Assembly: GCA_020354645.1 (NCBI GenBank)
Contig: CP070652.1
Span: 518,909-582,908, forward strand
Origin: Deltaproteobacteria bacterium
GTDB taxonomy: Bacteria > Desulfobacterota > Desulfobacteria > Desulfobacterales > G020354645
Length of the DNA: 64,000 nucleotides
Direction: 5' to 3'
The notes below the pieces were generated by a model. The model was not told the DNA's origin and ran no database searches. It was given only the letters and a program-made list of their open reading frames with translations. The position numbers and the translations under genes were made by a program. Each line of letters begins with the position of its first letter. Positions within the stretch are counted from its first letter, which is position 1. Below are positions 1-64,000 of the stretch, piece by piece.

Positions 1-3
1 GGA

Positions 4-567
4 TTAACCGAGCCGTAAGGGTTGCATAAATTTGATGAAATTTAATTCGTTCCGATACCTTGTCATATCAATCTTTTTTCCATTTGCCATAACTGCAAAT
101 TCTTCGAATACGCCATTGTCATTGATGCTAATAAAGTATTCCAGGGTTTCAATTCTGCCACCCGTTAGAGTTATATTGCCGTTGACTTTCCCGGAACCGC
201 CTATTGGGTTGAAATTTTTCGGAAAATTTAAATGATAGGCGATGTTCCCGTTGATATGATATTCCGAAGCGGTATCCGCATACTCGGCAAAAATACATTC
301 CCCGGATATGAAAATCCTTCGATCCTTCAACATGACGCTCATGTTATGAAGCAGAGAACGGTCGCCATTTGTGAAAGCCAGATCGACGGCATTGGCATAA
401 GTTTCGTGAAGTTCCAAATTTTCTTTGATCATTGACGCCTGAAAACTCCTGATGGAGGCTTCCATGGCATCAATGACGTCGTCATCCGACGGCCCTAAAA
501 AAGCGCAACCATAAACACTTAAAATAAAAATAAATACTGGTGTAACCCACACCATATTTCTTTTCAT
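4..567 (-). CDS. putative lipoprotein of unknown function
   Basis: This encodes 187 aa. The N-terminus has a positive start, a hydrophobic stretch (about residues 6-20) and a cysteine at position 21 in the context VYGC, which fits a lipoprotein signal peptide although the lipobox is not perfect. The mature part alternates polar and hydrophobic residues, and the middle (about 85-165) looks like beta strands. I recognise no family motif. It was probably exported and lipid-anchored. It stands alone at the window edge with the Ada-like gene as the next minus-strand gene, so context gives no function. The ATG start directly precedes the signal peptide, which supports the start choice. Confidence 0.7.
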   Translation of the reverse strand: MKRNMVWVTPVFIFILSVYGCAFLGPSDDDVIDAMEASIRSFQASMIKENLELHETYANAVDLAFTNGDRSLLHNMSVMLKDRRIFISGECIFAEYADTASEYHINGNIAYHLNFPKNFNPIGGSGKVNGNITLTGGRIETLEYFISINDNGVFEEFAVMANGKKIDMTRYRNELNFIKFMQPLRLG

Positions 568-860
568 ATAATTATCCTTTTTGTGTTGAAGTTCCGGAGG
601 GTGTGCTTACGAGGTTCTAATATTTTCTCATATCGCGATGGATTATGAAAGGGTAAAGTTAGGGTCTCCCGGTTTGGATAAAATCAAACGGCGAGCGAAC
701 TCCTTTTTTTCAGCCGTTTCCTGGCCCCCGCAAAACTGAAGCTCAAACCAGCCCACCAATATTGAAGCCAGCATAAAGCGCTTTTCCCCGCCTTCAGCCG
801 GATGAGTCCAAACAAAACTCTTTTTTAACAGGTTGTTAAAAAGTTGGTACAATTTTTTGA

Positions 861-1715
861 TCAGACGCGTTGCGCCGCTTCCCACCCCAGGATGGCTTTC
901 TTTCTAGCCAACCCATAACGATAGCCGCCCAACTCACCGGATTTGCGCAACACCCGATGACACGGCACCACTAAAGCAACCGGATTGTTGCCGACAGCAT
1001 TGGCTACGGCTCGAGATGCACCCGGCTTTTTAATACGTTCGGCAATTTTTGTATACGTCGCCACCGTTCCGAAGGGTATTTTGAGTAATGCCTCCCAAAC
1101 CTTAATCTGAAAGTTTGTTCCTTTTAATACCAAACGAATGGGCCGGGAATTTGAATCTAGGCGGTTGAAAATCTGATCTCTGTACGATCGGGTATAATCC
1201 GGTTCTTCGCTTAATATTGCTTTTTGCCAATCCCTTTTAAAGGGATTCGGTAAATCTCTGTCATTGTCATCCTTGATAAAGGCTAAAAAACATATTCCCC
1301 GTTCTGTTACTGCTATAAAGCATTTGCCGAAGGGTGTCGGATGGAATCCATAGCGAATCGTGAGGCCCTCTCCCATCTGTTTATATTCCCCGGGGGTAAC
1401 GGCTTCACATGTGACAAACAAATCATGGAGTCGTCCAGGTCCCGATAACCCCGCTTCATATGAAGCGTCCAACACATTGTATGCTTTTTTGAGCAAATTT
1501 TTTGCATACTCTTTTGTTAGAAATTTTACAAACTGCTTTGGTGTAATTCCGGCCCATCGGGTGAACAGGCGCTGGAAATGAAACTCACTGAGCCCGATAT
1601 AATCGGCGATTTCCTTTAAATCAGGCTGGTGACGAAAGTTTTGTTCCAGAAATTTGATGGCCTGCTCAATTCTCCGGTAATCCCTATTTAACTGGGTGTG
1701 ATCTATTTTTGTCAT
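861..1715 (-). CDS. Ada-like protein: AraC-type HTH plus methylated-DNA-protein cysteine methyltransferase
   Basis: This 284-aa protein has an AraC-type helix-turn-helix domain (about 5-90, with an IADYIGLSEFHFQRLFTRW core) followed by an O6-alkylguanine-DNA alkyltransferase domain. The active-site PCHR motif places the acceptor cysteine near residue 252, and the RYGLARKKAILGWE tail is typical. It should repair O6-alkylguanine by suicide transfer to cysteine and may act as a regulator. The N-terminal zinc/cysteine domain of E. coli Ada, which senses methyl phosphotriesters, is absent. The start is ATG at 1715 because AGGAGA lies about 7 bases upstream; the open frame continues upstream to 1799 without such a signal. 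Confidence 0.88.
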   Translation of the reverse strand: MTKIDHTQLNRDYRRIEQAIKFLEQNFRHQPDLKEIADYIGLSEFHFQRLFTRWAGITPKQFVKFLTKEYAKNLLKKAYNVLDASYEAGLSGPGRLHDLFVTCEAVTPGEYKQMGEGLTIRYGFHPTPFGKCFIAVTERGICFLAFIKDDNDRDLPNPFKRDWQKAILSEEPDYTRSYRDQIFNRLDSNSRPIRLVLKGTNFQIKVWEALLKIPFGTVATYTKIAERIKKPGASRAVANAVGNNPVALVVPCHRVLRKSGELGGYRYGLARKKAILGWEAAQRV

Positions 1716-2024
1716 GCTTGTTCTCCTGACTGGGCGTTTAGAAAAGAATGGTCGATAATAACCTGTCCAATAATAGGTGCCCATAAGAGATAGTGCCACC
1801 CGATTCTTGCTGATGAAACTTATTATCAGGAGATGGGCTCAGCGGGCAACGTGTAAAAGATGATACATATCCATCTTTCATCAATTCTCTCTCTGCGGGT
1901 CTTTTGACATTCCGGCGGTCGATCCTTACCATGTTATAATTATTTTCAGAGACGGCACAAGCATCGAAGACAACCAGCAGATCGCAAGTCTGGTCATCAA
2001 ATGGTCTCATCGGTGTTACGGAGT
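1716..2024. other. intergenic region between divergent ada-like and lplA genes
   Basis: This stretch separates the Ada-like gene (minus) from the lipoate ligase gene (plus). A minus-strand open frame of 90 codons (1738-2010) crosses it but has no ribosome binding site or recognisable motif and overlaps the Ada-like start region, so I do not call it a gene. No clear promoter was identified. The region ends at the first short hairpin repeat (2025). Confidence 0.5.
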
Positions 2025-2070
2025 GAGGCTCCCCGCCCTTAAGGGCGGGACTTCCCGGAAAGCGAACCGG
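2025..2070 (+). repeat. short GC-hairpin repeat (R1), internally deleted form of the 335-bp element
   Basis: After GTGA (2023-2026) comes a hairpin with CCCCGCCC/GGGCGGG arms around TTAA. The sequence then joins GGAAAGCGAACCGG, the right-end signature of the two 335-bp elements. The following bases TCATAT are also shared with the right flank of the copy at 4646. It therefore looks like left end plus right end with the centre removed. It lies about 120 bases upstream of the lplA start on the same strand. Confidence 0.75.
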
Positions 2071-2193
2071 TCATATTTTTTAGGATCCATCAGCCGGCGG
2101 TCTTTAAACGATATCAAAACCAACTCCGAATCGGGCCAATTTGACGCAATCATCCGAACAGCTGAGGTTTTCAGTCATAACATACACGATGCA

Positions 2194-3186
2194 ATGATAA
2201 TGCTTATTGACAATAAAAACCTAACAGATCCGCGCATAAACCTGGCGTTGGAAGAATACTGCCTGCGACATCTGGATCTGGAGAACGATTATTTGCTCCT
2301 CTATGTCAACGCCCCTTCCGTAATCATCGGACGGCATCAGAACGCACTGGAAGAGATCAATCACCGTTTTGTAATGGAAAAAAAAATCCGGGTAGTGCGA
2401 AGAATATCGGGGGGCGGAGCAGTTTATCATGATTACGGCAACCTCAATTACTGTTTTATCAAGCAATATGAAAATAACACGCTGGTGAAAATCAAAGAAA
2501 TTATCGGTCCCGTGGTTGCAGCCTTAAACCGCCTGGGGGTTCCTGCAGTTGTCAACGGCAGAAATGATATTATGGTCCACGGCAAAAAAATATCCGGTAA
2601 TGCCCAGTTTTCAAATACAAAAGGGATCATTATTCATGGCACGCTGCTTTTTGATTCCGAGCTGTGCACGGCAGAACAGGCCCTGGGTGCGAAAAAAAAC
2701 AACATCGATTCTAAAGCCCTAAAATCGACCAGAAGCCCTGTGGTAAATATTACTGAGTATTTGGAAACCCCCATCGAGATGGCGGGGTTCAGGGATCATT
2801 TGCTCAGTACTCTGGACAAGATTTGTGGTGGCTTAACAGAATTTGAATTAACCGGCAAAGACTGGGACGCAGTCTATGAACTTTTTGAAACAAAGTACAA
2901 CTCCTGGAATTGGAATTATGGGAGATCACCTGATTTTACCGTGTTGAAAACGGGTCGTTTCAGTATTGGCAAGGTTGATACGCGTATCGATGTAAAAAAG
3001 GGCTACATAAACGAAATAACATTCACTGGCGACCATGGAATTCGGGTGAAATCGGGCGGTTTGATTTGCAGGTTAAAAGGTCAGCGATATGACGGTGATG
3101 CAATAAGAATTGCTCTGGCCGGCTTTGATCTCGATAAATACCTGGGTGAAATCACTCTCGAGAGGTTCGTGGAGTATATCTATTGA
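2194..3186 (+). CDS. lplA: lipoate-protein ligase A
   Basis: This 330-aa enzyme attaches lipoate, via lipoyl-AMP, to lipoyl domains such as those of 2-oxoacid dehydrogenases or GcvH. It carries the family core RRISGGGAVYHDYGNLNY (about residues 73-90), an upstream LYVNAPSVIIGRHQN segment and the KKISGNAQ segment. The C-terminal third contains the accessory domain pattern FSIGKVDTRIDVKKGYI. The open frame extends upstream to 2023, but that part runs through the hairpin repeat, so I place the start at ATG 2194 (ATG 2200 is equally possible). Neither has a strong ribosome binding site. A hairpin repeat follows the stop by about 40 bases. Confidence 0.9.
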   Translation: MIMLIDNKNLTDPRINLALEEYCLRHLDLENDYLLLYVNAPSVIIGRHQNALEEINHRFVMEKKIRVVRRISGGGAVYHDYGNLNYCFIKQYENNTLVKIKEIIGPVVAALNRLGVPAVVNGRNDIMVHGKKISGNAQFSNTKGIIIHGTLLFDSELCTAEQALGAKKNNIDSKALKSTRSPVVNITEYLETPIEMAGFRDHLLSTLDKICGGLTEFELTGKDWDAVYELFETKYNSWNWNYGRSPDFTVLKTGRFSIGKVDTRIDVKKGYINEITFTGDHGIRVKSGGLICRLKGQRYDGDAIRIALAGFDLDKYLGEITLERFVEYIY

Positions 3187-3226
3187 ATTAAGGGATGGAC
3201 TTTGGGCTAAAAATATTTTTAAAAGT

Positions 3227-3278
3227 GAAGCTCCGCCCCTGAAGGGGGGGGGCTTCCCGGAAAGGAAAATATCCATTA
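3227..3278 (+). repeat. short GC-hairpin repeat (R2), left-end fragment
   Basis: GTGA is followed by GAAGCTCCGCCCC, a TGAA loop and a GGGG-rich arm ending GGCTTCCC. Then comes GGAAAGGAAAATATCCATT, which resembles the sequence after the left hairpin of the 335-bp copies (GAGGAAAATGTCTATT). It is therefore a fragment of the left end. Lying just after the lplA stop and between convergent genes, it could also act as a transcription terminator. Confidence 0.65.
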
Positions 3279-3329
3279 CCGTCCGGCTTTTACCTGTACC
3301 CCCAAATATCGATCCTAAAAACTGCGTGT

Positions 3330-3581
3330 TCATTTGCGAAAATCGGCCGGCTTATCAACCCGCAGATAGCCGCAATTATTCAAATACCCATAAATCTCTC
3401 GCGTGACGGTTTTTTCTACCTCATCCGCCAATGATTCCAATTTTTCCCGGGGACACCTTTTTTCAAGGGCTTGTTGGTTGTACAGCGTTTCAAATGAAAG
3501 GCTATCTGAGACCAATGCGCCTTCTTTTACCTCAAATTCAAACTTTACCCGAACCGGTATTCTCACACTTTCAAATCCCAT
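3330..3581 (-). CDS. small protein of unknown function
   Basis: About 83 aa from ATG 3581, or 98 aa from a TTG at 3626. Neither start has a good ribosome binding site. The protein is charged, with an N-terminal stretch of likely beta strands (VRIPVRVKFEFEV) and a helical C-terminal half (LADEVEKTVTREIYGYLNN). I recognise no family. It lies downstream of and in the same direction as the DUF2845-like gene, which gives slight support that it is real. It could still be a chance frame. Confidence 0.45.
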   Translation of the reverse strand: MGFESVRIPVRVKFEFEVKEGALVSDSLSFETLYNQQALEKRCPREKLESLADEVEKTVTREIYGYLNNCGYLRVDKPADFRK

Positions 3582-3668
3582 ATCAAACGTATGGTAAAAG
3601 ATTTTTTTTTCAACCAGCCAAACCAATCGATATGCCTTTATTTCACGTCTAAAAACCTGAAAGCTGGA

Positions 3669-4040
3669 TTAGTACCCATGTCTGCCGGTTGCGATTTTGA
3701 CAAGTGTTCCGTTTTCAAACGTGAGATAGCGAATAAATTTCAGAACGCCAAGATTGTACGTCCACCGTTCGATAGTTACATGCTGCTTAACAAGAAAGGG
3801 TTCACGGTAAGGTTGATTTTCCTCATCCGGGTAATGCGGGTAGTAAAAATCCCTCAAGATACGCTCTTCCTCCCACATTTCGACGTAAGCGGGTTTGCCA
3901 CATTCGGACAACACTCTGAATTTAGAATCCCCGACGGATATCACCCGCGTGCCGCACCTGAAACCATAGGCCGGAATAGGCTGGAAGGAAAATAATAAAA
4001 CCATTCCCACAATTACACAGCCAAGATGCATCAACTTCAT
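3669..4040 (-). CDS. secreted DUF2845-like protein
   Basis: This 123-aa protein starts with a signal peptide (MKLMHLGC, then hydrophobic VIVGMVLLFSF, with likely cleavage after AYG). The mature part begins FRCGTRVISVGDSKFRVLSECG and continues with WTYNLG and a FENGTLVKI segment. This is the pattern I associate with DUF2845 proteins, which are periplasmic and of unknown function; two cysteines flank the first repeat-like strand pair. The start is ATG 4040 because GGGGAA lies 8-10 bases upstream; a TTG at 4058 is less likely. Confidence 0.75.
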   Translation of the reverse strand: MKLMHLGCVIVGMVLLFSFQPIPAYGFRCGTRVISVGDSKFRVLSECGKPAYVEMWEEERILRDFYYPHYPDEENQPYREPFLVKQHVTIERWTYNLGVLKFIRYLTFENGTLVKIATGRHGY

Positions 4041-4645
4041 TTTTGGTATTCCCCGCAAAAGGTTATCTCAGATAATTTTAACCAAATTGTGAAATGCATG
4101 TCTTTAACCGTTAATTAACAATTGTAAAGGTACTTATGTATAAATAATTACGGAAATGGCAAATATCAAATGATTTATCTTAATACGGGGATCTGAGTGA
4201 ACCAAGAATCAATTTTTTGTCTGGATTTCCTTTCCATTAATTTATCTAGCAATATCGGCAGATTGTAATCCTCAAACAACCTAAATGATATAACGAGCAG
4301 GAATAAAAACACAAATTTTACCTGGTAATCCAAAAATGTATCGGCAGACTACCGGATACCAGACAGTATCGGTGGGGGAACTAGTGGTGCGGAAAAAAAT
4401 CTGAAAGGTTTATTAAAACGATCGCCCCCCTTTGTTAATCCACAAATTACCATATGGATAATTTGGATAACAAATGGTTACAAAATGAAATCAAACTGCC
4501 GGCGAGTGGTAAAATTGCTGATGCACCCTCATTCAACTATGAACCTGCCCAAAGTTATTTTACAAATTAAGAATTGTGCCTATTATAAAAGGAATAATTT
4601 CAGACGTCTGTCATGGTGAAATTAACAACCCCCAAATTAATTTGT
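4041..4645. other. AT-rich intergenic region
   Basis: About 600 bases without a convincing open frame, motif or RNA gene. It is AT-rich and may hold the promoter for the DUF2845-like gene near its left edge. I see nothing else in it. It ends at the left hairpin of the first long repeat. Confidence 0.5.
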
Positions 4646-4980
4646 GAAGCTCCCCGCCTTGAAGGGCGGGGTTTCCCGAAGAGGAAAATGTCTATTTCAG
4701 ATTAGTCAGAAATCGGGATATTTTTTGCACGACAAGATCATCGCCCCGGTGCTTTTAACTGACAGGGGGCTGCTGCCACCTGGAAAGGCAAACTTCGATC
4801 TCGGTTCCGGGGACAGTGACGGTTGTCATCAGCAGACGGCAAATTTTCAGGCAGTTGCCGCTGCCGGATCGGGCAGGTGATAACCCGGCATCTTGTCGCT
4901 GCAAAAATTGCCCCGATCCCTGAGATAACTTCTCTGCCCCCCCCCCCTTAAAAGGCGGGGCTTGCAGGGAAGCGAACCGG
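4646..4980. repeat. 335-bp structured repeat, copy A (candidate IS200/IS605-type non-autonomous element or orphan omega-RNA/HEARO-like RNA)
   Basis: Copy A is roughly 90% identical by eye to copy B at 14148-14479. It begins after GTGA with a GC hairpin (CCCCGCC/GGCGGGG) and ends with another (CTGCCCC...GGGGCTTGCAG) followed by GGAAGCGAACCGG. Internal helices that can form include TCCCGA/TCGGGA (4674-4718), CTGCTG/CAGCAG, CGGCAA/TTGCCG and GGATCGGG/CCCGATCC. No convincing ORF lies inside. GC terminal palindromes without a transposase fit IS200/IS605-related passenger elements. The structured interior could instead be a guide-type RNA. It sits about 70 bases upstream of the M16 protease start. 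Confidence 0.75.
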
Positions 4981-5048
4981 TCATATATTGCGGGTGTGCA
5001 ACTTTTACGCCCATTTCCCCAGTAAAATACCAGCAGGAGGAATTGATC

Positions 5049-8000
5049 ATGCGTCTTCTCAAACATTTGTTGTTCGGCTGTTTGTTGCTCATGTTTATTG
5101 CAAACTCCAGCCTGGCAGGAAATTCCGTTTCCGATCTTAAAATCGATGTCAAAGAATTTCAGCTTGAAAATGGCATGTTGTTTTTGATTGTTGAGCGTCC
5201 CATCGCACCTCAGGTTGCCTGCCGTTTGACGATACGGGCAGGTTCGGCGCTTGAAGAAATCGGTAAAACCGGCATCGCACACCTGCTGGAACATATGATG
5301 TTCAAGGGAACCAAAAATTTCGGCACCCAGGATGTTGAGAAAGACCAAAAGTTACAAGAACAGATAGAAGCTGCGTACCAGACAGTCCTGATGGAACAAA
5401 AAAAGCGTAACCCAAACAAAGAAGTTATCAGAAAAAAACTGGTAGAAATGCAACAACTTCGAACCGAAGTACAAAAAATATATGTCCCCCAGGCGTTTTC
5501 ATCACAACTGGGCCGAAACGGTGCAGTCGGTGTGAACGCCTTTACAACGCAGGATCAGACTCAATACATCATGTCAATACCGTCGGACATGCTGGAGCAA
5601 TGGTTTTCCATCGTAAGTGAACAATTGTTTGAGCCCTCATGGCGCGAATTTTACGTCGAAAAAGAAGTGGTGCAACGGGAGTGGGCCTTCCGGTATGTGA
5701 ATAATCCGGCAGGCGCAGCATGGCTGGATCTTCAAACGACCGCCTATACCGCCCATCCTTATCGAAATCCCGTTATCGGCTGGAAATCAGATATGGAGAA
5801 ATACACCACCGATGATGCCGTTGCGTTTCATCAAAAACACTACAACCCGGCAAATGCTGTCTGTGTGTTGGTGGGAGACGTTAACGTCGAAGATGCCAAA
5901 CGCTTGGCAAAGATGTATTTTGAGCGTTATCCAACGGGAAGGCGCAGTCCGGAAATCGTAACGGCCGAACCCCTGCAGCAAGGTCCCCGAAAAAGCATCC
6001 GTTTTCTAAAAGGTGCCCGAACTCCTTTGGTCAGAATCGGTTTTCACGGAGCCCGCATGGGGACAAAAGATTTCTATGCGCTCGATGCCATGACGATGGT
6101 GTTAAGCCACGGCCGAAGTGCACGGTTGACCCAAAATATTGTCAACAAGGGTCTTGCCGTCGAGGCCTGGGCCTATAACCCCGATAACCGTTATGGTGGA
6201 ATGATTATCCTGGGTGCCACGCCGAATGAACCGCAAGCACTGCCAGACCAATCCTTCATGGAAAAGGCCAAACGCCAGGCGTATTTATCGGCTTGTGAAA
6301 AAGCTGAACAACTGCTGCTGGCCGAGGTTGAAAAAATGAAATCGGTATTGGTTACCGAGCGTGAGCTCGAAAGAATTAAAAAACTCAACCAGCGAGATTT
6401 TTTGGAAAGAATGCGGAGCAACGAGGATCTTGCGGGAACTTTGGCAACACTGGAAGTTCAAGTCGGCTGGCAATACCTGACCGATTATTTAAAAAGGGTA
6501 ACGGAAATCACCCCGCACGACATCCGGGAGGCCGCCAAAAAATATATTCAGACCGATAACCAAACCAGCGTATATATTATTCCGGGCGGCGATCCTGTCC
6601 ATCCGCCGGAGACTTATAGTGAAGTACGGTCAATTAGCGGAGCTGCTGCATCAAAAATCGTGGCGCCGACGAATTTTAAGAACAACTCGATTTATCCCAC
6701 ACCCACCGGCTGGAAACATCCACTGGCCTTTGAGCGTCACCCGGAAAAAATAATCTATCCAAAAGCACAAACCACAGAGATTGGAAATACAAAAGTATTT
6801 TACTTGCCCGACCAAGAACTACCCTTGGTCGACCTGACGATTCTGATCAAATCCGGCGAGATTGATCTCCCCGACACCAAAACCGGGTTGAGCGATTTAA
6901 TTAACAGCAGCCTTATTCGGGGGGGTACTGAGAATTACACTCCTTCCGAATTGGCACTGGTTCTGGATGAAAATGCCATAAAACTATCGGTATCTGTCGG
7001 TGAGGAGGATTCGACCATTCATCTTTCGGTCATGAAAGAAGACTGGGAAAAAGGTCTCGCCCTGCTGGAAGAAGTTCTCACACGACCGGCTTTTAATTCT
7101 GAAGTGCTGCGGGTTGCAAAAGACCAGGAAATGGTGGCACTGCGTCGCCAATCCGACAGCGCGCAGACCATAGTCATGCGGGAAGGGATGATTTGGCATT
7201 TTAAAGGACATCCTTATGGCCGTGATCCGCTCCTGGGGCTGGAGACCATCCCCAATATTACGCGTGAGGATTTGCACCAATTTATCAAAAGTTATTTCAT
7301 ACCTTCAAATATGGTAGTGGCTGTTTCGGGCGACATCTCAAAGCAAACGGCGATTGCCGGACTGAAGAAGCTATTTAAAACGCTGCCGAAACATAAAGCA
7401 GCCGGACGGAATTTGCCAGATCCTAAAATAACGCCGCCCGTATTGACCCTTATTCACAAGCCCGGTCAGGTCCAATCCCAAGTCATTTTGCTGCTGTCCG
7501 GTGTCAAGCGCTCTCATCCTGACTATTGGAAAGTTAACCTGTTGATGGATATTTTCGGCGGTAACGATTCTTTGATGTATACGCGTCTGCGAGACGATCT
7601 GGGCCTGGTTTATTCAGCCGGATTCTTTCAAACCTATAAATGGCAGGCCGGTATTTTAGTGGGCTATATTGGCTGTAAAGGCGATCAAACCGCCACGGCA
7701 ATTCTGGAAACCCTTAATATCATGGATGCATTACGGAAAGAAATTCCGCCCAAAGACCTCGAATTAAAACGACTGGATGCCTTGAACAGTTTTGTATTCA
7801 ATGTAGACACCCCGGCGGAGTTGGTGGAAGTTTACGGTCGTTATCACATGAGAGGCGAACCGCTGAACACATTAGAACGAATTCAAGACGCCTATATCAG
7901 CGCTTCAAGAAAAGATCTGCTTAAACTTTCCGCTCAACTTCTCAACCAGCGTAATATGCAGATTTTTATCGTCGCTGATAAAAAAATAGCCGTTAACGGT

Positions 8001-8090
8001 ACGAAAGGTTATGAGGTGACCCTGGAAAAGGAACTGAAACGGCTGGCTGAAAACCTCGATATGCCTTATCGAGAAATCGAGTTGCGATAA
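5049..8090 (+). CDS. large M16-family zinc protease (pitrilysin/insulinase type), exported
   Basis: This 1013-aa protein begins with a signal peptide (about residues 1-24, ending SLAG). The first M16 domain has the inverted zinc motif HLLEH (H78, E81, H82) and, about 120 residues on, the EKEVVQRE segment that supplies the third ligand. A second M16 pair (about 570-1000) lacks HxxEH, as expected for the non-catalytic half that closes the chamber. A segment rich in Lys/Glu (about 110-140) interrupts the first domain. It probably degrades peptides in the periplasm. The start is ATG 5049, with AGGAGGA 7 bases upstream. The open frame runs back to 4962 inside the repeat, but that extension is not coding. 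Confidence 0.92.
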   Translation: MRLLKHLLFGCLLLMFIANSSLAGNSVSDLKIDVKEFQLENGMLFLIVERPIAPQVACRLTIRAGSALEEIGKTGIAHLLEHMMFKGTKNFGTQDVEKDQKLQEQIEAAYQTVLMEQKKRNPNKEVIRKKLVEMQQLRTEVQKIYVPQAFSSQLGRNGAVGVNAFTTQDQTQYIMSIPSDMLEQWFSIVSEQLFEPSWREFYVEKEVVQREWAFRYVNNPAGAAWLDLQTTAYTAHPYRNPVIGWKSDMEKYTTDDAVAFHQKHYNPANAVCVLVGDVNVEDAKRLAKMYFERYPTGRRSPEIVTAEPLQQGPRKSIRFLKGARTPLVRIGFHGARMGTKDFYALDAMTMVLSHGRSARLTQNIVNKGLAVEAWAYNPDNRYGGMIILGATPNEPQALPDQSFMEKAKRQAYLSACEKAEQLLLAEVEKMKSVLVTERELERIKKLNQRDFLERMRSNEDLAGTLATLEVQVGWQYLTDYLKRVTEITPHDIREAAKKYIQTDNQTSVYIIPGGDPVHPPETYSEVRSISGAAASKIVAPTNFKNNSIYPTPTGWKHPLAFERHPEKIIYPKAQTTEIGNTKVFYLPDQELPLVDLTILIKSGEIDLPDTKTGLSDLINSSLIRGGTENYTPSELALVLDENAIKLSVSVGEEDSTIHLSVMKEDWEKGLALLEEVLTRPAFNSEVLRVAKDQEMVALRRQSDSAQTIVMREGMIWHFKGHPYGRDPLLGLETIPNITREDLHQFIKSYFIPSNMVVAVSGDISKQTAIAGLKKLFKTLPKHKAAGRNLPDPKITPPVLTLIHKPGQVQSQVILLLSGVKRSHPDYWKVNLLMDIFGGNDSLMYTRLRDDLGLVYSAGFFQTYKWQAGILVGYIGCKGDQTATAILETLNIMDALRKEIPPKDLELKRLDALNSFVFNVDTPAELVEVYGRYHMRGEPLNTLERIQDAYISASRKDLLKLSAQLLNQRNMQIFIVADKKIAVNGTKGYEVTLEKELKRLAENLDMPYREIELR

Positions 8091-8101
8091 AATTGCACCC
8101 G

Positions 8102-8118
8102 GCAACCTGAGTGGTTGC
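8102..8118. terminator. weak hairpin between convergent M16 protease and sppA genes
   Basis: A 6-bp stem GCAACC/GGTTGC with a TGAGT loop lies between the two convergent stops. There is no U-run after it, so terminator function is only a guess from its position. Confidence 0.3.
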
Positions 8119-8175
8119 AATCAGAAAATATCCGTGATGATCACTATAGCCTAGATTCGAGCAACTGTCAGAAAA

Positions 8176-10023
8176 TTACTGAACATCACAAGTTAAGCAA
8201 TATGCATATACTCCATGGGGATCGTTCAACTGTAAAAATTGCTCCAAATCAACACCGATAAAATGATAGAACCGAACGGCCGGGTGTTTTTCTGAAATGT
8301 TGGTGTATTCCGAAAGATTAAAGATGAGTCGATAAAGCTCTTTTAATATGCGCTCCCTGGCACTTAAGGGCCGCTTGATAACAATCGCTTCATAATCTTC
8401 CAGCCCAACCAGTTTCGCCGCGGATTGGACTGCATCTTTGAAATTACCGAGTTGATCCACCAGACCCAGCGTCAAGGCTTTTTTACCCGACCAAATCCTC
8501 CCTTGGGCAGCTTTTTCAACCTTTTCGGGAGACATATTTCTGCCTTGCGAAACTCTGGCTATGAAGCGTTTGTAGCCCTGTTCAATGGTTTGCTGTATGG
8601 TTGCCGCCAGAATCGGATTAAAAGGACGGCTGGGGTCAAACGCACCGCTTAATTTGGTCGTACCGATCCCGTCGGTGTTGATGCCCAAATGCTTTAGCGT
8701 TTTGTCAAATGTCGCAAACGCCCCGAATATACCGATGGACCCGGTGAGGGTGGTGGGTGATGCCCAAATTTCATTGGCAGATGTGGCAATCCAGTAACCT
8801 CCCGATGCTGCAGCTGAACTCATTGAAACAACCACTGGTTTTCCGACACGCCGAGTCAGCTCAACCTCTTTGCGGATGATTTCAGACGCAAAAGCACTGC
8901 CACCGCCGCTGTCAATCCGCAGGACCACCGCTTTTATTTGATCGTTATGGCGTGCCTGTCGGATTAATGCAGCGAGGCTATCACCGCCTATCCTGCCGGC
9001 CGGTTGCTCACCGTCCAAGATGATTCCTTTGGCAATGATAATACCTATCTTCTGCTTGTCTAAACCCTCTTGTTTAAATTCCGGTCGCAAAAGTTTTAAG
9101 TATTCGGTAAGGTGAATCTGATTATAGGTTTTGTTTTTTTTGTCCTCACCAACCAATGCAATGAGGTCATCACGCACTTCATCCCTGGTTTTCAATGCAT
9201 CAACAAATCCAAGTTCCAATGCCAACTTTGCAATGTCACCATCCACTTTTGCCAAGTGAGCTACAATATTGTTGATATAGCCGTCGATGTTGCCCGCATC
9301 GATCCCCCGCAAAGCGGCAATATCTGATTTATATGCCTCCCACAAATCATTCAACCAAAGTGTATTGGCATCACGGGCCTCATCGGACATATCGTCTCGC
9401 AGAAAGGGTTCCAACGCTGTCTTGTAAGTTCCCACCCTGAAAATATGAATTTGAACCATTAGTTTTTCCAAAGCACTTTTAAAGTATTTGCGGTAAAGAC
9501 CGTATCCGCTTAGAAATACTTGGCCCATTGGGTGCAAATATATTTTTTGGGCATGGACTGCTAGATAATATTGGTTCTGATTGAAGTTATCACCGACAGC
9601 AATGATAGTCTTACCACTTTCTCTGAACCGATTCAGTGCCGCACCAATCTCTTGCAGTTTGCTAAGGCCGGCACCCCGCATATCATCCAGATCCAATACC
9701 AAGGCCTTAATATTTTTATCCTCTCTGGCAAAATCAACCCCATCGACAATATCTTTTAATAGCGTTTCTTCTTCTGTAACCCGTCCTATTAGCTGATCCA
9801 CCGGCACTGTCACGGACTTTTGTTCAACGATATTCCCGCTTGGCGAAATAATCAAAGCACCGCCTTCTGGTGCTTTCGAGCCGCCTTCGAAAATAAAAAT
9901 GCTCAGCAAAAGAATGATCAATATTAGAAAAATTAAGTTTCCAATAAAACGGCGAGTTATGGAAATTGCATTCCAAAATGCTTTGATAATATGGACAAAC
10001 TTTCTCACGGTCTTTTTGAACAT
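8176..10023 (-). CDS. sppA: signal peptide peptidase SppA, 67K type
   Basis: This 615-aa membrane protease cuts remnant signal peptides. One N-terminal membrane helix (about 27-46) anchors two tandem SppA domains facing the periplasm. The catalytic dyad is visible: Lys201 in GTYKTALEPF and Ser407 in MSSAAASGGYW, the same spacing as the E. coli enzyme (Lys209/Ser409). The RIDSGGGSAFASEIIRKEV segment before the serine is also typical. Start ATG 10023 has AAGGT about 7 bases upstream. It is a single gene convergent with the M16 protease; the two may serve related periplasmic protein quality control, which is inference. Confidence 0.95.
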   Translation of the reverse strand: MFKKTVRKFVHIIKAFWNAISITRRFIGNLIFLILIILLLSIFIFEGGSKAPEGGALIISPSGNIVEQKSVTVPVDQLIGRVTEEETLLKDIVDGVDFAREDKNIKALVLDLDDMRGAGLSKLQEIGAALNRFRESGKTIIAVGDNFNQNQYYLAVHAQKIYLHPMGQVFLSGYGLYRKYFKSALEKLMVQIHIFRVGTYKTALEPFLRDDMSDEARDANTLWLNDLWEAYKSDIAALRGIDAGNIDGYINNIVAHLAKVDGDIAKLALELGFVDALKTRDEVRDDLIALVGEDKKNKTYNQIHLTEYLKLLRPEFKQEGLDKQKIGIIIAKGIILDGEQPAGRIGGDSLAALIRQARHNDQIKAVVLRIDSGGGSAFASEIIRKEVELTRRVGKPVVVSMSSAAASGGYWIATSANEIWASPTTLTGSIGIFGAFATFDKTLKHLGINTDGIGTTKLSGAFDPSRPFNPILAATIQQTIEQGYKRFIARVSQGRNMSPEKVEKAAQGRIWSGKKALTLGLVDQLGNFKDAVQSAAKLVGLEDYEAIVIKRPLSARERILKELYRLIFNLSEYTNISEKHPAVRFYHFIGVDLEQFLQLNDPHGVYAYCLTCDVQ

Positions 10024-10534
10024 GGCTTACCTTTTTTTGTTTACGATCATTTTAATATTAGGGTTGGAGTCATGACCTTTTTCATAAACCGATTTTTAAA
10101 ATCTTACATTAACCAATTTGTAAACAAATTCAAATTAAAAAATGGAGAGCGGTATCCGCAACCATATCAAGGTTGAAAGGAGAATTAAGGCGACAGAGGT
10201 TTTGTGGAAGGAATTGTAATAATTGAACATGTGAAACTGGATGGATGACTATGGCTCGATATTTCACATCCAATAGGAAGCCGACCAACATGGCTGTATT
10301 TCTCTGATGCACCGTCAATTCATGGCGCAAGGAGAAACCATCATCCAACAAGGTCCATCAGGTTTTTTGAAAATCCTAAAACTGCTTTCAAAATCTGCCG
10401 TCTCACTGCTGAAGGTCCTGCCATACGGGGCTTAGCACTTTTACAAAAAGAGATCACAAAATGGCTTTGAAAGGGGTTTTGAAACTGCCGCTACACTGAT
10501 TTTCAATTTGAGATCGCCGATTTCAGCAATCCAT
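10024..10534. other. intergenic region, nothing recognised
   Basis: About 510 bases between sppA and the PilZ gene. Short open frames on both strands show no ribosome binding site or motif. The sppA promoter probably lies in its left part, but I could not pick out convincing boxes. Confidence 0.45.
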
Positions 10535-10921
10535 CTAAGATGCCATCGGTAAAGGCGGTGAAATACAAATCTTATCGCCAGCCCGCCATTCAAAGCACTG
10601 ATCCGGATTAACCGGTTCAACATATTCTACACCGACACGGTAAAAAAAAGCGTCTTTGCCAGATATGGGTTTGCACCATTTTACCTCTGCCAAACACCCG
10701 TCGTTTTCTTTAGGGCTGCCTTCTTCAGCCGGGGAAGCTAATTTTTTAATTCTGATACGGGCGCCGGTACCGACTTCATACCCGGATTCAAAGCACATCC
10801 CACCCCTGCTGAAATTAATCATCTCCACCCGAAGAAAATTTTCATTATCAGGATAGGAATACTTAACCGGCGCTTGACGATCGCTGCGTTCATTTTTTCT
10901 TTTTTCTGTGGGTCGGGTCAT
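10535..10921 (-). CDS. PilZ-domain protein
   Basis: This 128-aa protein fits a single PilZ domain. It has the arginine-rich N-terminus (RKNERSDRQAPVKY) and the NFSRGGMCFES segment matching the (D/N)xSxxG binding motif, followed by beta strands ending YRVGVEYVEP. PilZ domains bind cyclic di-GMP and switch partner proteins. The RxxxR arginines appear as RKNER, so binding is plausible but unproven. There are no attached domains, so it may act on a separate partner. ATG 10921 is the only good start. It is monocistronic here. Confidence 0.82.
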   Translation of the reverse strand: MTRPTEKRKNERSDRQAPVKYSYPDNENFLRVEMINFSRGGMCFESGYEVGTGARIRIKKLASPAEEGSPKENDGCLAEVKWCKPISGKDAFFYRVGVEYVEPVNPDQCFEWRAGDKICISPPLPMAS

Positions 10922-11157
10922 ATTGAAACTCTATGCTCAAAAAAAATTAATTGTATTTTCCGGGTCCATAGTGACCGGGGCTAAGGCTGCGTGAACTAAA
11001 GAATTTTAATCTTATACATTTAAGGGGAAAATTAAACAAAGATACGACGGGATTCTAAAAATCTATCTTACTTCAACACCCCTTTGAGGATTGGTATCAA
11101 AAAGGGTGTGACAACAGCCTGATTACTCCCTTATTTAATATCTCTGATGTTTTTTTG

Positions 11158-11322
11158 CTAACTTTTTTTAGAGGTTATTGTTTGAAAAAGTGAAACCAGC
11201 TGTTTTACATTTTTGTTTTTGCATTTTGGACAGTGATATTTTTTCTTTTCATACTCGGCGATTGAAATGGTGATGGTAAACCGTTTTTTACATTTTTCGC
11301 AGATAAAATCGTAAGTTGGCAT
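11158..11322 (-). CDS. small FmdB-type zinc-ribbon protein
   Basis: This 54-aa gene encodes MPTYDFICEKCKKRF followed by YHCPKCKNKNVKQL, giving two CxxC pairs (C8/C11 and C31/C34), the pattern of FmdB-family putative regulatory zinc ribbons. A very good ribosome binding site, AAGGAGGT, lies 6 bases before ATG 11322, which makes the gene convincing despite its length. The family's role is unclear; homologues were first noted near formylmethanofuran dehydrogenase genes. It stands alone upstream of, and divergent from, dnaK. Confidence 0.85.
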   Translation of the reverse strand: MPTYDFICEKCKKRFTITISIAEYEKKKYHCPKCKNKNVKQLVSLFQTITSKKS

Positions 11323-11909
11323 GAGTTACCTCCTTATGGATGTAGCAATATCAAAAAAGGCAGGTATTTCAATGATTAAATCCGATATTGTAACGGAGCA
11401 CCCAGATTCACCCAAAGCTGAATATTTCAGCATTTGATCCTCGTGCCACCTGAATAAGTCTTTGATAAATCCTTTCTTTTTTCATCAAATTATAGACTGT
11501 TTTAATGTTCGTTAGTTATCCAAAAAATCCTTTTGAGTCAAGTCCACATCGGATGTGCAACGCGAATTGTCCCAGAGGTGGTCATTCTATTTTCGAGGAG
11601 AATCTTGCTGCATTCATATCTTTTTGGAATCATTCTCTGCAAAAAACAAAGTTCAAAAAACGGAATAAAAAATTAAAGTTACATTATTTATATTATAAAA
11701 TAAAAATAGTAATAAATAATATTATTTGACATATATATAATCATGTATATATTTTTAGAAAATTGAAACCGTAGATGGGCATTAGTTCCGTCTATTGATA
11801 TTCTGTATCGATCATCGGTTAAACATCATTAAGCCTGAAAATAAAATGACATTTGGAAGCTGTTCAATTTAGCCAATTGTATGATTTTATAAAACAAGGA
11901 GGGATTATT
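11323..11909. other. intergenic region carrying the dnaK promoter
   Basis: About 590 bases, strongly AT-rich from 11640 to 11760. A short plus-strand open frame (11505-11729) lacks any signal. No CIRCE-type inverted repeat was seen. The likely promoter is listed separately. Confidence 0.5.
11726..11753 (+). promoter_or_regulatory. candidate sigma-70-type promoter for dnaK
   Basis: TTGACA at 11726-11731 is followed after 16 bases by TATATT at 11748-11753, within a very AT-rich stretch. It would give a leader of about 150 bases before dnaK. No heat-shock operator was recognised, so heat regulation cannot be judged from sequence. Confidence 0.5.
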
Positions 11910-13814
11910 ATGAATAAAGTTATCGGAATCGATCTTGGTACCACCAACTCGTGCGTTTCCATCATGGAAAGCGGTGAAGCCAAGGTCATCACTAATCCTG
12001 AAGGTGGTCGCACAACGCCGTCAATCGTGGCAATTTCAGATCGGGGCGAACGACTGGTGGGACAAATTGCAAAAAGACAAGCGATCACCAATCCGGAAAA
12101 TACGGTATTTGGTGTAAAACGGCTCATCGGCCGCAAATATGAATCCCCAGAGGTTCAAAAAGACCTCAAGGTTCTACCGTACAGAATAGAAAAGGCAGCC
12201 AACGGAGATGTCCGTGTTAACCTGCGCGGAAAGCATCATAGTCCGGCTGAAATCTCATCCTATATTCTTGCGAATATCAAAAAGGCAGCTGAAGCGTACC
12301 TCGGGGAAAAAATTACCCATGCCGTTATCACGGTGCCAGCCTATTTTGATGACAGCCAGCGACAGGCCACTAAAGATGCCGGTAAAATCGCCGGTTTGAA
12401 TGTTTTGCGGATCATCAATGAGCCAACGGCAGCATCACTTGCTTACGGTCTGGACAAAAAAACAGATGAAAAAATTGCCGTATTCGATCTGGGGGGCGGG
12501 ACCTTTGACATTTCCATACTTGAAATCGGGGACGGTGTTTTTGAGGTCAAAGCGACCAACGGAGATACGCATCTTGGCGGTGAGGATTTTGATCTGCGGC
12601 TGATTGATTACCTGGCGGATGAATTCAAAAAAGATCAGGGCATTGATCTTAGACAAGACAAAATGGCCTTACAGCGTCTGAAAGAAGCCGCCGAAAAAGC
12701 CAAGATAGAGCTATCGACGTCAATGGAGACAGGTGTGAATCTACCGTTCATCACTGCTGACGCAAACGGACCCAAGCACCTTGATATAAAAATAACACGG
12801 GCCAAGTTGAACAGCCTGGTCAGTGAGCTCTTGGATAAACTGGAAGGACCCTGCAAAATTGCCTTAAAGGATGCCGGCGTGAGAACCGGTGACATCAACG
12901 AAGTTATCCTTGTGGGTGGCATGACACGAATGCCGGCTGTACAGGAGCGGGTAAGCAAAATATTCGGCAAAGAACCAAACAAAAGCGTCAATCCCGATGA
13001 GGTGGTGGCCCTGGGGGCTGCCATACAGGGGGCTATACTCAAAGGAGATATAGAAGATGTTCTCTTGCTCGACGTAACTCCCCTATCGCTGGGTATCGAA
13101 ACCCTCGGTGGTGTCATGACCAAACTAATAGAAAAAAACACCACCATACCCACCAAAAAAAGCGAAATATTTTCAACCGCCGAGGATAATCAGACGTCTG
13201 TCAGTGTGCATGTCATCCAGGGTGAGCGGGAAATGGCCGCCGACAGTAAGACCCTGGGCCGTTTCGAGTTGATGGGAATCCCGGTTGCTCCAAGAGGGAT
13301 GCCTCAGATCGAGGTCACGTTTGATATTGACGCCAATGGAATTGTGGAAGTTTCTGCCAAAGACAAGCAAACAGGTAAGGCGCAGTCTATCCGCATCACA
13401 TCCTCTTCAGGACTTTCACAAGAGGATATCGACCGATTGATTATAGACGCCGAACTTCATGCGGATGAAGACCGAAATAAAAAAGCGCTTGTTGAAGCGC
13501 GTAACGCAGCCGACGCATTGATCTACTCGACCGAAAAGACGCTAAAAGAACTCGGCAATAAAGTCGCCGGCTCCACGAAGATGCAAGTAGAAAATGCCGT
13601 CAGCAATTTGAAAAGCGCTATGAACGGCGATGATGCGGCTGAAATCAAACGGCTGACCGACACGTTGACCCATGCGTCTCATTTGTTGGCTCAATCTCTG
13701 TATCAACAACCAGGCGCATCCCCATCGCAGGGAACCGGCGGATCTGTCCATGACACGGCCCGCACGGCGGTTGACGATGAGGTCGTAGATGCGGATTATG
13801 AGGAAGTCGCCTAA
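11910..13814 (+). CDS. dnaK: molecular chaperone DnaK (Hsp70)
   Basis: This 634-aa ATP-dependent chaperone has the Hsp70 signatures [21 protein letters not shown]-like [13 protein letters not shown] and [14 protein letters not shown] in the ATPase domain. The linker region [19 protein letters not shown], the substrate-binding domain and the helical lid follow, ending [10 protein letters not shown]. It works with DnaJ and GrpE, neither of which is adjacent here. The start is ATG 11910, preceded by AAGGAGGG; the open frame extends 19 codons further without a signal. It appears monocistronic, with its own promoter and a strong terminator. Confidence 0.97.
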
Positions 13815-13874
13815 CCGAAAGCCTTCTGATGGTGATCGGTGTGAAAAACATATTAGATTAGCACTGGAAGCCAG

Positions 13875-13908
13875 GGGCGGTGAAACCATTTTCACCGCCC
13901 GCTTTTTT
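13875..13908 (+). terminator. rho-independent terminator after dnaK
   Basis: GGGCGGTGAA and TTCACCGCCC form a near-perfect stem around a short loop (13875-13900), followed by GCTTTTTT. It lies about 60 bases after the dnaK stop. Confidence 0.88.
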
Positions 13909-14147
13909 CAGGCAAAACCGGTATACATGTATGGTCAGGTAAGCATTTAAAGTAATTACCACCATCAAATTATACTAAAATACTGCAATTAAGCCGGTTC
14001 AGGCAAGGTATATTTTTGGGGCGCAGAAAACATCGCCCATTCAGTCTGCCAACAACTTGACACCTATTTTTACATACCTACCTTACCATTGTATTTGTTT
14101 TCATAAATCCAAAATAAAATCGCTGGTAATTGTTAACCCCTGTCAGC
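13909..14147. other. intergenic region between dnaK terminator and repeat copy B
   Basis: No gene or clear signal seen. The stretch is moderately AT-rich and ends at the left hairpin of the second long repeat. Confidence 0.4.
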
Positions 14148-14479
14148 GAAGCTCCCCGCCCTTCAGAACGGGGTTTCCCCAAGAGGAAAATTTCTATTTC
14201 AGATTAATTAGAAATCGGGGTAATTTTTGCACGACAAGATCATCGCTCCGGTGCTTTTAACTGACAGTGGGCTGCTGCCGCCTGGAAAGGCAAACTTCGA
14301 TCTCGGTTCCGGGTACAGTGCCGGTTGTAATCAGCAGACGGCAAATTTTCAGGCAGTTGCCGCTGCTGGATCGAGCAGGTGATAACCCGGCATCTTGTCG
14401 CTGCAAAAATTGCCCCGATTCCTGAGATAACTTCTCTGCCCCCCCTTTAAAAGGTGAGGCATGCAGGGAAGCGAACCGG
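14148..14479. repeat. 335-bp structured repeat, copy B
   Basis: This is the second full-length copy of the element at 4646-4980, colinear with it from the left hairpin to the terminal GGAAGCGAACCGG. Differences are scattered. The left hairpin keeps a CCCCG/CGGGG pairing with a larger loop, and the internal helices CTGCTG/CAGCAG and CGGCAA/TTGCCG are unchanged. The GGATCGGG/CCCGATCC helix of copy A changes to a version that still pairs with one wobble and one mismatch. The left flank is GCGA instead of GTGA. It lies about 30 bases upstream of the FemAB-like gene, whose open frame runs back into the right end. Confidence 0.75.
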
Positions 14480-14511
14480 CCAAATGCATACCCGGTGTAT
14501 TTACAATTGCT

Positions 14512-15711
14512 ATGAAAAATCAGCAGAAATCATCCTATATAATCGCCTGGCAGGAAAAAATTTCCAATGTCGATCAGGCGCAGTGGGATGCACTGGCCGT
14601 GCCACTTAAAGCCCCTTTTCTCGAGTGGGAATGGTTACGGCAATTGGAGATTTCCGGAAGTTTGGAAGCCGAAAACGGCTGGCTGCCGTATCATCTTACG
14701 ATTTGGTCCGACCGGCGCCTGGTAGCAGCTGCACCTTTATATGTCAAAGGCCATAGTGCGGGCGAATTTGTATATGATCATGCATGGGCAGACTTAGCGG
14801 ACCGTTTGGGCATCCGCTACTATCCCAAAATCGTCGGAATGAGCCCATATTCGCCGATAGTCGGCTATCGTTTCCTGATAGCTGCTGATGAAAATGAACA
14901 GCAGTTGACCGAATTAATTGTTAAGGAAATTGATCGCTTTTGCCTGCGTAATCAAATATCCGGCTGCAGTTTTCTGTTCGTAGATCCTGACTGGCGAACC
15001 ACTATGGCGCGTTATGGTTTCACCGATTGGTTACACCAAAGCTATGCATGGGAAAATCAAGATTTTAAAACATTTGATGATTACCTGGCAATCTTTAACT
15101 CAAACCAACGGCGCAACATTAAACGGGAGCGAAAAACGGTAAAACAACAAGGGATTCAGATCAAAAGCTATACCGGCAAGGAAATACCGGGTGATTTCTT
15201 TCCCTTGATGTACAGCTATTACGCGCGAACGAATGATCAGTTTGGTCCATGGGGCTGTAAGTATCTTACCAAACCATTTTTTGAGGGCCTGTATCATCAC
15301 TATCGCCATCGCCTATTGATAATGGCGGCCTTTAAAAGCAACTACGATAAAATGCCGTTGGGAATGTCTTTTTTGTTGACCAAAGGTGATCAGCTTTACG
15401 GCAGATATTGGGGGAGTGCAAAGTGGATAAACTGCCTGCACTTTGACGCCTGCTATTACAGCCCGATTGAGTGGGCCATCACACATAAAATAAACAGATT
15501 TGATCCGGGTGCCGGTTCACACCACAAGTTACGTCGGGGCTTTGTTGCTGTTCCGAACTACAGCCTTCACCGGTTCTACGACTCCCGCCTGCGGCAAATC
15601 ATGGAACTCCATATCGATAAAATCAATCGCATGGAAATGCAGCACATCGACGCTTTCAATCAACAATTACCCTTTTGCGGAAGAAACCGATCCGTAAAAA
15701 TAAAAACGTAA
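14512..15711 (+). CDS. FemAB-like acyltransferase (GNAT fold, DUF482/PF04339 type)
   Basis: This 399-aa protein shows the pattern of the FemAB_like family. It has an N-terminal segment with APFLEWEWLRQLE, then PLYVKGHSAGEFVYDHAWAD and GMSPYSPIVGYR. The middle has the FNSNQRRNIKRERK stretch, and the C-terminus carries YGRYWGSAKWINCLHFDACYYSPIEWAI and RFDPGAGSHHKLRRGF. Such proteins are annotated as peptidoglycan-biosynthesis or GNAT acyltransferases; the substrate is not known. ATG 14512 is chosen because the frame's first start (14461) lies inside the repeat. Its ribosome binding site is weak. Confidence 0.8.
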   Translation: MKNQQKSSYIIAWQEKISNVDQAQWDALAVPLKAPFLEWEWLRQLEISGSLEAENGWLPYHLTIWSDRRLVAAAPLYVKGHSAGEFVYDHAWADLADRLGIRYYPKIVGMSPYSPIVGYRFLIAADENEQQLTELIVKEIDRFCLRNQISGCSFLFVDPDWRTTMARYGFTDWLHQSYAWENQDFKTFDDYLAIFNSNQRRNIKRERKTVKQQGIQIKSYTGKEIPGDFFPLMYSYYARTNDQFGPWGCKYLTKPFFEGLYHHYRHRLLIMAAFKSNYDKMPLGMSFLLTKGDQLYGRYWGSAKWINCLHFDACYYSPIEWAITHKINRFDPGAGSHHKLRRGFVAVPNYSLHRFYDSRLRQIMELHIDKINRMEMQHIDAFNQQLPFCGRNRSVKIKT

Positions 15712-15763
15712 CGCGAAAGAAACCTGATGCCTATGAATATCTAAATCCATAAATTTGTGGATA

Positions 15764-16273
15764 TTAATCTCGAAGCAGGTGTTTGATACCTGGGAGTTCA
15801 AGGTTGGCATCATCTACTCGCCATTGTCCGTTTTCATCCTGTGTGCCCCTGAGACGACCCTTCTTCAGCCAATCCATCACACCAAATTCGGTTAAATAAG
15901 TCCTTGCACTGAATTCAGCAACCGAATATGTTTTCTTTTGACCGATTTTTTTTACAACCGCGGATGCCGAAGGTGGTATTGCTGATTTCGGTGTCGGATC
16001 TTTTTCTTGTGTAGCCTCGCTGGGCGTTTTTTTATCAGTCAGGGGATATTTTCGTGTTTTTGCGGATTTTTTTTTGCTCATCGCCGGTTTTTGGCTTTTC
16101 AGCGTATCCTTAACCACTCTCAATGCCAGCTGATTTTTGGAAATCATCCATTTCCCGGATTCTTTTACCCCTTTAATTTTTCCTTCGCGCAACAGTTTGG
16201 AAACCTGAGAAACTGTTAATCCTGATAAAGATGAAAACTCACTGGTTGAAATGCGTGCGGTTTTTTTGGCCAT
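15764..16273 (-). CDS. protein with two excisionase/MerR-like helix-turn-helix domains
   Basis: This 169-aa protein has two short DNA-binding-type modules joined by a Lys/Ser/Pro-rich linker. The first (about 8-50) reads TSEFSSLSGLTVSQVSKLLREGKIKGVKESGKWMI and the second (about 115-165) YSVAEFSARTYLTEFGVMDWLKKGRLRG. This is the layout of HTH_17/excisionase-type domains, in which an N-terminal helix pair is followed by a small wing. It is probably a DNA-binding regulator or architectural protein. Start ATG 16273 has GGAAAGGA about 10 bases upstream. A perfect palindrome (16306-16345) lies just before the gene and could be a binding site or part of its leader. Confidence 0.7.
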   Translation of the reverse strand: MAKKTARISTSEFSSLSGLTVSQVSKLLREGKIKGVKESGKWMISKNQLALRVVKDTLKSQKPAMSKKKSAKTRKYPLTDKKTPSEATQEKDPTPKSAIPPSASAVVKKIGQKKTYSVAEFSARTYLTEFGVMDWLKKGRLRGTQDENGQWRVDDANLELPGIKHLLRD

Positions 16274-16305
16274 GGTCAACATTCCTTTCCATTAACATGC
16301 AGGTC

Positions 16306-16345
16306 GACGGATTGTTGCCCAAATATTTTTGGGCAACAATCCGTC
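16306..16345. repeat. perfect 18-bp inverted repeat (palindrome family P)
   Basis: GACGGATTGTTGCCCAAA and its exact complement flank a TATT loop. The core GGATTGTTGCCCAA...GGCAACA recurs in imperfect form at 42801-42836, and a right-half relative GGACAACAGCCCGTC lies at 54270-54284. It sits 33 bases upstream of the twin-HTH gene start. It may be a repetitive extragenic palindrome, an operator or a terminator read from the right. Confidence 0.7.
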
Positions 16346-16833
16346 ATGAAGCAACGTGGATTTCCAAAATTTGAACCTCTCATTTGTGTAGGTGACTGAT
16401 GATGATTTAGAATCTGATGTGCTTTATTGATCTTACCGGCACAATCGCCGGTGATTCTATCGTTTGCGGCCCTATTCGTCAAGCACCTCTTTCTCCACTG
16501 AATTGCATACGCTGAATATATATTTCCATGCCACGATTTAAAAAACACCAGCATTTCCTGCGAAAACGCCACTATACTCCGATATTTGCTCGCAGAGCGT
16601 ATACCGCAGGATATCGCTTCTATTCAGGGGCACCAGAATTGAGTTAATAAATCCGACGTGGATACTACCAAACGGGTGATAATGGTATGCCATGGAGCGG
16701 AATCGGTCGGCAAGAAACTGTTGCGGCAGATCGTAAGTGAAAATTCAGACAGACAACTTTTCGGTGCATGTGGAATATTATCGATAATTTCGAATGGCAT
16801 AAATAATGGAGAAAAATACTAATTGGCTGGCTA
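16346..16833. other. intergenic region, nothing recognised
   Basis: About 490 bases with only a weak minus-strand frame (16276-16572) that has no ribosome binding site and overlaps the palindrome and the HTH gene start. I see no RNA gene. Confidence 0.45.
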
Positions 16834-17082
16834 TTAGTAAATTAAATCTGCGCCCTTTTGGGTAAGTCTGAGATTCCAAACCGGATCCTTTATATTTTCA
16901 ACAATACCGGTCGAAATTAATTCATTGACAGCTTTTTTAAATTCTTTTTTCTCTTCTGGATTAAGGTTCGACAAATAATCTGACTCCAACCAGGTTGGCG
17001 GAAGCACATCAGTTTCATCTTCCCCAATGGAACGGAACTTATCCAGTATATCTCTCTTGATCATCTTTTTGTCTTTTGCCAT
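16834..17082 (-). CDS. small winged-helix-like protein of unknown function
   Basis: This 82-aa protein is very charged and looks all-helical with a short terminal wing. It has helices around KRDILDKFRSI, PEEKKEFKKAVNELISTG and a final strand pair IVENIKDPVWNLRLTQKGADLI. The shape suggests a winged-helix fold, but I cannot name a family. A strong ribosome binding site, GGGAGGA, precedes ATG 17082, so the gene is probably real. It lies upstream of the twin-HTH gene and downstream of the phosphatase-like gene in the same direction, with large gaps. Confidence 0.65.
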   Translation of the reverse strand: MAKDKKMIKRDILDKFRSIGEDETDVLPPTWLESDYLSNLNPEEKKEFKKAVNELISTGIVENIKDPVWNLRLTQKGADLIY

Positions 17083-17296
17083 GAAATCCTCCCAAATTAT
17101 TCAGGGTGTCACAGCGTTTACGTTTACAATTTTTATCAGTTTTATGAGACAATAATACTGAATAAGGTTACAAAAAGTTATTATTTTTGTAAAAGAAGAT
17201 ATTTTTTAGACAACGGTCGGAGACTGTTTGTTTAAATAAATTGCATAGGTATTCACAATTTTGATTGACAAAGCCTTTTGTCTTCGCTGGTAAAAA

Positions 17297-18094
17297 TCAG
17301 GATATCCGTTGAATACTGTCCTTGATTTGTGAAAAAATATCAGGCGGTGAAACAATCAAGTGGCCATCAATCCTTTGACCATCCAGATAATCGTTGAGAT
17401 GAAAATCACTGCCGTCAAATTTGCAAATCCTTCCCCCGGCGGATTCGATTATGACGCGAGCCGCTGCAAGATCTTGAAAGGATTCATTGGCAATCACCGC
17501 CGCGTCAGCACGGCCCATAGCCACATAGCATATGTGGGCAGCCGTGCAGCCCAAGGCCCTTACCTTCCCGGGAAAAGAGCAAGTATACTGAACGTGAAAC
17601 CGTGAATAGGTAAGAAGAAGACTTTCATCATTGATAGTATCCAGTGGCGAAATGCGGATTTCTTTGTTTCCCCAAAACGCCTGTTGTCCAGCCTGGGCGT
17701 AAAAGAGATCTCCGGTAGCCGGCATGTAAAAAACACCAAAAACAGGCCAAAAATTTTCGATAAGCGCCAAGGATGTGCCCCAAATCGGAATTCCGGCCTG
17801 AAAATTGGCAACGCCATCAAGAGGGTCAAAAATCCAGAGATAGCGTCTGCCTTCATGTGAATAGTCCTGACTGTCGAAAGTATCCTTAAATAAATGATGT
17901 TCAGGGAAACGTTCATGAAGCTGATTTTGAAATAAGTCAGTTAGCTGAAGTTCAGCCGCGGTTACAAGCCCTTCATCGAATTTAATTTTGCGTTGCCCCT
18001 TCCCGTAATAGTTCAGCGCTTTTTCTCCTGCATGATGGATTACATCCATCGCAAAACTGGTCAAATCTTCTATCCCATGGCGTTTTTCAGACAC
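17297..18094 (-). CDS. inositol monophosphatase-family protein
   Basis: This 265-aa protein has the family's metal-binding motif WIFDPLDGVANF (D90, D93) and the C-terminal FQDLAAARVIIESAGG in place of WDxAAG. The GEE motif that normally supplies another metal ligand (around residues 70-72) reads KDT here, so activity may be altered. Family members dephosphorylate inositol phosphates, fructose-1,6-bisphosphate or PAP; the substrate here is not determinable. Translation starts at GTG 18094, with AGGAGGT 8 bases upstream, which decides the start. It is probably cytoplasmic. Confidence 0.82.
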   Translation of the reverse strand: MSEKRHGIEDLTSFAMDVIHHAGEKALNYYGKGQRKIKFDEGLVTAAELQLTDLFQNQLHERFPEHHLFKDTFDSQDYSHEGRRYLWIFDPLDGVANFQAGIPIWGTSLALIENFWPVFGVFYMPATGDLFYAQAGQQAFWGNKEIRISPLDTINDESLLLTYSRFHVQYTCSFPGKVRALGCTAAHICYVAMGRADAAVIANESFQDLAAARVIIESAGGRICKFDGSDFHLNDYLDGQRIDGHLIVSPPDIFSQIKDSIQRIS

Positions 18095-18265
18095 AGTATT
18101 ACCTCCTTTATTGAAATTATAATTGATACTTATAAATGTTACTTTGAATACTCTCAGGATCGGACTGTCCCTGCTGAAGGGTAAAAATCAATGGCTGAAA
18201 CAGATTATTAAATGCAACGGCAGGTAAAATCCTCACCTTGCTGACCCATCTGAACGGCAGGGAGT

Positions 18266-19399
18266 TCAAAATTCTGTAATTACCATGCTGATTTTTTCAT
18301 TTTTGTTTTCTTCCATACCAAGATAATCAAAATAATCCCCCCCGGTTTCATCGCAATAGATACTTTTGCCGGCGATATCCAGCCCCTCCACCTCCGGATC
18401 TTGTAGCGGCAACAAATTCTGCTGAATCTCCATGGCCAGGTTTAACGATTGGCGCATTTGGTCTCGTTCCAAGAGGCCTTCGGTCATTTCATTCAGCCCA
18501 TCTCCTAGAACACCCAATTCGTCATTTGTGGTGACCTGGATTTTCTGGTTGAAATTTCCGTCTCTGACTTTTTTTACCAATCGCATCATTTCTTTTATAG
18601 GCTCTGCAATGGATGTCCCGACCAAAAGATTCAAGCGAAGGGCGATCGCAATAAAAATGACATACAGAACGATTGTAAAAAACAAAATCTCCTTGCTGAA
18701 GTCGGCGGCCGAAACGACGCCAGCCTTAACTTCCCAGAATGCAAACAATAAGGTCACCAAAAGTATTTTCATGGGTATGGTGGTGCCTGCCATATAAAGT
18801 ATATTTATTCTTCTCATCATGGATATCTTAATGGCTCCGGGAATGGTAACCAGGCTGCCTTCGGGACACAGCACGGGATTCAGATGCTGGCGTGTATGTC
18901 TTTCTATCAGAAAAAAGGACATGGTCGAGGCAATCAAACCAATCATGACACCTCTGAATAATAAGTACGCGCAGGTAATGAGGGTTTCATTTCTTATGAA
19001 GAATTGAACAAGGGACCCCATCAAAGAGATGGTGATCCAAATGGATAGGTTGATTGCGCCAAGAATAATGGGCAGGTTTAAAAGCCTGCGTCTGGCCTTC
19101 TCAAACAATTCAGTTGAAATTCCCGCCCGCCGGTCACGATATCGAAGCGAAGTTGAAACTGGTCGTTGGATAATAAACTGAAGTGTGATGCCCAAAAAAG
19201 AAACCAGTATCTCAATAAAAACGATGATAAGCAGAACCGGCAACCAGTCACCTGTTTTAACAACCGCTTTATGGAATTTAAAAAACGTCAGGGGTGTGAA
19301 AAAACTTAGCACTAAAATGACGATGAATCCCCCAAGGTTTGCCGCAATATTCAGCCAGTATAGCTTGGCTATCGTTTGTTTGTGAGTTCTGGTTGGCAA
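18266..19399 (-). pseudogene. truncated membrane SpoIIE/RsbU-type serine phosphatase
   Basis: The 377-aa frame encodes about six membrane helices, a HAMP-like segment (EPIKEMMRLVKKVRDGNFNQKI, about 255-300) and the beginning of a PP2C/SpoIIE phosphatase domain. The domain start includes the typical LAMEIQQNLLP and GGDYFDYLG elements. It then stops shortly after KISMVI, where the family continues with the catalytic GDVSGHG region. No continuation is recognisable in any frame downstream to 18100. The gene has therefore lost its catalytic end, probably by deletion. The apparent start is a TTG without a clear ribosome binding site. It may still give a membrane protein, but not an active phosphatase. 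Confidence 0.7.
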
Positions 19400-19529
19400 A
19401 ATTATCGAGTTATTCTAGAGGATTGACCGAATCGCCGGTGCACATTATAAAACTTGCTGTAAACGGTCTGCAACGCTATTTGAGGCTGTAATCAGACGGA
19501 TCTGAACTGTAACGCGATTTGAGCATTGT

Positions 19530-20441
19530 TCACAATTGATAGGGTGTCAGGCTTTCAAATCCGTCTGGCGTCACCAGTACGGTTTGTTCAAACTGGGCAG
19601 AGAGCGAGCCATCCCTGGTAACGGCTGTCCAATTATCTGCCAGAATTTTAAGGTGTCTTTCTCCCAAATTAATCATGGGTTCTATGGTGAATACCATGCC
19701 GGGAACCAGTATAATACCCTCTCCTTTATGACCGAAATGCGGAATCTGAGGGGCCTCATGAAACTCAAAACCAATCCCATGGCCTACGAATTCTCTTACG
19801 ACCGAGCACCCCTGTCCCTCGGCGTATTGCTGTATGGCCCAACCTATATCTCCAATGGTATTACCGGGGGTCACACTGTGCATGCCACGTTTTAAGCTTT
19901 CGCGGGCCACCCTTACAATTTTTTGTGCCTCCGGCCCCGGCTCTCCCACAAAAAATGTTTTACTGGCGTCGGCATAGTAACCGTTCAGAATCGGGGTCAC
20001 ATCAACATTAACGATATCTCCTTCTTTCAGAACTCTTTTCCCGGGAATTCCATGACAGATGACCTCGTTAACCGAGACACAGACACTTTTCGGAAATCCC
20101 CGGTAGTTCAGCGGTGCCGACTTGGCGCCGTTTTTAACCGTAAATTCATGAACCAGAGTGTTAATCTCATCCGTCAATCTTCCGGGTCGGATTTTTTTTT
20201 CGACCATATCCAGTGAATCCAGCACCAATTGGCCCGCTTTGCGAATTCCTTTTACATCTGACGCCTCTTTGAGTCGAATTTTGTGTTTTTCTTTATACAG
20301 GCTTTTGATATCAATATTCGGCACATCGGTTTTGCCCAAACAGCATTTCTTATACTTCAACCCGCTGCCACACGGACAGGGATCATTTCGACCGACCTTT
20401 ATCTTCTTGTTCAGCGCTAACATCTCTGGTCTGCTTTTCAT
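19530..20441 (-). CDS. map: methionine aminopeptidase with N-terminal SEC-C zinc motif
   Basis: This 303-aa enzyme removes the N-terminal methionine from new proteins. Residues about 10-35 form a SEC-C motif ([19 protein letters not shown]). The rest is a type I methionine aminopeptidase, with metal ligands in [19 protein letters not shown], the histidine segment [20 protein letters not shown] and the final glutamates in FTIEPMI and FEQTVLV. SEC-C forms are thought to help docking on the ribosome. ATG 20441 is preceded by GGAGA at about 11 bases. It stands alone between prmA and the truncated phosphatase. Confidence 0.93.
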
Positions 20442-20645
20442 GTGGGAAATTCTCTCCAGATTTGACGATGATCAAAAATATTACACCCTATCAGAACTGT
20501 CCGAGTATCGATAGCAATAATGCGGCAGGATAAAAACAATTGCAATCTGTTTAACCTGTTTGCGTTGAATTTATTCAGAATTATCTGCCCGGGGTCTAAC
20601 CATATTGAAAAAATACCTGGGTGAACAGCAAAAACTCAACGCAAA

Positions 20646-21566
20646 CTATCTAAGTTTTCCCGCAATGGCAATCCACTCTTCCATACTGTATATGTTGATG
20701 ATTTCAAAGTCCAGAGCTTTTAGTCTATCAATAACTAAACTTTGGTTTTGCTTAATTATCCCGGAGCAAAGAAAATATCCATTACTTTTTAGCACCCTTT
20801 TGACGCCATGTAGCAAATTAATAACCGCCTCTGCCAATAGATTGGCTGCAACCATCTCAAACCGTTCGCTTATCGGTTCGATGAGGTTGCCGCATATCAG
20901 CAGAACCTTTTCCGGATGAATTATGTTTCGCTTTAGATTTTTTTTGGCAATATCGACAGCAAGCTTATCCTTGTCGATACCGCATACTTTTTCAGCGCCA
21001 AGTTTAGCGGCTGCAATCATAAGAATACCGGAGCCTGTACCAACATCCAGAACCGAATCACCCGGCTTCACATAAGCTTCTATAAGCTTCAGACATAAGC
21101 GGGTGGTCGGATGGGTGCCGGTTCCAAAGGCCATGCCGGGGTCTATTTCAAGGATGATTTCATCCGGTTGGGCTTCATACGCATGCCATGAAGGTTTTAC
21201 CACCAGACGTTCTCCGACTTTTTCCGGACGGAAATAGGCTTTCCATGATTCGGCCCAATCCGCTTCATCTAATTGGGAAACAACGATCCGAGAGTTGATA
21301 TGGTTCCTTTCCATCAGATGGGCAAGCCCACTTTCCAGTTTCCGCCACTGCAATTGTGACAAATGTCTACTGGGAAAGTAACCTTTCACGGCATGATGCT
21401 CCTGACGGGTTCGGCCGTTATTTCCCCAGCCTTCTTCCGGTTGCAAGGACGGATCTTCGATGACGAGGCCTTTTGCATCCAGCTCATAGAGAAGCTGTGA
21501 AATCAGATCGGTTGCCAGTTCCGGTTTTTTATGGTCGAATATAATTTTTACTTCTAGCCACTTCAT
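20646..21566 (-). CDS. prmA: ribosomal protein L11 methyltransferase
   Basis: This 306-aa SAM-dependent enzyme trimethylates ribosomal protein L11. It has the N-terminal substrate-recruiting region and the DPGMAFGTGTHPTTRLCL segment, the SAM-binding motif VLDVGTGSGILMIAA and the catalytic-loop motif VAANLLAEAV. The start is ATG 21566 (MKWLEVKI); the frame's first codon two residues earlier lacks support. A weaker paralogue lies at 32462-33307 next to the dsr genes. The gene is monocistronic here. Confidence 0.92.
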   Translation of the reverse strand: MKWLEVKIIFDHKKPELATDLISQLLYELDAKGLVIEDPSLQPEEGWGNNGRTRQEHHAVKGYFPSRHLSQLQWRKLESGLAHLMERNHINSRIVVSQLDEADWAESWKAYFRPEKVGERLVVKPSWHAYEAQPDEIILEIDPGMAFGTGTHPTTRLCLKLIEAYVKPGDSVLDVGTGSGILMIAAAKLGAEKVCGIDKDKLAVDIAKKNLKRNIIHPEKVLLICGNLIEPISERFEMVAANLLAEAVINLLHGVKRVLKSNGYFLCSGIIKQNQSLVIDRLKALDFEIINIYSMEEWIAIAGKLR

Positions 21567-21892
21567 AACCACCGAGAGTTGCAGATTTATATTTATATTC
21601 TTTTTCGGTTATGATATAGTTTAGTGCTGAATTATCAACCACTTTGGAATAATTGGCAGTCCATAAATTTCTGGGATTGGTGGATCTCCAAATACCCATT
21701 CGAAGAAAGGGGATCAGCACCGCTTACCCGACACGCCGACGCTAAACGCGGATGGCAAATTTATCGGGGTCTCCGGAAATTCTTTATATATCAAACAGCA
21801 ATCAAACAACAACAAATTGTGTTGATGCTCTTCGTATTATCTAGTTCTGACCTTCTTCCTTGACAGCAGACTACTAATAACAAGCAAAATTT
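21567..21892. other. intergenic region between divergent prmA and hybrid kinase genes
   Basis: About 325 bases, AT-rich, with no convincing small gene. It should hold promoters for both neighbours, but no good pair of boxes was picked out. Confidence 0.4.
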
Positions 21893-24787
21893 ATGGACGA
21901 AAACACGCCAATTTATAGTAGCCGAGTTACAAAGGTTTATCTGGGCTATCTCAAACAGAATTATCCTTCCATGGAAATTGATCCTATTCTCAAATATGCC
22001 GGAATGACTCGCTATGAGGTGGAAGATCCGGCGCATTGGTTCACGCAACGTCAGGTCGACAGCTTCCACAAAATTTTGGTTGAAAAGACTGGCAATCCAA
22101 ATATCTCCAGGGAGGCCGGCCGTTATCTGGCATCCACAGAGGGATTAGGCGCAACCAAACAGTATGCTATGGGGTTCATGAGTCCTGCCATAATCTATCT
22201 GTCGTTGGGTAAGCTATCTAACCTTTTTACCCGGTCAATGACATCTAAATCACGGAAGATGGCATCCAATAAAGTCGAAATAATCGTAAAACCGCGAAAG
22301 GGTATGAACGAAAGGCCTTTTCAATGCGAAAATCGGACAGGCATGTTTGAATCTATTCCGAAGTTATTCAGCGGGAAATACGGCAGAATTGAACATCCCA
22401 AATGCTTACACAAGGGGGATAAATTCTGTCGCTACATCATCACCTGGGACAAAACACCTGCGATTCTCTGGAAACTGGTCCGGAATTACGCTCTTTTAAT
22501 CAGCATTTTCATTTCCTTGTCTTTATTCTTCATCCTTCCCGCCAAACCCTGGGTCTTTGCCACACTCATATGCGCTCTGCTTACGTCTCTATTGTCAGTA
22601 TGTTCAGGTTACATTGAAAATAAAGAAATCACCAAAACCATCAAATCCCAAAGGGAAGCAGCTGAGTATCATTTGAATCAGTTGAATATCCGTTACAACA
22701 ATGCCCTGCTGGTTCAGGAAATCGGTCAGGCAAGTTCAACAATTACCAAAATTGATGTGCTTACCAGGGCTATCATGAAGGCAATGGCCAAACGCCTGGA
22801 CTTTGATCGCGGTGTTATTATGCTTGCCGACAAAGAAAAAACCCGGCTTTTCTTCAACGCGGGTTACGGCTACAGCGAAAATCTGGAAAATTTGTTGCGC
22901 CAAACCGCTTTTCATCTTGATAATCCCGAATCTAAGGGGCTTTTTGTAAAATCGTTCAGAGAACAAAAGCCTTTTTTAATTGACGACATTCTTGAAAATG
23001 GCAACGCAATGTCAAAAAGAAGTCTGGAGCTTGCCAAAAAAATGGGAGTCCGGTCACTGATCTGCGTGCCGATTGTTTATGAAAAAAAATCGCTGGGTAT
23101 CCTGGCCGTGGACAATATTGAGTCCAAACGAGCCCTTACCCAGAGCGACATGAGTCTTTTAATCGGAGTAGCTTCACAAACCGCCGTCAGCATCATAAAC
23201 GCAATGTCGTTCCAAAAGATTCAGGAGAGCGAGGAAAAATACCGTACTATTCTGGAAAGTATCGAAGATGGATACTTTGAAGTTGATCTTGCCGGCAATT
23301 TTACCTTTTTCAACGAATCCATCTGTAAGATAATCGGATATTCAAAGGATGAAATGATAGGAATGAACAACCGGCAATACATGGATGCAGAAAACGCTCA
23401 AAAAGTATACCGAACCTTCAATACCGTCTACCGTACCAGTAAACCCACCAAATCGCTTGACTGGAAGTTGATCAGAAAAGATCAAACCGAGCGTTTTATA
23501 GAAACCCTGGTATCATTAATCAGAGATAAAGACGGCCAGCCGGTGGGATTTAGAGGCATTGCCAGAGATGTAACCGATCGTATTCGCGCCGAAGAAGAAC
23601 GAAAACGGCTGGTGGCCCAACTGCATCAGGCTCAAAAAATGGAGGCTATTGGAACCCTTGCCGGAGGCGTGGCCCACGACCTCAACAACGTGTTGTCGGG
23701 CCTGGTCAGTTATCCCGAACTGCTATTGATGGATCTTCCGGAAGACAGTCCGTGGAGAAAGCCTGTTCTGACCATTCAAAAATCCGGTGAAAAGGCCTCC
23801 GCTATTGTACAGGATTTATTGACTTTGGCTCGAAGAGGCGTTGCAATTTCGGAAGTGGTGAATTTAAATCATATCGTTTCTGAATATTTGAAGAGCCCCG
23901 AACACCTGAATATCGGGGCATCTTACCCCGGGGTTGAAATCGAAATCCATCTAGCATCAAACCTATTGAACATACTCGGTTCCCCGGTCCACCTTTCAAA
24001 AACAGTAATGAATATCGTTGCCAACGCAGCTGAGGCGATGCCAGAAGGTGGTAGGATTAGCATCACAACCGCAAATCGATATCTGGACCAGCCGATTAGA
24101 GGATATGACGATATCGAAGAAGGGGATTATGTGACCATCACCGTTTCAGATCAAGGAATCGGCATTTCTTCCGAAGACATCGACAGAATATTCGAGCCAT
24201 TTTACACAAAAAAAGTGATGGGTAGAAGCGGAACAGGTCTGGGGATGGCAGTGGTGTGGGGAACGGTAAAAGACCATAAAGGATATATCGATATTCAGAG
24301 TGCCGTCGGTAAAGGGACGACCTTCAGCCTGTATTTTCCGGTCACCCGAAAAACATTGGAAGTAGACACGCATCAAAAAACCTTAGATCATGTGATGGGC
24401 AACGGCGAAACGGTTTTGATTGTGGATGATATTGAGGAACAACGGGTGATCGCTTCGGAGATGTTGAATAAATTGGGGTATTCGGTCGCCAGTGTTGCCA
24501 GCGGAGAGGAAGCAGTGGACTATATGAAGAAGAATTCTGCTGATCTTTTGATCCTCGATATGATCATGGATCCCGGTATCGACGGCCTGGATACATACAA
24601 ACAAATCCTTCAATTTCATCCAGAACAGAAAGCAATTATCGCCAGCGGTTATTCTGAAACCGAACGGGTCAAAGAGGCCCAGCGGCTGGGTGCAGGTGTC
24701 TATGTCAAAAAGCCATACACGATCGAAAAAATCGGAGCTGCAGCCCATTCAGAATTACACCAGTCATCGGCGTCGAAAATGGCTTGA
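21893..24787 (+). CDS. hybrid sensor histidine kinase (V4R-like, 2 TM, GAF, PAS, kinase, receiver)
   Basis: This 964-aa protein has an N-terminal region (about 1-185) ending CLHKGDKFCRYIITW, which looks like a V4R-type small-molecule sensor with conserved cysteines. Two membrane helices follow (about 200-240), then a GAF domain (about 270-430) and a PAS domain (about 450-565). The HisKA domain has His595 in GGVAHDLNNVLSG, and the HATPase domain has DQGIGISSEDIDRIFEPFYTKK and GTGLGMAVVWG. The receiver's acceptor Asp889 lies in LLILDMIMDP, and its KKPY lysine is present. All catalytic residues look intact. No partner regulator is adjacent, so phosphate may pass to a histidine phosphotransfer protein elsewhere. 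The ATG start has only a weak ribosome binding site. Confidence 0.88.
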   Translation: MDENTPIYSSRVTKVYLGYLKQNYPSMEIDPILKYAGMTRYEVEDPAHWFTQRQVDSFHKILVEKTGNPNISREAGRYLASTEGLGATKQYAMGFMSPAIIYLSLGKLSNLFTRSMTSKSRKMASNKVEIIVKPRKGMNERPFQCENRTGMFESIPKLFSGKYGRIEHPKCLHKGDKFCRYIITWDKTPAILWKLVRNYALLISIFISLSLFFILPAKPWVFATLICALLTSLLSVCSGYIENKEITKTIKSQREAAEYHLNQLNIRYNNALLVQEIGQASSTITKIDVLTRAIMKAMAKRLDFDRGVIMLADKEKTRLFFNAGYGYSENLENLLRQTAFHLDNPESKGLFVKSFREQKPFLIDDILENGNAMSKRSLELAKKMGVRSLICVPIVYEKKSLGILAVDNIESKRALTQSDMSLLIGVASQTAVSIINAMSFQKIQESEEKYRTILESIEDGYFEVDLAGNFTFFNESICKIIGYSKDEMIGMNNRQYMDAENAQKVYRTFNTVYRTSKPTKSLDWKLIRKDQTERFIETLVSLIRDKDGQPVGFRGIARDVTDRIRAEEERKRLVAQLHQAQKMEAIGTLAGGVAHDLNNVLSGLVSYPELLLMDLPEDSPWRKPVLTIQKSGEKASAIVQDLLTLARRGVAISEVVNLNHIVSEYLKSPEHLNIGASYPGVEIEIHLASNLLNILGSPVHLSKTVMNIVANAAEAMPEGGRISITTANRYLDQPIRGYDDIEEGDYVTITVSDQGIGISSEDIDRIFEPFYTKKVMGRSGTGLGMAVVWGTVKDHKGYIDIQSAVGKGTTFSLYFPVTRKTLEVDTHQKTLDHVMGNGETVLIVDDIEEQRVIASEMLNKLGYSVASVASGEEAVDYMKKNSADLLILDMIMDPGIDGLDTYKQILQFHPEQKAIIASGYSETERVKEAQRLGAGVYVKKPYTIEKIGAAAHSELHQSSASKMA

Positions 24788-24807
24788 TTTTCAATCTTTT
24801 TGACTCT

Positions 24808-26151
24808 TTAAGAACCTCCCCATTTTGAATTCCCCCGCTGCCATCGTTTAAATTTTTCTTTGGGCGGATTGAAGTAACCGTATTTCATATCCGGAAATAA
24901 TATCCTGATTTGGTTGAGCACGCTTTCCATACCGATCGGTTGACCGTGAAATTTTACCGAGTCCATAATTTTCCAATAGCGTATTGGATCAAAATTGAGA
25001 TTTCTCCACTGGATCATGTCTACCGGATACTGCCCGATAAATTTGATCAAGGCGTCCAATTCCTCCGGGGTATCGGTAAATCCAGGGCAGTTTAAATAAT
25101 TGACGGAAACAAATTTTCCGCGGTCCCGTGCGACGGCAAAACTGTTTAATACATGCTCAAAACCGTAACTCTGTGGACGAAAATATTCACAATAACAATC
25201 TTTCCTTACACTGTTCATACTTATACGCACGCTGTCCAAGCCTGCGTTGAAGAGATTCTTCAGGATATCGGGCCGGCTCCCGTTGGTATTCAAGTGTATG
25301 GTGCCACGTTGCGTCGCTGCGCGAATCATACCTATCGCCGGTTCGATGACATCGGCGGTCAACAGCGGATCCCCCTCACAACCTTGTCCAAAGCTGACGA
25401 TACTTTTTTTTACCCTATGAATATGCACCAGCGCGACTTCAGCAATTTCTTCCGGGTTCGGTTTAAAGTCAATTCTGTCCTGGCTGCAAGGAATATCCCG
25501 GTTTTTTTGGAGTGAAATACACCCCAGGCAGCTTGCGTTACAATGGCTTGAAGACGGTAACGGCGCTTCGTATCTGCCTAAAAAAAAATTTTTACCGGCC
25601 GGACACCCATAGGTCAGGGCACATTTTGAAAGATGAGCGATTAAACGGTTCGAAGGCATCTGTTTGAGCATCTGAGACACACCGGCAACAACGTTTTCTT
25701 GTTTCATCAATCTTATATCCTGGCGTTTTTCACTGTCGACAAGAATTGCGGCGGATCTGAACTTCCCCTGGTGCCAACCCAAGGCACCATATGAAAACAA
25801 CGGCAGATATTTTGCCCCCCCGTTTTCCTTAAAGGCGCTGATATATGAATTGATATATCCGGGAGAATTAAAGACAGCCACCGGATATATCTTTTCTTCA
25901 GGCCGATACGGATTGTCGCTCAGTGCTTAAAAACGACCTTGGTCCCGATTGTAAAGAATGGGACGACGATCTGACAAAAACATCAATTCGCTGCCGTGAG
26001 GCATTTTTTTGGTTTTTTCCACTGTCAAAGGAACGAGAGATTGATCGGCCATACCCACAGCTGCATATCCGGGAAGATCAAATATTTTGCCCTTGCTATT
26101 TGCAGCCACAGCTGTCAAATAATTGTGCTTTTTGCTCGCTGATTTATTCAT
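24808..26151 (-). pseudogene. radical SAM protein interrupted by an in-frame TAA
   Basis: Two open frames, 26151-25927 and 25926-24808, lie in the same frame and together form one continuous radical SAM protein of about 447 codons. The N-terminal piece reads LPGYAAVGMADQSLVPL and MPHGSELMFLSDRRPILYNR. The next codons after a TAA (25927-25929) read ALSDNPYRPEEKIYPVAVFNS, which continues the same domain. The iron-sulfur motif CNASCLGC (three Cys) lies in the second piece. The start ATG 26151 has AGGA 5 bases upstream. Downstream translation could restart only at GTG 25881. A nonsense mutation or a sequencing error explains this; TAA is not used for selenocysteine or pyrrolysine. The substrate is unknown. 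It follows moaB by 31 bases. Confidence 0.82.
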
Positions 26152-26182
26152 CCTGAAATTTGCTTAACCCTGAAAAGGAATG

Positions 26183-26689
26183 TTATCCGATAAGAATGTG
26201 GCGGACGAGATGGCCCAATTCGGGAAATATCAGTTCCGTGCAGGCAAGTTTGCAGGCTTTAAAACTTCCCGGCATACAGAACAAAACGGTATTGCCCACA
26301 ACCCCGGCCGTCGCACGAGATAAAATGGCTGCGGAGCTAATTTGCCTAAAGCTGAGTTGGGCAAAAAGGGGGCTAAACGCTGTGAGTTCTTTAGAAAACA
26401 AAGGTCGCACTGCTTCAATGGTAACATCTCGGCTGCTAATGCCGGTACCTCCGCTTAAAAGAAGAACCTGGGGTTTAAATTTTTGGATCACTTCACCTAC
26501 CGTTTGACTGATGGTTGTGGAATCATCCGGAATAACCTGATGAAATAAAACTTCATGTCCTTCGGCTAGCGCTTGCCGATGTATCCAATGACCGCTTTCG
26601 TCATTTGCAAGCGCTCGGCTGGTTGAAACAGATATTATACCGATAGTTACCGCTTTCGGTGCACTCTCTTTATGCTCGCGGGTACCCAT
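26183..26689 (-). CDS. moaB: molybdenum cofactor biosynthesis protein MoaB/MogA family
   Basis: This 168-aa protein has the MPT-binding fold signature: IGIISVSTSR at the N-terminus, the LLLSGGTGISSRDVT motif and a C-terminal FCMPGSFKACKLA segment. MogA-type proteins adenylylate molybdopterin before metal insertion, and MoaB is the close relative often lacking a proven step in bacteria. It lies near mobA and moaC on the opposite strand, which supports a role in molybdenum or tungsten cofactor synthesis. ATG 26689 is the only sensible start. The broken radical SAM gene follows 31 bases downstream and probably shared its transcript. Confidence 0.9.
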   Translation of the reverse strand: MGTREHKESAPKAVTIGIISVSTSRALANDESGHWIHRQALAEGHEVLFHQVIPDDSTTISQTVGEVIQKFKPQVLLLSGGTGISSRDVTIEAVRPLFSKELTAFSPLFAQLSFRQISSAAILSRATAGVVGNTVLFCMPGSFKACKLACTELIFPELGHLVRHILIG

Positions 26690-27112
26690 GGTTATCGCCG
26701 GCTATGAACTCAATTATATTTGGTTATGACCACATTGAAATTTCAGCGCTGGTTCAGTTGTTCAACTCCACGTATTTGGACGAATTTAACTTAACCATCC
26801 GCAGGACGGTAAGTTTATGACTCAATGTCTTTGAGCACTAACTCTATAGCATGCATCTGCCGGATATCAAGCCTTATATTACCGCTCTCGTATTTATATT
26901 CACAAACTGTTTTTATCTCCAAGACGGTATCAACTTGACGATAGACTTAAAATAAATTCTTCCGCCGCTCTATCGCGTGACCGGTTATTACCAGAAAGTG
27001 TTTTAAATTGCCTTGATTTAAAACCATTCTTTCTTTAATCTAAAGGTTAAAATAAGCATTTCAAATTTTTGGACTCATTCGAAAAAACGGCATTTTAAGA
27101 GATCTGACGGGT
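26690..27112. other. intergenic region between divergent moaB and mobA
   Basis: About 420 bases with no gene-like frame and no recognisable molybdenum cofactor riboswitch. It should hold divergent promoters for moaB and mobA, but none could be named. Confidence 0.4.
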
Positions 27113-27739
27113 ATGACATATCCCTGTACCGGTGTAATCCTGGCGGGGGGCCTGAACTCTCGCTTCAACGGCAAAGATAAGGCTCTCATCCATGTGGGGC
27201 GAAAAAAAGTTCTTGATCGCTTATCTGATATTTTCTGCGATCTGTTTGATGAAAAAATTCTGGTGACCAACGACCCGATTAAATACATCGCCTGGGATTT
27301 TAAGCTTGCAACAGATATCTTTCCTATTCGAAGCTCTCTGACAGGAATTCATACGAGCCTTTTTTTTACAACAAATCCCTACGTTTTTGTCACCGCATGC
27401 GATACACCTTATCTGAAAAAGGAAATCGTAGAATTCCTGATTGGAAACATTGAAGCTCGCCTTGATGTTATTATCCCTGAAACTGAGGCGGGGCTTGAAC
27501 CGCTTTGCGCTGTCTATTCAACGAAATGTCTAAAACCGGCAGAACACAATCTCCGGCAGCAGAAGTTGAAAATACAGCAATTTTTTAATAAGGTCCGCGT
27601 TAAAAAAATTCCAGAAAAAGATTTAAGATCGAAAGATCCGGATCTGATCTCATTTTTTAATATTAACACACCGGCTGATCTCCACCTGGCCGAAAGCATT
27701 GAGGCAGGGGCGTTGGAAGATAATCAAACATCACCTTAA
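27113..27739 (+). CDS. mobA: molybdenum cofactor guanylyltransferase
   Basis: This 208-aa enzyme links GMP to molybdopterin to make the MGD form used by DMSO-reductase-family enzymes such as formate dehydrogenase. The nucleotidyltransferase motif ILAGGLNSRFNGKDKAL lies at the N-terminus. The ATDIFPIRSSLTGIH and VTACDTPYL segments (metal-binding Asp) follow, and EPLCAVYS is typical. ATG 27113 has a weak GACGGG upstream. moaC follows after 91 bases in the same direction. Confidence 0.9.
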   Translation: MTYPCTGVILAGGLNSRFNGKDKALIHVGRKKVLDRLSDIFCDLFDEKILVTNDPIKYIAWDFKLATDIFPIRSSLTGIHTSLFFTTNPYVFVTACDTPYLKKEIVEFLIGNIEARLDVIIPETEAGLEPLCAVYSTKCLKPAEHNLRQQKLKIQQFFNKVRVKKIPEKDLRSKDPDLISFFNINTPADLHLAESIEAGALEDNQTSP

Positions 27740-27830
27740 ATAGAGAATTTACTTCCCGTGGTCTGATGAATCGTATCGATCCTATAGAATAAAAAACGCA
27801 AAAAACCATCCAGACAAGGAGTCATTTAAC

Positions 27831-28316
27831 ATGTCCTCTTTTACCCATATTGATCAGGAAGGTCGCGTCAAAATGGTAGATGTTACCAGAAAAGAAGTGA
27901 CATTGCGTATAGCCGTGGCCCAAGCAACCGTTTCCATGCATCCTGACACTTTGCAAAAAATAATAGACGGATCCGTTAAAAAAGGAAATGTGCTTGAAAC
28001 CGCCCGAATCGCCGGTATCATGGCGGCCAAAAAAACCGATGAATTGATTCCCATGTGCCACCCCCTGAATATTACCCATATACGTATCGACTTTGTACCG
28101 GATGAAAACAACCATTCAGTTCAGATCGAAGCCGAAGTTCGATTGAAAGGGCCAACCGGTGTTGAAATGGAAGCCCTGACAGCAGTAACGGTTGCAGCGC
28201 TTACAATATATGACATGTGCAAATCCTATGACCGGGATATGATCGTCACCGATATTCAGCTGGTTAAAAAAACAGGCGGAAAGAGCGGCACATTTCTAAA
28301 AAAAAGAAAAGGATGA
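27831..28316 (+). CDS. moaC: cyclic pyranopterin monophosphate synthase
   Basis: This 161-aa enzyme converts the MoaA product into cyclic pyranopterin monophosphate. Family signatures are plain: FTHIDQEGRVKMVDV at the start, the MCHPLNITHIRIDF active-site segment, GPTGVEMEALTAVTVAALTIYDMCK and DMIVTDIQLVKKTGGKSG at the end. AAGGAG precedes ATG 27831. It follows mobA; moaA is not in the window. Confidence 0.96.
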   Translation: MSSFTHIDQEGRVKMVDVTRKEVTLRIAVAQATVSMHPDTLQKIIDGSVKKGNVLETARIAGIMAAKKTDELIPMCHPLNITHIRIDFVPDENNHSVQIEAEVRLKGPTGVEMEALTAVTVAALTIYDMCKSYDRDMIVTDIQLVKKTGGKSGTFLKKRKG

Positions 28317-28387
28317 ATGAAACGATCCGCACGGATACATCCATATTGTCCATCATCCGCAAAATTTCATTTTAGTAGCAGATAGCC

Positions 28388-29593
28388 ATGAAAAACGACA
28401 TTGTTAAGATTATCTTTAAAGGTGCTTGTTTCGCAGTGATAATGATATTCCTGCTTGGGGGATGCGCTATTTCCAAAGACCGGACCTTGTCGAGATTATC
28501 TCGAATTGGCTACCCTAGATTTAACGACGATATGGGTTATGACGGTTTGGAGCATAGCGTCCTGCAAAGCATTGAATATCTGCAACGCGTTCCCATTGAA
28601 AAAACGTTTCGGTTCGACAAGGACGAATATACCGCATCTCATATGATAAAATCGTTAGAATACTTTTTAGATTTTGTCCGCACAAATCCTTCCGCAAAAA
28701 ATTTAAAAAAATTCTTGAAGTCCAACTATCTGGTCTACAAGTCCATTGGAAAGGGGTGGCGAAAAGAAGTTCTCTTTACCGGATATTATGAACCTTTTCT
28801 GCAGGGCAGTCTCCAAAAAACCGAGGAATACCGCTACCCAATACTGGCTCGCCCTGACGACCTTTTGACGATTGACCTTTCTGCTTTTTCACCCAAGTAC
28901 GAAGGGGAAAAAATTGTGGGCCGATTGACCGAACACACCGTTGTACCCTATTTTGACCGCAGGGAAATCGAACAGGAGGGTGCCTTAGAGGGAAAGACCG
29001 ACGTACTGGCCTGGGTGAAAGATCCGGTAGATCTCTTTTTTCTTCAAATTCAGGGCTCGGGCAGGATTTTTCTGGATTCCGGTCAAACACTGAACGTGCA
29101 TTATCACGACACAAACGGAAAACCCTACCGCAGCATCGGTAGGCTTCTGATCGAACAAGAAAAAATACCCAAATCCGAAATGTCCATGCAAAAAATCCGA
29201 GTGTATTTACAAGACAATCCGGAAGAAGTAAATGAAATCCTAAATTATAACCCCAGCTATGTATTCTTTAAAACTGAAGCGGACGGACCGCTGGGATACC
29301 TTGAGGTCAAATTAACACCGGGAAGATCCATTGCTGTTGACAGAAGAATCTTCCCGCTGCCTGCCTTGGCTTTTATTAAAACAAAAAAACCGATAATAAA
29401 TGGCTCCGGTCAAATTACCCGTTGGGTTGACTTCAGCCGATTCGTCATAAGCCAAGATACCGGGGGCGCCATCCGCGGGCCGGGGCGTTCGGATCTCTTT
29501 TGGGGAAATGGCATGTATGCAGAGGTTGCGGCAGGACATATGCAGCACAAGGGAGATCTTTTCTTTCTGGTGCTAAAACCCGAGACATTATAA
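28388..29593 (+). CDS. mltA: membrane-bound lytic murein transglycosylase A
   Basis: This 401-aa lipoprotein has a signal sequence with the lipobox LLGGC (Cys26). The MltA domain begins around FTGYYEPFLQGS, and the C-terminal 3D domain reads DTGGAIRGPGRSDLFWG with the catalytic and structural aspartates. It cleaves peptidoglycan glycan strands to form 1,6-anhydro-muramyl ends at the outer membrane. It follows moaC by about 70 bases on the same strand but has no functional link to it. ATG 28388 follows an AGCAGATAGCC leader with no strong ribosome binding site. Confidence 0.94.
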   Translation: MKNDIVKIIFKGACFAVIMIFLLGGCAISKDRTLSRLSRIGYPRFNDDMGYDGLEHSVLQSIEYLQRVPIEKTFRFDKDEYTASHMIKSLEYFLDFVRTNPSAKNLKKFLKSNYLVYKSIGKGWRKEVLFTGYYEPFLQGSLQKTEEYRYPILARPDDLLTIDLSAFSPKYEGEKIVGRLTEHTVVPYFDRREIEQEGALEGKTDVLAWVKDPVDLFFLQIQGSGRIFLDSGQTLNVHYHDTNGKPYRSIGRLLIEQEKIPKSEMSMQKIRVYLQDNPEEVNEILNYNPSYVFFKTEADGPLGYLEVKLTPGRSIAVDRRIFPLPALAFIKTKKPIINGSGQITRWVDFSRFVISQDTGGAIRGPGRSDLFWGNGMYAEVAAGHMQHKGDLFFLVLKPETL

Positions 29594-29756
29594 TCAAGGA
29601 TGTGACAATCTTCTCGAATCCAGGTCTTGGCAAGCATCACGTATTACGGAAACTATACAAGAAATCCGACCCGCGCAGACATCGGTGAATTTCCACTGAT
29701 CTTACCCCGGCAGATTCATTTTATCAATCCAAACCGGGGCATCCCCGGTCAGATGC

Positions 29757-30143
29757 TTACCAGAGACTCCTGATTCTTTCGATGGCTTCCGCGATTTTTA
29801 GACGAAGGAAGCCCAGAGAAACATCGTTACCAAAAGTCGTGATCAGCAGAAACTCCTCTGTGACCTTGCTGAAATGAAGATTCTCATCCTGTCCCTTGTG
29901 AAAGAGTAGGGAAAACTCCTCTTCTCCGACAATTTTAGCCATCGCGTTTACCGCACCAAAATTTCCCGCGGCAAGGGCTGCCAGCGAATATACGTCATGG
30001 CTGCAGTCTTCACTCCGGCTATTGGCGATTATATGGCCAGCCATATCAACAACCAAAGCAATTTTAACCCCGCTTTTGATCAGATCTTCCTCCAGAATAG
30101 TTTCTGTTTTTTCAAGTTGCTCCTGGTCAAAGGAGTGAATCAT
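29757..30143 (-). CDS. roadblock/LC7-domain protein
   Basis: This 128-aa protein matches the roadblock/LC7 fold, with VKIALVVDMAGHIIANS near the start, LAALAAGNFGAVNAMAKIVG in the middle helix and LLITTFGNDVSLGFLRLKIAEAIERI at the end. Such proteins regulate small GTPases of the MglA type and affect polarity, motility or gliding. No MglA-like gene is next to it here, so its partner is unknown. ATG 30143 has AAAGGA 6 bases upstream; the frame's first codon is an unlikely TTG two residues earlier. Confidence 0.85.
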   Translation of the reverse strand: MIHSFDQEQLEKTETILEEDLIKSGVKIALVVDMAGHIIANSRSEDCSHDVYSLAALAAGNFGAVNAMAKIVGEEEFSLLFHKGQDENLHFSKVTEEFLLITTFGNDVSLGFLRLKIAEAIERIRSLW

Positions 30144-30321
30144 AACCAATCCTTTTAAAGTTCGATGATATTTTGCTTGTTATGATTTCGGTTTTGATCA
30201 GTCCAATACCACACAGAAATAATATCTTAAAAACTTAACAAAATTATTTTTTCTTATCAAGAAAATTCAAGAAGTCGAAAACTAAATTCGATAATCCGCG
30301 AGCAAATCGCTTTGGTTTGGC

Positions 30322-30354
30322 TTGACACTTTTCAGCAAACCCAGTAAGTACAAT
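30322..30354 (+). promoter_or_regulatory. weak promoter candidate for tatA/B-tatC
   Basis: TTGACA at 30322-30327 is followed at the usual distance by TAAGTA and slightly too far downstream by TACAAT (30349-30354). The -35 box is perfect but the -10 assignment is uncertain. Confidence 0.35.
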
Positions 30355-30383
30355 TACTTTCATCAGAATTCAACTATTTTGGG

Positions 30384-30446
30384 GTTTCCGGTTCCAAGGC
30401 AATTTTGCTTGCCAACCGCTGACAAAGGTGGCCGTGGAACGGAAAC
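30384..30446 (+). promoter_or_regulatory. possible structured RNA leader upstream of tatA/B
   Basis: GTTTCCGGTTCC (30384-30395) can pair with GGAACGGAAAC (30436-30446) with one bulged base. Inside are a GGCAA/TTGCC hairpin (30398-30413) and a segment ACCGCTGACAAAGGTGG. The helix ends about 5 bases before the AAAGGAG ribosome binding site, so folding could affect translation. It does not match any riboswitch class I can recall with confidence. Confidence 0.4.
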
Positions 30447-30462
30447 TGGAAAGGAGTTAACC

Positions 30463-30936
30463 ATGTTCGGCATCGGCATGCCAGAGATGATCTTGATCCT
30501 GGCAATTGCGCTTATAGTGATCGGGCCGAAGAAGCTGCCTGATCTTGCCAAATCTCTTGGTCGGGCGCTGCGAGAGTTCAAAAAGGCGACCAGCGAATTT
30601 AAAGAAACCATGGAACTGGACACGGATTTATCGGATGTCAAAAGAGCCTTTGATGATATCAACGATGACATTAAAGGATCATTGACCGAAACAGCGGTGA
30701 AGGATGACGGCGGGCAACTCGACACGGTTTCGCCCGAAACAGATAAGAATGAATCAGACAATAATTTAGAAAACGAAAAAACAGCCAGCGCGGCACCCAA
30801 TAAACATGAAACCCCGGATAAAATCTCTAAAGAGAAAATAGATGCTCAAACGGATGCTGAAATGCTTCAGGAAGATAAAGGATCTGAAACCGAATTTAAA
30901 AAGAACGGGGTAGAGGGATCAGTGAAAAATGGATGA
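30463..30936 (+). CDS. Sec-independent protein translocase TatA/TatB family
   Basis: This 157-aa protein has the Tat topology: a short membrane helix (about 6-20, IGMPEMILILAIALIVIG), a hinge GPKKLPDLAKSLG, an amphipathic helix RALREFKKATSEF and a long acidic, unstructured tail. Glu8 is a TatB-like feature, while the GRALREFKK helix is TatA-like, so it may cover either role. It forms the pore or receptor for folded twin-arginine proteins at the inner membrane. The start is ATG 30463 with AAAGGAG upstream; the frame begins earlier but without a signal. The stop overlaps the tatC start by 8 bases, so the two are translationally coupled. Confidence 0.92.
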   Translation: MFGIGMPEMILILAIALIVIGPKKLPDLAKSLGRALREFKKATSEFKETMELDTDLSDVKRAFDDINDDIKGSLTETAVKDDGGQLDTVSPETDKNESDNNLENEKTASAAPNKHETPDKISKEKIDAQTDAEMLQEDKGSETEFKKNGVEGSVKNG

Positions 30937-31684
30937 GGAGGGAAAAGCCCCCTTTACCGCTCACCTGGAGGAGCTGAGAAAACGTCTTATCACCTGTTTT
31001 ATCGCGGTCGGAATCGGATTTGTCGCTTCTTATGGTTTTAAAGAAAAGCTGTTTCAGATATTGGTCCAGCCGCTGCTAAAGGTCATGGAAACCGGTGATA
31101 CTCTGATATTCACCGGACTTCCGGAAGCCTTTTTTACCTACCTAAAAGTTGCTTTTCTAGCCGGCATCATGCTGGCTGCCCCTGTAATTATATATGAATT
31201 CTGGATGTTTGTTGCGCCCGGTTTATATGATCGGGAAAAAAGGTTGTTGCTTCCGATAATTTTTCTCTCTACCATATTTTTCGTCGGCGGCTCGCTGTTC
31301 GGCTATTTTATTGTTTTTCCCTGGGGCTTTAAGTTCTTCCTGGGTTTTGCTACCGAACATATCCGCCCCCTACCCGCCATGAAAGAATATCTGGGCTTCT
31401 CGGCCAAACTCTTGCTCGCTTTTGGTCTTGTTTTTGAGCTTCCGCTGGTTATCACCTTTCTGGCCAAACTCGGCGTGGTTTCCGTCGAATTTTTGAAAAA
31501 AAATCGTAAATACGCCTTGTTGCTTTTTTTCGCGGGCGCGGCGATTTTAACCCCCCCGGATGTCGTGACCCAAATCATGATGGCATTACCTTTGATGCTT
31601 CTTTATGAAATCAGTATCCTGGGCGCCAGGATTTTCGGCAAAAAAAAGACCGTTTCAGAAACAGATGACGCCAAAGCTTCATAA
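30929..31684 (+). CDS. tatC: Sec-independent protein translocase TatC
   Basis: This 251-aa protein is the TatC receptor subunit with six predicted membrane helices. The N-terminus FTAHLEELRKRLI matches the HLxELRxR signature that binds the twin-arginine motif. APVIIYEFWMFVAPGLYDREKR in the first periplasmic/cytoplasmic part and ILTPPDVVTQIMMALPLMLLYEISI near the end are typical. It overlaps tatA/B and completes a minimal Tat operon. It would export cofactor-bearing proteins such as formate dehydrogenases and hydrogenases in such an organism. Confidence 0.96.
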   Translation: MDEEGKAPFTAHLEELRKRLITCFIAVGIGFVASYGFKEKLFQILVQPLLKVMETGDTLIFTGLPEAFFTYLKVAFLAGIMLAAPVIIYEFWMFVAPGLYDREKRLLLPIIFLSTIFFVGGSLFGYFIVFPWGFKFFLGFATEHIRPLPAMKEYLGFSAKLLLAFGLVFELPLVITFLAKLGVVSVEFLKKNRKYALLLFFAGAAILTPPDVVTQIMMALPLMLLYEISILGARIFGKKKTVSETDDAKAS

Positions 31685-31773
31685 TTGACTATCATTAATG
31701 GCTATTGATTATTTTCATATAACTTTCAGTAGCTTATGTTCTATAACCTTTTCACTGTCAATTAGTTTTATCG

Positions 31774-31800
31774 TTGACACAAGCTTTTGGACTTGATAAT
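31774..31800 (+). promoter_or_regulatory. candidate promoter for cytochrome c3 gene
   Basis: TTGACA (31774-31779) is followed after 15 bases by GATAAT (31795-31800), or after 17 bases by TAATTA. It lies about 65 bases before the cytochrome start. Confidence 0.45.
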
Positions 31801-31863
31801 TAACCCGACGTTTGGAATAATTAAAGATGAGGAAAGAGCACGAAAGGAGGTTGAGCAAAATCT

Positions 31864-32349
31864 ATGAGAAAACGAACTCTACTGCTGACGGCAGCAATGG
31901 TCGGTATTGCCACCTTGTATCTAGCCAACCTAATTTACGCCGGCACCAAGGTGGAGGAAGTTATCAAGCTGGCAGACCCGGCGTATGAGAAACATAAAAA
32001 GGGTATCATCGAGTTTTCGCATAAAAAGCATCAAGATGATTACGCCAAAAAATTTCCGGAATTTTACAAACTCGGCTGCGGCGAGTGTCATCATGACAAA
32101 GATAATAAACCTTTGAGCAGCTTGAAAGAAGGAGACAATGTTCAAAGATGCATCGAGTGCCACCAAAAGCCGGGTGAAAAACCCAAAGGAAAGGGCGCAC
32201 CCAAACTGAGCAAAAAAGAAGAGCTGGAGTATCACGCCGAGGCATATCATGATAATTGCAGGGGTTGTCACAAAAAGGTCAACAAAAAGACCGGTAAAAA
32301 AGATGCCCCCACCACCTGTGTCAAGTGCCATCCCAAAAAGAAAAAATAA
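31864..32349 (+). CDS. periplasmic tetraheme cytochrome c3 (class III)
   Basis: This 161-aa exported protein has a signal peptide (about 1-26) and four heme-binding CxxCH motifs: C72-H76 (CGECH), C96-H100 (CIECH), C132-H136 (CRGCH) and C152-H156 (CVKCH). The FSHKKHQ histidines supply distal ligands, as in cytochromes c3. It carries electrons between periplasmic hydrogenases or formate dehydrogenases and membrane complexes in sulfate reducers. GAAAGGAGG lies 11-15 bases upstream of ATG 31864. It is a single gene with its own promoter and terminator, convergent with the dsr operon end. Confidence 0.93.
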   Translation: MRKRTLLLTAAMVGIATLYLANLIYAGTKVEEVIKLADPAYEKHKKGIIEFSHKKHQDDYAKKFPEFYKLGCGECHHDKDNKPLSSLKEGDNVQRCIECHQKPGEKPKGKGAPKLSKKEELEYHAEAYHDNCRGCHKKVNKKTGKKDAPTTCVKCHPKKKK

Positions 32350-32370
32350 GCCAATAAAATCAATAGAAAT

Positions 32371-32397
32371 AAGGGCCGGCGTGCCGGCCCTTATTTT
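32371..32397. terminator. strong terminator hairpin, probably bidirectional
   Basis: AAGGGCCGGC and GCCGGCCCTT form a perfect 10-bp stem with a 2-base loop, followed by ATTTT. It lies between the convergent cytochrome and methyltransferase genes and can serve both strands. Confidence 0.88.
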
Positions 32398-32461
32398 AAT
32401 TCCACGGTGTTAAAATCAGATCATCCTTTTGCCTTAACAATGGCGAAGGACCATTAATTTG

Positions 32462-33307
32462 TCATTTTTTCGAATTTTTAAAAGCAACCCCCACCCACCC
32501 CTTTTCAATCTCCCGCCATAAACAAACAAATGATGCATCCGTGTAAACCTTTATCAAACCGGCAAACTCTTCAAATTTAATACCGGAAAGAATGACCAGT
32601 CCTTCGGGGTCGATTAGCCCGGAAAAAAGGGGACAGAGTTGAATTAAACTTGGATACCGCAGGTTGGCAGTTATCATCCAAAAGCGGTGTTCAAGCGTAT
32701 CTGCAGATTGACCCGAAATCTGAATCTGCTTTTGAAGGCCGTTTATTCGTACGTTTCCTCTGGCTTCCGCTCTGGCACAGGGATCGACATCGATACCAAT
32801 CCCATTTTTGATACCGAATTTCACCGCAGCAATCACCAGGATACCCGAGCCTGTGCCGACATCCAAACAGATTTTCTTATTGTGTTCACTACAATAGACG
32901 CCTCTTCTTATCGCATGCTCTATTCCCCTAACGGCCAGACGGGTGGTCGGATGGTCACCAATGCCGAAAGATGCTCCCGGAAGAATTTGAATGATCACAT
33001 CGTCCGGGTAGGCGTCATATTGGCGACCGGGCGGCTTTATGACGACATATTGTGAAATTCGAACAGGCCGGTTAAATGATCTTTCCAAAAAAGTACAGCC
33101 ATATTGATAGGAATAGGTGAGTTCTCCCTTAACGATCAAATCCCGGATCAAATACTTAATATGTTTTTTGCTTAATCCATACTTTTGGAAGAAATGTTTT
33201 TCTAAAGCTGACGGCGTGATTTTTACCAAAGAAGCGTCAATCGTCTCGCATATGTCCTGGCGGATTAAATTTTCATCGGTCGCTATACTTTTTGATGGAA
33301 GTCGCAT
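32462..33307 (-). CDS. PrmA-like SAM-dependent methyltransferase next to the dsr genes
   Basis: This 281-aa protein shares the second half of PrmA: the SAM motif CLDVGTGSGILVIAA, a GASFGIGDHPTTRLAV segment and a catalytic-loop-like ITANLRYPSL in place of the ANLL pattern. Its N-terminus differs from PrmA and looks like a winged-helix segment (FFQKYGLSKKHIKYLIRDLIVKGELTYSY). A separate standard prmA exists at 20646, so this copy probably has another substrate. It follows dsrN by 17 bases and ends at the terminator, so it belongs to the dsr transcript. The link to sulfite reductase or siroheme is inference. ATG 33307 has GAGGA about 10 bases upstream. Confidence 0.78.
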   Translation of the reverse strand: MRLPSKSIATDENLIRQDICETIDASLVKITPSALEKHFFQKYGLSKKHIKYLIRDLIVKGELTYSYQYGCTFLERSFNRPVRISQYVVIKPPGRQYDAYPDDVIIQILPGASFGIGDHPTTRLAVRGIEHAIRRGVYCSEHNKKICLDVGTGSGILVIAAVKFGIKNGIGIDVDPCARAEARGNVRINGLQKQIQISGQSADTLEHRFWMITANLRYPSLIQLCPLFSGLIDPEGLVILSGIKFEEFAGLIKVYTDASFVCLWREIEKGWVGVAFKNSKK

Positions 33308-33324
33308 GTTGAACAATCCTCAAT

Positions 33325-34755
33325 TTAGGAGACCGACTTTGAGTGTTTGTAAAGGATTGCATTGTGAACCAAGGCCTGGGCCCATTCGGGAGTGCCGACA
33401 GCGTGCACATGGGTGTAAGTGGCAAAAACATTTTTATAAAGAATACCGTCTTTATCTTTACTGATACCCACACCCCTTTTCATGTTGAACACCAAATCTT
33501 TTTCGCTGCCTTTCCATTTCGATACCCGGGAATAATGAAACTCGTGACCTTTTATTTCCATGCCGATTTCGTAATACGGATTTTCAGCCACTACCTTTGC
33601 AACAGTATACCCGTGTCCCTGCGGCCTTTTATAAAAATCAAACACCAACGGAAAAATCCCCGCCATCGAGTATGGTTTTCCATCCAGGACCAGCTCATCT
33701 CCGAGGTACATCAAGCCGCCACACTCTGCATAAACGGGTAATCCGTTATCGGCCAATGACTTCAGTTTTCGGCTGAAGTTTGTATTTTCCGCCAGCTGCT
33801 GGGCATGGGTTTCCGGAAATCCGCCACCGATGTACAGCGCATCTAACTCCGGTAAGGTTTGGTCGGTCAAAGGGCTGACAAACAGGACTTCTCCCCCGGC
33901 TGAGGCAAGTGCTTCAATATTTTCCGGATAATAGAACTGAAAAGCGGAATCCCGAACGATTCCAATCCTGGGGGCTAAACGCCCATTTCGAGAGCTCGAA
34001 ATCTGCAGCGGGATTTTTGACTGCCGGCTCTGTTTCACCGGTTGTAATTTTGGTGCACCTCGCGCAATCTTTGCAATCGTGTCAAGATTTAAATGCCGCA
34101 CCGCAATCTCAGCAATAGCACTGATTGATTCGCTGGCCCAGCCATGTTCGAGTGTTGGTACGAGTCCCAAGTGCCGCTCTGGAAAATATTTTTCGTCCAG
34201 CTTCGGTATGGCACCCAGTACCGGTATGCCGCAGTAATGTTCAATGCTGTCCCGCAGTTTGTTTTCGTGCCGAACTCCGGCTACCCGATTTAAAATTACC
34301 CCTGCAATCATCACATCAGGATCAAATTGAAGACAGCCGGATATCATCGCCGCCATTGTGCGGGTAATCTTGGTGCAATCGACACACAATAACACCGGGG
34401 ACTTTAGCAGTTTTGCAAGTTCGGCAGTACTGGTGCTGCCCTCGCGGTCAATACCATCGTAGAGACCGCGATTTCCTTCAATAACCGCAAAATCACTATT
34501 CAGAGAATGAGATAGAAATGATTGGAGATTGTCTTCTGCTTTTAAAAGGAAGGAGTCAAGATTATAGCATGGCCGGCCGGCCGCAAGAGACAGCCACCCC
34601 GCATCGATATAGTCCGGACCTTTTTTGAAAGGTGCGACCGTTTTGCCCAAATTTTTCCAGGCATTGATTATTCCGACGGAAAGAACAGTCTTGCCCGAAC
34701 CGCCTCGCAAAGCGGCAATAATTATCCTGGGAAATTCCAGACCCATTTGCTGCAT
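33325..34755 (-). CDS. dsrN: siroheme amidase / cobyrinate a,c-diamide synthase family protein DsrN
   Basis: This 476-aa protein has an N-terminal ATP-binding domain with AALRGGSGKTVLSVG and DYIDAGWLSLAAGRPCYNLD, and a C-terminal glutamine amidotransferase domain with the catalytic cysteine in YAECGGLMYLG and ligands in KGHEFHYSR. CobB/CbiA enzymes amidate corrin side chains. The homologue within dsr operons, DsrN, is proposed to amidate siroheme for dissimilatory sulfite reductase, which fits its place directly after dsrD. It could still be a true cobyrinate synthase. The start is ATG 34755 (or ATG 34746); neither has a clear ribosome binding site. Confidence 0.86.
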   Translation of the reverse strand: MQQMGLEFPRIIIAALRGGSGKTVLSVGIINAWKNLGKTVAPFKKGPDYIDAGWLSLAAGRPCYNLDSFLLKAEDNLQSFLSHSLNSDFAVIEGNRGLYDGIDREGSTSTAELAKLLKSPVLLCVDCTKITRTMAAMISGCLQFDPDVMIAGVILNRVAGVRHENKLRDSIEHYCGIPVLGAIPKLDEKYFPERHLGLVPTLEHGWASESISAIAEIAVRHLNLDTIAKIARGAPKLQPVKQSRQSKIPLQISSSRNGRLAPRIGIVRDSAFQFYYPENIEALASAGGEVLFVSPLTDQTLPELDALYIGGGFPETHAQQLAENTNFSRKLKSLADNGLPVYAECGGLMYLGDELVLDGKPYSMAGIFPLVFDFYKRPQGHGYTVAKVVAENPYYEIGMEIKGHEFHYSRVSKWKGSEKDLVFNMKRGVGISKDKDGILYKNVFATYTHVHAVGTPEWAQALVHNAILYKHSKSVS

Positions 34756-34817
34756 TGGATACAGTTTAGCGAACTGTGCGCGGCAGATATAAAATGGGCA
34801 TGCGACGAGAAAAGCGC

Positions 34818-35063
34818 TTATTCTTTTCCTTCGGCAGCATCTTGCTTGCCGGTTCCGGGAAGTCCATACAGGGAAGTACTTCCGCTGGACCAGTATTCAA
34901 GAATCCGCTCCTGCACCATTCGGTTGACTATCTTTTTAGCCTCTCTGGGCTTTGCTTCAAGGATTTTGGCAAGATCATTAAAATAAAATTTTGACTTTGT
35001 TTTTAATTTTTTTTGCAATCCCGCAACTAATTTTGCTTTTGATTCTTCGTAATCGAGTTCCAT
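34818..35063 (-). CDS. dsrD: dissimilatory sulfite reductase activator DsrD
   Basis: This 81-aa protein has the DsrD winged-helix pattern: KAKLVAGLQKKLKTKSKFYFNDLAKIL, then EAKKIVNRMVQERILEYWSSGSTSLYGLPG. DsrD is known to be a small allosteric activator of DsrAB in sulfate-reducing bacteria. Its presence supports reductive rather than oxidative use of DsrAB. The start is ATG 35063, 58 bases after dsrB, with AAGGGA about 7 bases upstream; the frame extends 17 codons further without support. Confidence 0.95.
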   Translation of the reverse strand: MELDYEESKAKLVAGLQKKLKTKSKFYFNDLAKILEAKPREAKKIVNRMVQERILEYWSSGSTSLYGLPGTGKQDAAEGKE

Positions 35064-35120
35064 TGTGTGTCCCTTTTTTAAAAACGCAGGGGGCATATGC
35101 TGAGCCCCCTGCATATTGCT

Positions 35121-36266
35121 TTAAAATTTAAATTGCGTGGTTTGACGCCAGGTAAAGTAAGCCGGATCGCGGAAATCATCGATCAAATGATGGGTAAATT
35201 CAAGCTCGCATTTCTCAAAAAATCTCTCCCATCCGATCCGCTCGGCCCATTCTCCCAGGCGCTCATATTTATTGGCGCTCTTTTCATAAGCCTCAACAAT
35301 TTTTCGGATGCATTCGGTTGTCTTCGGCCAACGCGGTGGTTCATTCGGTATAAAGGCCACAACCACCTTGGAAAACTTCGGCGCGCTGATGCGGTTAGAT
35401 ACTTTACCGCCTGCCATGATGACGATACCGTCGCCAACATCGTCGGCCAGAGGCATGCCGGGACACATCGTGTAACAGTTGCCGCAGAACATACAGCGGG
35501 GTTCATTGACCGCAACACTGTTGACTTTTTGCCCCCCGAACTCAACCTTGGCCGGCTTAATTGCGGCTGTGGGGCAAGCGGCTATGGCCAGTGGAACCTC
35601 GCACATTTTGTCCAGATATTCATGATCCAGCATGGGCGGTTTGCGGTGATATCCCAAAATGGCAATATCGGAACAATGGACGGCACCACACATATTTAAG
35701 CAGCAAGCCAGAGAAACACGCAATTTTGCCGGCAACCTATGGTCTTTAAAATAATCAAAGAGCACATCCATAGTGGATTTGACCGGACCCGACGCATCCG
35801 TGGCCGGAGTGTGGCAGTGAATCCAGCCTTGGGTGTGGACGATATTGGTAATCGCGGTGCCGGTTCCGCCCACGGGAAATTTGTAACTGCCACCGGCAAA
35901 TTTGCGGCTTTCAAGATCCTTTACCAATGGATCAAGCTTCTTTTCGTCGTCCACCATGAACTCAATGTTGTTTCGGGTAGTGAACCTGACGTGACCGCCG
36001 CAATGTTTATCGGCGATCTCACAAATTTCCCGGATATGGGTTGTACTCATTAAACGGGCGCCGCCGCACCGGACTGTAAAAACTTTGTCGCCGGATTCAG
36101 CCACATGCACCAAAACACCGGGTTTCAGAACATCATGGTATAGCCATTTACCTTTGTTCTTTGCAATGACCGGTGGATAAAAGTCAGTGTATTTTCTCGG
36201 GCCGATGTCCGTTATTCTGTCTTCCATCGGTTTGTCAGGATTGTAGCCTGAAGAAATAAATGCCAT
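35121..36266 (-). CDS. dsrB: dissimilatory sulfite reductase beta subunit
   Basis: This 381-aa subunit reduces sulfite with DsrA and DsrC in the cytoplasm. Cofactor cysteines are in the expected places: C151, C188, C193 and C198 around [13 protein letters not shown] bind siroheme and [4Fe-4S]. The inserted ferredoxin domain has C231, C258, C261 and C264 in CPTAAI and CMFCGNC. The start ATG 36266 ([10 protein letters not shown], the usual start) has a GGGGGG ribosome binding site; the frame's first codon two residues earlier is not used. It follows dsrA by 12 bases. Confidence 0.98.
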
Positions 36267-36278
36267 GATCATGCCCCC

Positions 36279-37592
36279 CTATCTCTGATGATATTTTCTG
36301 AATTCACTGATGTCTCGCTTGAATCCACCCGGCACTTCCTCTTCCTTCCAGAAGATGTACGGGTTGGATCTCGGCTCTGATACCATCCGCGGATCAGGAT
36401 CAATACCTGTGACTTCCAGTAGCTTCTGAAATCCCTGACGCTTCATGAGTTCTCCGAGCCGTTCGCGGTTTTTGCCTTCTTCCATCCACCAATCCCAGAT
36501 GTTCTCGATGATCTCTTTGATTTCATCATAGGGTTCTTCCGCTTTAATGAAAGGAACCAACATTGAACTCATCTGGGCACCGTCGAGTATCGGGGCTTTG
36601 GCACCGACAAGAATCGAAAGGCCTGTATCCTTTCCAATCCTTAATGCTCGGGGCATGACGTTGATACAGTGCATGCAGCGATTACATTCTTTGTTTTCGA
36701 TCATGAGCTTATTGTTTTCCATCCACATACATTCGGTGGGGCACAGATCAATGACCTCTTTCTGAATGTCAAAGGGACCCCAGTCGCGGCCGGAATGATC
36801 ACCGGCATTGGGTGGAAGCTCTCCGCCGATATACGCCTGGACCGCTTCCTGGTCTATACGAATATCATCCCGCCAGGTGCCGATAAAAGACATGTCGGCC
36901 CGGGCAATCGAAGCAACACAGCAGTTCGGGCATCCGTCGAATTTAAATTTGAACTTATACGGAAATGCCGGGCGGTGGAGTTCGTCCTGATATTCCTTGG
37001 TGAGGTGATAGCAAAGTGCGTGGGTGTCATAGCACGCATATTCGCAACGCGCCTGACCGATACAGTCCGAGGGCGTTCGCAGGTTGGAACCCGAGCCGCC
37101 CAAATCCTGATTCAGCTTGTGCGTCATCTCATAAAAGATTTCTTCCAGCTGGGGAGTCGTGGTGCCGAGAAAAATAATGTCTCCGGTCGACCCATGCATG
37201 TTGGTGATGCCGCTGCCACGGAAATCCCAGAGGTCACAGAGCTGTCGTAAGTATTCAGTGGTATAGAACTTGCCACTCGGTTGGTTGACACGCAGGGTGT
37301 GAAAATGGGCCACACCCGGGAACTGTTGGGGTTGATCGCAATATCTTCCGATCACACCGCCACCATAGCCGAATACACCGACGATGCCGCCGTGTTTCCA
37401 GTGTCCTCTCTTGTGCACATAGGAAAGTTCCAACAATCCCATTAATTCTTCAACAACCGTCTGGGGAATCTGGAATTCAGTTTTTGCTTCATTCTTTGCC
37501 CTTACTTCGGCCTGCTGCTTGAGATCTGACACAAAACTCGGCCACGGTCCGGATTCAAGCTGGTCCAGCAAAGGAGTTTTACTTTTTGCCAT
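36279..37592 (-). CDS. dsrA: dissimilatory sulfite reductase alpha subunit
   Basis: This 437-aa subunit carries the siroheme/[4Fe-4S] ligands C177, C183, C221 and C225 (CIGQARC and CPNCC segments) and a ferredoxin domain with C284, C303, C306 and C309. The positions match those reported for other sulfate reducers. It is the central enzyme of sulfite reduction to sulfide. Two ATGs are possible: 37598 directly abuts the GGAGGT ribosome binding site, while 37592 (MAKSKTP) has 6 bases of spacing and is preferred. It heads the dsrA-dsrB-dsrD-dsrN-methyltransferase transcript. Confidence 0.98.
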   Translation of the reverse strand: MAKSKTPLLDQLESGPWPSFVSDLKQQAEVRAKNEAKTEFQIPQTVVEELMGLLELSYVHKRGHWKHGGIVGVFGYGGGVIGRYCDQPQQFPGVAHFHTLRVNQPSGKFYTTEYLRQLCDLWDFRGSGITNMHGSTGDIIFLGTTTPQLEEIFYEMTHKLNQDLGGSGSNLRTPSDCIGQARCEYACYDTHALCYHLTKEYQDELHRPAFPYKFKFKFDGCPNCCVASIARADMSFIGTWRDDIRIDQEAVQAYIGGELPPNAGDHSGRDWGPFDIQKEVIDLCPTECMWMENNKLMIENKECNRCMHCINVMPRALRIGKDTGLSILVGAKAPILDGAQMSSMLVPFIKAEEPYDEIKEIIENIWDWWMEEGKNRERLGELMKRQGFQKLLEVTGIDPDPRMVSEPRSNPYIFWKEEEVPGGFKRDISEFRKYHQR

Positions 37593-37949
37593 CGTCATAC
37601 CTCCATTAAGTTAAAAAATTTTCCGTGCTGACTAATAAGCAATTGTATCTTCCCTCCTTTTGGGATCTTTCGGGTCACCTCCTCTCAAGTTTATTTTTTT
37701 TAAAAAAAATAGCATCCAAATGCGCAAATATTTCCGAAATAAATGACCAAGGGGGTGATATAAAATTAATCTCAGGGCTTGTCAATAAAAAAGAATCGTT
37801 TCTATACCTTCAGTATATTTAAGAATTCACATCAATTTTTATAGGTTATATTGGGGCTATGAAAAGTTAATCCGCTTGATATTGTATAAGTAACGCGGTA
37901 GTAGAAAAGCAAATCATATCCCAATTTCTCACATATAACCTGTGAGGCA
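37593..37949. other. dsrA upstream region
   Basis: About 350 bases between the unknown gene and dsrA. It contains a good promoter (37757-37785) and a leader of about 150 bases with the GGAGGT ribosome binding site. I see no other gene. Confidence 0.55.
37757..37785 (-). promoter_or_regulatory. promoter of the dsr operon
   Basis: On the minus strand TTGACA (37785-37780) is followed after exactly 17 bases by TATATC (37762-37757). Transcription would start near 37750, leaving about 155 bases of leader before dsrA. Confidence 0.65.
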
Positions 37950-39119
37950 TTAAAGGTCCTTGAGATTTCGGCACACGGTTTCGAGATGCGCCTCCAGACA
38001 CCGTTTGACCAACGGTCTTTCCGGTGCCCGCAGGTGGTACGCATTGGCGATGGCTTGTGATATGTCAAGCAATTCTGAATAGCTATAGGATTCAAGATAG
38101 TATTTAAAGCATGTATCGATGGGCCCTGGCAACAGATCGGTCGGCGGTTTTTGAGCCAGTCCCTCGAAAAAACCCTTAATTGAGCCTGAGACGGTGAGAT
38201 CGTCGGACCAAACAATTTCACCCACACCATCGATTCGATCCAGACGCATCCGAATGGTAAGGTTTAAAAAGAAAACGAGCAGCGCATTTAAAATCACCTT
38301 CGTATCTTTATCCATATCCTCAAGCGCTGCATCATAACTGCGCACGGTAATAAGCTTTACATCGATAGAATGATCCTCAACCTTAACGATAAAATCTCCG
38401 GAAGCATGATGCCAGGAAAATATTTGCTCAGTGGTTTCAACATTATAGCAACAGGATAAAATCCTAGACGCCTGCCTGTATACTTCCATGGATTGCTCGG
38501 GGGAGAGGTAAAAGTCCTGGTTTTCCGGGTCCCAAACTCTGATCTTATGCGTATCATCTGCTGGATCCCGGGAGATGTGAAATTCATGATACCCGTCAAA
38601 CCATTCACCCAAAAACATACCAGCTTTTTGATTGCTCTTTAATCGGATCTCGGCCCGGCCATAAACTTTCGGTAATAAGGGTTTCTGAAAGATATGATTT
38701 AACTTTTCAAGAGCGTGATACTCTTTTTCGATACAATTCCTGCCGGCTTGGGATATGGCTAAATTTAATACAAATGTGAGCCCAAAATCATTCACGATGA
38801 CTTCGATGCGGGCCGGATGATAAAAAGCACCGTGTTTTTCAAGACATATAGAGATCCTTCTTATTTCTTCCGGATTTATTTTACGTAGGATCTGTTGAGA
38901 GATCGCAAACGCTAATAATTCAAACCGGTCTTTTCGCAAAAACTTGCGGGCAATCTGAAAATAATCTCCGTAACTGGTTAAGGTATCGGCTTTTGCGTCA
39001 GGTTTTAAGTTAGACCGGGATGGGTGCAAGGGTAACGGTGATGTCCATATTTTACTTCGGCATGATACAGGATTTTCTGAGTGGTACAGGAAATATGAAA
39101 TTTCTGGCCTGGTGGGCAT
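37950..39119 (-). CDS. protein of unknown function upstream of dsrA
   Basis: This 389-aa protein shows no motif I can name. It looks soluble, mixed alpha/beta, with no signal peptide or membrane helix. Segments such as AGMFLGEWFDGYHEFHISRDP and CCYNVETTEQIFSWHHASGDFIVKVE resemble parts of kinase-like or phosphotransferase folds, but I cannot identify catalytic residues. It follows the TPR gene by 38 bases and precedes dsrA by about 357 bases on the same strand, so a TPR-unknown two-gene operon upstream of dsr is likely. A role connected with sulfite reduction is only suggested by position. The ATG start has no strong ribosome binding site. Confidence 0.6.
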   Translation of the reverse strand: MPTRPEISYFLYHSENPVSCRSKIWTSPLPLHPSRSNLKPDAKADTLTSYGDYFQIARKFLRKDRFELLAFAISQQILRKINPEEIRRISICLEKHGAFYHPARIEVIVNDFGLTFVLNLAISQAGRNCIEKEYHALEKLNHIFQKPLLPKVYGRAEIRLKSNQKAGMFLGEWFDGYHEFHISRDPADDTHKIRVWDPENQDFYLSPEQSMEVYRQASRILSCCYNVETTEQIFSWHHASGDFIVKVEDHSIDVKLITVRSYDAALEDMDKDTKVILNALLVFFLNLTIRMRLDRIDGVGEIVWSDDLTVSGSIKGFFEGLAQKPPTDLLPGPIDTCFKYYLESYSYSELLDISQAIANAYHLRAPERPLVKRCLEAHLETVCRNLKDL

Positions 39120-39157
39120 AAACTCAATAGCTGCTGCGGGTTGTCGATGACCGTTAA

Positions 39158-39778
39158 TTATCGGTGAGTATCTATTTCCTTCAAAATCTCCGGGGCGACT
39201 TCATAGCCCAGTTCGACGGCTTGATCACAATGTTCGATGGCCAGATGGTAATCTCCTTTTTCAAGATAGGCAATCGCCAAATTATTGTGGGCTGGTGCAA
39301 AGGTTGGTTGAAGCTTGAGAGCTTTCAGATTGGTTTCAATGCTGTCCTCAAGCCTTCCCTTGATCAAATAAGCGTTGGCTAAATTGGCAAACGCCTGGAC
39401 ATACCTGAAATTAAAGACCGTCGCTTTTTCGAGGGCTTTAATCGCCTCATCGATGTTGCCCCTTTGAAGCTCAACAAACCCAATATTACCATAACCTTCT
39501 GAGAATCCCGGTCTGGCTTTAACAGCCATCTTGTTATATTTCAGACAACCGTCCAGATCTTCACGCTGCAGACAGATACCGCCGAGGGCTACATAGGCCT
39601 CTGCCAGACTGGGGCTGCATTCGACTGCTTCAAACAGATGGGTTTCGGCCTCATCATATTTTTTCAGTCCCAAAAGGGCAACCGCAAGATTGTAATGCGA
39701 AGTCCCGCACTCCGGGTTTTTTCTGATCGCAGCCCTTTGTTTGGCAATGTATTCATCCGCGTCTTTCGCTTTTAACAT
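39158..39778 (-). CDS. TPR-repeat protein upstream of the dsr operon
   Basis: This 206-aa protein consists of about five tetratricopeptide repeats, for example TSHYNLAVALLGLKKYDEAE, EGYGNIGFVELQRGNIDEAI and PAHNNLAIAYLEKGDYHLAI. There is no signal peptide. TPR proteins act as protein-binding scaffolds. It is the first gene of a probable pair with the unknown 389-aa gene, 38 bases downstream, just ahead of dsrAB. A chaperone-like role in enzyme assembly is possible but is inference from position only. Confidence 0.82.
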   Translation of the reverse strand: MLKAKDADEYIAKQRAAIRKNPECGTSHYNLAVALLGLKKYDEAETHLFEAVECSPSLAEAYVALGGICLQREDLDGCLKYNKMAVKARPGFSEGYGNIGFVELQRGNIDEAIKALEKATVFNFRYVQAFANLANAYLIKGRLEDSIETNLKALKLQPTFAPAHNNLAIAYLEKGDYHLAIEHCDQAVELGYEVAPEILKEIDTHR

Positions 39779-40170
39779 TTCATTTACCTCATACAGAAGT
39801 CCATATTGAATTCACAACGGTTATTTGTACCCCCCCATACCATCGGATGCAAGACAATAATCATTTTAGAAAGGCCATCAAGGGAAATAATTTTTTGCCG
39901 CACAGGAAAAAACTATGACCGGACCCCTCATGGAGTCAAGTAAAAAACAGTCATCTTTAGGTAACATAATTTTTTTATAATCGGATGGAACGAGTCCGGC
40001 GAAAATTATTCGCTCTCCGACAGTGAATATTTCAGTTGGCTTTTAAGACTGTTGTTCCAAATCTCATTGATTCCATGGCTCTTTTTTCTTGACATACTAT
40101 TTCCTTTTCCCTATTGTTTTCAGAATCTTATCCTTTGAATCATCACAAAAATACTGAAAAGGGGGTAATT
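39779..40170. other. intergenic region between divergent TPR and dapA-like genes
   Basis: About 390 bases without a gene. It should hold promoters in both directions. The plus-strand frame that begins at 40114 is an upstream extension of the dapA-like gene and is not used. Confidence 0.4.
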
Positions 40171-41205
40171 ATGCTCACTGGATGCTTTACGGCACTCGCC
40201 ACACCCTTTAACAAAGACGGTATAGACTACGAGGGACTTGATCGTCTCATAGATTTCCAAATCGAAAACGGAATCAGTGGGATCCTTGCGGTCGGAACCA
40301 CTGGAGAAAGCCCTGTTTTAACATGGGATGAACATAATAGGGTCATTGAGCAAGTCGCAAAAAAAACAAAAGATAAATGTATCTGTATTGCAGGTACCGG
40401 AAGCAATAACACTCAAGAATCTCTGGAGGCCACAAAACACGCTGCTGAAGCGGGAGTCGAAGCCGTATTGCTCGTTGATCCCTATTACAACGGTCCCAGC
40501 TCTCTTGAAATCCGCAATGAGTATGTGGGCCCAATAGCCGCAGCGTTTCCAAATCTGCAGGTAATCCCATACGTTATACCCGGCAGAACCGGGGCTCAGT
40601 TATTACCTGAAGATCTCGCTTTGCTTAACAAATCCTTTCCCAACGTCAGTGCAGTAAAGGAAGCAACCGCTAGTATTGAGAACATGAGACGCACGCGAGA
40701 GTGCTGTGGACCCGAGTTTACCATTTTATCCGGCGATGACGGTATGACCTACCAGATGATGACGGATCTACAAGTAACCGCTGCCGGGGTAATCTCGGTA
40801 ACATCAAATATAGTCCCGGGAGCAGTGAATCAGATGGTTCGAATGCTGGCGCGAGGTGACACAGCCAAAGCCCAAGAATTACTTGAAGCCCTTGAGCCCT
40901 TATTTAATCTGGTTACCGTTAAAACAAAGGAAGAGACACCTTACGGGGAAGTAGTTTGTCGAGCGAGAAATCCCTTGGCTCTGAAAACGCTGATGTCCAT
41001 TCTAGGTATGCCTTCTGGAAAATGCAGGCAGCCTCTCGGAAAGATGACTCTCAAAGGAGTGGAAACGGTTCTGAACGCAGCAAGAACCGTGCATACGAGA
41101 AATCCCGAAATTTTTAAACCCGTTTCAGACTTTTTCGGGATCGACATCGCAGGCCGGCTCGAAGAACCGACGGTTTGGGAAAATCTTTACTATAAAACAT
41201 ATTGA
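40171..41205 (+). CDS. dihydrodipicolinate synthase-family aldolase with C-terminal extension
   Basis: This 344-aa protein belongs to the DapA/NanA lyase family. It has the GTTGESPVL motif, Tyr134 in PYVIPGRTG and the Schiff-base Lys163 in SAVKEATAS, matching Tyr133/Lys161 of E. coli DapA. The usual length is about 290-300; here a tail of about 50 residues follows (from about MPSGKCRQPLGKM), ending PTVWENLYYKTY. Probable product is 4-hydroxy-tetrahydrodipicolinate for lysine and peptidoglycan synthesis, but other aldolases of the family cannot be excluded. AAAAGGGGG precedes ATG 40171. No lysine-pathway gene is adjacent. Confidence 0.83.
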   Translation: MLTGCFTALATPFNKDGIDYEGLDRLIDFQIENGISGILAVGTTGESPVLTWDEHNRVIEQVAKKTKDKCICIAGTGSNNTQESLEATKHAAEAGVEAVLLVDPYYNGPSSLEIRNEYVGPIAAAFPNLQVIPYVIPGRTGAQLLPEDLALLNKSFPNVSAVKEATASIENMRRTRECCGPEFTILSGDDGMTYQMMTDLQVTAAGVISVTSNIVPGAVNQMVRMLARGDTAKAQELLEALEPLFNLVTVKTKEETPYGEVVCRARNPLALKTLMSILGMPSGKCRQPLGKMTLKGVETVLNAARTVHTRNPEIFKPVSDFFGIDIAGRLEEPTVWENLYYKTY

Positions 41206-41333
41206 TCGTACTTTACAATTATAGTGATTCTCAAAATAAGGAACTAATCACGTATCCCACACCGAATAGTATCCAACCGCCTCGTTTAAAAAAAGAGGAG
41301 AACAGCTATTCAGAATAATTAAGCCTGTTGGAT

Positions 41334-42137
41334 TTAACCTGATTTACGATTCTCTTGCCCAACGACCAATTTCCTGCTTTTGAAATCACCCTGCTTGAAT
41401 AAAAGCCACTTCAGCCACGTTATACCGAATTGCAACAAAGCGATCTCATCTGATTTAATCTTTTCAGCAGTCGCACGATCAATTTCATACCGGCGCATGA
41501 AGGAACTTTCAAAAACAAACTCTCTGAACTTGTCGATGTTGTAACTGGCCATGAAAAACATCTTTTTGGCCTGTTCGGCAAGTTTAATGTTCGATGGAAA
41601 AGACCGCTTTCTAACTAGCAGGTCAGTCCAATCTGCATTTATATTATCATGAAGATCGACACCCTGATCCATTCGCCATTCTCGGACAGTCCACTTTTTC
41701 TGCTCATCAAAACCAAGGCAGTGGGGTTCGTTGACAAAAAAGTAGAATCCTTCAGCATCTGTATCTTCCTTGTGACTAAGAGATGCAACTCCCAAGGGGT
41801 AATAGCGGCAGGTGGTCGGACGGTCGGAATAGACAAGACAGCCATCGTCTCTGACGAACGGGCACGATTTTGTGTCGTCATCCAAAAGCTTCAAGGTCAC
41901 AACCGGTAAATCGGTCTTTTCAAGCATCCGGGGTTCAGTATAAATGGTCAAAAATTCTTCTGAGAAAAGCTGAAGACGATTTTTAAGCCGTATGATATCG
42001 TATGGCGTAAGCACAATATTTATCCTATTGCAACATTTGGTGAAACACTTCAGTGACTTATGACAATGAAATTTAAATTTACTACCTAAGCTGAGTCTTA
42101 CGGGCTCGATATCGGCCAATTTTTCAAGGCTATTCAT
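41334..42137 (-). CDS. YkgJ-family cysteine-cluster protein
   Basis: This 267-aa protein has the CxxxxCCxxCC-like cluster pattern of the family: FHCHKSLKCFTKCCNRINIVLTPYD near the start and CPFVRDDGCLVYSDRPTTCRYYPLG later. These cysteines probably bind zinc or an iron-sulfur cluster. The family is of unclear function. The C-terminal half is long, charged and helical. AAAGGAT lies 6 bases before ATG 42137. Divergent from the PPC-domain gene; no operon partner. Confidence 0.8.
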   Translation of the reverse strand: MNSLEKLADIEPVRLSLGSKFKFHCHKSLKCFTKCCNRINIVLTPYDIIRLKNRLQLFSEEFLTIYTEPRMLEKTDLPVVTLKLLDDDTKSCPFVRDDGCLVYSDRPTTCRYYPLGVASLSHKEDTDAEGFYFFVNEPHCLGFDEQKKWTVREWRMDQGVDLHDNINADWTDLLVRKRSFPSNIKLAEQAKKMFFMASYNIDKFREFVFESSFMRRYEIDRATAEKIKSDEIALLQFGITWLKWLLFKQGDFKSRKLVVGQENRKSG

Positions 42138-42291
42138 ATGCCATCCTTTCTTACAGATAAAATAACCTGCATTTCATAGCCAAGCAAAAAGCCTATGTCA
42201 ATAGCGGAAATTTTATGTCTTGATTTTAGGCATAAATATACTATAGCCTTAAAGATATTACCTGCTTATCTTTTGATGCAAATACAAAAAC

Positions 42292-42723
42292 ATGCGCACT
42301 CAATCCTTAGCAAAATTTAAACCCGGTCGCTGTTTTGTTGGGCGACTTCCGAAGGGCATGGATTTAATTACGTTCTTAGAGGAATTTTGCAAAAACAGTG
42401 GCATCGAATTGGCAACTTTTTCAGTGACCGGCGCCGCATCATCGGTTACTATCGGAACGTATGATCAAAACCAGCAAGTTTATATAACCGAAACAGCGGT
42501 AGGGCCTTTTGAAATTTTGATCTGTTATGGCAATGTGTCACAAAGGGACGGAAATCCTGTAATCAACGCGCAAATTATTCTTGCCGATAAAGAGGGAAAA
42601 ACCACCGGCGGGCATTTATTTTCTCAGACCATTTTGTATACCGGGGAACTCGTCCTGCAAGAATTGCAGGGAACAAGTTTGACCCGTTCTTACGATCCAG
42701 AAACCGGTTTGATGTTGTGGTAA
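42292..42723 (+). CDS. PPC/DUF296-domain protein
   Basis: This 143-aa protein matches the plant-and-prokaryote-conserved (PPC, DUF296) domain: GRLPKGMDLITFLEEFCKNSGIELATFSVTGAASSVTIGTYD, then VTQRDGNPVINAQIILADKEGKTTGGHLFSQTI. PPC proteins form trimers and some bind DNA in plants; the bacterial role is unknown. There is no AT-hook, so it is probably a stand-alone cytoplasmic domain. ATG 42292 opens the frame without a strong ribosome binding site. It lies before ilvE on the same strand with a palindrome between. Confidence 0.8.
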   Translation: MRTQSLAKFKPGRCFVGRLPKGMDLITFLEEFCKNSGIELATFSVTGAASSVTIGTYDQNQQVYITETAVGPFEILICYGNVSQRDGNPVINAQIILADKEGKTTGGHLFSQTILYTGELVLQELQGTSLTRSYDPETGLMLW

Positions 42724-42800
42724 CTATGAAGAAATGATTCTCATGCGGCTTGTTGGACACCCATCGTAAGTTTGAAAACACATGGCTGGCACAAAATGAG

Positions 42801-42836
42801 CGGATTGTTGCCCAATTTTTTTTAGGCAACAGCCCG
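42801..42836. repeat. imperfect palindrome, family P
   Basis: CGGATTGTTGCC and GGCAACAGCCCG flank a T-rich loop and share the core of the perfect palindrome at 16306-16345. It sits between the PPC gene and ilvE. The arms pair with two mismatches. It may act as a terminator for the PPC gene. Confidence 0.5.
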
Positions 42837-42904
42837 TGAAGTTGCGAACCGATTCTGTCATTCTATCTGTTAAACCCGATAATTTGTTAAACAGGGAGGA
42901 CAAG

Positions 42905-43969
42905 ATGCAAATCACGATTACCAAAGCGGAAAATTTAAAACCCAAACCCGAGGATGCCAATCTTGGATTTGGATCGATATTTACCGACCACATGTTTAAC
43001 ATGGATTATAATCCTGAAAAGGGCTGGCACAACCCTCGCATCGAACCCTATGCAGCGATTGAAATGGATCCCGCTACTATGATGCTTCATTATGCCCAAG
43101 GGGTTTTTGAAGGATTGAAAGCTTACAGGACACGTTCGGGAAGCGTCCAACTATTTCGTCCTGAAAAAAATGTAAAAAGATTGAACCGATCTTGCCGTGC
43201 CCTTTGCATTCCGGAAGTAAATGAAACTTTTTTATTGAACAGCCTAAAACAGCTTGTTGCTCTCGAAAAAGATTGGGTTCCAAGTGTTCCTGAAACTTCA
43301 TTATATATTCGTCCAACAATCATTGCCACAGATCCGTTTTTAGGTGTGCGCGCATCCAATACCTACCGGCTATTTATCATTCTTTCTCCCGTGGGTGCAT
43401 ATTATCCCGAAGGCTTTAACCCGATAAAAATATGGGTAACCAAAGACTATGTTCGGGCCGTTCGCGGTGGCGTGGGTGAAGCCAAAACACCGGGGAATTA
43501 TGCCGCCAGCCTGCGCGCCGGTGATGAAGCCCATAAAAATGGCTACTCCCAAGTACTCTGGTTGGACGGTGTAGAGTTAAAATACCTTGAAGAAGTGGGA
43601 TCGATGAACATCTTTTTTGTAATTGACGGGGAAATCATTACACCGAGCTTAACGGGAAGCATCCTTCCGGGTATCACCAGAGACTCCGTCATCGCCCTGG
43701 CCAAAATGTGGAATATGAAAATTACCGAACGGAAGATCAGCATTGATGAGTTGATGGGGGCGCATGAAACCGGGATACTCAATGAGGTCTTTGGGGCCGG
43801 AACGGCAGCAGTTATCTCACCGGTTGGAGAGATTAAGTACGGCAAAAAAACTATCATCATTAATAACGGGAAAGTAGGCCTTGTGGCCAACAAGTTTTAT
43901 ACGGCCCTCACAGATATCCAATATGGCCGGGCGGAAGACCCCATGGGCTGGATTGTGCCAGTAACATGA
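42905..43969 (+). CDS. ilvE: branched-chain amino acid aminotransferase, class II
   Basis: This 354-aa PLP enzyme performs the last step of valine, leucine and isoleucine synthesis. The PLP lysine lies in GEAKTPGNYAASL. The segments RLNRSCRALCIPEV, YIRPTIIATDPFLGV and EEVGSMNIFFV match the class II type (mammalian BCAT-like EVGTMN). AGGGAGGAC precedes ATG 42905 by a few bases; the frame extends upstream to 42836 but without a signal. It is followed by the UDP-glucose pyrophosphorylase gene on the same strand after about 90 bases. Confidence 0.94.
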   Translation: MQITITKAENLKPKPEDANLGFGSIFTDHMFNMDYNPEKGWHNPRIEPYAAIEMDPATMMLHYAQGVFEGLKAYRTRSGSVQLFRPEKNVKRLNRSCRALCIPEVNETFLLNSLKQLVALEKDWVPSVPETSLYIRPTIIATDPFLGVRASNTYRLFIILSPVGAYYPEGFNPIKIWVTKDYVRAVRGGVGEAKTPGNYAASLRAGDEAHKNGYSQVLWLDGVELKYLEEVGSMNIFFVIDGEIITPSLTGSILPGITRDSVIALAKMWNMKITERKISIDELMGAHETGILNEVFGAGTAAVISPVGEIKYGKKTIIINNGKVGLVANKFYTALTDIQYGRAEDPMGWIVPVT

Positions 43970-44057
43970 AGCGGATAACAGCATATATCGCAATCGCAAT
44001 ATAGCCCATACAGTCTTTGGCTTGTCTGGAATAGCTTACCCCCCAATACTAGACTGT

Positions 44058-45455
44058 ATGAAACAGCCTGTTAACCATCTAACTGATTTTGTTAGTAAAA
44101 TGCAAAATGCGGGACTCCCGTCTCTGGTGATCGATACGTTTTCCTACTATTATGATCAAGTGGTGACGGGTGAAACCGGTTTAGTATATGATCGCGATAT
44201 TAAACCGGTTGAATCAGGCGATATTGAGGATTTCAACCATCTAAAGAAATATGGTGCTGCCGGTAAACGTGCCTTCAACCATGCGGTCCGGATTGTTTTA
44301 AACGGCGGCCTCGGTACGAGTATGGGATTAACCGGGCCCAAATCACTACTCAAAGTGAAACATGGAAAATCATTTTTAGAAATTATATTAGCGCGTGCCC
44401 AAAAATATGATGTGCCGCTGGTTCTCATGAACAGTTTCAACACTCACAAAGCCACCGAGGCTGCTCTCCGTGCACTCAATCCATCGCGGCCCCCGCTTCT
44501 TTTCTTACAGCACAAATTTCCCAAAATACTCCGAGACACGTTAGCACCCGCGTACTGGCCCCAAGATCGGGCCATGGAATGGAATCCACCGGGTCATGGC
44601 GATATATACACGGCTTTATATACATCCGGGGTGCTTCAAGCCCTGTTGAACATGGGAATTAGATACGCATTCATATCCAATTCAGACAATCTTGGCGCAG
44701 CAATGGATGCGGCCTTGCTGGGTTATTTTTCTGAAAATGATTATCCCTTTATGATGGAGGTGGCAGAGAAAACCCCTGCAGATGTCAAGGGGGGGCATCT
44801 GGCCAAATTGCCCAACGGCCGCCTGCTTCTGAGGGAAGCCGCTCAGTGCCCCCAAAATGAACTGGGTGCATTTCAGGATATCCAGCGTTACCGTTTTTTC
44901 AATACGAACAATATCTGGCTCAATCTCCGGAGTTTACAGGATCTCATTGAAAAAGAAAAAACGGTTCACCTGACGATGATTCTAAATCCAAAGACACTGG
45001 ATCCCAGGGATGATGGCAGCCCGAAGGTATACCAAATCGAGTCAGCCATGGGGGCTGCTATTTCACTGTTCGAGGGCGCAACTGCAGTGAAGGTTCCCAG
45101 ATCTCGTTTTTTCCCGGTAAAAAAATGCAACGATCTTCTGACCGTGCGGTCGGATTGCTTTGTACTCACGGATGATGAACAATTGATTATTAATCCGGCC
45201 AGAATAAAAAATAACCGCGCTGAATTGATTAACATAAAGCTTGATCCTAAATATTACGGAAAAATTGATTGGTTTGATGAAAGATTCAAACAGGGCGTTC
45301 CCTCCTTAGTCGATTGTGATTCTCTGACCATCGAAGGTGATGTGTTTTTCGAAAAGAACGTTACCATTAAAGGAAGCGTCATATTAAAAAATACAAATAA
45401 AACCAGCGCCGTGATAAAAGAAGGCTCGGTGATAGCTGATAGCGTTTCATTTTAA
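44058..45455 (+). CDS. UTP-glucose-1-phosphate uridylyltransferase, eukaryotic-like UDPGP family
   Basis: This 465-aa enzyme makes UDP-glucose from glucose-1-phosphate and UTP. The UDPGP family motif LNGGLGTSMGLTGPKSLLKV lies near residue 80, and HGDIYTALYTSGVL and FISNSDNLGAAMD (metal/UTP binding) follow. The C-terminus is a left-handed beta-helix (LTIEGDVFFEKNVTIKGSVIL). This family is typical of eukaryotes and unlike bacterial GalU. It may feed glycogen synthesis encoded from 49941, although bacterial GlgA often uses ADP-glucose, and no glgC is in the window. The start at ATG 44058 is preferred over a TTG at 44022. Confidence 0.9.
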   Translation: MKQPVNHLTDFVSKMQNAGLPSLVIDTFSYYYDQVVTGETGLVYDRDIKPVESGDIEDFNHLKKYGAAGKRAFNHAVRIVLNGGLGTSMGLTGPKSLLKVKHGKSFLEIILARAQKYDVPLVLMNSFNTHKATEAALRALNPSRPPLLFLQHKFPKILRDTLAPAYWPQDRAMEWNPPGHGDIYTALYTSGVLQALLNMGIRYAFISNSDNLGAAMDAALLGYFSENDYPFMMEVAEKTPADVKGGHLAKLPNGRLLLREAAQCPQNELGAFQDIQRYRFFNTNNIWLNLRSLQDLIEKEKTVHLTMILNPKTLDPRDDGSPKVYQIESAMGAAISLFEGATAVKVPRSRFFPVKKCNDLLTVRSDCFVLTDDEQLIINPARIKNNRAELINIKLDPKYYGKIDWFDERFKQGVPSLVDCDSLTIEGDVFFEKNVTIKGSVILKNTNKTSAVIKEGSVIADSVSF

Positions 45456-46000
45456 TCGGACTGTCCCAAAAAAGCACACTTCCTGCCCATATAGAAATTT
45501 GGGAACATTACCTACCATTTGGGACTCTCTCCTACAAAAATGAATTGGAATCCCTATGGACATCCGATTTAAATGTTATGATAATATTTGTTATTGATGA
45601 TCTCGTAAAAGTCTTTGGTGTGCGACATTAAGTCGAGCCTGGGCGGAAGAAAAAGAGTGATAAATCCTAAAAATGTTCACGAAGCGGACAAAAGTGACTT
45701 TTTACGATACCGTCAATTATAAGCATCGAGAAATAAAAGGGCGCTTTGGAGGCTACATTTACACGCGCTCGCGGAGGGTGGTTCTTTCAGCTATGAGAAC
45801 CGCCCTTCGGATTCTTTCGCCGATTAGAATTTTTCCCCCACCAATTTGTCTATCGAAAACCCTATTAATTAATATCGCCTGTAATATTTATCTAGCCATA
45901 CCTTTACGAAAACGCCTTGTGCGGAAAATTGACAAGGAACAGCATATTCCCATATAATGGCCGCACGCATGACCCATAATCATTAAACAAAAAAAGAATT
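45456..46000. other. intergenic region with a hairpin
   Basis: About 545 bases before the hairpin repeat at 46001. A plus-strand frame (45673-45957) has no ribosome binding site or motif and crosses a hairpin, so I leave it out. The hairpin at 45775-45806 is listed separately. Confidence 0.45.
45775..45806. other. isolated 11-bp hairpin
   Basis: AGGGTGGTTCT and AGAACCGCCCT pair over 11 positions with one wobble, around a 10-base loop. There is no following U-run in either direction, so it is not a standard terminator. It may belong to an unrecognised RNA. Confidence 0.4.
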
Positions 46001-46066
46001 GAAGCTCCCCGCCCTTAAGGGCGGGGCTTCCCTTAAAGAAAAGGCAGGGCTTTCAGGGAAGCAAGT
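46001..46066 (+). repeat. short GC-hairpin repeat (R5), internally deleted form
   Basis: GAAGCTCCCCGCCCTTAAGG continues into GCGGGGCTTCCC, then after AAAGAAAA comes GGCAGGGCTTTCAGGGAAGC, close to the right end of the 335-bp copies. It therefore joins left and right ends with the middle missing. It lies about 65 bases upstream of the sensor kinase on the same strand. The left flank is TTGA. Confidence 0.72.
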
Positions 46067-46129
46067 CGATCAAAAACGGCAACACCAAGCATAAACAGTA
46101 ATTCCTAAGAATTCCAAAATCTTGGAGCG

Positions 46130-47833
46130 ATGCCGGTAAAGGATATTATCGCGTATACCCAGGAGCTGCTATCACGGCTAGCCCAGCTTGAAAATCAAAT
46201 GAATGACCACCGCACAAAACTATTGCAGGCAAATCGGCAACATATAAAAGAGCTTGAAGACCACAAACAGACTGAGGATTTACTGCGTCTTCAACGTGAT
46301 TTGGGAATTGCACTAAATTCGATTCGTAATCTCAACAAAGGGTTGGATATATTGCTGGAAACCGTGCTCAAAATTGATGCGGTAGATTGTGGCGGTGTCT
46401 ACCTTGTAGATGATGTGACGGGAGGCTTAATAATGGCAGCCCACAAGGGGTTATCGCGTCAGTATATTGCTGAAGCGGATTGGTTTCCTGCAGATTCATT
46501 CCATGCACGACTGGTCGCAAAGAGAGCACCTTATTATGGTTTGTTCGACAAGTTCACCGATAACTTGGTAAAGAAGCTTTCGCAGGAAGGCCTAAAGTCG
46601 GTGGCAATTATTCCGGTGCAGCATGAAGGACGAACTGTCGCCGCGATAAACCTTGCCTCCTATTCATACAAAAAAATTCCATTCAGCGCCCGCAATGCTC
46701 TTGAAGCAATTGCTGCTCAGATCGGAGCCTTCATTTCTCGTGTTAAAGCCGATGAAAAACTCCGTGAAAGCGAAGAAAAATATCGCAGCCTCTTTGAAAA
46801 TGATTCCGATGCGGTAATGATTTTAGACGCGGAGACGCTTCGCTTTGAGGAAGCAAATCCGGCAACACTCGATTTATATGGCTATTCCAAAGATGAATTT
46901 TTATCTTTAACAATTGAAGATATTTCCGATGAAAAAGATAAAACCCGGGCAGCTGTCAAGGAATTAATTAACAATGATTTTAAATCTTATAGCGTGCCCA
47001 TAAGATATTTCAAAAAAAAAGACGGAACGGTGTTCCCCGGTGAAATATCTGCGGGTATATTTGTCTCAAAGGGGTGCAAAAAAATCATCGGTGCCGTGCG
47101 GGACATTACCGAACGGAAACGCTCAGAAGAGAAAATTCACACCTTGACTCACGAATTGATAAAAGCACAGGAAACCGAACGCCTTAAGATTGCGAGGTAC
47201 CTGCACGATCATGTGGCCCAGGACCTCTCCACACTAAAAATTAGTTGTGAGACACTTTTTGACCATCATCCCACCGACTCTCAAGAAATACAGCAGAAAC
47301 TTTCAGAGATATCACACATTTTACAGGGTTCAATCACTGCGGTGCGTGATCTTTCATATGACCTCCGCCCGCCCGGCATGGATCACCTGGGATTAGCCCG
47401 CACAATTTTTCAATACTGTGAAGAATTTTCGAAAAATAATAATATAAAACTTGATTTTTATTCTGCCGGTATCGATGATCTCAGGCTCGATTATGATATA
47501 GAAATCAACCTGTATCGTTTAATTCAAGAAGCACTTAACAATGTTCGGCAGCACGCAGAAGCAAAATCTGTTATGGTCAGGCTTGTCGCTTCCTATCCCA
47601 ACATCATCCTTCGCATCGAGGATAATGGCAAAGGATTTGATGTGGAAGGCCGATTAATCAGAGCGTCAAGTGAAAGGAGAATGGGTCTGGGGAGTATGCA
47701 AGAAAGGGTCGGTCTTCTAAACGGTAATCTTAAGATTCAATCCCGTTTGATGGAAGGAACAAAAATATTTATTGAGGTGCCGATTCGGGAGCAAAAACGT
47801 GGCTCAAAAGAAAAGCATCGTAATCGTCGATGA
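46130..47833 (+). CDS. sensor histidine kinase, HisKA_3 type, with GAF and PAS domains
   Basis: This 567-aa cytoplasmic-looking kinase has an N-terminal coiled coil (about 10-50), a GAF domain (about 55-205), a PAS domain (about 215-330), a HisKA_3 dimerisation domain with His359 in ARYLHDHVAQDLSTL and a HATPase domain with NVRQHAEAKSVMV and MGLGSMQERVGLLNG. It pairs with the response regulator whose start overlaps its end by 35 bases, so both are one two-component system of the NarL/LiaR type. The ligand is unknown. ATG 46130 has TTGGAG closely upstream. Confidence 0.92.
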   Translation: MPVKDIIAYTQELLSRLAQLENQMNDHRTKLLQANRQHIKELEDHKQTEDLLRLQRDLGIALNSIRNLNKGLDILLETVLKIDAVDCGGVYLVDDVTGGLIMAAHKGLSRQYIAEADWFPADSFHARLVAKRAPYYGLFDKFTDNLVKKLSQEGLKSVAIIPVQHEGRTVAAINLASYSYKKIPFSARNALEAIAAQIGAFISRVKADEKLRESEEKYRSLFENDSDAVMILDAETLRFEEANPATLDLYGYSKDEFLSLTIEDISDEKDKTRAAVKELINNDFKSYSVPIRYFKKKDGTVFPGEISAGIFVSKGCKKIIGAVRDITERKRSEEKIHTLTHELIKAQETERLKIARYLHDHVAQDLSTLKISCETLFDHHPTDSQEIQQKLSEISHILQGSITAVRDLSYDLRPPGMDHLGLARTIFQYCEEFSKNNNIKLDFYSAGIDDLRLDYDIEINLYRLIQEALNNVRQHAEAKSVMVRLVASYPNIILRIEDNGKGFDVEGRLIRASSERRMGLGSMQERVGLLNGNLKIQSRLMEGTKIFIEVPIREQKRGSKEKHRNRR

Positions 47834-48476
47834 CCATCCTCTATTCAGGGAAGGCCTCAGGTCTATAATCAGTCGCAATACCGGATACAAAGTTGTCGGC
47901 GAGGCAGGCACGGGGCGCGAAGGTTTAGAACTTGCGCTGGCGCTCAAACCCGATTTGATATTAATCGATATTTCCTTACCCGACAAAAGCGGAATAACAC
48001 TAACCCGCGAAATCCGCTGCCGTTTATCTGAAACTCGCGTTTTGATCATCAGCATGCATTCAAAAATAGATTATATTGCTGAAGCCTTCCAAGCCGGCGC
48101 AACAGGTTACGTTGTTAAAGAATCTGCCTCAAACGGTCTGTTGAGAGGTCTCGAAACAGTGACTAAGGGTGACTATTTCTTGGACAGTTCCCTGAGTCAT
48201 GCAGTCGTGGAGAATTTGTTAAATTTCCCGATAAAAGAGGCAAGAATCAGAGATGATGATTATGGTAGTCTAACGCCTCGAGAACAAGAGATTATGCGTC
48301 TGTTGGCTGAAGGTTTTTCAAACAAAGAAATCGCAAAAAAGCTTTTCATAAGCCCCAAAACCGTTGAAAACCATCGGTCGAATATTATGGGCAAACTTGG
48401 ACTCCATAGCACCATCGAGTTGGTTCGCTATGCTGCAAGGCTCGGTCTGATCGATGTCGATCTCTGGAAAGAGTAA
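47799..48476 (+). CDS. NarL/LuxR-family response regulator
   Basis: This 225-aa regulator has a receiver domain with the acidic pocket IVDDH, acceptor Asp57 in LILIDISLPDKSG and Lys in VVKESAS. A LuxR-type helix-turn-helix output domain follows, with LTPREQEIMRLLAEGFSNKEIAKKLFISPKTVENHRSNIMGKL. It is controlled by the kinase at 46130. The start GTG 47799 has GGGAG 7 bases upstream and overlaps the kinase by 35 bases. The frame can be extended to a TTG at 47772, which I consider unlikely. The target genes are unknown. Confidence 0.94.
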   Translation: MAQKKSIVIVDDHPLFREGLRSIISRNTGYKVVGEAGTGREGLELALALKPDLILIDISLPDKSGITLTREIRCRLSETRVLIISMHSKIDYIAEAFQAGATGYVVKESASNGLLRGLETVTKGDYFLDSSLSHAVVENLLNFPIKEARIRDDDYGSLTPREQEIMRLLAEGFSNKEIAKKLFISPKTVENHRSNIMGKLGLHSTIELVRYAARLGLIDVDLWKE

Positions 48477-48493
48477 TCTAAACGTTTATTACC

Positions 48494-48547
48494 GGGAAGC
48501 CCCCGCCTTTCAGGTCGGGGAGCTTCACTGACAGTCGGAAGCGAACC
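48494..48547 (-). repeat. short GC-hairpin repeat (R6)
   Basis: Read on the minus strand, GTGAAGCTCCCCGACCTGAA is followed by AGGCGGGGGCTTCCC, the same left hairpin as the other copies. On the plus strand GGAAGCGAACC (48538-48548), the right-end signature, follows the hairpin. The parts are thus rearranged relative to the long copies. It lies just after the response regulator stop and could work as its terminator. Confidence 0.6.
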
Positions 48548-48704
48548 TTGATAAACACAATAATCTGCTCTGCCCGCCGCAAATAGGATAATTTCCCGGC
48601 CATCTGTGATATTACCTCACCAAAATGAATCTATCTCCCTATGGACAAATCGCAAAATCCCAAAGAAAATAACTACTATTGGCAAACACAGGGAACAAAG
48701 GGTC

Positions 48705-48962
48705 ATGAAAAAATATAATGAGTGGATCATTTTGGGTTCAGACGGCAAACCAGCAAGAAGCACCAAACGAACCCCAACCAAAAATCATTCGGGTTCAAGA
48801 AAAAACTTGTTGGATATCAAAACCTTGGTCAGAAGTATTCAGCGTGCCGACGGTCAGGAAGATTGTTTCCTTAGCGGGCGAGTTGACTGTGACTGGGCGG
48901 ATTGTCCCTGGAGACCTTATTGTTTAGAAAAAACTCCTAAATTCCAAAAGGGAAATTTCTAA
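48705..48962 (+). CDS. small cysteine-containing protein of unknown function
   Basis: This 85-aa protein is basic in its first half (KPARSTKRTPTKNHSGSRKN) and ends with SGRVDCDWADCPWRPYCLEKTP, four cysteines in a tight cluster that could bind a metal. Its short N-terminal segment EWIILGSDGKP looks like a beta strand pair. I know no family for it. The start is ATG 48705, with GGGAACAAAGGG upstream; the frame extends to 48606 without a signal. It lies between the response regulator and the degenerate receiver. Confidence 0.6.
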   Translation: MKKYNEWIILGSDGKPARSTKRTPTKNHSGSRKNLLDIKTLVRSIQRADGQEDCFLSGRVDCDWADCPWRPYCLEKTPKFQKGNF

Positions 48963-49121
48963 CAACTTACAGAGCCACGTCTATCCTTATTTAAAAGAGA
49001 CAGACTTGATAAAATAACAATTTGATTAAAATCGAAGCAAAAATTTTGTGGTTTATTATCAAAAAGTAACAAAAACACAAAACGAGATCCAAATAAAAGA
49101 ACATCTACCCAGGAGGTAAGT

Positions 49122-49496
49122 ATGGCACACATACTTATTGTTGATGATCAGAAATGGGTAAAAGATTTATGTTCGGAAGCACTGTCCGCAGAAAAATACA
49201 AAATTACTGTTACGGCTGACATAAAAACGGTTATGAAAGACGTATCAATTTTTAAACCTGACTTGGTCCTGCTGAATCTTTATTTGAAACATGGGTTCAA
49301 CGGGTGGGACGTTTTGTTGGATATCAAAACACAAAATCCGCGACTTCCTGTGCTTATGATTACAGCTCACGATAAGTGTTTATTTGATTCCCGTCTTTCG
49401 CAGGCAAACGGATATGTTATCAACGGTTGCTTTGCTCGCGAAGACATAAAACAAAAGATTTCAAGTGCATTAAAACCCAAACCCGCCAGCCAATGA
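49122..49496 (+). CDS. stand-alone receiver protein lacking the phosphoacceptor aspartate
   Basis: This 124-aa protein has the receiver fold with the N-terminal acidic pair intact (LIVDDQ, D8-D9). The acceptor position reads LLNLYLKHG, with Asn52 where aspartate is expected, and the usual Lys-Pro near the end reads VINGCF. Thr is present in MITAHD. It therefore probably cannot be phosphorylated in the normal way and may act as a phosphorylation-independent binding module. AGGAGG precedes ATG 49122, so it is expressed. It is upstream of the glycogen genes with a 444-base gap. Confidence 0.88.
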   Translation: MAHILIVDDQKWVKDLCSEALSAEKYKITVTADIKTVMKDVSIFKPDLVLLNLYLKHGFNGWDVLLDIKTQNPRLPVLMITAHDKCLFDSRLSQANGYVINGCFAREDIKQKISSALKPKPASQ

Positions 49497-49940
49497 ATCG
49501 GTTGCTTGCTAACCGGCAATTATTCTGCTGCACTTAAATTTTGTCTGAATTTTACCTCGTACAATAAAGAATAGACAAAATACTTGCCGCAGACACCCCA
49601 CCGTTGTTTCTATTCCAAAGGATTTCCACCAGATTCAGTAACCATCAAAAATCACAAAAGGTATTGACAGCACCTTTTTCTTTGACTTAATCGCCTTTTT
49701 GGGATACTTCTTCACTATACAATGAATGAAGTCTCTTCCAGATGTCACCACTGCAAGTTAAGAAACTAATGACTTGAAACGAGTTTACCCAAATAGACTC
49801 ACCTAAAAAATTCCACAAATTTCAAATTAAAATGATTCTCGATATTATGTACAGTGTGATATCAGTTCAAGCGGAAAAATTTATTTTCGGTGTGCGGAGC
49901 ATAATTTTGAATATCAATATCGCAAAGCCGGGGAATATAA
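49497..49940. other. upstream region of the glycogen operon
   Basis: About 440 bases with no gene seen. It should carry the promoter of the four-gene glycogen cluster, but no convincing pair of boxes stands out. AT-rich near 49700-49900. Confidence 0.4.
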
Positions 49941-52900
49941 ATGGCTGACCCAATTCAAATCACCCAGGATCCTGCACCCGGATCTCGATTACTTAAATTT
50001 TGCGGGGATACCCAGGTTTTTACGCTTCATCTGAATTTCCCATTACCGGGTAAGGCATGGCTTCGTACTAACCTTGGATACGCAAAAATTAGACGCAGGG
50101 AAATCATTAGACGCGTTGAGTATAATGAAACTCCGTTGGGAGAAGATTGGTTCGATACACCTATGATAAGGGAAAACGACCAGAAGTTTAAAGTAACCCT
50201 TCCCCTGTGTGAAGTGGGGCATTTTGAGGCCAAATGCTTTTTTTTAAAAGAGGGCGAAGCCGACCCGATATGGCCCGAAGGGGATAACGCCGTGTTGAAT
50301 GTCGAGCCGGCCGACACTTGCTGCTCAAACAGCATTTATAATGCTTTTGTGCGGCAGTTCAGTTCAAATAAGTCCACTGAAAAGCCCTTGCCCGTGGAAA
50401 CATCCGCAATAAATGCTCTTGATAAAGCCGGTTACGCCGTAATCCCCCCGTCCGGAACATTTCGTGATCTGATCAATGAACTCGATTTCATCCTGGGTAA
50501 ACTGGGCTGCAGAGTCCTCCTACTATTACCAATTCATCCCACACCAACCACCTATGGACGCATGGGAAGATTCGGCAGCCCCTATGCCTCGCTAAGCTTC
50601 ACTGAAGTCGATCCGGCCCTTGCGGAATTCGATCCGCATGCAACACCCCTGGAGCAATTCATCGAACTGGTGGATGCCGTTCATCAGCGCAATGCAAAAA
50701 TTCTCATCGACATTGCCATCAACCATACCGGCTGGGCCGCCAGCCTGCACGAAACACATCCCCAATGGCTTGTGCGGGATCCGGCGGGAAGGATCGAGGT
50801 GCCCGGGGCTTGGGGCGTTCGCTGGGAAGATTTGACGAAGTTAGATTATACCCGGAAAGATCTCTGGCAGTATATGACAAAAGTGTTTTTAAAGTGGTGT
50901 CATCGAGGTGTCGATGGGTTCAGATGTGATGCAGGTTACATGATCCCGCTGGCTGCCTGGAAGTATATTATCGCAAACGTGCGGGATCAATACCCGGATA
51001 CGGTTTTTTTACTCGAGGGGTTGGGCGGTAAAATCTCGGTAACCCGCGAGCTTTTGAATTCGGCCAATCTCAATTGGGCCTATTCGGAGCTTTTCCAGAA
51101 TTATGATCGTGAACAGATCCAAAATTACCTGCCCAAATCCATCGAAATCTCAAGCCGGGATGGCATTATGGTTCATTTCGCCGAAACCCACGATAACCCT
51201 CGTTTAGCCAAGCGTTCGGAGGTATACGCCCGTATGCGTACAGCTTTATGTGCTCTTTGTTCACATCAGGGTGCTTTTGGTTTTGCCAATGGGGTCGAGT
51301 GGTATGCCACCCAAAAAATCAATGTGCATGATGCAGCGCCGCTGAACTGGGGAGCAGAACCCAACCAGGTGAGCCATATTCAACGTTTAAATTATTTGCT
51401 TAGAGTCCATCCGGCTTTTCAAGATCAAACCGAATTAAGACTCTTACTGCAGGAAGCGGGTAACTATTTGATTCTGTTGCGTCACCATCTGGATTCAGAA
51501 AAAAGACTTTTGGTTGTGGTGAACCTGGACGATAAAAATAAAATCCAGGCAGCGTGGGATCCTTGCCTGACAGGTATGCAAGGCAGGGAATTTGTGGATC
51601 TTCTTACCGAAGAAAAGGTGACCGTCTCTGAATCGGACGGCCAGCAAACCTTTTTGCTTGAACCCGGCCAGGTTTTGTGTCTTTCCCCGGATGTAAAAGA
51701 TTTGGCGCTGATTCGAAAAATAACTCGACAACCGTTTTTACTTCCTGAACGCATAGAATACCAGCGTCTGAGGGCTAAAGCGCTCGAAGTGTTTACATAT
51801 TATAAGGGAAGCGGCAACCTGGAAAATTTTGATCTGGCCCAGGCCGCACATTATATGAAAGAAGATCCTTTGGATTTTTGTGCCAGTCTCAATCCTATCA
51901 GCCAGGAATCGCGGGTTGTAACCTGGCAATGGCCGCGGGATTTAAAGCGAGAGGTCATGATGCCACCGGATCATTTTCTGCTGATCCGTGCAGACAGCGC
52001 CTTCCGCGCTCGGCTTGTCGCCAAAAATCGGACCGTTGGTTGTGAGGAAAGTCTGCCGAATAAAGATGGATCCTTTTTTGCGCTGTTGTCTCCAAAGCAG
52101 ACGCTTGAACCCGGACAATCCTATCGGTTGAAACTTTCGGTATATTCTCCGGAAAAATCCCAGCATGCAGAAGCGTCTATTTTAGCTTTGTCAAAGCCGG
52201 AAGAGATTCGAGTAAAAACCCTTTTTCAGCGGGCCGAGTTGGTGCATAAAAATCTTCTTTTTCTTGGAACCAACGGCCGGGGAAGTATGCTGCGGATCCC
52301 GGTTGCATGGTCAAAACTGACCAGCCGTTATGACGGCCTTCTGGCCGCCAATCTGAACCCTGTGTTTCCCGACGACCGGTGGATCATGTTTGCCCGGTGT
52401 CGGGCCTGGATTGTATATCAAGATTACTCCCGGGAAATCAGCACCGATTGTTTGAACATCTTTTGCGTCGAGGACCATTCACGGGGATACTGGCAATATA
52501 ATATCCCCACCGGTCAGGGGAAACACGTCAAAGTTTCTGTGAGAGTCGAAATGATATCCGGCGAGAATGCTGTCCGGTTGAGTTTTTTGCGCCATTCTGC
52601 CGATAAGTATACCAGTATGCTCTCGGATTCTAAGTTGGTAAAACTCATCCTGAGACCGGATATTGAAAGTCGCAACTTTCATGAAACAACCAAGGCATAT
52701 ATGGGACCGGAACAACGCTGGTCCGATACGGTGATCACCGACACCGACGGCTTTGCTTTCAGGCCGGATGGGGAACATACGCTTCAATTGGAAATCTCGG
52801 AGGGAAGCTTCGTCTGGGAACCCGAGTGGCAGTATATGGTTCACAGATCCGTAGATGCGGAAAGAGGCCTGGATCCGAATTCGGATTTGTTCAGCCCCGG

Positions 52901-54251
52901 TTACTTTTATTCTTTTTTAGAAGGCGCCCAAGAAGTAACCTTATCCGCTGAAGTGAATCCGAGCAAAGAATATGAACGCCGCCGCCTTTTTCCGTCAAAT
53001 CGCCGCGCGGCTCGTTTTAAATCCGAAGACCGGACGTGGCAAAAGCCGCCTGAAGTGCTCAATCGCGCACTGGATCATTATGTCGTAAACCGGGGTCAGT
53101 TGAAAACCGTTATTGCCGGATATCCATGGTTTCTCGACTGGGGACGAGATGCTTTAATTTTTGCGCGTGGACTGATTGCCTCAAAAAAAACGGAAGCAGC
53201 ACAGGCAATCTTAATGCAGTTCGGACGCTTTGAAGAACACGGCACCCTCCCGAATATGATCCAGGGTGATCATGCCGCGAACCGGGACACTTCGGACGCA
53301 CCGCTCTGGTATATCGTTGCCTGTTCGGATTTGTTCCACATGCGTGAAAACAAAGGCTTCCTGGATGAAGACTGCGGCGGACGTTCGGTGCGTCAAATCC
53401 TCTTATCCATCGGTCAATCCTTTATCTCCGGAACCCCTAACGGTATGAAAATGGATCCGGAGTCATGTTTGGTTTTCAGTCCGGCCCATTTTTCGTGGAT
53501 GGATACAAATCATCCGGCGGGTTCGCCTCGACAAGGATATCCTATCGAAATACAAGCCCTTTGGTATGCTGCTCTGCGGTTTTTGTCCCGGCTAGATGCA
53601 TCCGAAAACAAAAGAAATTGGAACAATCTATCCGCCCGCGTTCGGGATTCCATTATAAATCATTTCTGGCTGGATGAACTAAAGTTTCTGTCAGATTGTC
53701 TCCATGCACCGTCAGGACTTCCGGCCCATCGGGCAGAGCCCGATGATGCTCTGAGACCCAATCAACTGTTAGCGATAACACTGGGAGCCGTTAACAAGGA
53801 ATCTGCCTGTCGTCAAATTCTTGCCGCCTGCGAAGAACTTTTGATCCCGGGTGCCATACGTAGCCTGTCAAACAGACCTTTGCGTCGAGCCCTTGAGATT
53901 TTCCACCAAGGAAAGCTTCTCAACGATCCGCACCATCCCTACCAAGGAAAATATGCCGGTAATGAGGACACTCAACGGAAACCGGCCTATCATAATGGCA
54001 CTGCCTGGACCTGGCTGTTTCCTTCTTTTTGCGAAGCGTGGGCGATGACTTACGGTAAGGAGAGTAAAAAAACAGCTTTATCATGGCTTTCAAGCAGCAC
54101 TCGATTACTGGAACAGGGCTGTGTGGGCCACATTCCGGAGATTCTGGACGGCGATTTTCCCCACATCATGCGAGGCTGTGACGCCCAGTCTTGGGGCGCC
54201 AGTGAATTGCTGCGGGTATGGTTAAAGTTGGAATCTAATCACCTTAGATAA
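49941..54251 (+). CDS. bifunctional-type glycogen debranching enzyme: GH13 amylase domain fused to GDE_C amylo-1,6-glucosidase
   Basis: This 1436-aa protein joins a GH13 domain (about 150-560) to a C-terminal GDE_C/GH133-type domain (about 1040-1430). GH13 residues are present: DIAINHTG, Asp330 in GFRCDAGY, Glu359 in FLLEGLGG and Asp418 in ETHDNPRLA. The C-terminal domain shows AGYPWFLDWGRDALIF, GTLPNMIQGD and NRDTSDAPLWYI. The layout resembles eukaryotic debranching enzymes, which transfer maltotriose and then hydrolyse the alpha-1,6 stub. It should trim glycogen side chains after phosphorylase. The middle (about 560-1040) has beta-rich parts. It heads the operon with glgP, glgA and glgB. 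Confidence 0.88.
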   Translation: MADPIQITQDPAPGSRLLKFCGDTQVFTLHLNFPLPGKAWLRTNLGYAKIRRREIIRRVEYNETPLGEDWFDTPMIRENDQKFKVTLPLCEVGHFEAKCFFLKEGEADPIWPEGDNAVLNVEPADTCCSNSIYNAFVRQFSSNKSTEKPLPVETSAINALDKAGYAVIPPSGTFRDLINELDFILGKLGCRVLLLLPIHPTPTTYGRMGRFGSPYASLSFTEVDPALAEFDPHATPLEQFIELVDAVHQRNAKILIDIAINHTGWAASLHETHPQWLVRDPAGRIEVPGAWGVRWEDLTKLDYTRKDLWQYMTKVFLKWCHRGVDGFRCDAGYMIPLAAWKYIIANVRDQYPDTVFLLEGLGGKISVTRELLNSANLNWAYSELFQNYDREQIQNYLPKSIEISSRDGIMVHFAETHDNPRLAKRSEVYARMRTALCALCSHQGAFGFANGVEWYATQKINVHDAAPLNWGAEPNQVSHIQRLNYLLRVHPAFQDQTELRLLLQEAGNYLILLRHHLDSEKRLLVVVNLDDKNKIQAAWDPCLTGMQGREFVDLLTEEKVTVSESDGQQTFLLEPGQVLCLSPDVKDLALIRKITRQPFLLPERIEYQRLRAKALEVFTYYKGSGNLENFDLAQAAHYMKEDPLDFCASLNPISQESRVVTWQWPRDLKREVMMPPDHFLLIRADSAFRARLVAKNRTVGCEESLPNKDGSFFALLSPKQTLEPGQSYRLKLSVYSPEKSQHAEASILALSKPEEIRVKTLFQRAELVHKNLLFLGTNGRGSMLRIPVAWSKLTSRYDGLLAANLNPVFPDDRWIMFARCRAWIVYQDYSREISTDCLNIFCVEDHSRGYWQYNIPTGQGKHVKVSVRVEMISGENAVRLSFLRHSADKYTSMLSDSKLVKLILRPDIESRNFHETTKAYMGPEQRWSDTVITDTDGFAFRPDGEHTLQLEISEGSFVWEPEWQYMVHRSVDAERGLDPNSDLFSPGYFYSFLEGAQEVTLSAEVNPSKEYERRRLFPSNRRAARFKSEDRTWQKPPEVLNRALDHYVVNRGQLKTVIAGYPWFLDWGRDALIFARGLIASKKTEAAQAILMQFGRFEEHGTLPNMIQGDHAANRDTSDAPLWYIVACSDLFHMRENKGFLDEDCGGRSVRQILLSIGQSFISGTPNGMKMDPESCLVFSPAHFSWMDTNHPAGSPRQGYPIEIQALWYAALRFLSRLDASENKRNWNNLSARVRDSIINHFWLDELKFLSDCLHAPSGLPAHRAEPDDALRPNQLLAITLGAVNKESACRQILAACEELLIPGAIRSLSNRPLRRALEIFHQGKLLNDPHHPYQGKYAGNEDTQRKPAYHNGTAWTWLFPSFCEAWAMTYGKESKKTALSWLSSSTRLLEQGCVGHIPEILDGDFPHIMRGCDAQSWGASELLRVWLKLESNHLR

Positions 54252-54421
54252 AGCAAAAAGGGCTTTGGACAACAGCCCGTCGATATTTATCATTTTACTG
54301 TCGGAAAAAACATCAGGTATTCATACGTTGTGTATTGATTATTCCTTTTTTAATCTATATCTTTCCAACCATAAACAAGCCATCGGCACGTTTCAAATTG
54401 ATCTAATCTTGAGGGTGTCAG

Positions 54422-57004
54422 ATGGGTACATCGTTAATCGAGGATTTTAACCATATGAAAAGTTTTCAAACATATCAGGTATATCCGAGTATACCCCATA
54501 ACCTCTCTTTTCTTGAAGTTCTTTCCCGCAACCTGTGGTGGTGTTGGAATAAGGATGCCATCGAAATTTTTCGACGTATTGAACCAACACTATGGACGGA
54601 ATCCGGTCGCAATCCCATAGCGTTTCTGTCAAAAATCCCCCAAAGCCGTTTTGAAAAACTGGCCGAGGATGACAGTTATCTGGCGCACCTGAAACGAATC
54701 AAAGACCAATTTCAACGTCGCGTTCTCGATCCGGTAAATGGAACCGCTTCAGACTTTCACTCCCAACAAACCATCGCGTATTTTTCCATGGAGTTCGGCA
54801 TTCATGAAAGCTTGCCACTGTTTGCCGGCGGCCTCGGTATTTTGGCCGGAGATCATCTAAAGGCCGCCTCCAATATGGCCCTGCCGTTGACCGGTGTGGG
54901 ATTGATGTACCACCGGGGATATTTTCGTCAGTATCTCAATCCCGATGGCTGGCAGCAGGAAGTTTATCCGGAAATCGATATTTATGACCTCCCGGTTGAG
55001 CGAATTAAGGATGCGTCGGGAAATGATCTGACAATTTCTGTGACCGGCCCGGACGGGCCGATTCATGCAGTTGTGTGGAAAATCATGGTCGGCCGTATAC
55101 CGCTTTATTTGCTGGACACCAATATACGCGAGAACCCCCCGATTTATCGTGAAATCACCTCAAGGCTTTACGCCGGTGATCCCAAGGTGCGCTTAGCCCA
55201 GGAAATACTTTTAGGAATCGGCGGTATGCGGGCCCTGATGGCCATGGACATACAGGTTAAAGTTCTTCATATGAACGAGGGACATTCCGCCTTTTCCAGC
55301 CTGGAGCGGCTAGCCCAAACAATTGCCAACCACAATGTTGATCTTAAAACCGCTCTCGAAATCGTCCCCCGGACGACGGTATTTACCACCCATACCCCGG
55401 TGGCCGCAGGACATGACGAATTTCCGGCAGAAATAGTGAGTCCGTACCTCATACCTTTAGAGGAGCGAATGGGCGCGACCCATAAAGAAATATTATCCTG
55501 GGGACAATCGCCTGGATCCGATTCGGAAACCCCTTTATCCATGTTCATTCTGGGTCTTCACATGGCAGCCTATTGCAATGGTGTCAGCCGACTTCACGGA
55601 TCAGTGGCTCGGCGCATGTGGTCCCATGTTTGGCCTGAACGCGCGGTAGACGAAGTCCCCATATCTCATATAACCAACGGAATCCATATTTCTTCCTTTA
55701 TTTCCCAGGAATTTGCATACCTATTTGATCGCTATCTAGGACCCGACTGGTATATGAGCTCCCGTAAACCTGAAAATATCAAACGCGTTGATGATATCTA
55801 TGACGAAGAGCTGTGGCGGGCCCATGAAATGAATCGCTCGCGTCTGGTGCGGACCTGTCGAGAACAATTGGTCAAGCAATATACGCGCCGCAACGCTCCC
55901 AGGAATGTCATCGAAGCCGTCGAGTCGGTATTGGACCCGGATACGCTAACCATCTCTTTTGCCCGGCGCTTTGCGACATATAAGCGCGCTTATCTGCTTT
56001 TGCAGGATCCCGAACGCTTCGCGTCCATCGTCAATTCTGAAAAATTTCCCGTCCAATTTATTTTCGCCGGCAAAGCACACCCCAAAGACAACGAAGGCAA
56101 GGAACACATTAAAAAACTGTTTCAGTTTGCCAGCAAACCGGAGGTGCGCGACACGATCATTTTTCTCGAGGACTATGACATGCACCTGGCACGTCATCTG
56201 CTACAGGGCGCCGACGTGTGGCTCAATACTCCGCGGCGACCCTTTGAGGCCTGCGGCACATCCGGCATGAAGGCAGCCATCAACGGTTTGCTTAATGTAA
56301 GTATTCTAGACGGTTGGTGGTGTGAAGGCTATAGTGACGAAAGGGGCTGGCGTATCGGAAACGGCGAAGAATACGAAGATCACACCTACCAGGATGCCGT
56401 AGAAAGTCAAGCACTCTATAACGTATTGGAAAACGAAGTTATCCCCTGTTTTTACGAACGAAAAAATGGGGATTTACCATACTGCTGGATTGAAAAAATG
56501 AAGGCCTCGATTAAAATGGCTATGGAAATGTTTTGCAGCCTCCGCATGGTGGCGAATTATGAGAGCCGTTATTATACTTCGGCCGCCAAACGCTATGATT
56601 CCTTGCTCGCCAACCTGGCTGAAGAGGCAAAAAATTTAGCTGCTCAAATCAAGCGGTTGCGCTCCCTCTGGAAGAATATTAAGATCCATCCGCCCGAAAG
56701 CCATAATTCAGGCCCCTATCGGGTAGGCGACACCTTCCGGGTAACGTCTCAGATTGAGCTGGGCCAACTCCGGCCGTATGAAGTCGATGTTGAACTCTAC
56801 TACGGACGCCTGAAGTCTTTGGAAGAACTGGATGCCAGCAATGAAGCGCCGATGTCCGTTCAGGAAGATCGCGGTAACGGCCATTATCTTTACGGTTGCA
56901 CGCTAACTTGCAACAGTTCAGGAAGATTCGGTTTTACGGTCCGGGTCTCGCCCCGTGGCGATGTGCGTATAAAATCTACACCAGGGCTGCTTACATGGGC
57001 CTAA
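54422..57004 (+). CDS. glgP: glycogen/alpha-glucan phosphorylase
   Basis: This 860-aa PLP enzyme releases glucose-1-phosphate from glycogen ends. The PLP-binding Lys617 lies in EACGTSGMKAAINGLLN. Other segments are AYFSMEFGIHESLPLFAGGLGILAGDHLK, VLHMNEGHSAFSSLER and FTTHTPVAAGHDEFP. It belongs to the alpha-glucan phosphorylase type with a typical N-terminal domain (PSIPHNLSFLEVLSRNLWWCWN). ATG 54422 has GAGGGTG upstream; ATG 54455 is a second option. It follows the debranching enzyme and precedes glgA. Confidence 0.95.
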   Translation: MGTSLIEDFNHMKSFQTYQVYPSIPHNLSFLEVLSRNLWWCWNKDAIEIFRRIEPTLWTESGRNPIAFLSKIPQSRFEKLAEDDSYLAHLKRIKDQFQRRVLDPVNGTASDFHSQQTIAYFSMEFGIHESLPLFAGGLGILAGDHLKAASNMALPLTGVGLMYHRGYFRQYLNPDGWQQEVYPEIDIYDLPVERIKDASGNDLTISVTGPDGPIHAVVWKIMVGRIPLYLLDTNIRENPPIYREITSRLYAGDPKVRLAQEILLGIGGMRALMAMDIQVKVLHMNEGHSAFSSLERLAQTIANHNVDLKTALEIVPRTTVFTTHTPVAAGHDEFPAEIVSPYLIPLEERMGATHKEILSWGQSPGSDSETPLSMFILGLHMAAYCNGVSRLHGSVARRMWSHVWPERAVDEVPISHITNGIHISSFISQEFAYLFDRYLGPDWYMSSRKPENIKRVDDIYDEELWRAHEMNRSRLVRTCREQLVKQYTRRNAPRNVIEAVESVLDPDTLTISFARRFATYKRAYLLLQDPERFASIVNSEKFPVQFIFAGKAHPKDNEGKEHIKKLFQFASKPEVRDTIIFLEDYDMHLARHLLQGADVWLNTPRRPFEACGTSGMKAAINGLLNVSILDGWWCEGYSDERGWRIGNGEEYEDHTYQDAVESQALYNVLENEVIPCFYERKNGDLPYCWIEKMKASIKMAMEMFCSLRMVANYESRYYTSAAKRYDSLLANLAEEAKNLAAQIKRLRSLWKNIKIHPPESHNSGPYRVGDTFRVTSQIELGQLRPYEVDVELYYGRLKSLEELDASNEAPMSVQEDRGNGHYLYGCTLTCNSSGRFGFTVRVSPRGDVRIKSTPGLLTWA

Positions 57005-57064
57005 ACTAAGGAAATTAAGTTCTATAATTTATTTGGGTGGAAGAATCCGTAGAAAGAAACTATC

Positions 57065-58636
57065 ATGACGCCTGATGTTACATGCAACCCCCGGGTGCTT
57101 ATCGTCACCCCGGAAGTCACTTACTTACCGGACCGTATGGGTGGACTGGCCACTTTCTTTACGGCCAAATCCGGCGGACTGGCGGATGTTTCTGCGGCAC
57201 TGATCAGCGCCCTGTTTGAACAGGGGGCTGATGTCCACGTCGCTTTGCCGGATTATCGTTCCATTTTCAGCGACAGGCTTGCACCTGTTTTACAAAAAGA
57301 AATCAACAGAATTCAGCGCAAAATGCCCGATGACCGCATCCATCTGGCAGAGGACAGGGCTTTTTATTATGTCAATCGGGTTTACTCTCTTTATGGTGAA
57401 GAAAATATCAAACTCTCGCTGGCATTTCAACGGGAGGTTATCAACAACATCGTACCCCATGTTCAGCCCGATCTGATCCACTGTAATGATTGGATGACCG
57501 GATTAATTCCGGCTATGGCCAGACAAATCGGTATTCCCTGTCTTTTCACCATTCACAATGTCCACACTGTAAAGACTAATTTGGCATTTATCGAGGACCG
57601 CGGAATCGATGCTGCCTATTTCTGGCAGAATTTGTACTTTCAGCATATGGCAACCAGTTACGAAGAAAGCCGCGACGCCAACCCGGTGGATTTGCTCACC
57701 AGTGGTGTCTTTGCTGCCCATTTTGTGAACGTTGTCAGTCCAAGTTTTTTATCGGAGATAATCAGCGGCCGGCATAATTTTGTGTATGAACCGCTGCGAC
57801 AGGAATTGGCAAACAAGGTTCAGGCAGAATGCGCTGCCGGAATACTCAATGCACCGGATCCATCTTTTAATCCAGCAACAGACAGAGAGCTGAAGCGAAA
57901 CTACGGCCCCAAAAATTATGTTTCCGGTAAAAAAGAAAACAAGCGTTTTCTGCAAAAAAAATTAGGGCTGATTCAGGATGATCGAGCACCGATATTTTTC
58001 TGGCCCTCGCGACTCGATCCGGTTCAGAAGGGCTGCCAGCTATTGGCGAATATTTTTTATGAGGTAATCTCCCGCTACTGGGATCAGAATCTGCAGATCG
58101 TGTTTGTCGCCAACGGAGATTATCAAATGGTGTTTCGAGATATTGTGAATTTTCACGGACTTCATCAAAGAGTGGCAATTTATGACTTCAGTGAACAGCT
58201 GGAGCATCTGGCTTACGCTGCTGCTGATTTTATACTTATGCCGTCGCTTTTCGAACCATGCGGATTGCCACAGATGATTGCACCCATCTATGGTGCACTG
58301 CCGGTGGCCCATGATACCGGCGGGATTCATGATACCATCGAGCACCTGGATATCGCCCAAAATAAAGGCAACGGCTTTTTATTTAAGAATTTTGATTCTT
58401 TTGGATTTTTTTGGGCCATTCAGCAGGCCATGGACTTTTATAATCTTCCCAATAATATAAAAACCAAACCAATTAAGCGAATAATGAATGAAAGTGCCGC
58501 TACCTTTACCCATGCCAATACGGCGCGCCAGTATATCGATTTATATGAAAAAATGCTGCAGCGTCCTTTGATTAACAAGACAACCGATCCGGTCTGCGAC
58601 TATAATTTCCAGGGAAAGCCAAAGGGAACAGTCTGA
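57065..58636 (+). CDS. glgA: glycogen synthase
   Basis: This 523-aa GT5 glycosyltransferase elongates alpha-1,4-glucan chains. The N-terminal sugar-nucleotide motif appears as AKSGGLADVSAAL (Lys35). HCNDWMTGLIPAMARQ follows, and the C-terminal catalytic segment SLFEPCGLPQMIAPIYG is present. The N-terminus carries about ten extra residues before VLIVTPEV. ADP-glucose is the usual donor for this family, but no glgC is in the window. The stop is followed by the glgB start after 2 bases. Confidence 0.95.
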   Translation: MTPDVTCNPRVLIVTPEVTYLPDRMGGLATFFTAKSGGLADVSAALISALFEQGADVHVALPDYRSIFSDRLAPVLQKEINRIQRKMPDDRIHLAEDRAFYYVNRVYSLYGEENIKLSLAFQREVINNIVPHVQPDLIHCNDWMTGLIPAMARQIGIPCLFTIHNVHTVKTNLAFIEDRGIDAAYFWQNLYFQHMATSYEESRDANPVDLLTSGVFAAHFVNVVSPSFLSEIISGRHNFVYEPLRQELANKVQAECAAGILNAPDPSFNPATDRELKRNYGPKNYVSGKKENKRFLQKKLGLIQDDRAPIFFWPSRLDPVQKGCQLLANIFYEVISRYWDQNLQIVFVANGDYQMVFRDIVNFHGLHQRVAIYDFSEQLEHLAYAAADFILMPSLFEPCGLPQMIAPIYGALPVAHDTGGIHDTIEHLDIAQNKGNGFLFKNFDSFGFFWAIQQAMDFYNLPNNIKTKPIKRIMNESAATFTHANTARQYIDLYEKMLQRPLINKTTDPVCDYNFQGKPKGTV

Positions 58637-58638
58637 AC

Positions 58639-60690
58639 ATGATGTCTCGAATAGAATCAGGCCCTCCTCTGAGGGATCATGCTGAAAAAGCCTCAAAACG
58701 ACTGGTAAACAAGGATCCGTATCTAAAACCAAACGAGAAAATTATTCAACGGCGTATATCAAAAATCATTGAAACAGAAAACCGTCTAACCCAGGGAAAA
58801 AAGAATCTGGCAGAATTCGCAGCGGGCCACGAATTCTTCGGGCTCCATTTTAGCAAGAACCAATGGATCTTTCGGGAATGGGCACCCAACGCCACCAGGA
58901 TATATCTCGTCGGAGAGCCGACCGGCTGGCAGGAAAAAAATGAGTTTGCCCTGACACCTCTTGAGGAAGGAGTCTGGGAAATCCGCCTACCGGCACACAT
59001 TTTAAAACATAAAGATCTTTACCGACTGCGCATCCATTGGCCTGGTGGAGAAGGGGATCGTATCCCCGCCTATGCCAGAAGCGTCGTTCAGGACCGGGAT
59101 ACCCTGATATTTAATGCCCAAGTTTGGATGCCCCCAAATCCTCATCATTGGCAATGTGAAGATTTTGTATGTCCGTCCGAGGCCCCTTTAATTTACGAAG
59201 CCCACATTGGCATGGCTCAAGAAGCGGAAAAAATTGGATCTTATGCGGAGTTTGGCGCAAATGTACTTCCCAGGGTCGTGTCGGCAGGATACAATGCCCT
59301 GCAAATAATGGCTATTCAGGAGCATCCGTACTACGGTTCTTTTGGATATCAGATTTCCAATTTCTTCGCGGCCTCATCTCGTTTCGGCACACCGGAGGAA
59401 CTTAAAAAATTAATTGATGACGCTCACAGCTCTGGTCTGGCTGTCATCATGGACATTATTCATTCCCATGCCGTGGCCAATGAGGTCGAGGGGCTTAGTC
59501 GCTTCGACGGCTCATTGTATCAATACTTTCACGACGGACCGCGCGGGCGGCACGAACTTTGGGATTCCCGCTGCTTTGATTATGGTAAGCATCAGGTTCT
59601 GCATTTTCTTCTTTCCAATTGCCGCTTCTGGCTCGACGAATATCGCTTTGATGGTTTCCGCTTCGACGGCATCACCAGCATGCTCTATCTTCATCACGGC
59701 ATGAATAAAGCGTTTACTTCATACGACGATTATTTTGACGAAAGTGTTGATGAAAATGCGCTGACATACCTCGCTTTGGCCAATAAAGTCATTCATGATG
59801 TGCGCCCGGATGCCCTGACGGTCGCTGAAGATGTCAGCGGCATGCCGGGGCTTGCAGCTTCAACAGCTGAAGGGGGTTATGGTTTTGATTATCGTTTTGC
59901 CATGGGCGTTCCCGACTACTGGATCAAGTTGATTAAAGAAATGCCGGATGAACACTGGCAATTGGGGAATTTGTGGTATGAACTGACCAATCGGCGAAGC
60001 GAGGAGAAAACCATCAGCTACGCCGAATCCCATGATCAAGCCCTGGTGGGAGATCAATCCCTTATCTTCCGGTTGATCGGATCGGACATGTATGACCATA
60101 TGCGTATCGGGGATGATAATATCCGGGTGGACAGAGGCTTGGCTCTGCAAAAGATAATCCGCTTAATCACGCTGGTCACTGCCGGTAATGGTTATCTCAA
60201 TTTTATGGGCAATGAATTCGGACATCCGGAATGGATTGATTTTCCGCGGGAGGGTAATAACTGGTCTTACAAATATGCCCGGAGACAATGGCATCTGGTG
60301 GATGATCCCAAGCTCAAATATCAGTTTCTTGCGCAATTTGACCGAGACATGATATCACTGGCAAAGAAATTCCAGCTTTTTGTTTCATCCGGCCCGCATC
60401 TTTTATACGAGCATGCAGACGACAAAATAGTTGTTTTTACACGGTCAGATCTGCTGTTTGCATTTAACTTCCATCCCGCTCAGTCCTATTCAGACTACGG
60501 TTTTGAAGCACCAGCGGGAAAGTATAAATTGATTCTCAACAGCGATGCACCTGAATACGGCGGTCACGACCGTTTGGTAGCGAGCCAGGTACATTTCACC
60601 CGCTTTGATAACCTCGCCGGGCGCCGATGTGATTTTCTCAGTCTTTATTTACCTACCCGAACCGCATTGATTCTTCAACGGTTAGCATAA
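58639..60690 (+). CDS. glgB: 1,4-alpha-glucan branching enzyme
   Basis: This 683-aa GH13 enzyme makes alpha-1,6 branches. A CBM48-type domain (about 60-170, WAPNATRIYLVGEPTGWQ) precedes the catalytic barrel with Asp343 in DGFRFDGITS, Glu397 in TVAEDVSGMPG and ESHDQALVGDQ. The pattern HHGMNKAF and FMGNEFGHPEWIDFPREGN resembles the eukaryotic GBE1-type branch. ATG 58639 begins 2 bases after the glgA stop, so translation is probably coupled. It closes the glycogen operon. Confidence 0.95.
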   Translation: MMSRIESGPPLRDHAEKASKRLVNKDPYLKPNEKIIQRRISKIIETENRLTQGKKNLAEFAAGHEFFGLHFSKNQWIFREWAPNATRIYLVGEPTGWQEKNEFALTPLEEGVWEIRLPAHILKHKDLYRLRIHWPGGEGDRIPAYARSVVQDRDTLIFNAQVWMPPNPHHWQCEDFVCPSEAPLIYEAHIGMAQEAEKIGSYAEFGANVLPRVVSAGYNALQIMAIQEHPYYGSFGYQISNFFAASSRFGTPEELKKLIDDAHSSGLAVIMDIIHSHAVANEVEGLSRFDGSLYQYFHDGPRGRHELWDSRCFDYGKHQVLHFLLSNCRFWLDEYRFDGFRFDGITSMLYLHHGMNKAFTSYDDYFDESVDENALTYLALANKVIHDVRPDALTVAEDVSGMPGLAASTAEGGYGFDYRFAMGVPDYWIKLIKEMPDEHWQLGNLWYELTNRRSEEKTISYAESHDQALVGDQSLIFRLIGSDMYDHMRIGDDNIRVDRGLALQKIIRLITLVTAGNGYLNFMGNEFGHPEWIDFPREGNNWSYKYARRQWHLVDDPKLKYQFLAQFDRDMISLAKKFQLFVSSGPHLLYEHADDKIVVFTRSDLLFAFNFHPAQSYSDYGFEAPAGKYKLILNSDAPEYGGHDRLVASQVHFTRFDNLAGRRCDFLSLYLPTRTALILQRLA

Positions 60691-60802
60691 GATTACATCG
60701 TGATTATCCGCTTGAAGCCTACCTTTAATAATCCGTCTGCAGGAATGTAGATGAAGTTTAACCAAACTTAAAAAATCTCAGCGCCTGCATATTCCAATTC
60801 TG

Positions 60803-62584
60803 CTATCCCCGATGTTTGAAAAAGTTCCACTGAGATTTAGTCCAAAGTATGAATAGGCTAAGCTTGCCTTGCCCTTTCTTGGAAACGCCAAGCTCGCCAT
60901 TTAAATAGAGTTTCTGCGCCAGCGTTCGTTGTAGTTTTCCACTCGATGTCTTTGGTAGGCTTCCCGGTTTTAACATCAACACATCATCTATTTTTATGCC
61001 AAAAACCTCGCGAACCTTTGTTTTTATCTTCTTTTCTAACTCGGGATAACTGCGCGAATCATTTTTAGTCTCTGCACAAACAACGACTCGCTCATTACTG
61101 TGTCCGATATCCTGCACGCCAAAGGCAACCACATTGCCTTTTCTCACTCCTTCAATTTCTGATGCTGTCGATTCGATATCCATCGGATAGTAGTTTTTTC
61201 CTGATATGATTATCAAATCCTTTAACCGCCCGCATACATATAGTTCCCCATCTTGCAAGTAACCAAGATCTCCGGTATATAACCATCCATCTTTGATGGC
61301 TTCATCGGTCGCTTCCTTGTTATTGAAATAACCCGACATCACCGAAGGGCCTCGAATCACTATTTCGCCGATCTCACGCTCCTTGCATATTTGCCCTCGA
61401 AAATCGTAGATCCTCAACTCATGTCCCTCAAATGGTTTGCCGCAACATAAGATGTTTGCTGCGCCTGAGCTGCCAGGTTTAACCAGCACGGCAACGTTCT
61501 CCCGGGTTAAGCTTTCAAGACTGACGTAATCTCCCTTCAATGAATTTTCGGGCTCAGCAAAAGTTACTGCAAGGGTACTTTCCGCCAGTCCATAACAAGG
61601 CAGAAATGCCTTCTTTTGAAATCCAACCGCAGAAAATTTTTGGGCAAATTTTTCAAGAGTTGCAAGCGCGATGGGTTCTGCTCCGCATCCTGCGACTCGC
61701 AAACTGGATAGGTCAATTCCTTCAAGTTCACTCTCGCCAATACGCTTTGTGCATAATCCGAATGCGAAGTTGGGAGCGAATGTAATCGTTCCTCGATGAC
61801 GGGTAATCATTTGCAGCCATTCAACGGGACGTTTTAAAAAACGTAACGGCGGCAAAAATACCACGGGGGTTTTGGTAAGAAGGGAAGACAGCACGAAACC
61901 AATCAGACCCATATCATGGATTAAAGGTAACCACGTACATCCCACGTCTTGTTCAGATGCTTGAATTCCAAGGTTCATAATACAATGAGCGTTTGTTACT
62001 AGATTCTTGTGAGTGAGTGCAACCCCCTTCGGTTTTGCAGTACTGCCGGAAGTAAACTGAATAAATGCAAAATCATTCTCCGCAGGCGGTGTGAATGCGA
62101 GTTTGTCTGTGCTTACATTAATGTCATCAATAGTGATAATTTTGTTAATAGTACTTCCAAGTAGAGAGCCCAGTACACTCTTTATCTGTGGCACTGTAAT
62201 GAGCAAAGCTGTTTCACTTGCCTTCAGAATGTGTTTTATCTGCTCGAGGTACAGACCGAGCTGCCCCAAATTTAGAGGAGGCGATAAGGGAACCGGTATC
62301 AATCTCGCATACATGGCCCCCAAAAAATTTAATACAAACTCTTCATTTTGAGGAACAATTAGCCCTACCCGATCTCCCTTTGCGAGCCCCAACTGAACAA
62401 GCGCCCCTGCATGCCGCGCCGTTTGATTAGCTAGCTCTTTAAACGAATAAAATGATTCATTTTTACCGTCTTCTGAAACGAAGGTGTAGCCCCGGTCAGC
62501 GTCAGAACTTGCTGCCGCCTTGACGAGTGCCTCGGGTATCGTTTTACAGTGTAACTTCATTCCAAACCCAATGACGATTGTCAC
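60803..62584 (-). CDS. fatty acyl-AMP ligase (FAAL-type adenylate-forming enzyme)
   Basis: This 593-aa protein is an adenylate-forming enzyme with ATP motif FIQFTSGSTAKPKGVALTHK, the FAAL-like WLPLIHDMGLIGFVLSSLL, GLAESTLAVTFA and YTGDLGYLQDGELYVCGRLKDLIIISGKNYYPMDIE. FAALs activate fatty acids to acyl-AMP and pass them to an acyl carrier protein. An ACP gene overlaps its start by 4 bases (GTGA), which strongly suggests they work together. GTG 62584 is chosen because of this overlap; ATG 62560 is a second option. No polyketide or peptide synthase lies nearby, so the product is unknown. Confidence 0.88.
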   Translation of the reverse strand: MTIVIGFGMKLHCKTIPEALVKAAASSDADRGYTFVSEDGKNESFYSFKELANQTARHAGALVQLGLAKGDRVGLIVPQNEEFVLNFLGAMYARLIPVPLSPPLNLGQLGLYLEQIKHILKASETALLITVPQIKSVLGSLLGSTINKIITIDDINVSTDKLAFTPPAENDFAFIQFTSGSTAKPKGVALTHKNLVTNAHCIMNLGIQASEQDVGCTWLPLIHDMGLIGFVLSSLLTKTPVVFLPPLRFLKRPVEWLQMITRHRGTITFAPNFAFGLCTKRIGESELEGIDLSSLRVAGCGAEPIALATLEKFAQKFSAVGFQKKAFLPCYGLAESTLAVTFAEPENSLKGDYVSLESLTRENVAVLVKPGSSGAANILCCGKPFEGHELRIYDFRGQICKEREIGEIVIRGPSVMSGYFNNKEATDEAIKDGWLYTGDLGYLQDGELYVCGRLKDLIIISGKNYYPMDIESTASEIEGVRKGNVVAFGVQDIGHSNERVVVCAETKNDSRSYPELEKKIKTKVREVFGIKIDDVLMLKPGSLPKTSSGKLQRTLAQKLYLNGELGVSKKGQGKLSLFILWTKSQWNFFKHRG

Positions 62585-62889
62585 ATGTGTTTTTTCTGGA
62601 TGAGAGAAAAGATTAATCTCTCTAAATCTTTAACGGTCTTAAGCTCCGTCAAACGATCCATCGGTATCTGAATCCCAAATTTATCCTCGAACTTTGTAAT
62701 AAGTTCCACCACCTCGATCGAATCTAAATCGATGTCGGTTATTAAAGAGCTGTGTTCGCCGATATGGTCTATCGACTCTACCTTTTTATTGATGATCGTA
62801 ATGATCTCTGAACGGACTGTATCATATGTCTTCGGGTCATGATTTTTTTCCGAACCTTGCTTAATACCTTGCCTTTGGTTAACCAACAT
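62581..62889 (-). CDS. acyl carrier protein
   Basis: This 102-aa protein has the ACP helix bundle with the phosphopantetheine serine at Ser57 in DIDLDSIEVVELI. EDKFGIQIPMDRLTELKTVKDLERLI follows, as in ACPs. The first 20 residues are an extra basic/polar tail. AAAGGGGGA lies directly before ATG 62889. It is translationally coupled to the acyl-AMP ligase gene and is probably its acyl acceptor, separate from the fatty acid synthesis ACP. Confidence 0.93.
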   Translation of the reverse strand: MLVNQRQGIKQGSEKNHDPKTYDTVRSEIITIINKKVESIDHIGEHSSLITDIDLDSIEVVELITKFEDKFGIQIPMDRLTELKTVKDLERLIFSLIQKKHM

Positions 62890-63018
62890 TCCCCCTTTCT
62901 CTCCCTCATAGACTTAGACAGAATGACAGATTTATATAACACTTCGCTTTAAATTTTCAAACAGTAAAATAGGATAGAATGGAATTGCTGCGGGAAATAT
63001 CGATAGTTTAGGTAATTG

Positions 63019-63624
63019 TCAATACTTATAAGAATAGTAGTACATCATAACCTTTTCGATATAGTCTTCTGTTTCCTTAAAAGGAGGGATACTTTTGTAG
63101 CGATCAACGGTTGTTGGACCTGCATTATACGCTGCTAGCGAAAGTGGCAATTTCCCTTTAAATCGATCAAGCATCATTCTGAAATAACGTGTACCACCCA
63201 TTATGTTTTCCCACGGATCGAAAGGATCCTGAATCTGGAGGATTTGTAGATTTTCGGGCATTATCTGCATGAGCCCAAGCGCCCCTTTTTTTGAAATTGC
63301 CCTGGGATTAAAATCCGACTCGGCTTTGATAATTGCTTTGACCAAGGGAAAAGAAACTCCGTGTCGCTCAGAGGCTTCTGCGATATAGTGATCATAATCA
63401 TGATCATACCGCTTTTCCGAATCTGCTCCCAAGGATTTTCTCCTTTTTTCCTTGATAAAAATGCGATAGTCCGTTTCTGCGTTTGTGGGAACATTGGTAA
63501 AATGAATGACGCCGTTTGTATCAATAAACATATATATATCGGCCCTGGCCGGTAAAACATATATCAATGCAACAAGTATGATGCCAGGAATTCCGAAAAA
63601 CATTTTTTTATAATTGGCAGACAT
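63019..63624 (-). CDS. lytic transglycosylase (SLT) with N-terminal DUF4124-like segment
   Basis: This 201-aa exported protein has a signal peptide (about 1-28), a short DUF4124-like segment (DIYMFIDTNGVIHFTNVPT) and an SLT transglycosylase domain with the catalytic glutamate in IIKAESDFNPRAISKKGALGLMQIMP. The domain continues with NIMGGTRYFRMMLDRF and LSLAAYNAGPTTV. It cleaves peptidoglycan in the periplasm. ATG 63624 is preferred; a TTG at 63669 opens the frame but would not add a better signal peptide. It is downstream of no gene in the window on its strand. Confidence 0.9.
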   Translation of the reverse strand: MSANYKKMFFGIPGIILVALIYVLPARADIYMFIDTNGVIHFTNVPTNAETDYRIFIKEKRRKSLGADSEKRYDHDYDHYIAEASERHGVSFPLVKAIIKAESDFNPRAISKKGALGLMQIMPENLQILQIQDPFDPWENIMGGTRYFRMMLDRFKGKLPLSLAAYNAGPTTVDRYKSIPPFKETEDYIEKVMMYYYSYKY

Positions 63625-63847
63625 CTGTAAACGAAGAATAAGGTTCAAAGTCACTTTACATATTTGCAATAAATAACATCAAAAGCGAACGTGGTTGTTT
63701 AAACGATATTCCAACATCTTATCTTACAAAAAAACGTCGCCACAATTACTGCTATTATAAAGGATTTTCTTTTTGAACTCAAGTAAAATAAGTGTTTTAA
63801 GCGGATGATCTGTCGGATTGCATTGAAGAATATGAATGTGTATGGGT
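63625..63847. other. intergenic region at the right window edge
   Basis: No gene or clear signal seen here. It should contain the promoter of the lytic transglycosylase gene. Confidence 0.35.
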
Positions 63848-64000
63848 TCAAAATAATTTCAACTGAACCGCAAGATCAGTGTTTGTTCGATAGATATATG
63901 GCGTCTCGTGTTGTCTCAATTTCTTCTCTATATCTTTTACAAAGGGAGAAAGCTTTCTATTGACAGTTTGACCGTGCACCATTCTCTTCTTTGCATACGT
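63848..64000 (-). CDS. possible C-terminal fragment of a gene cut by the window end
   Basis: A minus-strand frame stays open from the window edge to a TGA at 63848-63850 and would encode about 50 residues with KKRMVHGQTVNRKLSPFVKDIEKKL near the edge. The composition is basic and helical. I recognise no family and cannot see the start, so it may be chance. Confidence 0.25.
   Translation of the reverse strand, partial: TYAKKRMVHGQTVNRKLSPFVKDIEKKLRQHETPYIYRTNTDLAVQLKLF

Follow-up and report, generated by a model that had tools for sequence, protein, structure and literature searches.

The window, that is, the whole 64,000-nt stretch analysed here, contains two copies, A (4646-4980) and B (14148-14479), of a 335-bp repeat. 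The copies are colinear, non-coding and strongly foldable, and each consists of a small palindromic mobile element lying inside a second, GC-hairpin mobile element. Shorter and partial copies of the outer element are also present in the window. The features are as follows.

2023..2083, + strand: short one-hairpin copy of the outer repeat with both ends and without the inner MITE (repeat family D2/D3; profile match; end by eye)
3225..3279, + strand: outer repeat, left part only (repeat family D2/D3; profile match)
4644..4702, + strand: copy A, left part of the outer repeat, from the GTGAAGCTCCCCGCC hairpin to the central AT loop (profile 41 bits; family end alignment)
4707..4923, + strand: copy A, nested inner MITE of core1 type with terminal inverted repeats (profile 187 bits on + and 22 bits on -, that is, palindromic)
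4923..4983, + strand: copy A, right part of the outer repeat, terminus GGGAAGCGAACCGGTCA (profile 34 bits; end alignment)
14147..14204, + strand: copy B, left part of the outer repeat (profile 31 bits)
14210..14425, + strand: copy B, nested inner MITE of core1 type (profile 180 bits; tree sister of the core of A, support 0.99)
14426..14482, + strand: copy B, right part of the outer repeat (profile 27 bits)
46000..46075, + strand: outer repeat, shortened, without the inner MITE (repeat families D2/D3; left-end profile match)
48476..48528, - strand: outer repeat, left part, reversed (profile 23 bits)

A and B were 92-93% identical: the direct-repeat search paired them ungapped across 298 nt with 93% identity, and BLAST gave 92% across all 335 nt. 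These values agree with the roughly 90% identity of colinear copies estimated in a first-pass annotation of this DNA. As also described there, GC hairpins bound both copies on either side, the copies share a terminus (GGAAGCGAACCGG; their last bases are GGGAAGCGAACCGG), and they lack an ORF, the long ORFs that touch them being mechanical. Profiles placed the ends of the composite at about 4644-4983 (A) and 14147-14482 (B). Both copies gave stronger folds than dinucleotide-preserving shuffles, with a fold-energy z value of -3.8 (RNA) and -4.6 (DNA) for A and of -4.7 (RNA) for B. The internal helix proposed earlier between GGATCGGG (4866-4873) and CCCGATCC (4912-4919) can be paired on paper but is absent from the predicted fold of A, in which CCCGATCC, as the right terminal inverted repeat, is paired with its left counterpart, and GGATCGGG is placed elsewhere.

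With A as the query, 53 matches were obtained in its own genome (5.57 Mb, one contig). Many of them span only query positions ~61-283, and some have flanks on the strand opposite to that of the core. When the matched loci were read, they resolved into two superposed repeat families. Both families have dozens of copies in the genome, so that copies are by no means limited to A and B; such a limitation would have told against the first-pass annotation. That annotation took the repeat as one unit and missed the two nested elements, each of which is abundant by itself.

The outer element is a GC-hairpin repeat of ~112 bp (TGAAGCTCCCCGCC…GAACCGGTCAA), laid out as two GC hairpins and a small central stem-loop (CTATC…GATAG). 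The consensus of compact insert-free copies in the own genome (L071, L072, and L086), drawn up by eye, is TGAAGCTCCCCGCCCTGAAGGGCGGGGCTTCCCGGAAAGGAAACTATCTATTTCAGATAGCTTCCCTTAACCCCGCCTTAAAAGGCGGGGCTTGCAGGGAAGCGAACCGGTCA. According to the end profiles, the boundaries lie at TGAAGC and GGTCAA, and conservation ends beyond them. The left hairpin alone as the query gave at least 41 matches in the same genome, with 40 of the 149 first-look candidates scored. No target-site duplication was detected in the 22 copies with both ends, whose flank similarity was not above that of shuffles (all z<=1.6). Read on the minus strand, the repeat starts with TTGACCGG and ends with GGGGAGCTTCA; TTGAC is strongly conserved at the left end of this strand, likewise in other MAGs. 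Insert-free copies also occur in Desulfobacterales MAGs, namely CSMAG_1163, bin239 (CP070768), and a Guaymas deltaproteobacterial MAG (L097/L100, L208, L210). Over 27 nt, the right end has the same sequence as DNA at the 3' side of a Y1 (IS200-type) TnpA gene in a Woesearchaeal MAG (L212); the hairpin of this end was not found in viral contigs.

GC-hairpin ends, the lack of a duplication, and a TTGAC-like left end are traits of IS200/IS605-type transposition, and the end profiles show that subterminal hairpins and a conserved short left-end sequence are both present in the outer repeat. An IS200/IS605-type passenger had been considered earlier for the whole 335 bp. Such an origin is plausible for the outer 112 bp, judged from its hairpins, the absent duplication, and the 27-nt TnpA-side match; the inner part is a separate MITE.

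The inner element is 215-218 bp long and carries terminal inverted repeats of ~32 bp (C/GAGGGGTCGGGGT.TTTTTT.CACGRCAAGAT), and its profile matches on both strands, with these repeats at either end. Free copies of the core2 type are flanked by AT-rich target duplications of 8 bp; the identity of their flanks at exactly k=8 was 0.72 versus 0.54 for shuffled pairs (z 8.0). The sister MITE family miteB (181 bp) has the same GAGGGGTCGGGG 12-bp tips and a different, almost perfectly palindromic interior, and it likewise has AT-rich target duplications of 8 bp, its flank identity at k=8 being 0.84 versus 0.63 for shuffled pairs (z 6.6). The rough consensus of 20 target duplications is A-A/T-T/A-T-A-A/T-T-T. 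The 12-mer GAGGGGTCGGGG of the terminal inverted repeat occurred 99 times, and the reversed-pattern control 0 times. Loci of miteB in the own genome (C1) include L115-L143 and, within the census sample described below, 477810-477988, 4424159-4424338, and others; deletion forms of 110 bp were also seen. The inner core was found neither in 58 genomes of the same order nor by a pattern search of the wider genome contigs.

In the nests, the inner MITE interrupts the outer repeat at its central AT loop. Core2 nests duplicate the outer loop sequence (ATTTTAGAT / ATTTTTGAT). Core1 copies are almost always nested, and their nests have one common junction (CAGATTAA joined to TCAGGG on one side, CCTGA joined to GATAGC on the other), at which a target duplication is not visible. 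This junction occurs with the core in the same orientation as the outer repeat (for example, 523615 and 4616129) and in the opposite orientation (for example, 4626783, 3454080, and 831952), which suggests inversion inside the nest and not separate insertions. In the tree, nests were distributed over the core1 clade, a core2 subclade, the separate core2 copy 3935655, and a long-TIR relative; this amounts to at least three nesting lineages. The tree pairs the cores of A and B as sisters (support 0.99), and the nearest outer-left and outer-right sequences of B are those of A. Since both the cores and the outer parts are closest to each other, A and B descend from one nest, and the composite has moved or been copied as a unit.

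For the census we used an unbiased sample of 1.2 Mb, taken in stretches (C1 400001-1200000 and 4400001-4800000). In this sample, the outer profiles matched 30 left ends and 29 right ends, the inner profile matched 34 times, and the miteB profile 25 times. Extrapolation gives, to an order of magnitude, 100-200 of each element genome-wide. By reading, ~14 of the 34 inner matches were inside outer repeats, which make up only ~0.3% of the sample; the binomial chance of this is about 1e-23, a value to be read with the events being not independent and the nests having also multiplied. Greedy ORFs cover 81% of the sample, whereas the mean ORF overlap of outer and inner elements was only 9-16%. This mostly intergenic placement fits neutral or slightly harmful insertions that are kept where they are least damaging.

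For neither the outer nor the inner element did the searches yield an autonomous relative whose ends match. The own genome has six Y1 genes, three DDE_Tnp_1 hits, one ISL3, and one IS1595 fragment, none of which is flanked by the end pair. In the search for a parent of the inner MITE, the PF01609, PF01610, and PF12762 matches in this genome had no flanking pair of terminal inverted repeats. The flanks of the six Y1 genes (L031-L036) contained no intact outer repeat, and Y1 genes in genomes G021 and G023 were likewise not flanked by outer-repeat ends. A RAYT with the outer repeat as its REP/BIME was rejected as a candidate because none of L031-L036 is flanked by that repeat. These genes encode 325-360 aa; several are bounded by short ends of their own (e.g. 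AGGGGTCAAGTCTG…CAGACTTGACCCCT), some of them AGGGGTCAAG-like, and the genes with their own ends are apparently a separate single-gene mobile family. Another candidate, a pair of terminal inverted repeats 3.4 kb apart (3404269-3407731) considered as a full transposon, proved to be two separate small MITEs around ordinary genes.

We conclude that A and B are, very probably, nests of two non-autonomous transposable elements. Because the outer repeat has GC-hairpin ends and no target duplication, single-strand transposition of the HUH/Y1 (IS200/IS605) type is its most likely mode of spread. The inner MITE most likely spread by cut-and-paste, with a DDE-type transposase that acted on the terminal inverted repeats (~32 bp) and left an 8-bp duplication of the AT-rich target. 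The AT-rich loop of the outer central stem-loop (CTATCTATTTYAGATAG) resembles the preferred target of the MITE, so that inner elements have landed there repeatedly. One nest (core1) then multiplied as a unit, with A and B as two of its copies, and the mobilising enzymes of both elements would have been lost. The core1 nests, which have one junction, both orientations, and no target duplication, are not explained by simple insertion. Two non-autonomous elements of different transposition chemistry might even have formed a lasting partnership, in which the MITE lands safely in the outer hairpin loop and the outer ends multiply the pair by single-strand transposition while the interior flips its orientation, although we regard this elaboration as rather unlikely.

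Insertion at fixed points of REP palindromes has been described for IS1397, IS621, ISKpn1, ISPpu9, ISPpu10, ISPsy8, ISRm22, and others (PMC1525189). Like these elements, the inner MITE has entered an abundant intergenic palindromic repeat time and again at the same position; the REP-targeting elements make a short target duplication in some cases (PMC1525189), and the core2 nests duplicate the loop sequence. Unlike them, the element inserted here is a non-coding MITE with an 8-bp AT-rich target, which also inserts freely elsewhere, and one nest multiplied as a unit. Palindromic repeats as insertion targets are thus already known, and what is new is an example that is built from two MITEs and whose nest was multiplied. 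As for bacterial MITEs in general (reviewed in PMC10969869), the inner element resembles them in being short, non-coding, and intergenic, with terminal inverted repeats, target duplications, and many copies, but differs from typical ones in that several interior-related subfamilies with different ends coexist. The outer repeat shares subterminal GC hairpins, the lack of a duplication, and a short conserved end (minus-strand TTGAC) with non-autonomous IS200/IS605-type elements, of which the palindrome-associated elements of Haloquadratum are reportedly an example. In contrast to such elements, it resides in a genome without a matching TnpA/TnpB, and the only matching right end seen was that of the Woesearchaeal TnpA element (L212).

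To evaluate the fold, covariation was scored in an R-scape-like manner (G-test with average product correction), with a null in which substitutions were moved along a FastTree phylogeny. Over all column pairs, no pair reached E<0.05, either in the 34 core1 and core2 copies or in all 46 copies. Restricted to the pairs predicted by RNAalifold, two were significant, both in the stem of the terminal inverted repeats, at modest power (mean 3.2 substitutions per pair). Across all 46 copies, RNAalifold predicted no more than short, scattered helices. The first-pass annotation had taken the helices as a sign of selection on structure and the lack of covariation as evidence to the contrary. Our data favour the latter, since the signal is restricted to the stem of the terminal inverted repeats and no internal helix contains a significant pair.

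The outer repeat also recalls REPs and REPINs with their RAYT (PMC2817692, PMC3116915), in that it forms intergenic GC hairpins that are often paired, at a scale of about a hundred copies, in a genome with Y1 genes. The composite could be viewed as a REP/BIME-like regulatory or chromosome-organising repeat adopted by the host, with its structure under selection. The mostly intergenic position, high copy number, and hairpins are compatible with this view, as is an outer family common to several Desulfobacterales MAGs. We nevertheless consider it improbable. The intergenic position would also result from purifying selection against insertions, and covariation is confined to the stem of the terminal inverted repeats. 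None of the six Y1 genes has the outer repeat at its sides, and, by inspection, the hairpins are not accompanied by a GTAG or CGTC tag of the kind usual in REPs (family definition in PMC3733652). Nothing above chance pointed to a promoter or terminator function: one terminator match was at chance level, and one promoter match lay outside the repeat.

Even less probable, to the point of being very doubtful, is that the 335-bp unit serves a transposon system as guide or effector RNA (a HEARO/omega-RNA of IscB or an reRNA of TnpB), or is a passenger carrying one. This was a lead of the first-pass annotation, and it draws on the fitting size, the strong folding, the GC terminal hairpins, and a minus-strand right end that resembles IS200/IS605 right ends. 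However, the Rfam search called for in that annotation matched no family at the gathering threshold in the whole window, and HEARO was absent near copy A even at E up to 5. The TnpB domain (PF07282) was absent from the own genome, with a working control; for the IscB domain (PF14239), the genome gave no match and the control was equally silent, so this result is uninformative. Moreover, the fold consists mostly of the inverted repeats of nested DNA elements, and the internal helices show no significant covariation (at modest power). The idea that outer and inner parts are one element, from which the 'empty' outer and 'free' inner copies arose by deletion, is scarcely tenable even though core1 copies are almost always nested at a single common junction, because the free core2 copies have 8-bp target duplications flush with their own ends, so that the inner part moves alone and the idea is refuted for core2, and because insert-free outer copies exist in genomes where no inner copy was found and nests arose in several inner lineages.

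The 335-bp repeat is no new structured RNA; it belongs to a familiar class of transposon debris. It illustrates that nested mobile elements can yield a strongly folded, conserved-looking non-coding repeat, which is a trap for structured-RNA and omega-RNA searches. It also provides a well-populated natural case of a MITE repeatedly entering one point of a hairpin repeat, which is useful for studying target choice and safe-haven insertion.

Some related repeats were seen alongside these elements. Longer-ended relatives of the inner element (TAGAGTGATTCTCAAAA…TTTTGAGAATCACTATA) lie at C1 437960-438330, 717760-718110, 828910-829290, and 616330-616830; they look like TA-duplicating elements, and one of them interrupts an outer repeat at the TA in that repeat's central stem. 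Palindromes of yet another kind (…GTGCTTTTGCC…CACGGYATGGTCGTTG…), which may represent a fourth repeat family, occur beside or inside outer repeats (own genome 1159272-1159503, and the flanks of L011, L091, and L013). At L006 (C1 5309971-5310306), the inner element lies between two right outer halves in inverted order, and the flanks are mirrored, forming a very long near-perfect palindrome.
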